The translations under genes and the position numbers were made by a program. The notes beneath the pieces were generated by a model. The model did no database searches. It was not told where the DNA came from and was given only the letters and a program-made list of their open reading frames with translations. DNA of 34,642 nt. Source: an uncultured Acholeplasmatales bacterium. Lineage in GTDB: Bacteria; Bacillota_I; Bacilli_A; Acholeplasmatales; UBA5453. This document shows, piece after piece, positions 1 through 34,642 of the stretch. Numbering within the stretch: position 1 is the first letter of the stretch; every line of letters starts with the position of its first letter. Location: assembly GCA_927433595.1 (NCBI GenBank), contig CAKMJY010000043.1, forward strand, positions 1 to 34,642. Direction: 5' to 3'.

Positions 1-402
1 ATCTTTAGTTGCTTGTCTTTGTGCGTCGTTAAAGTAAGCTGGTACTGTAATGACTGCTTTTTTAACTTGTGCACCTAAATAATCTTCTGCTGTCTTCTTT
101 AAGTTTTGAAGAATCATAGCAGAAATTTCTTGTGGTGTATATGGTTTACCGTTCATATTGACGCGGTAAGCACCATCACCCATGTGTCTCTTAATCGATG
201 ATACTGTGCTTGGGTTTGTAATCACTTGGCGTTTTGCAACTTCACCAACTGAAATTTCATCGCCTTTAAATGCGACAACAGATGGGGTTGTTCTTGAACC
301 ATCTGCATTAGGGATGACTTTTGCTTCGCCACCTTCCATAATGGATACTACTGAGTTTGTTGTACCTAAGTCGATACCGATAATTTTATTCGTTGTTGCC
401 AT
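1..402 (-). CDS. dnaK: Chaperone DnaK (Hsp70), N-terminal part, cut by the window edge
   Basis: ATP-dependent Hsp70 chaperone of the cytoplasm, working with DnaJ and GrpE. Only the first 134 residues lie in the window. They carry the start of the actin-like ATPase domain, with the phosphate-1 loop [10 protein letters not shown] at residues 8-17, the KRHMGD segment, and the conserved [14 protein letters not shown] stretch where the window ends. The ATG at 402 has a GGAGTGA Shine-Dalgarno inside the end of grpE, and the two genes overlap by 17 nt in different frames, so their translation is probably coupled. It is the third gene of hrcA-grpE-dnaK and is expected to be under HrcA/CIRCE control. 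Identification is firm; the gene is not broken, it simply runs off the left edge. Confidence 0.97.
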
Positions 403-958
403 TTTCATCACTCCATTCGTTTACTTTGACCATGGCAGGTCTGATGATTCTTTCTTTATACATATACCCGGTTTGTGTCACTTGAACACAAGTACCGTTT
501 GGTTTGTCTTTGTCATTCACCTTGTCAATTGCGTGGTGTAAGTTTGGATCAAATACTTCGCCTAGTGCTTTGATTTCTTTTAGGCCATCTTGTTCTAGGG
601 CATTAAATAGTTGATCGTTGATCATTTTAAATCCGATTAAATAATTCTTTAGTAAGTCATTATCTACTGTCATATTGGTGACAATCTTCAACTGATCCAG
701 TGGATTAATCAATAACTCAATGACATTTTGAGCAGCATATTTACGCTCATTGATGCGTTCTTGATGGGTTCTTTTCTTGAAGTTTTCAAGTTCAGCACGT
801 TCTCTTAAATAGTGATCCTTAATCTCTTGTTTTTCTTGTTCTAATTTCTCAATATCGCTTTTCAGCTTGTCGATTTCTTCTTTCAATAGTACTTTCTCAC
901 TTTTCTTTTTTTCTTTTACTGCCTCACCTGTTTTTGGTGTTTCTTTTTCTTGTGACAC
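386..958 (-). CDS. grpE: Nucleotide exchange factor GrpE
   Basis: Co-chaperone that releases ADP from DnaK. The protein has a charged, lysine/glutamate-rich N-terminal coiled coil (to about residue 60, including the [11 protein letters not shown] segment) and the C-terminal beta domain ending in the family signature around [18 protein letters not shown]. Length is normal for the family. I place the start at GTG 958: AGAGGTGA lies 5 nt upstream. The longer GTG start at 967 is itself part of that Shine-Dalgarno and is unlikely. The Shine-Dalgarno follows directly on the hrcA stop codon (TAG at 970-972). The stop lies 17 nt inside dnaK. Confidence 0.95.
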
Positions 959-969
959 GTGATTCACCT

Positions 970-1983
970 CTATTTTTTATATAATTTAGCGATATTCTTC
1001 GCAACATACTCCATCAGTGGAATGACTTTGGAATAATCCATTCGGGTTGGTCCAATGATCGCAATCGTCCCTTGATCTTCTTCTGATACAAAATATGGGA
1101 CTGATATGATCGAGCAGGTATCGGTAGGCATGTATGTGCCTTCTCGTCCGATTTGCACAGATAGTTTATTCGTATGTCCTACCAACTTCACTAATTCTTT
1201 TCTATCTAACATATACATCAACTCTTTTAATTGATTGATGTCGTTAAATTCTGGTTGAACTAACATATGACCCATACCGGTTAAATATATGTTTTCTTCA
1301 CTCATTTGCTTAAATGCATTCAAGAAGGTGTCAATAATGCGTTCTTGATACTCCATATATTCGATGATGTTTTCTTCCGTGTACGCATTTTTAAGGATAC
1401 GTTTCGCATCTTTGACCAGTTGATTTTCTAACAAATCATTTAATGATGAAATGATCTTCTTAAAATCAGTTAGCGATAAATGTTCCGGAATATTGACTTT
1501 CTCATTTTGTACATGGCCTTTATCTGTCACAATCAAAATGACTGCTTCATGGTTTGCAAGCGGGATAAAATCCACTTTATTAATACGTGCAAACGCTTCA
1601 TTTGGGCCAAGTACCATGGACGTATAATTTGTTAATTCAGATAAGAGATTAATCGCTTCTTTGACAGCGTATTCCTTATTATTCTCAAACTCTGTGAAGA
1701 GTTGGTCAATGATTGGAAATAGTTGTTTGATGTCATCGTCTCGTGTGACCAGATTTTCCACATAATAGCGGTACCCTAAATTAGAAGGAATTCTACCAGA
1801 AGACGTGTGGGTCTTTTCTAGAAATCCTAGTTCTTCTAGTGCAGCCATGTCATAACGTAATGTTGCCGAAGAAAAATTCAAATAAGGCTTATCGGTTAAT
1901 GCTTTTGAACCGACGGGTATGCCATCTGTCACATAGGTTTCGATGATGGCTTTCAAGATTAACTTTTGTCTGTTTGATAACAC
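970..1983 (-). CDS. hrcA: Heat-inducible transcription repressor HrcA
   Basis: Repressor of class I heat-shock genes that binds CIRCE operators. The N-terminal winged helix starts LSNRQKLILKAIIETYV and contains GIPVGSKAL; the GAF-like regulatory part follows and ends near AIIGPTRMDYSKVIPLM, typical of the family. I choose GTG 1983 as start: it has AGAGGTGA at normal spacing and gives the family's usual N-terminus. The frame is open to an ATG at 2013, but that ATG has no ribosome binding site and lies inside a CIRCE-like operator. First gene of the operon with grpE and dnaK; the two operators at 1997-2070 imply autoregulation. Confidence 0.94.
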   Translation of the reverse strand: MLSNRQKLILKAIIETYVTDGIPVGSKALTDKPYLNFSSATLRYDMAALEELGFLEKTHTSSGRIPSNLGYRYYVENLVTRDDDIKQLFPIIDQLFTEFENNKEYAVKEAINLLSELTNYTSMVLGPNEAFARINKVDFIPLANHEAVILIVTDKGHVQNEKVNIPEHLSLTDFKKIISSLNDLLENQLVKDAKRILKNAYTEENIIEYMEYQERIIDTFLNAFKQMSEENIYLTGMGHMLVQPEFNDINQLKELMYMLDRKELVKLVGHTNKLSVQIGREGTYMPTDTCSIISVPYFVSEEDQGTIAIIGPTRMDYSKVIPLMEYVAKNIAKLYKK

Positions 1984-1996
1984 AACATCACCTCTT

Positions 1997-2023
1997 TTAG
2001 CACTTAACTTCATCCAGTGCCAA
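1997..2023. promoter_or_regulatory. Second CIRCE-like HrcA operator, in the hrcA leader
   Basis: On the plus strand TTAGCACTT, nine bases, CAGTGCCAA. This matches the CIRCE layout (TTAGCACTC-N9-GAGTGCTAA) with one mismatch in the left arm and two in the right. It lies just downstream of the expected transcription start, between promoter and ribosome binding site. Confidence 0.8.
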
Positions 2024-2032
2024 TGTTATTTT

Positions 2033-2061
2033 ATTATATGATATTAGCACTGTCAAGTCAA
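2033..2061 (-). promoter_or_regulatory. Promoter of the hrcA-grpE-dnaK operon
   Basis: On the minus strand, -35 TTGACT (2056-2061), 17-bp spacer, -10 TATAAT (2033-2038). Transcription would start near 2026, just upstream of the second CIRCE. Confidence 0.8.
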
Positions 2062-2070
2062 ATGTGCTAA
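2044..2070. promoter_or_regulatory. CIRCE operator overlapping the hrcA -35 box
   Basis: On the plus strand TTAGCACTG, nine bases, ATGTGCTAA: the outer seven bases of each arm match the CIRCE consensus and the inner two differ. The -35 box of the hrcA promoter lies in its central spacer, so HrcA bound here would block RNA polymerase. Confidence 0.87.
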
Positions 2071-2109
2071 AAAAGTGAAAAAAGACATGATTTAACATAT
2101 CTTTTATCG

Positions 2110-2721
2110 TTATTTTGAGATTATTTTTTGGATATAGGTGTTTTGTTTCAATTCATCTTTTAGCGTACTTTGGTCATCATGACCAGGTAAGATGGTGATG
2201 TTTTGAGGTAAATTTTTAAATAATCGTTTCAGTGATTTATTTAAACTGGCTGTCGACCCACCAATCAAATCGGTTCTACCGACCCCATCTTTAAATAGGG
2301 TATCACCTGTAAAGAGTTGTTTACGATATAAATAGCATAAAGAGCCTTTAGTATGCCCTGGTGTATGATAGACTTTGATTTTTTCATCGGTAAAGTCTAT
2401 TTCAGCTAAATCCGTTATAAATCGAACATCTAGTTTTTTTAAATCAAATTGACGTCTTAATTTTATATCTTTTGATCCATTTTGATCGTCATTTTGAGAC
2501 AGTTCATAGTCATCCTTATGCATGTAAATAGGACAGTTAAATTCACCGATTAAAGCTGTATGATCAATATGGCCATGTGTCAATAAGATAAAGGCCAATT
2601 GATAGCCAGTCAATTGTGTTTTTATGTCATTATAGCTGTGAGATGGGTCAATCAATACTGCTTTATCAAAGCGTTTGATGATGTAAATATGAGATAAATC
2701 GTCATTTCCTTTTATGATCAT
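2110..2721 (-). CDS. MBL-fold metallo-hydrolase, glyoxalase II-like
   Basis: Cytoplasmic metallo-beta-lactamase-fold hydrolase of 203 residues. The metal ligands are all visible: H49, H51, D53 and H54 in THGHIDH, H123 in the HTPGHTKGS segment, D140 in FTGDTLF, and H181 in LPGHDD. This set and the short length fit the small YcbL/glyoxalase II-like hydrolases that act on thioesters; the real substrate cannot be told from sequence. The ATG at 2721 has AAGGGG five bases upstream. It begins just after the rpmG terminator and has no clear promoter of its own, so it may depend on read-through from rpmG. Confidence 0.85.
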   Translation of the reverse strand: MIIKGNDDLSHIYIIKRFDKAVLIDPSHSYNDIKTQLTGYQLAFILLTHGHIDHTALIGEFNCPIYMHKDDYELSQNDDQNGSKDIKLRRQFDLKKLDVRFITDLAEIDFTDEKIKVYHTPGHTKGSLCYLYRKQLFTGDTLFKDGVGRTDLIGGSTASLNKSLKRLFKNLPQNITILPGHDDQSTLKDELKQNTYIQKIISK

Positions 2722-2737
2722 AATAGCCCCTTAATAG

Positions 2738-2763
2738 AAAAAAAACTATTCCTAGAATAGCTT
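2738..2763 (-). terminator. Intrinsic terminator after rpmG
   Basis: A 9-bp stem (2743-2751 with 2755-2763, one G-T pair) with a 3-base loop, followed on the minus strand by eight U residues. It overlaps the rpmG stop codon. Confidence 0.8.
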
Positions 2764-2911
2764 ATTTCTTTTCTCTGTGTACAGTATATGTACGTGATTT
2801 TGGACAGTACTTCTTCATTTCAAGACGAGTTGGTGTTGTTTTTTTATTTTTAGTTGTATAGTAGTTTTCTTCGCCACATTCTGTACAAACTAATTTAACT
2901 AGTTCACGCAT
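2762..2911 (-). CDS. rpmG: 50S ribosomal protein L33
   Basis: Small ribosomal protein of 49 residues, start [20 protein letters not shown], with the L33 signature ([12 protein letters not shown] and a basic C-terminus ending HREKK). It has C9 and C12 of the first zinc knuckle and C36, but the fourth cysteine of zinc-binding L33 is replaced by serine at residue 39, so it probably does not bind zinc in the usual way. The ATG at 2911 has a strong GGAGGG Shine-Dalgarno. It has its own promoter (2942-2970) and terminator. Confidence 0.95.
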
Positions 2912-2941
2912 GTATAAATCCCTCCAGACATTTCATATAAA

Positions 2942-2970
2942 AGTATATCAAACAAGCAAACAAATATCAA
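2942..2970 (-). promoter_or_regulatory. rpmG promoter
   Basis: On the minus strand, -35 TTGATA (2965-2970), 17-bp spacer, -10 TATACT (2942-2947), with an upstream TG making an extended -10 (TGATATACT). Confidence 0.75.
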
Positions 2971-3060
2971 GTATTTTTCACTTGAAAGGTTTCTTTAATA
3001 TTTTTTGATGACCAATCTAATCAAACTGCGATTACTAAGTGGTGTGTTTATAGGGTAAAT

Positions 3061-3591
3061 CTATTTAATTTCTTTACCGTATTCGAGTCTAACTTCTTTT
3101 TTCTTGATGTCATCATTTGAGTATGACGCTAAGTCTAATCCTTTAAAATGGTACCCCATTTTCTTGTAAAACTGGATGGCTGGGTAGTTACAAGATTGGG
3201 TCTCTAATATTAATGCGCGTGCGCCTTTCTTTTTAGCGACCATTTCGATATGGTCAAATAACATCTTTCCATACCCTTTTCTTCGGTATTTTTGCTCGAC
3301 CAACACATTCCAGATTCTATATCTACTATTCCAAGTCTCTAGACTGCCTTCAACCACAGCAATGAGTTTCTTTTTCTCGAAGATACCAAATACATCTGAT
3401 ACATCAATATAATCCGCAAATAATTCATCTTTAAAGGTCTTTTCTTGTTTAAATAAGGTTTTTTTCTTTTTTAAGGTGATTTTCACATCGTGTTTTTCTT
3501 TTATTTTGACATCATAAAAAAACTTAGTTTGGTATCTATACTCAAGTTTATAGCCTTTATATTCTTTTTTGCTTAATTCTATGATTTTCAT
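3061..3591 (-). CDS. GNAT-family N-acetyltransferase, streptothricin acetyltransferase-like
   Basis: Acetyl-CoA-dependent N-acetyltransferase of 176 residues. The C-terminal half has the GNAT acetyl-CoA loop QKYRRKGYG (residues 100-108), then LILETQSCNYPAIQFYKKMGY (129-147) and GLDLASY. From knowledge of the family, the LETQ-N-x-A-x-x-FYxKxG-(Y/F) plus G-x-D layout resembles streptothricin acetyltransferases (SatA/Sat4), but the substrate is unproven. The first 70 residues are lysine-rich. ATG 3591 has AGGTGA four bases upstream. It stands alone, divergent from ispG. A general small-molecule or protein acetyltransferase is the alternative. Confidence 0.8.
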   Translation of the reverse strand: MKIIELSKKEYKGYKLEYRYQTKFFYDVKIKEKHDVKITLKKKKTLFKQEKTFKDELFADYIDVSDVFGIFEKKKLIAVVEGSLETWNSRYRIWNVLVEQKYRRKGYGKMLFDHIEMVAKKKGARALILETQSCNYPAIQFYKKMGYHFKGLDLASYSNDDIKKKEVRLEYGKEIK

Positions 3592-3735
3592 AAGATCACC
3601 TATTTAATATTAAAACATAGAAATCATGGAAAATAAAGATAACTTCTAACCAAGTTTCATTATCTATCATTTTTTCAAACTAACCCAAGAAATTGGTTAT
3701 TGAATAAGCAAACAAGCGCATTTTATTTTAGACTA

Positions 3736-3757
3736 TGTTATAATTTCATATAGGTGA
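3736..3757 (+). promoter_or_regulatory. ispG promoter and ribosome binding site
   Basis: Extended -10 TGTTATAAT (3736-3744) with no good -35. The predicted transcription start near 3751 almost touches the AGGTGA Shine-Dalgarno (3752-3757), giving a 5' leader of only about ten bases. Confidence 0.65.
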
Positions 3758-3761
3758 TAAT

Positions 3762-4796
3762 ATGCAAAGGTTAACAACAAGGCCAATCAAAATTGGCAAT
3801 CTGGTCATGGGTGGCAACAGCCATGTCTACATTCAAAGTATGACAACAACCTTCACAAAGGATGTTGATGCAACCGTTAAGCAAATTCATTTGCTTGAGA
3901 AAGCTGGTTGTGAAATCGTCAGAGTCGCTGTACTCGATAAAGTCGATGCAAAAGCATTAGGTGAGATTAAAAGACAAATTCATATCCCTTTAGTAGCGGA
4001 TATCCACTTTGATTATAAACTGGCCTTAGAAGCCATTAATCAAGGGGTTGATAAGATTAGGTTAAACCCAGGCAACATCAAAGACCGTACCAAAGTTGAA
4101 ATGGTCGTTGAAGCCTGTAAGGCAAAGAATATCCCAATCAGAATTGGGGTAAACAGTGGCTCATTACCTGATAATCTAGAACCAACTGCTGAAAACATGA
4201 TCATGGTTGCAAAAGGTCATGTTGAAATCCTAGAATCCATGAATTTTTTCGATATCGCGCTTTCTTTAAAAGCGACCGATATGAACTTAATGATTGAAAC
4301 CTATCGTTTAGCAGCAAAAACGTTCCCTTATCCACTTCACTTAGGTGTCACTGAGGCAGGTACTGCTTTTAGTGGTGCGATAAAAAGTGCGATGGGGATT
4401 GGTATTTTATTACATGAAGGCATTGGGAATACCATTCGAGTATCTCTAACAGATAACCCAGAAATCGAAATTAGAGCAGCGAAGGAAATCTTAAAAAACC
4501 TAGGGTTAAGAAAAGATATTCCTAATTTAATCAGTTGCCCAACGTGTGGCCGTATTCAGTATGACATGATTGATATTGCTAAACGCATTGAAACGTATTT
4601 ACAAGGCGTTAACAAGCATATCAATGTTGCCATCATGGGTTGTAAAGTAAACGGACCTGGTGAAGCGAAACATGCGGATATTGGCGTTGCGGGTGGCAAA
4701 GGTGAAGCTGTGATCTTCAAACATGGTCAAATCATCAAAAAAATCAAAGAAGCTGAAGTCTATGATGAATTGGTCAGAATGATCGATGAATACTAA
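3762..4796 (+). CDS. ispG: 4-hydroxy-3-methylbut-2-en-1-yl diphosphate synthase (IspG/GcpE)
   Basis: Iron-sulfur enzyme of the MEP isoprenoid pathway; converts methylerythritol cyclodiphosphate to HMBPP. The 344 residues comprise an N-terminal TIM-barrel (TRPIKIGNLVMGG; QSMTTT; IRLNPGN; RIGVNSGSL) and the C-terminal cluster domain. The 4Fe-4S ligands are C259 and C262 (SCPTCGR), C294 (MGCKVNGPGEA) and E301. It is the short two-domain bacterial form without the plant insertion. ATG 3762 follows AGGTGA. It is monocistronic, with its own promoter and a downstream inverted repeat. Its presence implies the host makes isoprenoid precursors by the MEP route, as acholeplasmas do. Confidence 0.97.
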   Translation: MQRLTTRPIKIGNLVMGGNSHVYIQSMTTTFTKDVDATVKQIHLLEKAGCEIVRVAVLDKVDAKALGEIKRQIHIPLVADIHFDYKLALEAINQGVDKIRLNPGNIKDRTKVEMVVEACKAKNIPIRIGVNSGSLPDNLEPTAENMIMVAKGHVEILESMNFFDIALSLKATDMNLMIETYRLAAKTFPYPLHLGVTEAGTAFSGAIKSAMGIGILLHEGIGNTIRVSLTDNPEIEIRAAKEILKNLGLRKDIPNLISCPTCGRIQYDMIDIAKRIETYLQGVNKHINVAIMGCKVNGPGEAKHADIGVAGGKGEAVIFKHGQIIKKIKEAEVYDELVRMIDEY

Positions 4797-4808
4797 AGCA
4801 TAATATCT

Positions 4809-4856
4809 AAATCTCAATTTGTTGACGTGATAACGAAAACGGGTTGAGATTTTTTT
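4809..4856 (+). terminator. Probable terminator after ispG
   Basis: AAATCTCAA (4809-4817) pairs with TTGAGATTT (4844-4852), followed by a T run. The 26-base loop is long and itself weakly structured, so this is less certain than the other terminators. Confidence 0.55.
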
Positions 4857-4885
4857 ACGCAAAAAAGGGAAGCTTAACGCTTCCC
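4857..4885 (-). terminator. Terminator of the nucleoside transporter operon
   Basis: Perfect 7-bp stem GGGAAGC/GCTTCCC (4867-4873 with 4879-4885) with a 5-base loop, followed on the minus strand by six U residues. The permease stop codon lies in the loop. Confidence 0.85.
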
Positions 4886-5974
4886 TTGATCGTATGGTTC
4901 ACCAGCGGCTTTTGGCCCTTGTGAGTTTTTAGAAGTCAATCCTAGTAATAATAAGGTGACTAAGAATGGCAACATGGAGATGATATCTCTTGGTAAGTGT
5001 CTGAAGAAAGCATACATACCTTCATAGAATGATTGCATGAATCCTTCATTTGCTCTTAAGTTATTAAATGCGTTTTGGACCATACTAATCCCGTTTGATA
5101 AATTCATCAAGAAACCGAACAAGAATGAGAACACCAATACTCTAGCGGGTTTCCATTGTCCACTGATTAAAACGGCTAATGCTAAGAACCCGTAACCATA
5201 AACAGAGGCTTTGAAGCTAGTTGACGATGGAATAATTAAGATAACCCCACCCATACCAGCAAGTAAACCGGATATTGAAACGGCAAAATATCTTGTCTTA
5301 TAGACATTAATCCCTGCTGCATCCGCAGCATGTGGATTTTCACCGCATGCTCTTAATCTTAAACCAAATCTGGTTTTGTATGCAACAATCGCTGCTATCC
5401 CAAAGATGACTAAGCCAAGTAGAGAAATGAGATAGAACTTAGTGAATAATATATCGCCTAAAACAGGAATATCTTTTAGTAATGGAATCCCATCAATTCT
5501 AAATCGGTCTGTAAATGTAATTTCTTCTGTGCCTGATGTTGATAAGGCTCTACCAACAAAAATGGCTAAGGCAAGCGCTAATAAGTTAAGTGCAGTACCT
5601 GAAATAACTTGATTTGATTTCATCGTAATCGACGCATAGGAGTGTAGTAATGAGAATAATAAGCCTGCAATACCACCAATGATAACGACCAAGAATAAGA
5701 CAAATTGCCCATCCATACCGCGGCCTTGTAAGTTGTTAAGCGATAATATACCGACGAAGGCACCAAACATCATAATCCCTTCTAAGGCGATATTGACGAC
5801 ACCTGAACGTTCTGAATATAACCCTGCCATCGCGACCATCGCGAGTGGGATGGTTGAGAATAATGTCCATCTTAATAAATCATAAAAACTTGAATTGTTC
5901 CATAAAGCAATGAGTACATATAGTATGGCAAATATACCAATTGTAACATTTTTACGTGTTAAATAATTACGCAT
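4874..5974 (-). CDS. nupQ: Nucleoside ABC transporter permease, NupQ/YufQ type
   Basis: Polytopic inner subunit of a BMP-type nucleoside importer (family of RbsC-like permeases). Hydrophobic segments run through the whole chain, with the family markers YSERSGVVNIALEGIM near residue 55, ALNLLALALAIFV, and GENPHAADAAGINVYKTRYFAV, the cytoplasmic coupling loop for the ATPase. I favour ATG 5974, with GGTGA five bases upstream; the ATG at 5986 directly abuts its only purine-rich stretch. It overlaps the preceding permease gene by 8 nt and is the last gene of the operon, ending in a terminator. Confidence 0.92.
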   Translation of the reverse strand: MRNYLTRKNVTIGIFAILYVLIALWNNSSFYDLLRWTLFSTIPLAMVAMAGLYSERSGVVNIALEGIMMFGAFVGILSLNNLQGRGMDGQFVLFLVVIIGGIAGLLFSLLHSYASITMKSNQVISGTALNLLALALAIFVGRALSTSGTEEITFTDRFRIDGIPLLKDIPVLGDILFTKFYLISLLGLVIFGIAAIVAYKTRFGLRLRACGENPHAADAAGINVYKTRYFAVSISGLLAGMGGVILIIPSSTSFKASVYGYGFLALAVLISGQWKPARVLVFSFLFGFLMNLSNGISMVQNAFNNLRANEGFMQSFYEGMYAFFRHLPRDIISMLPFLVTLLLLGLTSKNSQGPKAAGEPYDQGKR

Positions 5975-7064
5975 TGGTTTCACCATCCTTTTTACCTATT
6001 TTACTGATAATCTTACGCGCATATTTTTGGAAGTATAACGTAAATGCACTGAAATAGATGATACTTGCTGTGATGATATCAATGATTTCACGTTTGAAGT
6101 CCCAAGATTGTAATTCCTGATTGGATGCTTCAATGTACCCTAAAAATAGACCTGAGAAAATCGTACCGATTGGATTACTCATCCCCAATAAGGCAACGGC
6201 TATCCCTTGGAAGCCATAGCCATTGATCACATAAGTCGTTTCTAATCTCATACCAGTACCTGGTACTAAATAGATGACTGCACCGGCTAAACCGGCAATC
6301 CCACCTGAAATCAATAGTGAATAAACAATGTTCTTTTTATCGTTGATACCTGCATATTTAGCAGCATCACGATTAAACCCTACCGCTTTTAATTGGAAAC
6401 CAAATGTGGTTTTCTCTAATACAATATAGATGATTGCACCCGTTAAAATGGCAATTAAGATACCACCATTTAAACGTGGATTATCGAAAATTTGATCTAA
6501 GAAAAATGTCGGAATTCTAGCCCCATTTAATACGGAGTTAGATTCTTGTCTAACTGAGTCATAAATGGTTGCTTCAATGAGCATTTTGGATGCGTACATC
6601 GCAATATAGTTCATCATGATGGTGGATACGACTTCATGGACATTTCTGTAAGCTTTTAGTAAGGCAGGAATCAATACCCAAACCATCCCACCAAAAATAC
6701 CACCAAGTATGGCAACAATCCAGTGAATTGGTGCTGGTACCCATGTCCAAGTGACCCCTATCCAAACTGCCATGAATGCACCAATCATTAATTGACCAGA
6801 TGCCCCGATGTTAAATAGCCCTGTTTTAAATGCGAATGCAATGGCTAACCCTGTTAAGATCAGTGGTGCGGCATTGAATAATACTTCACCAAATCCATAC
6901 ATGCCATCGGACACACCAGCTAGTAAGATGGCTGAAAATCCGCCAAATGCCATAGAAGGGTTGACGATTAGCATGATGATTAAACCGAATAACATCCCTG
7001 CTAATATGGATATAAATGTGGATATGATTTTTTCTGACGATTCTAATTTAAGAAATTTCATCAT
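5967..7064 (-). CDS. nupP: Nucleoside ABC transporter permease, NupP/YufP type
   Basis: Second membrane subunit of the nucleoside importer, 365 residues with about eight to ten hydrophobic segments. Family markers include FKTGLFNIGASGQLMIGA (residues ~79-96), YRNVHEVVSTIMMNYIA, and AVGFNRDAAKYAGIN, the ATPase-coupling loop matching that of the partner permease. It starts at ATG 7064, overlapping the ATPase stop in an ATGA, with AGAGGT upstream; translation should be coupled. The two permeases presumably form a heterodimer. Confidence 0.93.
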   Translation of the reverse strand: MMKFLKLESSEKIISTFISILAGMLFGLIIMLIVNPSMAFGGFSAILLAGVSDGMYGFGEVLFNAAPLILTGLAIAFAFKTGLFNIGASGQLMIGAFMAVWIGVTWTWVPAPIHWIVAILGGIFGGMVWVLIPALLKAYRNVHEVVSTIMMNYIAMYASKMLIEATIYDSVRQESNSVLNGARIPTFFLDQIFDNPRLNGGILIAILTGAIIYIVLEKTTFGFQLKAVGFNRDAAKYAGINDKKNIVYSLLISGGIAGLAGAVIYLVPGTGMRLETTYVINGYGFQGIAVALLGMSNPIGTIFSGLFLGYIEASNQELQSWDFKREIIDIITASIIYFSAFTLYFQKYARKIISKIGKKDGETNA

Positions 7065-8587
7065 ACGTTATTACCTCTTTTTGAACCTGACATATATAAG
7101 CCCAGTTCATTTTCATTTGTCTTTTTAGCATCTAGGTTGGCAACAATCTCGCCTTCATACATGACTAAAATACGGTCAGCCAAATTCATGACCTCGTCTA
7201 ATTCTAATGAGAATACTAAGATGGCTTTATTTTCATCTCTCAGTCTGATTAGTTGTTTATGAATATACTCGATTGCACCAACGTCTAAGCCTCTTGTCGG
7301 CTGAACAGCAACGACTAATTTTGAGTCTCTTGACAATTCTCTAGCGACGATGGCTTTTTGTTGGTTACCACCGCTCATGCTTCTCACTTTTGTTTTTCTA
7401 CCATTTGCACTTCTAACGTCATAGGTTTCGATTAAGCGTTCTGCTTCTTGGTTGATTTCATCGAATTTTAAGAAGCCATGTTGTTGGAATCTAGGTTCGA
7501 AATAAGATTGTAAAACTAAGTTTTCTGCCAAATTGAAATCTAGCACTAAACCAAACTTATGTCTATCTTCTGGAATATGTGAAATCCCTGATAAAGTCTT
7601 TTGGCGGATGGTTAATTGGGTGATTTCTTTTCCATCTAATGTGACTGAACCTGATTTAGCCTGTTTTAAGCCGGTAATCACTTCAGCCAATTGTGTTTGT
7701 CCATTGCCTTCAATCCCTGCAACGACAACAATTTCACCAGCTTTAACATCAAACGATACATTGGTTAAATCATCTTTCTTTAAGAGGATATTGTGGTGAT
7801 AGACATTTTTCACTTCTAAGATTTGCTCAAGTGGTTTTTTATCTACCTTATCGAGTGTGAAGTTGACTTTTCTACCAACCATCATTTCTGCTAGTTGATC
7901 GACTGATGTCTTTTTCACATCCACAGTACCAATGTATTTACCTTTTCTCAAAACGGTACATCTATCGGCCACCATTTTAATTTCATTCAACTTATGCGTA
8001 ATTAAAATAATGGACTTACCTTCTTTTCTGAGGTCTTCCATAATCTTCATTAACTCTTCAATTTCTTGTGGTGTCAATACTGCGGTTGGTTCATCAAAAA
8101 TCAGAATATCTGCATCTCTATAAAGCATTTTTAAGATTTCGACTCTTTGTTGCATCCCAACTGTAATATCTTGGATCAATGCATTTGGATCAATTCTAAG
8201 TTTATACTGTTCGCTAAGTGCTTTTATTTTTGCACTGGCGTTTTCTTTGCTGATAAACCCGTATTTTGTTTCTTCTCTACCTAACATGATGTTTTCAACA
8301 ACTGAATAGTTATGGACCAGTTTAAAGTGCTGATGAACCATCCCTATTTTCAGTTCGTTGGCATCGTTCGGGTTTTTAATCTTAACCTCGTTACCATTGA
8401 CTTTAATCATCCCTTCTTCTGGTTGATAAAGACCAAATAATACCGACATCAAGGTTGACTTACCCGCGCCATTCTCCCCAAGTAATGCATGAATTTCGCC
8501 TTTTTCTATTTGTAAAGTAACGTTATCGTTTGCAATAATGCCTGGGAATCGTTTCGTAATGTTTAACATCTCAATGACATATGACAT
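7061..8587 (-). CDS. nupO: Nucleoside ABC transporter ATPase, tandem NBD, NupO/YufO type
   Basis: Energises nucleoside uptake with the BMP lipoprotein and the two permeases. 508 residues holding two nucleotide-binding domains, as in sugar-type RbsA proteins. NBD1 has Walker A GENGAGKST (residues 38-46), Q-loop MVHQHF, a degenerate signature VGMQQR, and Walker B ILIFDEPTAVLTP. NBD2 has an altered Walker A (GIEGNGQTQ, lacking the lysine), signature MSGGNQQK and VVAVQPTRGLDVGA in place of Walker B. The weak second site is normal for this family. ATG 8587 has AAGGAG seven bases upstream. It has its own promoter, despite lying downstream of the protease/lipoprotein pair. Confidence 0.95.
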   Translation of the reverse strand: MSYVIEMLNITKRFPGIIANDNVTLQIEKGEIHALLGENGAGKSTLMSVLFGLYQPEEGMIKVNGNEVKIKNPNDANELKIGMVHQHFKLVHNYSVVENIMLGREETKYGFISKENASAKIKALSEQYKLRIDPNALIQDITVGMQQRVEILKMLYRDADILIFDEPTAVLTPQEIEELMKIMEDLRKEGKSIILITHKLNEIKMVADRCTVLRKGKYIGTVDVKKTSVDQLAEMMVGRKVNFTLDKVDKKPLEQILEVKNVYHHNILLKKDDLTNVSFDVKAGEIVVVAGIEGNGQTQLAEVITGLKQAKSGSVTLDGKEITQLTIRQKTLSGISHIPEDRHKFGLVLDFNLAENLVLQSYFEPRFQQHGFLKFDEINQEAERLIETYDVRSANGRKTKVRSMSGGNQQKAIVARELSRDSKLVVAVQPTRGLDVGAIEYIHKQLIRLRDENKAILVFSLELDEVMNLADRILVMYEGEIVANLDAKKTNENELGLYMSGSKRGNNV

Positions 8588-8617
8588 AGTGATTCTCCTT
8601 TTTAAATTTCACACTCT

Positions 8618-8641
8618 ATTATAGCATAAAAAAAACGTTTT
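8618..8641 (-). promoter_or_regulatory. nupO promoter with AAAACGTTTT operator core
   Basis: On the minus strand, extended -10 TGCTATAAT (8618-8626) preceded by TGAAAACGTTTT. The palindrome AAAACGTTTT (8632-8641) sits between -35 and -10. The same core occurs in the bmpA promoter, and it looks like a LacI-family half-consensus site. Confidence 0.65.
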
Positions 8642-8716
8642 CAAAGTCCATTTAATCTATGATTAATGTAAATTCACATCTTTCACTAGATACGTTTCTC
8701 TGAAAACATTTATTTA

Positions 8717-9232
8717 TTAAGGTTGTTCAATAACCGTGACAATTCGGTTCACAACTGTTTCATTCTGGTAAGCATCGGTTGCTTTATAAGTGATGATATA
8801 AGTGCCTACTTCGTTTAATACTGTACCAGTCGTTTCAACCGTAACAGCTAGATTCGACTGATCGGTTACAGTGACGGACTCATCTATCCATGTGTCACCT
8901 AATATAATGGTATCAATCCCTGCATTTAAAGTAACGGTAGGTGGTGTTTGATCTGTCACATGGATGACGCGCGTAACGGTTTTCGATAATTCACCGTAAG
9001 TCACTTGATAAGTGCGTTCATAGACGCCTACTTTGGCTGTATCTAGGTCATCAAATATTACGTCATAATCGAGTGTATTCGGGCCATAAGTGGCGATTGC
9101 ACCTAAGTCGATATAGGTATCTCCAACTTCAATGGTATCTACTTGAGGCACAAGTTCAATGTTTAAATTGGATAGCTTTGGTGTACATCCAGTTAAGAAA
9201 AAAAGGGTTAAAATGATTAGGATTTTTTTCAT
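8717..9232 (-). CDS. Lipoprotein with two Ig-like (DUF5011-type) domains
   Basis: Secreted, membrane-anchored protein of 171 residues. The signal peptide ends in the lipobox LTGC, with C16 the lipidated residue. Two similar beta-sandwich repeats follow: one around DTIEVGDTYIDLGAIATYG and one around DTIILGDTWIDESVTVTDQ, each ending in a GxYxxTYxxTD-like segment. These repeats are of the same type as the last two domains of the protease encoded just upstream. Its ATG overlaps the protease stop codon (ATGA), so the two are co-translated and probably work together. Function unknown; possible adhesin, or membrane partner or substrate for the protease. Confidence 0.8.
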   Translation of the reverse strand: MKKILIILTLFFLTGCTPKLSNLNIELVPQVDTIEVGDTYIDLGAIATYGPNTLDYDVIFDDLDTAKVGVYERTYQVTYGELSKTVTRVIHVTDQTPPTVTLNAGIDTIILGDTWIDESVTVTDQSNLAVTVETTGTVLNEVGTYIITYKATDAYQNETVVNRIVTVIEQP

Positions 9233-11682
9233 ACACTATCCTCCTTCTTGTACCAAATAACGAGTTGGTTTACAGCTGTATTTGCTAAGACTGTGACATA
9301 TCTAATACGCTCGTATGTTTGGTCCAAATTGGTAACCCTATACGTTATGACATATTCACCAGGTGTATTGGTGTCTACCTCACCGCTAATCGTGACCTCG
9401 CCATAATTTGCGGTTGCACCAGCTTCAATATAGTCTTTACCCGCAACAATCGTATCAATCCCTTTATTTAAGGTAATGATGACCGTTTCTGGTTTTGCTA
9501 ATATCGTGACGATTCTGACTCTTTCATCCACTAAAAGCGATTGGTAATAGACTTGATAGGTGATTGAATAAGTGCCAGGTGTTGATTCATCTAAATTAGA
9601 TGTGATGATGACCTCTATGCGTTCATCTGTGAAGTTTAATGCCATTTCTTGATAAGTCATACCAAGTGTTAAGGTATCTATACTTTTACCTAAGGTCACA
9701 TAAGTAGGATTATACACGGCTTCAAATATTGGGAATATGTCTAAATCACTTGTCACGTTATTAAACGTTTGATTCCAACCAATGAACATATAGTCAAATG
9801 GTGTCTCTGGTGATTTTGTCGGTTCTAACGTCATGTTAACAACACTGCCTGAAATAACGGACAAGCTACGGATGATTTGATCATTGCCATCATAGAAATT
9901 AACGGTATATGTGCCATCATCTAATTTGCCATAAAGCGTTAAGTCCGATGTGATGACATCCGGTATATACATATCTTGATAAGTTTGATCTAAATACCAA
10001 CCAACAAACGGATAAATACTGTTGTATGAGTATAGGATAACTTTGCTACCTTCAGTATAAAATTCTGTTTGCACAATTTCGCCTTTTATCACGTAATCAA
10101 CCTGATAAGGCTCACGTTCAAACTTCGCATATAAAACTGTATCGCTTGTTATTAAAGCCTGATTGTATGGTATTTGAAATGCTTGATCCATATAATAACC
10201 AATGAATGTATAATCGGTCTTAATTGGTATGAAGCTTAAACTCGAACCATAATCCAACAAGCCATTATATATGACGGATTGGCCATCATAAATGGTCATT
10301 TGATATTGGTTGATTTGATATCTTGCGTATAATGTTAAGTCAGATGTTACAGTATCAACGCCAACGTTAAATGGTACATCAAAGCTCGCATCTTTATACC
10401 AACCCAAGAATGTATAACCGGTTTTTTCAGGATCGTTGACTGAAAATGTCCCATCCATTATAACTTCAACCGGATCGATATAGGTGCCATCAAACGTTTC
10501 GAATGATACGGTGAATGTATCAAACGTCATGCTTTGATAGGCTTTAACTAGTCCGTAACCATAGTAATTATCTTTGCCAACGACGCCTAAGTCTTCTGCA
10601 TAGGTTTGTAGTAATTGATAGATATCATTTGCGGTTAAAGTGGGATTATAAGACCATATTAAGCCAGCTACACCAGCCAGATACGGGCTTGAAAAGCTGG
10701 TACCACTCACAGATACATACCCACCCGTCCTTGAGGTTGTTACAATCGCACTACCTGGTGTAACAAAATCAACGTACGTGTTATAGGTTGAAAAACTCGA
10801 AATCAATTTGGATTCATCGATAGAACCCACTGATATGACGCCATCATATGCAGCTGGGTAATTAATGGTTGAATCACCATCATTGCCACTCGATGCTACG
10901 ACTAAAACACCACTGTCTACTGCATGTTTAATAGCATCACGCATGATTGAATTAATAGAAGGTCCACCTAAGGATAAATTAATGATTTTGACACCTTGGT
11001 TGACGGCATAATAAATACCATCTGCCACATCTGCATCGTTAAATGAATTCGACTCATTATCTTCAGTTAATGGGTCATTGGGTTGGTTTGCTTTAATGAC
11101 TAAAATCGGTGCCTGCTGCAAAACACCTGCAATGCCAATGTTGTTGCCTTTATTTGCAGCTAAAACACCTGCAACATTTGTGCCATGTCCGTTATCATCT
11201 TCAACAGCAGCTAACCCAACGGTTTCTGTCCTGCTATTATAACTAAGTGGTGAAATCCTGCCTGTGAATTCAGGGTTATCTGTATCAATCCCTGTATCAA
11301 TGATTGCAACCATTAAATCACTGCTGCCTTCTATTAAATTCCAAGCAGTGCTAATTTCTAGCATTGGAATCGCATATTGATCATTTAAATAAGGGTCTGA
11401 ATTGACTGGAATTGGCTTTGCATCAACATAAAGCGATGTAGGTTGGTAAAAACCCATGGTTTCTAGTTGTTTAAGTATCTTAATATCATCTACTTCAAAA
11501 GTAGTGATACCAGAATCTTTGTATTCAATGATATTTGCATCGTATGTCTTTGCAATCGATACTGCTTTTTCATAAGTTTCAAATCTCGATACTAATTGAT
11601 AAGTGCTTGGTGTCTTAGTATTAGAATTAAAGACAAAAAAGGCAATCATAAAGATGGCTATCGTATTCATTAATTTTTTCAT
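9229..11682 (-). CDS. Secreted subtilisin-like serine protease (S8) with B-repeats and Ig-like domains
   Basis: Exported protease of 817 residues. Order: signal/membrane segment (residues 6-20), short propeptide-like region (~27-85), S8 catalytic domain (~95-390) with D129 (AIIDTGID), H166 (NGHGTNVAG), N267 (ASSGNDG) and S329 (SGTSFSSP). Then come four InlB/Listeria-Bacteroides-type B-repeats (each with a YTFLGWYKD-like core), then two DUF5011-like Ig domains. There is no LPXTG anchor. I chose ATG 11682, preceded by AAGGTGGGAG and giving a normal signal peptide. The frame is open up to 11775, but that would place the start inside the bmpA terminator. Co-translated with the lipoprotein gene. 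Probably degrades or processes proteins at the cell surface. Confidence 0.9.
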   Translation of the reverse strand: MKKLMNTIAIFMIAFFVFNSNTKTPSTYQLVSRFETYEKAVSIAKTYDANIIEYKDSGITTFEVDDIKILKQLETMGFYQPTSLYVDAKPIPVNSDPYLNDQYAIPMLEISTAWNLIEGSSDLMVAIIDTGIDTDNPEFTGRISPLSYNSRTETVGLAAVEDDNGHGTNVAGVLAANKGNNIGIAGVLQQAPILVIKANQPNDPLTEDNESNSFNDADVADGIYYAVNQGVKIINLSLGGPSINSIMRDAIKHAVDSGVLVVASSGNDGDSTINYPAAYDGVISVGSIDESKLISSFSTYNTYVDFVTPGSAIVTTSRTGGYVSVSGTSFSSPYLAGVAGLIWSYNPTLTANDIYQLLQTYAEDLGVVGKDNYYGYGLVKAYQSMTFDTFTVSFETFDGTYIDPVEVIMDGTFSVNDPEKTGYTFLGWYKDASFDVPFNVGVDTVTSDLTLYARYQINQYQMTIYDGQSVIYNGLLDYGSSLSFIPIKTDYTFIGYYMDQAFQIPYNQALITSDTVLYAKFEREPYQVDYVIKGEIVQTEFYTEGSKVILYSYNSIYPFVGWYLDQTYQDMYIPDVITSDLTLYGKLDDGTYTVNFYDGNDQIIRSLSVISGSVVNMTLEPTKSPETPFDYMFIGWNQTFNNVTSDLDIFPIFEAVYNPTYVTLGKSIDTLTLGMTYQEMALNFTDERIEVIITSNLDESTPGTYSITYQVYYQSLLVDERVRIVTILAKPETVIITLNKGIDTIVAGKDYIEAGATANYGEVTISGEVDTNTPGEYVITYRVTNLDQTYERIRYVTVLANTAVNQLVIWYKKEDSV

Positions 11683-11763
11683 AAGCTCCCACCTTATCTT
11701 TAGGCTATTACCTTTATATATATAATATACGCCAATTGACTCGTTTTTATTGGTAAAATGCAG

Positions 11764-11796
11764 AAAAAAAAGCACTTCTTTTAAAAAGTGCTTTTT
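11764..11796 (-). terminator. Terminator after bmpA
   Basis: Perfect 11-bp stem AAAAAGCACTT/AAGTGCTTTTT (11767-11777 with 11786-11796) and a U run on the minus strand. It separates bmpA transcription from the protease gene. Confidence 0.85.
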
Positions 11797-11804
11797 GAGT
11801 TTAA

Positions 11805-12905
11805 TTATCCGATTAGTTCAACATCAACTTTAGGTACAACTAATGCATCTGGTGCAACTGTAATATCACTTGAGATAGTAACAGTCTTAGCACTTACTTT
11901 TGCAAAAATTGCATCATACATTGCTTGTGTGAATGTATCAAATCTTGAGAAATCTTGTGGTAAACCAACACCGTCAACTGCAGCGTCAAGTGTAGTTGAT
12001 GCGCCACCTACTGCATTATCGTCATAGATTGCAGTTAGTGTTTGATAAACTGAATTACCAAGTTCTTTCATTGCTGAAGTAATAACTGTAGTAGATTCTG
12101 CTTTTTGGTCAACGTCAACACCGATAACAAATTTGCCAGTTGCTTGTTCAGCAGCTTTCATAACTGAGTTACCTGCACCACCAGCTGCAACGAAGATTAC
12201 TTCTGTGCCTGCTGAATACCATGCAGCAGCCTTAGTTTGGTGTGCATTGTCTGGAGCAAATGAATTTAAATATTCATATTTTAGTGCGATTGCATTGTCT
12301 GCTAAGCCCATTTCGTTCGCTGCATAGTTAGCGCCTTGAACGAACCCTAAACCGAATCTTACAACGGCTGGTACTGACATACCACCCATGAATCCTAATT
12401 TAGTGAAACCTTCTTTAACAGCTGCATAACCAGCTAAGAAACCTGATTCTTGTTCAGCATAGAAAATGCTATAAACGTTTGCAGCAATTGTGAAATCTGG
12501 AGCTGAACCATCGACGGTTGCCATTGTATCCCAGTTAACAACGTTATGTGCACCACCATCTAAGATGATGAACTTAATGTCTGGATGGTCATTTTGTACT
12601 AACCAAATCGCATTTTCGAATAAATAACCTGGTGTAACGACTACTTTAGCACCATTTTCGATTGCAACTTCGATTGATTTAACATAATCTTCAGTTGTCT
12701 TTGAATCTGGTTGATAGTACTTGTAAGAAATATTAAATTCTTCCGCATACTTTTCAACGCCTTCCCAAGCGCCTTGGTTAAATGATTTGTCATTGATCGT
12801 ACCTACGTCGGTAACTAGACCAATTTCATACGTTTTTTTCTCGCCACATGCTGCAAGTCCAAATGCAAGCACTGTAACTAATAAAGCAACTAATACTTTT
12901 TTCAT
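11805..12905 (-). CDS. bmpA: BMP-family nucleoside-binding lipoprotein
   Basis: Substrate-binding lipoprotein of the nucleoside importer, 366 residues. The signal peptide ends in lipobox LAAC (C20). The mature part has the PnrA/BMP-family pattern: IGLVTDVGTINDKSFNQGAW, then VVTPGYLFE, FIILDGG, ESGFLAGYAAV, GFMGGMSVPAVVRFGLGF, and VIGVDVDQ near the C-terminal lobe. ATG 12905 has AGGAGG five bases upstream. The partner ATPase and permeases are encoded in the same direction 3.2 kb downstream, after a terminator and the protease/lipoprotein pair; the gene has its own promoter. Purine nucleosides are the likely ligands. Confidence 0.95.
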   Translation of the reverse strand: MKKVLVALLVTVLAFGLAACGEKKTYEIGLVTDVGTINDKSFNQGAWEGVEKYAEEFNISYKYYQPDSKTTEDYVKSIEVAIENGAKVVVTPGYLFENAIWLVQNDHPDIKFIILDGGAHNVVNWDTMATVDGSAPDFTIAANVYSIFYAEQESGFLAGYAAVKEGFTKLGFMGGMSVPAVVRFGLGFVQGANYAANEMGLADNAIALKYEYLNSFAPDNAHQTKAAAWYSAGTEVIFVAAGGAGNSVMKAAEQATGKFVIGVDVDQKAESTTVITSAMKELGNSVYQTLTAIYDDNAVGGASTTLDAAVDGVGLPQDFSRFDTFTQAMYDAIFAKVSAKTVTISSDITVAPDALVVPKVDVELIG

Positions 12906-12934
12906 TTCTTCCTCCTATTGAATAATCCATTACC

Positions 12935-12963
12935 ATATTACCATTGAAAACGTTTTATTTCAA
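12935..12963 (-). promoter_or_regulatory. bmpA promoter with AAAACGTTTT operator core
   Basis: On the minus strand, -35 TTGAAA (12958-12963), 17-bp spacer, -10 TAATAT (12935-12940) with an extended TGG. The palindrome AAAACGTTTT (12947-12956) fills the spacer, where a bound repressor would block the promoter. Confidence 0.7.
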
Positions 12964-13002
12964 GGCTATTAGATATTATTTTCAACACTATTTAGAAGCA
13001 TT

Positions 13003-14394
13003 TTATTGAAGACTGGCATGCTCAGTGAGATTCTTTGCCCACTTGCCATTTTTAACAATTTGGATACCAATCATCCCTTTGATGATAGATACACCTTCAA
13101 CCAGTACATAAACAAGTAATATTGGCAATGACGTATAAATACTTAATATAATGGCAAGTGGTACTGCGACTATCCATGCAAAGGTTGCATCAAATAAGAA
13201 GGTCACAATCACCATCCCGCCAGCTCTTAGGATAAAGAATATACCGGCATTAAATGCGAATACCCACATCAAGGATGCGACTACCCACATAAACTGTGTT
13301 GCTTGTAATCTAACGGCATCAGACACATTATATAAATGTGGCGCAAATGGCGCAATACCGGCCAAAATGATGCCAAATGTTAAACACATCATGATGGCAA
13401 ATGCCAATAATTTATAGGCGTTTTCCTTGGCTAATTCAATCTGATTGGCACCTAATTCATTACCTACCATGACAGATATCCCGGTGGCAAGTGCACCAAA
13501 TATGATAAAGAACAGGTTAGAAACCGTACTAGAAATGGTGAATGCTTCTACCACACTCGTCCCTCTTTGTGCATAGGCAAATAGAATCACAGTGGTTGAA
13601 CTTGACCACAACAATTCGTTTGTTAAGAGTGGTAAAGTCTTTTTAACCATGAGTTTGAATCGCTTTGGTTCAATGTAGAAGTGTTTAAATATGTCTTGTG
13701 TAAATATCATTCTATTCTTATACGCAATGTATATTAATACAGCAACTTCGACTACCCTCGCGATAATGGTTGCATAGGCTGCACCCTTCACTTCAAGTCT
13801 TGGAAAACCCGCTAAACCAAATATCAATACTGCATTGAATCCGAAGTTTACAAATACAGCGATGATACCTGCAAACATGGGTACTTTGGTCTCTTTGATT
13901 TCTCTAAATGTCGAAGCAAACAACTGAATCACCCCAAATATTGGTAGTGAGAACGTCATAATCGTTAAATAATCAATCCCGTATCTGATGACCGCTTCAT
14001 TATAGATGCCCGATGACCCAGCGTCATTTTTGGCAAACGCTCTAATCATTGGTTCTTTAAATATCAATAATGCGGCCATGGCAATGATGGTGATGAATAC
14101 CATCAATATCATTTTCGCTCTAAATGCTTGTTTTAATGCATTCTCATCTTTTGCACCAAAGTATTGGGCGATGAAAATACCAGGTCCTGCTAAGCCACCA
14201 ATATAACTAATGGCGACAATAAACATAATTTGGTTTGCGATTGCAACCCCACTAATGGCATCGCCATTTAACTGACCCACCATGATGTTATCCAGTAACC
14301 CAACAAATGTTGTGATACCTTGCTGAATCATGATTGGCAAGATGATGGCAAACACTTCCCTATAAAAGGCTTTTGTTCCTATAAATTTTTTCAT
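13003..14394 (-). CDS. MATE-family multidrug/toxin efflux transporter
   Basis: Membrane antiporter of 463 residues with about twelve hydrophobic segments, the usual length for MATE proteins. The N-terminus (ILPIMIQQGITTFVGLLDNIMVGQL) is the classic MATE opening, repeated in spirit in the second half at residues ~240-300. Transport is driven by Na+ or H+; the substrate cannot be predicted. ATG 14394 has AAAGGA just before it and lies one base after the ABC-F stop codon. Third gene of a thioesterase/ABC-F/MATE operon; with the ABC-F protein it suggests a drug- or antibiotic-tolerance role. Confidence 0.93.
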   Translation of the reverse strand: MKKFIGTKAFYREVFAIILPIMIQQGITTFVGLLDNIMVGQLNGDAISGVAIANQIMFIVAISYIGGLAGPGIFIAQYFGAKDENALKQAFRAKMILMVFITIIAMAALLIFKEPMIRAFAKNDAGSSGIYNEAVIRYGIDYLTIMTFSLPIFGVIQLFASTFREIKETKVPMFAGIIAVFVNFGFNAVLIFGLAGFPRLEVKGAAYATIIARVVEVAVLIYIAYKNRMIFTQDIFKHFYIEPKRFKLMVKKTLPLLTNELLWSSSTTVILFAYAQRGTSVVEAFTISSTVSNLFFIIFGALATGISVMVGNELGANQIELAKENAYKLLAFAIMMCLTFGIILAGIAPFAPHLYNVSDAVRLQATQFMWVVASLMWVFAFNAGIFFILRAGGMVIVTFLFDATFAWIVAVPLAIILSIYTSLPILLVYVLVEGVSIIKGMIGIQIVKNGKWAKNLTEHASLQ

Positions 14395-14395
14395 G

Positions 14396-15934
14396 TTATC
14401 CTTTTAAATCAATTTCAATCGCACCTAGTTGATCATGGAAAGCTTTATCATGGCTCACGATAATCGCTACCCCAGGGAAAGCCATGATGGCTTTTCTTAA
14501 AGATTCTTTTGCTACCGCATCTAAGTGATTGGTAGGTTCATCTAAGACGATGACATTGGATTTCTTTTGACTCATTAAGGCAAGTCTAACCTTAGTTTTT
14601 TGTCCCCCAGACAGACTGTTAATCTTTCTGTCGGCCATATCTCTTGAAACACCAAACCTTGCAAGTAAGGTGTAGACTAATTTTTTATCCATATTTTCAA
14701 GTAAATCAAAACATAAATCGACTGCGGTTGTATCTTGTGTATAGGTAAACTCTTGTTCAAAGTAAGAGATATTGGCTGTGTCAATCCATTTAAATGACCC
14801 ATTTAACGGTTTGATGACACCCATGATGGTCTTAATTAAAGTTGATTTACCAACACCATTTTTACCAGTAATGATCACTTTTTCATTTTTTCTGATGGTG
14901 ATATTGATTGGTTTTAATAAAGGTTTTGAGTACCCAATTTCTAAGTTTTCGATGGTTAATACATCTCTACCGGTATCTTTCGCAAAAGGAAAAACGAACT
15001 TCAATTCTTTTTGTTTAGTCGGTTTATCAATGCGTTCTAGTTTTTCTAGCTTCGTTCTCACACTTTGAGCTTGTTTGGTCGTGGATGCTCTAACCAAGTT
15101 CTTCGCAATAAATGTTTCTTGTTTTTGAATGAATTTTTGTTGTGCAACAAAGCTCTTTTCAGTCATTAAGAAACGGATTTCACGTTCTTGTAGATAATAG
15201 TCGAAATTCCCTTTATAACGAGTTAATCCTTTATTTTCTACGGCAATGACGGTATCTGCGATTGCTTTTAAAAATGCCTCATCGTGCGATACAACTAAAT
15301 AGGCTTTTTCGTAGCCAATTAAGAATTTAGTCAACCATTCTATGTGTTTGATGTCCAAGAAGTTGGTTGGTTCATCTAGTAGTAAGATGTCAGCTTCGTC
15401 TAACAGCAATTTACCTAAAATAATCTTTGCTCTCATCCCACCAGATAAATGCTTGATTGGTGAGTCTAGGATCTTCATTTCTAAACCTAGACCGTGGATG
15501 ATATTACCCAGTTTGGATTTAATGGCGTAAAAGTCTTTTTCAATGAGATAATCACCAATGGATGCGGCAATATTTAGCGCGCGGTCCATTTCTTTACCTT
15601 CCAGTGTTCCCACTTTATGGTATAAATCTTCCATTTCTCTTTCTTTATCGAATAAAGGCTTAAAAACAGTCAGTAAATACTCACCGACTGTGATATTGCC
15701 ATCTATTTTTGCATATTGGTCTAAATAACCAACTTTTGTGTTTGGTAACCAATTAATTGACCCTTTATCTGGTGATAAATGCTTATTTAAAAGATTCATC
15801 AAGGTCGTTTTACCAGCGCCATTTGGACCTACTAAAACTGCATGGTCACCTAAAAATAGTCTGACGCTTGCGTCGACTAGTAAGTCGTTATTGTCATAAC
15901 GAAAGTATAAATTGTTAATCTCTAATAAACTCAT
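14396..15934 (-). CDS. ABC-F family ATPase (ribosome-acting)
   Basis: Soluble tandem ATPase of 512 residues without membrane domain. NBD1: Walker A GPNGAGKT (36-43), signature LSGGMRAK (163-170), Walker B ILLLDEPTNFLD. A charged linker with a P-site tRNA-interaction motif lies at ~240-310. NBD2: Walker A GKNGVGKS (357-364), signature LSGGQKTK (441-448), Walker B VIVLDEPTNHLD. This is the ABC-F design; members act as translation factors or protect ribosomes from antibiotics, and I cannot tell which subtype. It overlaps the thioesterase gene by 20 nt. The closest purine-rich stretch is AGAG seven bases before the ATG. Confidence 0.93.
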   Translation of the reverse strand: MSLLEINNLYFRYDNNDLLVDASVRLFLGDHAVLVGPNGAGKTTLMNLLNKHLSPDKGSINWLPNTKVGYLDQYAKIDGNITVGEYLLTVFKPLFDKEREMEDLYHKVGTLEGKEMDRALNIAASIGDYLIEKDFYAIKSKLGNIIHGLGLEMKILDSPIKHLSGGMRAKIILGKLLLDEADILLLDEPTNFLDIKHIEWLTKFLIGYEKAYLVVSHDEAFLKAIADTVIAVENKGLTRYKGNFDYYLQEREIRFLMTEKSFVAQQKFIQKQETFIAKNLVRASTTKQAQSVRTKLEKLERIDKPTKQKELKFVFPFAKDTGRDVLTIENLEIGYSKPLLKPINITIRKNEKVIITGKNGVGKSTLIKTIMGVIKPLNGSFKWIDTANISYFEQEFTYTQDTTAVDLCFDLLENMDKKLVYTLLARFGVSRDMADRKINSLSGGQKTKVRLALMSQKKSNVIVLDEPTNHLDAVAKESLRKAIMAFPGVAIIVSHDKAFHDQLGAIEIDLKG

Positions 15935-16439
15935 AATTAATCTCTATCTCCGAAACTGGTTGTTGGTCTGCTACATATTCCCAACCAGGTAAATGGTGTT
16001 CACCAATGATGGTTGAAATGTGTTGTTTGAAAAAGACACCGCTAGCCTCAGCTAAAACAGTCTTTCTATCGCTTGCTAAAATAACCCCTTCACCTTTGAA
16101 GGTTTGGCCTTTATTCTTTGAAATCCACCCACAAACGATGATTTTTTCATCGAGTGGTACTGGTTTTCTATAAGTCACTTCTAACTTGATGGTTACGCCC
16201 CACGTTTCAGGTTCATCAATGTTAATGGCTCTGCCAATGGTTTCATCCAGCAATGCTGAAATGATACCACCATGCATACGGTTAGGATAACTTTGATGCA
16301 AGTTATCGCCTTGCGTGATTGCGACCACGACTTTGTTATCAAGCTCATAAAAATGAGCCCCTAAACCGTGATCATTATGGATACCACAAATAAAGCAATC
16401 GTGGGAATTAAATTGTTTTCTTAATACATTATATGTCAT
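15915..16439 (-). CDS. Hotdog-fold (PaaI-type) thioesterase
   Basis: Acyl-CoA-type thioesterase of 174 residues. The hotdog helix carries MHGGIISALLDETIGRAI, where HGG and the acidic residues D/E form the usual active site; the central strand is LEVTYRKPVPLDEKIIVCGW. The first part has CFICGIHNDHGLG, two cysteines in a CxxC often seen in this subfamily. ATG 16439 is chosen because AGGTGA lies four bases upstream; the in-frame ATG at 16460 overlaps the -10 box. First gene of the operon with ABC-F and MATE. The physiological acyl substrate is unknown. Confidence 0.85.
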   Translation of the reverse strand: MTYNVLRKQFNSHDCFICGIHNDHGLGAHFYELDNKVVVAITQGDNLHQSYPNRMHGGIISALLDETIGRAINIDEPETWGVTIKLEVTYRKPVPLDEKIIVCGWISKNKGQTFKGEGVILASDRKTVLAEASGVFFKQHISTIIGEHHLPGWEYVADQQPVSEIEINYEFIRD

Positions 16440-16458
16440 ATTTTCACCTATCAAAAAC

Positions 16459-16467
16459 ATTATAACA
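16459..16467 (-). promoter_or_regulatory. Extended -10 promoter of the thioesterase/ABC-F/MATE operon
   Basis: On the minus strand TGTTATAAT; no convincing -35 seventeen bases upstream. It gives a short leader ending in AGGTGA. Confidence 0.65.
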
Positions 16468-16510
16468 CAAACGACCTATCTAAAATCACTCTAGATACCG
16501 TTATCATTCA

Positions 16511-16537
16511 AAAAGAAAAGGCTATGGAATTAGCCTT
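16511..16537 (-). terminator. Terminator of the Nudix/membrane-protein pair
   Basis: 7-bp stem AAGGCTA/TAGCCTT (16518-16524 with 16531-16537), loop of six, then a U-rich run on the minus strand. It contains the stop codon of the upstream gene. Confidence 0.75.
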
Positions 16538-16994
16538 CAGCATTAAAAAATTCAGTGATTTGATCTACATGTATGACAGTCATGCCAAACACATCCATGG
16601 TTGGTTTCACAAAAACGACTTCATTTTCATTGATGTATTTCACGATTTTACCTGGATTTGGGTAAATGACGACTAGTTTATCGCCTGCGATATCTGCAAA
16701 CCCATTTGTTTCAAACATTTTCTTGCCACTTGGTGTGAAAATTTGCCAGTGTCTTTTTGAATTGAACGACACTTCATATGCACCAGGTGCGAAGAACAGT
16801 TTAATTAAATAGGTTTTGTCAGTGGTAACCAATTTGAAATCTGCCCCATTGATATTAGCAGTTTCCAAAGTACCTACTTGTTCTAGCAGTGTTTTGATTT
16901 GATCGGTATGTTTCTTCTTTATTAACGTTAAAGAAGCGCCAAACCCAATGATTGTTAAGGCTAATAAGCCTAAAATTGCGTATAAAATATCCAT
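16530..16994 (-). CDS. Membrane-anchored protein of unknown function
   Basis: 154 residues: one hydrophobic N-terminal segment (3-25), then a basic KKKH stretch and a soluble part of mixed beta character (for example KTYLIKLFFAPGAYEVSFNS and GDKLVVIYPNPGKIVKYI). The KKK after the membrane segment argues that the soluble part is cytoplasmic. I recognise no family. ATG 16994 shares one base with the Nudix stop (TAATG) and has GAGGT six bases upstream, so the two genes form an operon. Confidence 0.75.
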   Translation of the reverse strand: MDILYAILGLLALTIIGFGASLTLIKKKHTDQIKTLLEQVGTLETANINGADFKLVTTDKTYLIKLFFAPGAYEVSFNSKRHWQIFTPSGKKMFETNGFADIAGDKLVVIYPNPGKIVKYINENEVVFVKPTMDVFGMTVIHVDQITEFFNAEG

Positions 16995-17452
16995 TACAAT
17001 ACCTCTTTTTTATCGACACTTAATAAACGATTACCATCGAATGTGCAATGATAATCATATATTTTTTCTTCATATAATAACGATTCAATGAAATAAGGAA
17101 TATTATGAGCAACCCCTAAATTATCATTCAATAGCCATTTGATTTTCTTATAATCTAATAAGCCTTCTGGTGTTTTGATAGGTGTTTCAATTTTACTGTT
17201 CTGATGAATTAAAAACATATAAAGATAATCCTCTGACGTATTCCAAGTCATCTTTCCTTTATAAATCAATTGTTCCAGTTGGATGATGATGCCAGTTTCT
17301 TCTTTGAGTTCACGAAGCATGGCTACTTCTTTTGATTCATTTTGTTCGATTTTGCCACCTAAACCGTTCCAACAACCTAGCCATGGGTGTTTCTCTCTGT
17401 TAACTAAAAGTAGTTCATCCTGATATTGAATAAATGCTAAGGTATAGACCAT
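16994..17452 (-). CDS. Nudix hydrolase, MutT/8-oxo-dGTP type
   Basis: Nucleoside diphosphate-X hydrolase of 152 residues. The Nudix box is complete at residues 33-55: G33, E39, R47, E48, E51, E52, G54. The WLGCWNGLGGK lead-in is typical of MutT-like enzymes that clean damaged dNTPs. I place the start at ATG 17452, five bases after AGGTGA; the GTG at 17461 is part of that Shine-Dalgarno. The preceding sequence holds a likely extended -10, TGTTATCAT. Paired with the membrane protein downstream. Confidence 0.87.
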   Translation of the reverse strand: MVYTLAFIQYQDELLLVNREKHPWLGCWNGLGGKIEQNESKEVAMLRELKEETGIIIQLEQLIYKGKMTWNTSEDYLYMFLIHQNSKIETPIKTPEGLLDYKKIKWLLNDNLGVAHNIPYFIESLLYEEKIYDYHCTFDGNRLLSVDKKEVL

Positions 17453-17486
17453 CATTATCACCTAAAACTATGATAACACAAAAGCG

Positions 17487-17517
17487 AAAAAAGGACACCC
17501 ATTTTGTGGGTATCCTT
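17487..17517 (-). terminator. Terminator of the giant CvpA-repeat gene
   Basis: 11-bp stem (17491-17501 with 17507-17517, one G-T pair), 5-base loop, U run on the minus strand. Confidence 0.85.
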
Positions 17518-17532
17518 CTTGATTATTGATTA

Positions 17533-20500
17533 CTATATGCCCCAAACACTATCGGATAAATCTCTTAATAATACGATGTAATCTGTATTAGAATCGATGG
17601 TGCCTAGTTGAGGTTCAACTGGGTCAGGGGTAACTGCTAATACCAATTCAGGTACGATTGGACCTAATACGGTTGATAACTTCATGGTATTGAAGAATCC
17701 ACCTAATAAGTCTGCATCTGTGTAATCACCAGGCATAGAGCCTACTGGGTTTAAACTACCTACTGGTTGGATGTCGCCTAAGCCCTTAATCACGGCTACA
17801 AGTCGATCAACTTCACCAGTTGTTGGTGTATTCCATGCGGCTACCTTAGTGGCATATGGTGTATCAACCACTTCACCAAGTGGTGTGGTTAATGTTGTAC
17901 CAAATGCGGATTCGATACCTGACTTCATGAAGCTTGAAATCACTTCAATGTCTAGCAATCTAGATTGTGCAACTAACTTCAAGATGACACCTAGTTCGTC
18001 TGCTTCAGGATCAGTCATATTTGTAATATCGATTGAGCTTAAGCTGAAGCCACCATTTAATTCAACTAATAGATCGACTAAGACATCAATTTCTGTTGTC
18101 CATTCAGCCTTAGTTAAGGTTGGTTGTGGTGTTACTTTCCATGAAGATGCACTACTTAATGCTGCTGAATCCATGATTTCACCTAAGATTGGTCTTAGGA
18201 TTGCTGAATTATTAATCTTATTGAGGGCTGCCTTCAAGTCTGCACTGTTCGTACCATTGATGGTCGATAAGTCAGTGGATTGGAAGTAATCTGCGGCGTT
18301 AATTGCTTTAAGAACAAGCACTAATTCGCCTTCATTTACACCATCACCACGCCAGAAGTCTGGGTCGTTTGAAGAGTCAATTGGACTAATATTTAATCCA
18401 CCCTGTGTAATTAAGATTTGGTTAAACATCTTATCAAGTGAGAATTCAAATACTCTGCTAGATAGTAAGATGTCTGCAAGTGTTTCTGCCTTCGTATCAT
18501 CATTGATTGCTGTTACCATGCTTGCATAATTAAAGTTGTTGTAATCAATGCCAAGGGCATCCATATCTCTAATGGCTTTAAGCAATGGTAATAAGTCACC
18601 TTGAGGATAAGTTGGGTCTTCGTCTACTTTCCACTTGTAAGGTTCTGCATTTGGTAAAGTAGGGTTGATGAATGCGGATAATGTACCCGTTTCAATGATT
18701 GGTTTCACTTCTTCGATTAAGGTTGCTTCGATGACTTTAGATAATACTAAGGTATCTAGGTCTAAGCTTAATACGGTGTCAATGTCAATCACTGCAACAT
18801 TAATATCGCCGCCTGGGACTAATAATTTGAGGCCAACCAGTAAGTTTTCTAATTCGCCGTTAGTTGAATCAGTTGAGTGCCATGTTAAGCCTGTAGGCAC
18901 GACTAATAAGCCTGGATTAGAACCGGTAGGTGATACCATATCGGTAAATACATTTTCGAATACCAATGAAATGACTTCTGATAATGCAATCGTATGAATG
19001 TCTGCATTGCTTAAACCTAAGACTAAGTTAGCATCCATCGTACCAGAACCAAGTTTAGAAATACCTCTTAATAACTTGATTAATTCACCATCAGCGACGC
19101 CATCACCTTGCCAGAAGGTTGTATTCGCTTGGTTATCTAATTGAATATTCACGCCTGCATTATCATTTAGGATATAGGTAAACATCTTATCTAATGAATT
19201 ATGTAGGATTCTGGATTCAAGCATTGCATCGTTTACCACTTGAATGTTTGCTTCTACTGCTAATACAGTTGAGAAGGCTGTGTAATCAAATGTGGTTAAT
19301 GAAATGCCTATACCATCTAAGGTTTGAATCGATTTAAGGAGTGGTTTGAGATCGCCATCAGGATGATTTAGATCAGTACCTTGATACCAAACATATGACA
19401 CTGCACCTGGTAAGGTTGGTTCGATATAATTGGTCAAACTACCCGTTTCAATCATTGGTTGAACCGTCAATACGGCTGTATGTTCAATGACTTTAGATGC
19501 TAATAATAAATCGATATCTGCTGCGATAATCGCATCAAAGCCGAAATCAGCTGTTGCGATGTCTCCACCAGGGACTAATACTTTAAGTGCCAACAATAGG
19601 TTTTCTAACTCGCCATTTTCAGTTGAAGTAGAATGCCATGTTAAATTAGTTGGTACATAAATATCGCCATCTAGGTCACCACCAGGGGCAGCCATATCGG
19701 TTAATACCGCTTCAAATACTTGTGCAATGACTCTAGAAAGTGCCACTGTATGGATTTGAGCTTCTGATAAACTTAAGAATGCATTGGCATCAAAGTTGCT
19801 TGCACCAACGATTGAGATGGCTCTTAATAAGTGTTTCAATTGGCCGTCTGATACGCCATCACCTTGCCAGAAGGTTGGTTCTGCATCATGATCAAGTGTT
19901 ACATTGACACCTGCAGAGCCGTTTAATACGGTTGTAAATAATTTATCTAGTGAGTTGTGTAGTATTCTCGATGACAACAATAAATCGTTGACATTGGTAA
20001 TACTTGGTTCATCTGCTAATGCAGTTGTCATGGCTTGATAGTCTAGTGCTTGAATGTCTAAGCCCATATCGTCTAAGCCTTGAACTGCTGCAAGTAATGG
20101 TTTGAGATCGCCATCTGGGTGATTTTGATCAATACCGATATACCATACATAATCCACATTACCAGGTAATTTAGGTTCAATGTATGTAGATAGGCTACCG
20201 GTTTCAATCATTGGTTGAACCGTTAACACGGCTGTATGTTCAATGACTTTAGAAGCTAGTAATACGTCGACATCTGCTGCAATGATCGCATCAAATCCGA
20301 AGTCTGCTGTTGCGATATCGCCACCAGGTACTAGTACTTTGAGTGCGGTTAACATGTTTTCTAATTCACCGGTTTCAGTGGATGTTGAATACCATGTTAA
20401 TCCAGTTGGTACAAAGATTTGACCATCTAAATCGCCACCGGTAGATGACATGTCGATGATGACATTTTCAAATACTAATGCGATGACTCTAGATAATGCG

Positions 20501-23500
20501 ACTGTGTGGATATCTGCTTCTGATAACGTTAAGAACGCATTGGCATCAAAGCTGGTTGCATCCACTAAAGACACAGCTCTTAATAGCTTGATTAATTCAC
20601 CATCTGCAACACCATCGCCTTGCCAGAAGGTTGGTTCGCTTGTGTTATTTAACGTGATATTTAAGCCTGCTGAATCATTTAAGACGGTTGTAAATAGTTT
20701 GTCTAATGAGTTCGACAGAATTCTTGATGATAATAGTAAGTCGTTTAAGTCTGTAATCGCCGATTCACTAGATAGTGCAGCGGACAACGCTTGATAATCT
20801 AGGGCTTGAATATCAATGCCTAAATCATTTAAGCCTTGAACGGCTTCTAGTAATGGTTTTAAATCACCATCGGTATTATTTTCATCCACTTCCATGTACC
20901 ATGTATAATCGACGTCACCAGGTAATTTAGGTTCTATGTAAGTCGATAAATCACCAGTTTCGATCATTGGTCTAATGGTTTCAACCAATGTCATTTCAAC
21001 GGTCTTAGAACGTAAAATAACATCTAAGTCTACCGTCATAATGGTATTTAGATCCACAGAGAATGTGGCTAAATCTGTATTTGGAGGGACAACTGCTTTA
21101 AGGGCTAATAATAAGTATTCAAGTTCACCAGTTTCGGTTGAAGTGGAGTACCAAGTTAAACCTGTTGGTACACTTAATAAACCTTCTAAATCGCCACCGG
21201 TTGCAACCATATCCATGAACACGGCTTCAAACGTATTTGAAATCACCTTCGATAATGCAATCGTATGGATATCTGCTTCTGATAAAGCGATTAGTGCACT
21301 TGGGTCACTGCCTGCGCTTGATAAAATCTTAGCGGCTTTAAGGAGTGAATTGATTTCTAGTTCTGTCCATTCTTCTACCGTTTCAGGTAAAACAATTTCG
21401 AAATCACCAAGGTTCGCTTGTGTAGATACCATCTCAAAAATGGCATTTAAATTATATCTTATGACATATGAATCTGATAAGTAACCTGCTAATGCATCTA
21501 TCGATTCATTGGTTAGTAAACTTAAATCCCCACCAAGTATATCTGCAGATAAGATTTCTCTTGCTGCTTTTAATAGGGCTGTTAATTCTGTTTGACCAGA
21601 TTCGCTGCCCCAATCAATGGTTGGCGGAATGACTAATGTCACACCAAGATTAAGTTGCGTTAATAATGAACCAATGACGTCATTCATCTTCGTACTAATT
21701 AAGTTTGAACCACTAATTTTAGCAACTATCGCATCGATATTGGCGTCACTTAATACGGTTGTATAATCTGGGTTTTCTTCTTCTAATAACGTTAAAATGC
21801 CCGTTGATACGACGACCTTAGCCAATAAGACTAAGTTAGTAATCTCAGTTGCATTAAAGTTTGCATTGATATCTGCTTCTGTGATTAAGCCTTGATAATC
21901 AGCTGGTAGGTTTGCAATCATTTGATCGTAGATTAAACCTGCAACGACTGCTGTGTTATCATTCACCATGTTAAACGCAAATAATGCATCAAACACGTCT
22001 GAAATGGCTTGGTCCGTGATTGCCCCAAATACTGCTGGGTCTTGTAAGGTTTCAAAGTCATCCATTGAATCAAAGCCTAAGCCTTGGATGGCTAAATATA
22101 AATCCGCAATCGCTTCAAAGTCACCTTGTAGGTCTGCACCTTCAGGTAAGGTTAAATCGGCTTTAGTCACGCCTTGTTCTAGAAGCATCGCTTCAACACC
22201 TGGCATACCTAATGCGTAATTCAGTCCAATTGGTAAGCCGTATTGAAGCATTTCTAATTGACCTAAGTTAGCAAAAATGTCAGTGACGACTTCACCATCA
22301 AACATAAAGTAGTTTATATCTGATAATGGGACATCACTTTGTGCTTGAATTAATGTTAATGCATCGGCAAAAACATCACCTAAGACGCCTAAGTCTTGCA
22401 TATAATCGATGGCTTTAAGGTCTTCTAAGACAAACAAGTCTTCATATCCTTCAAGCATCTCGTCAAATTCACCACTATTTAATAAATATTCTAAGCCCAC
22501 CGGAATGATGACTTCAATCAAATCAAGGTCTGAAACCAAACCCATGATGGCAGTGACATCTTCTGGTGATAATTTATAGATGATGGTGTCATCAAATGTG
22601 GTAGACCCATCATTTGCTTCAACCAATAAGTTCACAGCTTCTAATGCTTTTTCAAGTTCTGCTCTAAACTGAATACTTGTATCTACATTATCGGTTTTGA
22701 CTGTGACTTCAAAAATCGAGTCAAACACGTATTCATCTAAAGCAACGTCGTCTATTTTGACATAACCCGCGATCATCCCGACATAGGTTGAGCGGTATTC
22801 AGATAAGAATTGTTGTACTTCTCCAATCAATTCATCCTGTTCAGCTTGTGGTTGCTGCACTTCAACTAGAACCATCTCATCATTGATCAACATCAATTGA
22901 TAAGTTGGTGTAGCATCCGCTTGTTGTGTCATCGCTAAATCAAGAGCGCCTGAAAAAGCGACTAATCCAGCAATTGGAATAGACATTAATAGGATTGAAA
23001 ATGCCCCTCTTAATGTTCCAACACCTGTACCAAGTAATCTGGACAAGCCTGATTTTTTCTTTTTCTTGCCTTTAGGTTTGAATATCAACCAAAGTATCCA
23101 TCCAACCACTTTGAATACAGTCGCATTTAGTACTAGCACCGCAATCAAGAATACCAATTGTAGTACCATTTGCGTCATACCATATACTAAAGCAAGTGCA
23201 TCCGAGCCATCGACTAACACATTAGCCAATGCTGGTTCCATGGATATTAATAAGGCTGGAATGGTTTCTTTTAAATTTGTAATTGGGACCTCAGCTTGAT
23301 AGTATTGTTCTACCATACTGATATCTTGGGTCATGAGGAATGCAGACACAACTGGCATCATAAAATAAGCCAGTACGAGCACACCTACTGTCCAAATCAA
23401 AAAGAAGGTTGATTTATAAAATCCTTGTACGAATCCCCAAAACGCTGCTAAGCCAATAATACCCATTGCGGCATAGTTCAGATATTGCAGCATTTCTTCT

Positions 23501-23514
23501 GCTTGAAAAGCCAT
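17533..23514 (-). CDS. Giant repeat protein with CvpA-like membrane domain (1993 residues)
   Basis: Residues 1-190 match the CvpA layout: hydrophobic segments at about 13-33, 36-60, 109-145 and 162-190, with GFVQGFYKS after the first and LSRLLGTGVGTLRGAF at the last. The loop at 147-154 is nearly all lysine, so it should face the cytoplasm and leave the C-terminus outside. Residues 200-1993 are acidic, contain no cysteine that I can see, and consist from about residue 650 of repeated ~84-residue helical modules. Each module opens with W or F, then G(E/D)LxxLLxAL, and closes with LxxSRVIxxxLxxxF or similar. Three module types (a, b, c) form a 252-residue unit repeated about four times. ATG 23514 has AGAGGTGA four bases upstream. 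Monocistronic. The function is unknown; perhaps an extracellular stalk or scaffold. Confidence 0.85.
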   Translation of the reverse strand: MAFQAEEMLQYLNYAAMGIIGLAAFWGFVQGFYKSTFFLIWTVGVLVLAYFMMPVVSAFLMTQDISMVEQYYQAEVPITNLKETIPALLISMEPALANVLVDGSDALALVYGMTQMVLQLVFLIAVLVLNATVFKVVGWILWLIFKPKGKKKKKSGLSRLLGTGVGTLRGAFSILLMSIPIAGLVAFSGALDLAMTQQADATPTYQLMLINDEMVLVEVQQPQAEQDELIGEVQQFLSEYRSTYVGMIAGYVKIDDVALDEYVFDSIFEVTVKTDNVDTSIQFRAELEKALEAVNLLVEANDGSTTFDDTIIYKLSPEDVTAIMGLVSDLDLIEVIIPVGLEYLLNSGEFDEMLEGYEDLFVLEDLKAIDYMQDLGVLGDVFADALTLIQAQSDVPLSDINYFMFDGEVVTDIFANLGQLEMLQYGLPIGLNYALGMPGVEAMLLEQGVTKADLTLPEGADLQGDFEAIADLYLAIQGLGFDSMDDFETLQDPAVFGAITDQAISDVFDALFAFNMVNDNTAVVAGLIYDQMIANLPADYQGLITEADINANFNATEITNLVLLAKVVVSTGILTLLEEENPDYTTVLSDANIDAIVAKISGSNLISTKMNDVIGSLLTQLNLGVTLVIPPTIDWGSESGQTELTALLKAAREILSADILGGDLSLLTNESIDALAGYLSDSYVIRYNLNAIFEMVSTQANLGDFEIVLPETVEEWTELEINSLLKAAKILSSAGSDPSALIALSEADIHTIALSKVISNTFEAVFMDMVATGGDLEGLLSVPTGLTWYSTSTETGELEYLLLALKAVVPPNTDLATFSVDLNTIMTVDLDVILRSKTVEMTLVETIRPMIETGDLSTYIEPKLPGDVDYTWYMEVDENNTDGDLKPLLEAVQGLNDLGIDIQALDYQALSAALSSESAITDLNDLLLSSRILSNSLDKLFTTVLNDSAGLNITLNNTSEPTFWQGDGVADGELIKLLRAVSLVDATSFDANAFLTLSEADIHTVALSRVIALVFENVIIDMSSTGGDLDGQIFVPTGLTWYSTSTETGELENMLTALKVLVPGGDIATADFGFDAIIAADVDVLLASKVIEHTAVLTVQPMIETGSLSTYIEPKLPGNVDYVWYIGIDQNHPDGDLKPLLAAVQGLDDMGLDIQALDYQAMTTALADEPSITNVNDLLLSSRILHNSLDKLFTTVLNGSAGVNVTLDHDAEPTFWQGDGVSDGQLKHLLRAISIVGASNFDANAFLSLSEAQIHTVALSRVIAQVFEAVLTDMAAPGGDLDGDIYVPTNLTWHSTSTENGELENLLLALKVLVPGGDIATADFGFDAIIAADIDLLLASKVIEHTAVLTVQPMIETGSLTNYIEPTLPGAVSYVWYQGTDLNHPDGDLKPLLKSIQTLDGIGISLTTFDYTAFSTVLAVEANIQVVNDAMLESRILHNSLDKMFTYILNDNAGVNIQLDNQANTTFWQGDGVADGELIKLLRGISKLGSGTMDANLVLGLSNADIHTIALSEVISLVFENVFTDMVSPTGSNPGLLVVPTGLTWHSTDSTNGELENLLVGLKLLVPGGDINVAVIDIDTVLSLDLDTLVLSKVIEATLIEEVKPIIETGTLSAFINPTLPNAEPYKWKVDEDPTYPQGDLLPLLKAIRDMDALGIDYNNFNYASMVTAINDDTKAETLADILLSSRVFEFSLDKMFNQILITQGGLNISPIDSSNDPDFWRGDGVNEGELVLVLKAINAADYFQSTDLSTINGTNSADLKAALNKINNSAILRPILGEIMDSAALSSASSWKVTPQPTLTKAEWTTEIDVLVDLLVELNGGFSLSSIDITNMTDPEADELGVILKLVAQSRLLDIEVISSFMKSGIESAFGTTLTTPLGEVVDTPYATKVAAWNTPTTGEVDRLVAVIKGLGDIQPVGSLNPVGSMPGDYTDADLLGGFFNTMKLSTVLGPIVPELVLAVTPDPVEPQLGTIDSNTDYIVLLRDLSDSVWGI
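18347..20618 (-). repeat. 756-bp tandem coding repeats inside the giant gene
   Basis: The same landmark (ccttgccagaagg or variant) recurs at 18347, 19106, 19862 and 20618, spaced 759, 756 and 756 bp. The intervening DNA is similar along its whole length, strongest between the two central units. This equals 252-253 codons, three 84-residue modules, in frame. Confidence 0.9.
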
Positions 23515-23545
23515 AAAATCACCTCTTCATAATTGTTTCATAAAA

Positions 23546-23574
23546 CTTATACTATATTCTATCACTCATGTTAA
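23546..23574 (-). promoter_or_regulatory. Promoter of the giant gene
   Basis: On the minus strand, -35 TTAACA (23569-23574), 17-bp spacer, -10 TATAAG (23546-23551); each box is one mismatch from consensus. Confidence 0.65.
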
Positions 23575-23656
23575 CAAATATCTATTTAAAAACACTTTGA
23601 ATATCAAGAAATATTTGTAAAATTTCATTTTTAGGTTACATTTTGGACTTTTTATT

Positions 23657-23684
23657 AAAAATAAAACCTGCGCTTGGCAGGTTT
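23657..23684 (-). terminator. Terminator of the alpha-glucosidase gene
   Basis: Perfect 8-bp stem AAACCTGC/GCAGGTTT (23664-23671 with 23677-23684) and a U-rich run on the minus strand. The stop codon is in the stem. Confidence 0.85.
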
Positions 23685-25395
23685 AGATGGTTTTCTTCAC
23701 TTTAAGGACAAATGACTCATAAGGTCTTAATACTAAGTGCTTTAAGGTTGGCACGGTGTTTTTGTAGTTAGATAACAATAACACCTCTACTTCAAGCCCT
23801 TCGATTGAAACCGTTTGAACATCATCAAAGAAGTTTGTTACGACTAGGATATCATCCTCATACGATCTTAAGTAAGCATAAACAGATGGGTGTTCTCTCA
23901 ATACTTGTTCGTAATCACCAAAGATGAATGTATCTATGTAGGTAGGATCTTTTCTCAGTTTCAAGACTTTTTTATAGTAATTCAATAATGAATCTGGATT
24001 GTTTTGTTCATCTTCAACGTTGATTGAAGTGTAATTTGGGTTTTCATGGAACCAAGGTTTTGCTGAAGAGAAACCGGCATATGGTGCATTTTTCCATTGC
24101 ATTGGTGTTCTTGCGTTATCTCTGCTTCTGTGGGCAGTGAATCCAATGAATCTGTCTTTGTCCTGATTGCCTTCAACACAAGCAATGTGATAGCTATTTT
24201 TAACTGAGACATCGTTAAAATCTTCAATCGTTTTAAATGGGTAGTTGGTCATCCCAATTTCTTCACCTTGATAGATGAATGGGGTACCCCACATAAAGTA
24301 AAGTGCAGTCGCAAGCATTGAGCCTGATAAAATACGTTTTTCGACGTTACCATATTGGCTCATGACTCTAGGTTGATCGTGATTTAGCCAATAAATTGGG
24401 TGCCACGCATTGCCATATAGATTGGTTTGCCATTTATCAAACATATCTTTTAGATGTGGTAAGTTAGTTACTACTTTTTCATTTGGGTCTTTTAGGTCCC
24501 ATACATTGTTACACCAGTTATGATCAAAATTGAACACCATGTTAAGTTCATCGCGATTTAACCCAGCATATTCAATCGCTTCTTTCGGCATCGCACCACC
24601 ACCAACTTCACCCACGGTCATGACATCGTATTTGGATAAGACTTCATGGTTGAATTCTTTTAAGTAGTCATGCAATTTAGGTAAGTTAGAAAACTTACGC
24701 CAGTCCGGTTTATATTTTTCATTTGAGTCCATGGTTGAATCTTCAAACGTCTTAGAACGCGCAATATGGGCAACTGCATCGACTCTAAACCCGTCTATAC
24801 CTAAATCTAACCAAAACTTGGCCATAACAAACATGCTTTTTCTAACGGCTTCATTTGCCCAGTTTAAATCTGGCATTTTTTTAGAGAATATCTTCATGTA
24901 ATATTCCCCAGTGATATCATCTTTTTGCCAGCATGACCCACCAAAGAACGATGCCCAGTTGGTTGGTTCAACTTCTTTACCATCGACGATTTTACCTTTT
25001 TGCCAAATATAATAATCCCTGTATGGGTTATCTAAGGATTTTCTCGATTCCATAAACCACTCATGTTCATCTGAGGTTTGGTTCATCACCAAATCGGCAA
25101 TGATTCTAATACCTCTTTTATGAGCTTCTTTGATTAATCTTTTCGCATCTTCTAGGGTGCCGTATTCTGGGCTGATATCATAAAAATCGGATACATCATA
25201 CCCATTATCATCCATTGGTGACTTATAAAAAGGACAAATCCATAACAGATCAACCCCTAGGTCTTTTAAATAATCTAGTTTTTCGATGATGCCATTGATG
25301 TCACCAATGCCATCCCCATTTGTATCATAAAAACTTCTTAAATATATTTGATAGCCGATGGCTTGTTTCCACCATTTGTTTTCTAAGAATGACAT
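23683..25395 (-). CDS. GH13 alpha-glucosidase (oligo-1,6-glucosidase/MalL-like)
   Basis: Cytoplasmic glucosidase of 570 residues that should release glucose from short alpha-glucans such as maltose or isomaltose. The N-terminus WWKQAIGYQIYLRSFYDTNGDGIGDI is typical of the oligo-1,6-glucosidase group. Catalytic residues: nucleophile D206 (GFRVDAVAH), acid/base E263 (VGEVGG), transition-state D340 (LNHDQPR). Oddity: region I reads DLVMNQTSDEH, with Q106 where almost all GH13 enzymes have His. ATG 25395 has AAAGGAG upstream. No signal peptide. Divergent from the neopullulanase-like gene, with shared operators between them. Trehalose-6-phosphate hydrolase is the main alternative. Confidence 0.9.
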   Translation of the reverse strand: MSFLENKWWKQAIGYQIYLRSFYDTNGDGIGDINGIIEKLDYLKDLGVDLLWICPFYKSPMDDNGYDVSDFYDISPEYGTLEDAKRLIKEAHKRGIRIIADLVMNQTSDEHEWFMESRKSLDNPYRDYYIWQKGKIVDGKEVEPTNWASFFGGSCWQKDDITGEYYMKIFSKKMPDLNWANEAVRKSMFVMAKFWLDLGIDGFRVDAVAHIARSKTFEDSTMDSNEKYKPDWRKFSNLPKLHDYLKEFNHEVLSKYDVMTVGEVGGGAMPKEAIEYAGLNRDELNMVFNFDHNWCNNVWDLKDPNEKVVTNLPHLKDMFDKWQTNLYGNAWHPIYWLNHDQPRVMSQYGNVEKRILSGSMLATALYFMWGTPFIYQGEEIGMTNYPFKTIEDFNDVSVKNSYHIACVEGNQDKDRFIGFTAHRSRDNARTPMQWKNAPYAGFSSAKPWFHENPNYTSINVEDEQNNPDSLLNYYKKVLKLRKDPTYIDTFIFGDYEQVLREHPSVYAYLRSYEDDILVVTNFFDDVQTVSIEGLEVEVLLLSNYKNTVPTLKHLVLRPYESFVLKVKKTI

Positions 25396-25424
25396 AAATA
25401 AATTCTCCTTTAATCTCTATATTC

Positions 25425-25433
25425 ATGATATCA
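25425..25433 (-). promoter_or_regulatory. Extended -10 promoter of the alpha-glucosidase gene
   Basis: On the minus strand TGATATCAT; the -35 region is weak. The first TGTAA/TTACA operator lies about 35 bp upstream of it. Confidence 0.5.
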
Positions 25434-25464
25434 CAAAATCGATGCTTAAAAAGGAGATTCGAGT

Positions 25465-25478
25465 TGTAAGGCGTTACA
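25465..25478. promoter_or_regulatory. Operator 1: TGTAA-N4-TTACA inverted repeat
   Basis: TGTAAGGCGTTACA, a perfect 5+5 inverted repeat in the divergent glycosidase intergenic region. Its twin is 26 bp away. Probable site for a sugar-responsive regulator. Confidence 0.6.
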
Positions 25479-25491
25479 TTTAAACTATTCA

Positions 25492-25504
25492 TGTAAGCGT
25501 TACA
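25492..25504. promoter_or_regulatory. Operator 2: TGTAA-N3-TTACA inverted repeat
   Basis: TGTAAGCGTTACA, occupying the place of the -35 box of the plus-strand promoter whose -10 TATAAT is at 25514-25519. The arms are the same as in operator 1. Confidence 0.65.
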
Positions 25505-25513
25505 ATTTTCTTG

Positions 25514-25519
25514 TATAAT
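25514..25519 (+). promoter_or_regulatory. -10 box of the neopullulanase-like gene
   Basis: TATAAT with no good -35 seventeen bases upstream; operator 2 is there instead. Expected transcription start near 25526. Confidence 0.6.
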
Positions 25520-25536
25520 GAAAGTGTTAGATTTGA

Positions 25537-25568
25537 AAGGAGATTATTCAACCGCGATTGAATAAGGG
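25537..25568 (+). promoter_or_regulatory. Shine-Dalgarno, hairpin, second weak Shine-Dalgarno before the start
   Basis: AAGGAG (25537-25542) is 32 nt before the ATG at 25575, too far to act directly. Between them a perfect 8-bp hairpin, TTATTCAA/TTGAATAA (25544-25551 with 25558-25565), would shorten the distance to about 10 nt when folded. A weaker AAGGG lies at 25564-25568. Confidence 0.6.
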
Positions 25569-25574
25569 TATGAT

Positions 25575-27392
25575 ATGAACAAACACGCACTATTACATAA
25601 GTCAAAATCAGAGATGGCCTATGCGTATGATAAAGAAACGTTACATATATGGTTAAGAACCGCAGCCAATGATTTTAAAGAAGTCAAATTACTATATGGG
25701 GATCCATTTAGATATGAACCCATTGATGATGATCACATAAACTGGGTCTGGAAACAAGAAAATGCTTCTGACTTAGTGATGGAAAAAAGATTCTCTGATG
25801 CTGAGTACGACTACTACTTCTTAAGCATTAAACCAGAACACTTAAGGGTTAAATATGCCTTTTTATTGGATGACACATACCTATATGGGGTAAGAGAAAT
25901 CTATGACTTAAGCAAAGATGATCCAAAAAAGAAGTTCAATCTATTCAATTACTTCAACTTCCCATTCATCAATGAGGTGGATGTGATTAGTATACCAAGT
26001 TGGGTCAAAGATACCGTTTGGTACGAAATCTTCCCAGAACGTTTTAGAAGAGGGAAACACTCAACCAACAAGGTGACAAACGAATGGGGCATCCCAAACC
26101 GTGACGTCACCAACCATATGTTCTTTGGTGGCGACTTAGAAGGAATCATTGAATCCTTAGACTACCTACAAGATTTAGGGATAACCGGTATATATTTCAC
26201 ACCGATATTTGAAAGCCCATCGTCTCATAAATATGACACGACTAACTACTTCAAGATTGACCCTGCGTTTGGGACAAATGACCAGTTTAAAATCCTTGTC
26301 CAAGAAGCCCATAGTAGAAACATCAAAGTCGTTTTGGATGCTGTGTTTAATCACTGTGGTTATGACCACCCATTCTTCCAAGATTTGGTCAAACATGGTG
26401 AATCCTCAATTTATAAAAATGCCTTTTTCAAACGTGGTGAACCACTACTTAATTTTAAACTGAATGAACAGGATAAACCTTTATACCATAGAGGATTAAT
26501 TCCTAACTATCACACATTCGCATTCACGCCTTATATGCCTAAGTGGAATACAGAGGATGAACTAGCTAGAAAACACTTACTTGATGTTGCTAAATTTTGG
26601 ATTGAAGCGTATGACATTGATGGCTGGCGTTTAGACGTATCTAATGAAGTCTCTCATGACTTCTGGCGTGCTTTTAGACAAACTGTAAAGGCTGCTAAAA
26701 AAGATGCCTTCATATTTGGCGAAAACTGGGACTATTCGATGCCTTGGTTGGCAGGTGATCAAATCGATACCGTGATGAATTATGAACTCATCTATTTGAT
26801 TTGGCAATTCTTTGGTCATGATCCTAATATCCCTACCATTAAAGCAAGTGAACTTGTCAGATTAACGAATAAACTGTTAACGGCTTATCCACTTCAAATC
26901 ACTGAAAACATGTTTAACTTAGTGGATTCACACGATACGGCTAGAATCTTAGACCGTTCAAAAGAAAACAAAGACTTGGCTTATTTAACTTATTTATATA
27001 TGTTCAGTTTCCCAGGTACACCAACCATTTATTATGGTGGTGAAATTGGCATCACTGGTAAGCATGACCCTGATAACCGCAGATGCATGATATGGGATGA
27101 AGACAAACAAGATTTGGACTTTAAAGCCCGTATTAAAAACTTGATTCATCTAAGAAAATCGAACGATGCCTTCTCAAGTAGTCATTTCAGTTTCTTATAT
27201 CATGATGATCAAAAACAAATCATCGCCTATGAAAAGAAAGGTACTGACAAACTAGCATTTGTCTTAAATGCAAGTGAGCTAGCACAAACCGTCCATATTC
27301 CAGGTTTAACTGGTACAAACATAGAGTCAAACGACATAATTAGAGAATCTGTCACATTAAAACCTTATGGTTATGTGATCATCAAACGATAA
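25575..27392 (+). CDS. GH13 neopullulanase/cyclomaltodextrinase-like enzyme
   Basis: Alpha-glucan hydrolase of 605 residues. Residues 1-125 form a beta-rich N-terminal domain of the CBM34 kind found in neopullulanases and maltogenic amylases; the catalytic barrel follows from VWYEIFPERFRRG (~148). Conserved regions: I DAVFNH (255-260), II DGWRLDVSNEV with nucleophile D354, III FIFGENW with acid/base E383, IV LVDSHDTAR with H453/D454. No signal peptide, so it acts in the cytoplasm on imported maltodextrins or cyclodextrins, with the divergent alpha-glucosidase finishing the products. It is followed by a strong bidirectional terminator. Confidence 0.92.
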   Translation: MNKHALLHKSKSEMAYAYDKETLHIWLRTAANDFKEVKLLYGDPFRYEPIDDDHINWVWKQENASDLVMEKRFSDAEYDYYFLSIKPEHLRVKYAFLLDDTYLYGVREIYDLSKDDPKKKFNLFNYFNFPFINEVDVISIPSWVKDTVWYEIFPERFRRGKHSTNKVTNEWGIPNRDVTNHMFFGGDLEGIIESLDYLQDLGITGIYFTPIFESPSSHKYDTTNYFKIDPAFGTNDQFKILVQEAHSRNIKVVLDAVFNHCGYDHPFFQDLVKHGESSIYKNAFFKRGEPLLNFKLNEQDKPLYHRGLIPNYHTFAFTPYMPKWNTEDELARKHLLDVAKFWIEAYDIDGWRLDVSNEVSHDFWRAFRQTVKAAKKDAFIFGENWDYSMPWLAGDQIDTVMNYELIYLIWQFFGHDPNIPTIKASELVRLTNKLLTAYPLQITENMFNLVDSHDTARILDRSKENKDLAYLTYLYMFSFPGTPTIYYGGEIGITGKHDPDNRRCMIWDEDKQDLDFKARIKNLIHLRKSNDAFSSSHFSFLYHDDQKQIIAYEKKGTDKLAFVLNASELAQTVHIPGLTGTNIESNDIIRESVTLKPYGYVIIKR

Positions 27393-27393
27393 T

Positions 27394-27432
27394 AAAATGC
27401 CCATCAACCGCTAAAGTTGATGGGCATTTTTT
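27394..27432. terminator. Bidirectional terminator between convergent genes
   Basis: Perfect 15-bp stem (27394-27408 with 27416-27430), 7-base loop, with T runs on both strands. It serves the neopullulanase-like gene and the HAD phosphatase. Confidence 0.92.
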
Positions 27433-28072
27433 ATATGACTTTGAGTAAATCGGTTGGTTTACCAATGATAAATTCAGGATTAAGTGGGGCAATATCTTTC
27501 ATATCTCTAAATCCCCATAGACAAGCAATGACCAGCACTGAAGCATTTTTACCGGTTTGGATATCCACTTCTGAATCACCAACTAAATAAGCTTCTTCTG
27601 GTTTAGACCCTAATGCCTTTAGACATTCATCGACCATTTTTTTATCAGGCTTTTTAATGCCATCGTTTTTCACACCAAGTGCATAATCAAATGTGTCTTT
27701 AAAGATTTCAGCAACTAAGCCTTTGGTTGCTTGATCTTGTTTATTTGAGATAACACCAAGTTTATAGCCTTTTTTCTTTAAGGTTTCAAGGACATCTAGG
27801 ATGCCATCATATGGGCCTGTATGATCCATTTTATGGGCTTCATAATAAGCATCATAGTAGTTATAGCGTTCAAGTAAATCTTTTTCTAGTAGCTTTTCAC
27901 CAATCGCAAGTTCAACCAATCTTAATGCCCCATTACCCAAAAATGAACGGATTTCTACCTCAGTTCTTTCCTTGTGGTTGTATGCTTTAAGCATATAGTT
28001 AATGCTTAGTGTTAAATCTTTTAACGTATCCAAAAGCGTCCCATCTAAATCAAATAGAATTGTGTTTTTCAT
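27431..28072 (-). CDS. HAD-superfamily phosphatase, phosphoglycolate phosphatase-like
   Basis: Cytoplasmic phosphatase of 213 residues. Motif I FDLDGTLLDT gives nucleophile D8 and D10; motif II is VISNKQ; motif III lysine is in GIKKPDKK; motif IV is LVGDSEVDIQTG. The helical cap between motifs I and II is of the Gph/PgmB type. The substrate could be phosphoglycolate, pyrophosphate or a sugar phosphate. ATG 28072 is chosen because GAGGT is seven bases upstream. It overlaps the end of the Nudix gene by 23 nt, so both are in one operon. Confidence 0.88.
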   Translation of the reverse strand: MKNTILFDLDGTLLDTLKDLTLSINYMLKAYNHKERTEVEIRSFLGNGALRLVELAIGEKLLEKDLLERYNYYDAYYEAHKMDHTGPYDGILDVLETLKKKGYKLGVISNKQDQATKGLVAEIFKDTFDYALGVKNDGIKKPDKKMVDECLKALGSKPEEAYLVGDSEVDIQTGKNASVLVIACLWGFRDMKDIAPLNPEFIIGKPTDLLKVI

Positions 28073-28616
28073 GGTTTTTACCTCTTTCAATTATTTTCGT
28101 ATATATCGGCATCATTTCAGGTTCAGAAACAAATTGATTGATATCTTTTAAATCAATCCATCTCACACCATCGGTTTCAATGTCGTTGGCTAAGAGTGGT
28201 TCATCCTCATTGGCAATTAAGATATAAGATACATTTAAATGCAGATGAGATGAAATGGCTGCGCCTTTTTTCATGTGGAACCATACAGGTAATACTTCAA
28301 TGGATATCGGTTTGTCTGATAATAGTTTTAAATCACTTAAGCCAGTTTCTTCTGTTGCTTCTTTGATAGCAACCATTTTAAAATCGGTCATACCATCCAT
28401 ATGGCCACCTACCCAACCCCATGAATCATAGAGTTTGTGATAAATCATCACGGTTTTGGTCATGGTTTGATTAAATATCATGGCAGATGCAGAATAATGC
28501 ATGTGTTGGTGTCTTTGATAAAGGGCATCACCATAATGTTTAATGGCATCGCGGATGTAATCAAGATCTGCGACTTCAAATGGATCTTGTGGTTGATAGG
28601 TATCGAATAGGTTCAA
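28050..28616 (-). CDS. Nudix hydrolase with variant Nudix box
   Basis: 188-residue Nudix-fold protein. The box at residues 71-93 keeps G71, E86, E89, E90 and G92 but has T77 for the usual Glu and K85 for Arg. The metal-binding EE pair is intact, so activity is likely. The first 45 residues form a helical lead-in. The start is TTG 28616 with AAGGA nine bases upstream; a -10 TATAAT lies at 28645-28650 on the minus strand. Substrate unknown. Operon with the HAD phosphatase. Confidence 0.8.
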   Translation of the reverse strand: MNLFDTYQPQDPFEVADLDYIRDAIKHYGDALYQRHQHMHYSASAMIFNQTMTKTVMIYHKLYDSWGWVGGHMDGMTDFKMVAIKEATEETGLSDLKLLSDKPISIEVLPVWFHMKKGAAISSHLHLNVSYILIANEDEPLLANDIETDGVRWIDLKDINQFVSEPEMMPIYTKIIERGKNHEKHNSI

Positions 28617-28644
28617 TATAACACTTCCTTTTGGATTATTTTTT

Positions 28645-28650
28645 ATTATA
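28645..28650 (-). promoter_or_regulatory. -10 box of the Nudix/HAD operon
   Basis: On the minus strand TATAAT, about 29 bases before the TTG start. The -35 is weak. Confidence 0.5.
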
Positions 28651-28713
28651 CACTAAAACGGTTATATGACATAATTTTTTTTTGACTTTATTGACGATTT
28701 TAAGGTTTTGGGG

Positions 28714-28742
28714 TTGTTTTTTAAAAATAAGTGTGTTATCAT
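28714..28742 (+). promoter_or_regulatory. tRNA-Lys promoter
   Basis: -35 TTGTTT (28714-28719), 17-bp spacer, -10 TATCAT (28737-28742) with upstream TG (extended -10, TGTTATCAT). The tRNA starts 22 bases downstream. Confidence 0.6.
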
Positions 28743-28764
28743 AACTTTGCTTAAAAAATAACAC

Positions 28765-28840
28765 GCATCCGTAGCTCAGTCGGTAGAGCAACTGACTCTT
28801 AATCAGTGGGTCCACGGTTCGAGCCCGTGCGGGTGTACCA
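28765..28840 (+). tRNA. tRNA-Lys (anticodon CTT)
   Basis: 76 bases including an encoded CCA. Acceptor GCATCCG pairs with CGGGTGT (two G-T pairs); D arm AGCTCAGTCGGTAGAGC; anticodon arm ACTGA/TCAGT with CTT at 28798-28800; T arm CACGG-TTCGAGC-CCGTG. Stands alone. Its 3' end borders the accessory region and could be an attachment site. Confidence 0.96.
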
Positions 28841-28895
28841 TTAAGCAATTATAACTCTGTCTTAGCATCCTTGCCAGGATTGCTTCTTAATTTCA

Positions 28896-28937
28896 TTGTA
28901 CACGTTTCATTGACAGTTGTCAACGATAAGTGTACAA
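28896..28937. promoter_or_regulatory. 42-bp nested palindrome with face-to-face promoters
   Basis: Outer arms TTGTACAC (28896-28903) and GTGTACAA (28930-28937) flank the inner palindrome TTGACAGTTGTCAA (28910-28923), with six bases on each side. Each strand has TTGACA followed at 17 bp by TACAAG (plus, 28933-28938) or TACAAT (minus, 28895-28900). Probably the autoregulatory operator of the XRE protein. Confidence 0.75.
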
Positions 28938-28951
28938 GATAAGGAGGATAT

Positions 28952-29209
28952 ATGCATAAGATCAAAGAGTTTCGAATTAAAAAGGGATTATCTGGTAGTG
29001 AGTTGGCTAGACTCGTAGGTGTATCGAGACAATCGATTAACAATTACGAATCATTTTTAAGAGAGCCTAACATCGAAATCTTAATTAGAATTGCTGTTGC
29101 TTTAGATTGTACCGTGGATGATATCCTCGATTTTCAATCCATTCAACATCAAGTTCACAAAGAATTATTTGCCAAGATAAATTCAGAAAAAAAAGAGCCT
29201 AATAATTAA
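28952..29209 (+). CDS. XRE/Cro-family transcriptional regulator
   Basis: 85-residue DNA-binding protein. The helix-turn-helix is at about residues 14-34 (ELARLVGVSRQSINNYE), followed by the PNIEILIRIAVALDCTVDDIL helices common to short XRE repressors; the last 20 residues are charged. ATG 28952 has AAGGAGG four bases upstream. The promoter is embedded in a large palindrome, which fits autorepression. It shares a terminator with the convergent HEPN gene and could be the control gene of the accessory region. Confidence 0.92.
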   Translation: MHKIKEFRIKKGLSGSELARLVGVSRQSINNYESFLREPNIEILIRIAVALDCTVDDILDFQSIQHQVHKELFAKINSEKKEPNN

Positions 29210-29222
29210 GGCTCTTTTTTTT
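29187..29222. terminator. Bidirectional terminator between XRE and HEPN genes
   Basis: Stem AAAAAAGAGCCT/AGGCTCTTTTTT with an 8-base loop (29201-29208) holding parts of both stop codons; A and T runs on both sides. Confidence 0.85.
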
Positions 29223-30510
29223 CACTCAAAATATTAACTATTGATTTTTTATTTAAATCAAACCAGCATACAATAGATGCAAAGCTGAAAATACGTCTTA
29301 ATAAGAAATCTTTCAAATTTTCAGTTTTTAAATCTGGATTATCATATGCATCTTCTATTGAAATGAAATCTGCCTTTTTTGAAGATTTAAAGAGGTAAAC
29401 AAAAGGATGACTATATTCATCAAAACTTAAATCACTTGAATTGAATACTCCGTTATCTCTATATAATTTCTCGAGATCTTTTAAAATCTTATTGATACTT
29501 TTTGTGTTACAGTGCACAATTGATGATCTCAAAGAATAGATTTTCTTAAGTTCATCAGATATATTACTTTTTTCTTTTTCAGTTAGCTTTATACTGTTTA
29601 TGACTAATGGATGTTTATCCTTAAGAAAGTATGTATAAGGTGTTTTATTGAGTTGGTCATATAACTCAAGCAGTAAGGCTACTTTATATGAAAACTGTTT
29701 CGTAATTGTGTTTTCAATATGATACTTTGTGTCATCTGGACTTGAAGTCAATACACCTTCAATCAATATCATTAAATTCATGATTTTCATATCAAAATTT
29801 GATATAGCAAAATAGTTATAAACTAAACCGGATTTAAACAATACGGAGTCAAAATTACTATGATCATTAATAATAGATATAAATATATCTCTAAAATTAT
29901 GAACAATTGAATCAAGCTTTGTTATGTATAGTTCTTTTGTATGATAAAGGACTGAGAAAAAATGATGGTTTGTAGTTAGCCAATAACCATTTGAACTAGA
30001 CAAAGTATCTTTAAACAAAATCTTACTATGAAAAAAATTATATATTGTGCTTTTTGAATTTATAAACCCGTTACTAAGACCAATTAATGCAAATACTGAA
30101 TTAAGTTTATCAACAAATACTCTTTCAATTTCTGTTTCTATTAATTCTTCAGTAATCTCATTTCCTTCATCATCAAATGAAATCTCAATCGATTTAAAAC
30201 TAGAACAGAATAAATCTAACATTTGTTGATTATATTCAAATATAACCCATTTTTCAGCTATTTTCTTTAACAAATCATTCTTTGTCTTTGATTTAATATC
30301 AATCCCTTTAATATCTGTTTGATCATAAAGGTTCAAATAAAATGGATGATGTATATCTTTATTATCAAATGTCCAATATGAATATGCATGTTTAACAAAA
30401 CTTAAAACAAATTCTATCTCTTTATCGTTATTAGGATTTCGAAATATACAATTATCCAATAAAACAATTGGTTCTTCTAAATGTTCATAAAAGTTTGTAA
30501 TCAGAAACAT
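29206..30510 (-). CDS. ApeA-like HEPN-domain protein, candidate RNase
   Basis: 434 residues, lysine-, asparagine- and isoleucine-rich, and more AT-rich than its neighbours. The N-terminal half (1-180) is not recognised. In the C-terminal half, the sequence around MNLMILIEGVL (244-254), then ALLLEL, then KKIYSLRSSIVHC (322-334) has the pattern of Apea-like HEPN domains; R328 and H333 form the RxxxxH ribonuclease motif. Known ApeA proteins are single-gene antiphage abortive-infection factors, but this assignment rests on motif reading only. ATG 30510 has AAGGA upstream and a TGTTACAAT extended -10 at 30532-30540. Monocistronic beside the recombinase gene. Confidence 0.65.
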   Translation of the reverse strand: MFLITNFYEHLEEPIVLLDNCIFRNPNNDKEIEFVLSFVKHAYSYWTFDNKDIHHPFYLNLYDQTDIKGIDIKSKTKNDLLKKIAEKWVIFEYNQQMLDLFCSSFKSIEISFDDEGNEITEELIETEIERVFVDKLNSVFALIGLSNGFINSKSTIYNFFHSKILFKDTLSSSNGYWLTTNHHFFSVLYHTKELYITKLDSIVHNFRDIFISIINDHSNFDSVLFKSGLVYNYFAISNFDMKIMNLMILIEGVLTSSPDDTKYHIENTITKQFSYKVALLLELYDQLNKTPYTYFLKDKHPLVINSIKLTEKEKSNISDELKKIYSLRSSIVHCNTKSINKILKDLEKLYRDNGVFNSSDLSFDEYSHPFVYLFKSSKKADFISIEDAYDNPDLKTENLKDFLLRRIFSFASIVCWFDLNKKSIVNILSEKKEP

Positions 30511-30531
30511 GTAATCACTTCCTTATAAACA

Positions 30532-30540
30532 ATTGTAACA
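30532..30540 (-). promoter_or_regulatory. Extended -10 promoter of the HEPN gene
   Basis: On the minus strand TGTTACAAT; no convincing -35. Confidence 0.5.
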
Positions 30541-30565
30541 TTTTTTAAACTAAAGTACATATATT

Positions 30566-31477
30566 CTAAGAATTGTATTTATCTTGAATTGTAGAATCAC
30601 ACATGCTTGTCAAGCGTTTAGAAGCTATATTATATGCAGTATGTGCCTGTTCAGATGTATAATCAACATATATCTGTGTAGTTTTAATATCGCTATGTCC
30701 CAATATTGTTTGAAGCATTTTTAAGTTGTCACCTGTAACCTTTGCTAAATCAGTTGCCATAGTTTTTCGATACTGTCTAGCATTTAATTGATTCAATCCG
30801 AGTTGTTTAGCCAACTTCCTGTGAAACTGTCTAACATCATCACGTGTAAGCCTTCTATTTTGTATATGATTCCAGAACAAATAAGGACTGAATGTATTTT
30901 TCTCAAGAAGTTCTAATATAAAGATATCGTGATACTCCGTAAAAAAAACATAGCGTTCTTTCTTTGATTTAGTTTTTTCTAGAAGTATTGTTCTATGTTT
31001 TATGTTTATGTTTCTAATCCTGATATTTAGAAGTTCACCTATTCTACAACCTGTTGCATATAATAAGTTCAAAGCCGCCTTATATACGTGACTATTCTTA
31101 TTTTTTTGCATTCTGTTTACCACTCTGAATATATCAATAAGATCATCATTGTGAATCGGTTTCACTGGTGATGTATCATCCCTAAGCTTCTTAGTTAATA
31201 AGAAAGGATGTTGTTCATAACCGTTATGTCTTAATGCCGCCTTCAAAAATGCGATATATTTGTTGATGCTTGCATTCTTTGAGTTTGTGTGAGTTAAGTA
31301 ATATTGAACTATCTCCCCAAATCTATCAAACTTTAAATCATCAACAGATTTGATTCCTAATGCTTCAGTGCATTTAATAATTGTTCGAATGTGTCCAAGT
31401 TCACCTCGACGAGTATCAGAAACAACAATACCCAATTTTGAATCATAATATTTTTGCAACAAATCATTAATGTTCAT
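30566..31477 (-). CDS. Tyrosine recombinase/phage-type integrase
   Basis: 303-residue site-specific recombinase. Residues 1-95 form the helical SAM-like core-binding domain; the catalytic domain follows. R145 (ATGCRIGELL), K170 or K172/173 in the beta-hairpin (KTKSKKER), R237 (ARQYRKTMAT), H261 (ILGHSDIKTT) and nucleophile Y270 (IYVDY) are visible. The box II His is replaced by Arg (R234 in ARQYR). ATG 31477 is chosen for its AAGGGAG Shine-Dalgarno; the longer frame to 31699 would overlap the end of the upstream gene. Nearest tRNA is tRNA-Lys, 1.7 kb away. Likely integrates the surrounding element, or drives local DNA inversion. Confidence 0.92.
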   Translation of the reverse strand: MNINDLLQKYYDSKLGIVVSDTRRGELGHIRTIIKCTEALGIKSVDDLKFDRFGEIVQYYLTHTNSKNASINKYIAFLKAALRHNGYEQHPFLLTKKLRDDTSPVKPIHNDDLIDIFRVVNRMQKNKNSHVYKAALNLLYATGCRIGELLNIRIRNINIKHRTILLEKTKSKKERYVFFTEYHDIFILELLEKNTFSPYLFWNHIQNRRLTRDDVRQFHRKLAKQLGLNQLNARQYRKTMATDLAKVTGDNLKMLQTILGHSDIKTTQIYVDYTSEQAHTAYNIASKRLTSMCDSTIQDKYNS

Positions 31478-31604
31478 TTTGCAATCTCCCTTTTTCCTTG
31501 TAAAATGTCCATGGTATTGAAATTCAGTAATGCCGCACAAATAAACTAGACGTAATTTTGAAGGAAATTTTGCCAACAAAATGAAAGAATTGCGAAATAT
31601 ATTA

Positions 31605-31632
31605 AAAGCCCCAAATTTCAATTCGGGACTTT
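31605..31632. terminator. Possible terminator after the 581-residue surface protein
   Basis: AAAG-CCC pairs with GGG-A-CTTT, one bulge, followed by TTAATATATTT on the minus strand and CATTTTTT on the plus strand. Imperfect. Confidence 0.4.
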
Positions 31633-31638
31633 CATTTT

Positions 31639-33384
31639 TTATATATTTATGTAAATGATATAGATGATTGAACCAACCAAGGATAAGACCCAGAACCATG
31701 GCCGTGAAATCAATGCTACAAAGACTCTTGCAACGCCTTCTAATAAAATGCCAAGCACACTTACAACTACCTTTAAAATAGGCATTAATGGAGCAAATAC
31801 AATTGTAAGAATAACTGCAAGGATAATGAAAATACCTACTGCCAGTATCACCGCTTGTTCTGGTGTTTTAATCATATCCAAAACCATTTTAATAAAATCA
31901 TATCCTGGTTCACTAGGTTCTAATGTTTTATCTATTACATCTTTTAAGATAATATCATCGAAGGTTAACAAATTGACTTGGCCATTCTGAACAAACACTA
32001 TTTCAGAGAATTGAAATGTATCTTCAACCAGATAAACATTTCTTGCACCCCATTCATCGTATTGACCCCAATTCAATCTATAAAGCTTGTTTGAATCAGT
32101 ATCAATGATTACATTTGCATCATAAGCTTCGTTCCATGCACCAGTGATTTTCTCAACCAATTCCGACGTCGGATTACTTACAACATTTATCTGATCAAGT
32201 GAACGTGTCCATAGTGGGTTATCGAAATTAAGTAGTTTTGAGCCTATATCGATGTATGTAAAATATGAATATATGCTGTAGTATAACAACTTCTTTTCCC
32301 AAGTCGGTGAAAACTTATTTTCATCACCTGCCCTTAAAACGACGGTGTCAGTTCTTACGTCACTCTTACCACCTATATACCATTCAAACCTGTAACTAAT
32401 CTTAGCTGTGACAGAAATGAGTGAGTCATGGATGGTATTAGGCATGTACATGTAAGTGTAAATGTTTCTATTTGAATCTTTTGCGTGATATGCAAAGACA
32501 TCCACCTTATTGACTGATCTAATCTCATTCGTCGTTAGATTCCAGGTCACTGTTTGTGTCCATGGACGTGCTTGAATTGGTAAAGATGAAAGATACACTG
32601 GTTCTTTTTCCTCATACGTCATCGTAATGAACTTATTGTTATTGTCAGTCCAGTAATAAGCATATTGAACGTTCTCAAACGCTGTAATGTCATCCACAAG
32701 CATTCTAGCTAGTTTATACGTATGAACCATCTGAATCGTTACATCCAGGTATGAACCATCGATGGCTAAGCTTACAACACCATAATTACCTTCTTTATAA
32801 GGTGAGCCAGTGCTTTCAGGTAAATCAGAAATCGCTATATCCCGGTAAACGTTTGATTTTTCCCAGTAGATTCTATATGTCTTTCCATCAAACAAGTACA
32901 TGACATGCTCCTGGGTTGTCAGTGAAGTACCTTCATATTCTTGGATTGTTGAAATTTGAATACCTTCTGAAGTACCTTGAAAGTTTAAATAGTTATGCGA
33001 TGCATCTCTTGATGAATATTGAACAACATAATTCCCTTGTTCATCCAAGGTTTCAACAACAAAGATACTATAATTCGTTACATCTGGATTCCAAATGTTT
33101 CTATCAAAATAGATATCTTTAGATCCATAGAACTTAGTTTCATGTGCTGAAGAAGTATCGTATGAAACCATAAATGAACCCGTACTTGTGTACCTAGGTA
33201 AACTGAAGTGAATGTATGCACGTTCATTGCCAACGATTTCGTGATAAATGTCTGCACCGTTGTTATCACCTTCAGGTTCTGAATTGATAATGCCTGTTCC
33301 GTGAGCTTGTACTGTGTAGCCAAACCCTAAAAGAAAAGGCACTACCAAAATCAGTGCTATTAGACTTTTTTTGAATAGTGCCAT
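31639..33384 (-). CDS. Secreted/membrane protein of unknown function with C-terminal membrane helices
   Basis: 581 residues. Signal peptide 1-27 (ending VQA, then HGTG); a long beta-rich, tyrosine/asparagine-rich ectodomain without cysteines (about 28-505); then hydrophobic segments at about 511-531, 533-552 and 557-580 with a very short tail. I recognise no family. The build (exported head, C-terminal membrane bundle) is like viral or conjugative surface proteins. ATG 33384 lies eight bases after the stop of the Ig-like gene upstream, with AGGT inside the stop region, so both are one operon. The recombinase gene follows in the same direction. Confidence 0.8.
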   Translation of the reverse strand: MALFKKSLIALILVVPFLLGFGYTVQAHGTGIINSEPEGDNNGADIYHEIVGNERAYIHFSLPRYTSTGSFMVSYDTSSAHETKFYGSKDIYFDRNIWNPDVTNYSIFVVETLDEQGNYVVQYSSRDASHNYLNFQGTSEGIQISTIQEYEGTSLTTQEHVMYLFDGKTYRIYWEKSNVYRDIAISDLPESTGSPYKEGNYGVVSLAIDGSYLDVTIQMVHTYKLARMLVDDITAFENVQYAYYWTDNNNKFITMTYEEKEPVYLSSLPIQARPWTQTVTWNLTTNEIRSVNKVDVFAYHAKDSNRNIYTYMYMPNTIHDSLISVTAKISYRFEWYIGGKSDVRTDTVVLRAGDENKFSPTWEKKLLYYSIYSYFTYIDIGSKLLNFDNPLWTRSLDQINVVSNPTSELVEKITGAWNEAYDANVIIDTDSNKLYRLNWGQYDEWGARNVYLVEDTFQFSEIVFVQNGQVNLLTFDDIILKDVIDKTLEPSEPGYDFIKMVLDMIKTPEQAVILAVGIFIILAVILTIVFAPLMPILKVVVSVLGILLEGVARVFVALISRPWFWVLSLVGSIIYIIYINI

Positions 33385-33392
33385 TGATTTAC

Positions 33393-34642
33393 CTACTTTC
33401 TATATTTTGAATACTTAGATTTTCTTTGATGCTCTGGCTTGTAATTATTTGATTGAATTAAAACAAATGTTATTGAACCAATTACAAGAAGTGAGCCAAC
33501 TAAGATTAATCCTGATTGAACTGGATTAGCTTTCACATAGTCAACTACATGAGCCCATAAATCTCTAGAATCTTCAATCACACCATCGATTGGAGCAGTT
33601 TCTAATACTTCAACAGCGAATGATTGGATTTCTGTTTCACCTGTCGATGCCATAAACTTCATCGATACTGCATAGAGTCCTGGAATGCCTGAATTACCTT
33701 CATATTCATTCACAAGCATCATATATTGTGTGTTAGCTGGCAATGTCAATTGACCAGTTCTTACTAAAATATCAACGAAATCTTCATTCGATAATGTGAC
33801 AATATCTTCTACTCTTATGAACTGTCCTGGAGTTACCATAAATACTGGCGGAATGTTATCAGTTGCATGAACTGTTACTGTGAAGAATGTGAAGTTACCT
33901 GCATCATCTTGAACAGAGAACTCAATGTCATATGAACCAACCTTGTTACCGTTCCCGGTGTATCCATCTTCTAGAACTTCTAAAGTATCAGTTACATTGC
34001 CACTAATTATGTCAGTTGCAGAAATATCAGCAATGATATCTTGAATGGTTAAAGTTGATGTTACAGGTTTATAAATGGTTTCATTGTAAGTTACGATTGG
34101 TGCTACATTGTCATATACTGTGATTGGGAAAACATATTCACCTTTGTTACCTGAAGTGTCAGTCATTTCAAATGTAACAGCGTATTCACCAGGGATATTT
34201 TTGTTTGCAGTATATGTGTTTGATTTAATTGCTACATTTACGTTCGCACTTTCATCGTAATTATCCCATACTAGATTTTGAATAGTATTTTTTAAGCCTT
34301 CAACATTAAATGTCTCTGTATAACCAACCATGGCAGAATCCTCTTCTAAACCAACTGAAGGTGCAGAAATATCTTTAACCAATACAAAGACTTTTAATTC
34401 AGAGGTATTGCCTGATGAGTCAGTAACACTATAGTTAATTTCATATTGCCCCACATATGCAATTACATGGTCATATGTAGATGATGTTAACTCGATTAAG
34501 TGTGTAATGTCACCATCCACATCGTCGAAAGCACTAATGTATGATATCATTGCTGATATTTCTGCAACTGACATAATTAGTGGCAATGTAACTGATACTT
34601 TAGAAGTTCTAGAAGATGGATACACCGGGAACGGTAACAAGG
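33393..34642 (-). CDS. Ig-like multidomain surface protein with C-terminal membrane anchor, 5' end missing
   Basis: Runs off the right edge. The readable part has at least three DUF5011/HYR-like Ig domains (markers AFDDVDGDIT, SVTDSSGNTSE, SVQDDAGNFTF, each with a GxYxxxFxxxD-type strand), then a single membrane helix (about VQSGLILVGSLLVIGSITFVL) and a basic tail ending KYSKYRK. This is a surface protein anchored with its tail inside. The first ~33 codons (34543-34642) are the reverse complement of 33941-34040 and do not read as an Ig domain, so the true upstream sequence is probably different. Same operon as the 581-residue protein. Confidence 0.75.
   Translation of the reverse strand, partial: LLPFPVYPSSRTSKVSVTLPLIMSVAEISAMISYISAFDDVDGDITHLIELTSSTYDHVIAYVGQYEINYSVTDSSGNTSELKVFVLVKDISAPSVGLEEDSAMVGYTETFNVEGLKNTIQNLVWDNYDESANVNVAIKSNTYTANKNIPGEYAVTFEMTDTSGNKGEYVFPITVYDNVAPIVTYNETIYKPVTSTLTIQDIIADISATDIISGNVTDTLEVLEDGYTGNGNKVGSYDIEFSVQDDAGNFTFFTVTVHATDNIPPVFMVTPGQFIRVEDIVTLSNEDFVDILVRTGQLTLPANTQYMMLVNEYEGNSGIPGLYAVSMKFMASTGETEIQSFAVEVLETAPIDGVIEDSRDLWAHVVDYVKANPVQSGLILVGSLLVIGSITFVLIQSNNYKPEHQRKSKYSKYRK
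33941..34040. repeat. Left arm of a 100-bp perfect inverted repeat
   Basis: Identical, in reverse complement, to 34543-34642. Here the sequence reads sensibly as part of an Ig domain (ISATDIISGNVTD on the minus strand). Confidence 0.97.
34543..34642. repeat. Right arm of the 100-bp inverted repeat, at the window end
   Basis: Exact reverse complement of 33941-34040, ending with the window. The inner boundary falls in the 10-bp palindrome ATGATATCAT (34541-34550). Either an inversion arm or a fold-back assembly artefact. Confidence 0.97.

Follow-up and report, generated by a model that had tools for sequence, protein, structure and literature searches.

We found that the window, that is, the whole analysed stretch of 34,642 nucleotides, carries at 17533-23514 (minus strand) a gene for a giant repeat protein of 1993 amino acids, which we consider reasonably probable to be a membrane-anchored, sortase-independent extracellular stalk; its role in contact is a guess. 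The architecture of this giant is well supported, its topology is predicted from charge only, and an adhesion or coat role is guesswork. The family to which it belongs is large, widespread and apparently undescribed, and our literature search turned up no paper dealing with CvpA-repeat proteins of Acholeplasma or related bacteria.

The reading frame is intact from ATG to stop under translation table 11, and a sequence resembling a ribosome-binding site, AGAGGTGAT (23518-23526, minus strand), is located just 5' of the ATG. Under code 4 (TGA as Trp) the frame would extend upstream; this reading was rejected because the table-11 start is preceded by the ribosome-binding site and lines up with the positions at which close relatives begin. 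Pattern scans detected a terminator-like hairpin of 14 pairs 3' of the gene (17488-17520, minus strand) and a second one on its upstream side (23664-23684). As such hairpins flank the gene on both sides, it is probably transcribed alone. A mobile origin was also considered and rejected, since the protein has no match among plasmid or phage records. The translation is strongly acidic (281 Asp and Glu against 83 Lys and Arg) and contains no cysteine in its 1993 residues, as the initial annotation had noticed. Its C-terminal end (residues 1842-1993; 17536-17991, minus strand) holds one further module start (GEVDRLVAVIKGL), has neither an LPXTG motif nor a hydrophobic tail in the translation, and reads ...LRDLSDSVWGI at its close. 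This end is kept in the relative L035 and not in the other close relatives.

The N-terminus forms a putative membrane anchor (residues 5-200; 22915-23502, minus strand) with four helices at residues 5-30, 32-62, 105-145 and 156-200 in the AlphaFold2 model. Against the Pfam family Colicin_V (PF02674), this region aligns to profile positions 2-126 of 144 with 21-22 bits (E 1e-4 to 3e-4), which is under the curated cut-off of 29.3 bits. Colicin_V was the commonest Pfam match in the close relatives (12 of 13, best E 1.8e-5), and none of ten N-termini scanned from other families attains its cut-off. Given these sub-cut-off scores, we term the anchor CvpA-like and refrain from counting the giant among CvpA members. 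The CvpA-like N-terminus described in the initial annotation thus stands as regards the four membrane helices and the best-matching family, whereas outright CvpA membership is not secure. The giant is the sole Colicin_V-like locus found in the Paracholeplasma-like genome of the window (1.59 Mb, 85.9% complete).

Among the 13 relatives compared, the loop between the third and fourth membrane helices is the only strongly basic one in every case (6-11 Lys or Arg and 0-3 Asp or Glu in 13/13). In the window this loop (residues 144-164; 23023-23085, minus strand) contains KPKGKKKKKSGLSR and is assigned to the cytoplasmic side by its charge. The N-terminus, the loop between the second and third helices and the region after the fourth helix are acidic in nearly all of the 13. 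From the basic loop and these acidic segments we infer, by the positive-inside rule, that both termini and the module array are extracytoplasmic. A precedent is the mycobacterial protease MarP (Rv3671c), in which four N-terminal membrane helices are followed by a C-terminal domain on the extracytoplasmic side (PMC4992679). The giant shares with it the four N-terminal helices and, going by the charge rule in the 13 relatives, would likewise have its C-terminal part outside; MarP carries a trypsin-like protease domain, whereas the giant has helical modules only and no Pfam peptidase family. The charge rule and the MarP analogy thus speak for the extracellular array proposed in the initial annotation. 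At a threshold of 2.0, the giant of the window has no hydrophobic segment beyond residue 320; the giants from other families likewise have these hydrophobic helices early in the sequence, and very few of them have another past that residue. Following the anchor is a small membrane-proximal alpha/beta element (residues 203-282; 22669-22908, minus strand) with AlphaFold2 strands at 205-218 and 269-282, which did not match the module alignment in profile-profile comparison.

The remainder of the protein is built from tandem modules. Comparison of residues 581-1830 with themselves gave peaks at offsets of 252 (z=17) and 504 (z=12), and segment scores reached 143, compared to 45 for the best shuffled sequence. 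An 84-residue module HMM detected 16 copies at residues 556-1841 with a mean spacing of 83.4 and a rhythm of about 78/85/90, summing to about 252, which bears out the super-repeat of 3 x 84 residues that had been reported earlier. The 16 modules cover residues 546-1841 (17992-21879, minus strand; HMM hits E 3e-2 to 3e-16). In the controls (shuffled, reversed and unrelated sequence), the seed HMM had no match with E below 1e-3, and the iterated HMM a single one (E 9e-4), in unrelated ORFs totalling 46,105 residues. At least three divergent modules precede them, at residues 283-545 (21880-22668, minus strand), as judged from the AlphaFold2 helix pattern and from profile-profile matches (E 4e-5, 4e-5 and 3e-4). 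With the 16 HMM copies, these upstream modules and the module start near the C-terminus, the whole array is estimated at about 19-20 modules; the earlier count of about sixteen holds for the HMM-detected copies but falls short of this total.

Three modules together form the 252-residue super-repeat, of which about four copies occupy residues 720-1728 (18331-21357, minus strand; segments at offsets 252, 504 and 756). Identity among the copies is 45-72% at the protein level and 60-74% at the DNA level, and from this divergence we take them to be old duplications and not an assembly artefact of identical copies. Each module is an all-helical unit of about 84 residues, with helix 1 (GELxxLLxAL), a short helix, helix 2, helix 3 starting from S-x-V/I-I and an irregular linker leading to the next W. 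A glutamate (88%) and a serine (98%) are nearly invariant over 165 copies from the whole family. The helix with (S)(R/K)VI/IL had been described as closing the module; the S-x-V-I motif instead begins the third helix.

AlphaFold2 modelling, which had been named as a check on the modules, was run for two constructs. The model of residues 1-1124 had a pLDDT of 80 and a pTM of 0.50, with which a rod, a superhelix or a flexible chain would all be compatible as overall shape. As MAFFT alignments of all module pairs and quadruples were out of register, four in-phase modules (residues 540-871, 332 aa) were taken for the second model, which was all-helical with a pLDDT of 82 and a pTM of 0.80. Neither model had a Foldseek match in the PDB at E<=0.001. 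The best PDB value for the four-module model was 2.1, and the long model showed a weak resemblance to alpha-solenoids (best E 0.024). Nor did Foldseek find a structural match to the modules in the viral fold library BFVD at the same threshold. Pfam gave no domain common to the giants tested, its scattered single matches being ascribed to chance, and no adhesion, lectin, SLH or other surface domain in any of them. Matches of Pfam bpX6 and NCBIfam cbiO to the modules were single, short, below cut-off and not common to the relatives, and were likewise discarded as chance. The claim of a new repeat family is supported as far as Pfam, the PDB and BFVD reach.

Known systems resemble the giant only in part. 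CvpA proteins share its four-helix membrane domain and the similarity over profile positions 2-126; they are short (about 160-250 aa), whereas the giant is about 10 times longer and scores below the Pfam cut-off. Among the class matches listed, above-cut-off CvpA occurs in ORFs of 131-594 aa only, and many carrier genomes hold such a short ORF beside the giant. Six genomes of family f12 (G166, G177, G199, G208, G224 and G232) have above-cut-off CvpA in ORFs of about 400-590 aa, where it is probably fused to another segment. Alpha-solenoids (TPR, HEAT, ARM, PPR) are similarly made of tandem helical modules; the giant, however, has no Pfam repeat match to them and no fold match at E<=0.001, and differs from them in its unit of about 84 residues with a long irregular linker and nearly invariant Glu and Ser. 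Giant1-5 of Apilactobacillus kunkeei are extracellular, elongated and lineage-divergent proteins of 3,000-8,000 aa (PMC12863079), of which Giant1-4 have beta-solenoid N-terminal domains, in contrast to the all-helical array and multi-span anchor described here. Sortase-anchored proteins carry LPXTG and a hydrophobic tail in genomes with a sortase; the giant of the window has neither feature, and no sortase was found in its genome (85.9% complete). S-layer proteins have an SLH or other wall-binding domain and form a two-dimensional lattice; the giant has no SLH match in Pfam.

Related genomes were searched for the combination of CvpA-type anchor and repeats that the initial annotation had suggested to look for, and it proved to be common. 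A profile built on residues 1-600 detected relatives with the same anchor in 87 of the 160 order genomes (E<=1e-6) and in 142 of the 395 class genomes sampled (E<=1e-3), the latter count including a few weak matches. Nearly all matches listed for this profile are ORFs of 0.8 to 6 kaa, and the relatives range from 943 to over 6000 aa. By name, the pattern scan identified Paracholeplasma vituli, from a cultured and wall-less genus, as well as Acholeplasmataceae MAGs. The module HMM matched giants of families f3, f4, f12, f16, f19 and f24, with 22 matches in one protein (L108). Its matches were scarce in giants of f2, f11 and f21, and it found none in two f9 giants (L110 and L122), both cut short where their stretch ends. 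A four-module profile matched 38 of 392 genomes of the phylum, all of them in the same class. Most carriers have one or two giants per genome; G007 has two in tandem, and an f4-type copy is additionally present in G005 and G008. About a third of the class genomes sampled carry the family, at roughly 3-18 kb a locus, and for its modules we found neither a Pfam entry nor a structural relative in the PDB.

Within the genus, L031-L033 and L035 have the giant in much the same gene order as the window. Identity to L031, L032 and L033 is 47-78% per 100 residues up to about residue 1000 and 8-36% thereafter; for L032 the drop comes only after about 1200. The distal arrays of these three consist of different modules. 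A conserved base with a fast-rebuilt tip would be expected of a surface-exposed protein, and is not proof of exposure. A conserved operon partner was sought and rejected, as none is shared across families and gene neighbours give no consistent functional hint; dnaE lies near the giant only in several f4 loci. In family f24 (L109 and L121), long (2246-2941 aa) and short (875-955 aa) giant-type genes stand in tandem, and in L109 a divergently oriented gene for a trypsin-like protease is located just before the long one.

We compared the distribution of the giant with that of the wall gene mraY, found in 165 of the 395 class genomes. Both were present in 40 genomes, the giant only in 102, mraY only in 125 and neither in 128. 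The giant is commoner without mraY, yet wall-less genomes are not alone in having it. Given that mraY is present in 40 of the 142 carriers and that 128 genomes contain neither gene, we rejected wall-lessness, to which the initial annotation had tied the design, as the common factor. The genome of the window, 85.9% complete, yielded neither mraY nor a sortase. Sortase (PF04203) was detected in 2 of 80 carriers compared to 65 of 80 mraY-positive non-carriers, and 38 of the 40 carriers with mraY were without it. The comparison was chosen after the mraY result and is a post hoc lead, not a planned test. Fisher's test gives 4e-27, which, the genomes being related, is no test of independent events; the contrast is confounded by phylogeny, follows family lines and may reflect one or two historical events. 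The two sortase-positive carriers (G264 and G405, family f14) have weak anchor matches (E 2.5e-4 and 1.6e-6) that may be ordinary CvpA.

We propose that the CvpA-like four-helix domain would span the cytoplasmic membrane and have its two ends on the outer side, and that from its last helix the small alpha/beta element and then about 20 helical modules would run outwards. The first ~1000 residues form the conserved base. The distal part would be rebuilt by lineage-specific duplication of blocks of one to three modules, through which length and surface could change quickly. With such a multi-span anchor, a cell would need no wall, LPXTG signal or sortase to expose a very long protein on its surface. 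The Cys-poor, acidic composition, the wide range of lengths and the scarcity of sortase among carriers are in line with this reading. The likeliest work of the distal array would be contact, in the form of adhesion, aggregation or a protective coat, as guessed from other giant surface proteins.

Three other readings were weighed against this stalk. The modules might be a membrane-proximal scaffold or co-receptor that gathers partners around a transporter or signalling core formed by the CvpA-like part, which we regard as unlikely. CvpA belongs to a transporter clan in Pfam (PMC6705877), and a conserved base of ~1000 residues exceeds what the root of a mere stalk would need. The giant of family f19 is, moreover, directly followed by a c-di-AMP receptor gene in three loci (L108:14795-15118, L118:15650-15973 and L119:14998-15339; 20 bases or less past the giant or overlapping it; CdAMP_rec E 5e-35 for the L108 neighbour). 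However, the receptor adjoins the giant only in f19, the neighbours differ in other families, and the distal array is almost wholly different between species of one genus.

Less probable still is the strongest version of the initial annotation, a coat or surface layer replacing the missing wall. The lack of detected mraY and sortase in the genome of the window and the long, acidic, repetitive array would fit it, but it has to contend with the mraY-positive carriers, with the genomes having neither, with the usual one or two copies per genome, and with the failure of our scans to find a lattice-forming or SLH domain. A surface layer goes beyond the sequence, which reaches at furthest to a stalk or scaffold. 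Equally improbable is a reversed topology, with the array as a cytoplasmic scaffold. Protein-binding helical repeats are commonly cytoplasmic in other systems; against this reading stand the sole strongly basic loop, the almost always acidic N-terminus and post-anchor region, and the avoidance of cysteine by the array in the closest families.

The extracellular stalk, if true, would show how cells without sortase, and often without a wall, build long surface proteins, and the family offers a new helical repeat. More tentatively, and with rather less than even confidence, the giants might represent a new wall- and sortase-independent mode of surface display that arose in mycoplasma-related Bacilli, in which a CvpA-derived multi-span anchor and an expandable array of new helical modules took over from sortase-anchored proteins as sortases and, partly, the wall were lost.

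Elsewhere in the window, a small ORF encoding two Ig-like domains of the bacterial-surface type adjoins a subtilase that has Listeria-Bacteroides repeats and the same Ig-like domain (8717-11775). A tRNA-Lys (28765-28840) is followed at 28952-31699 by an XRE-like regulator, a 434-aa ORF and a phage-type integrase (Phage_integrase E 4e-29), genes that may constitute a small element inserted at this tRNA. At the window edge (31639-34640) are a 581-aa ORF without any Pfam match and an Ig-like surface protein that is truncated by the window end and has a hydrophobic stretch close to its C-terminus.
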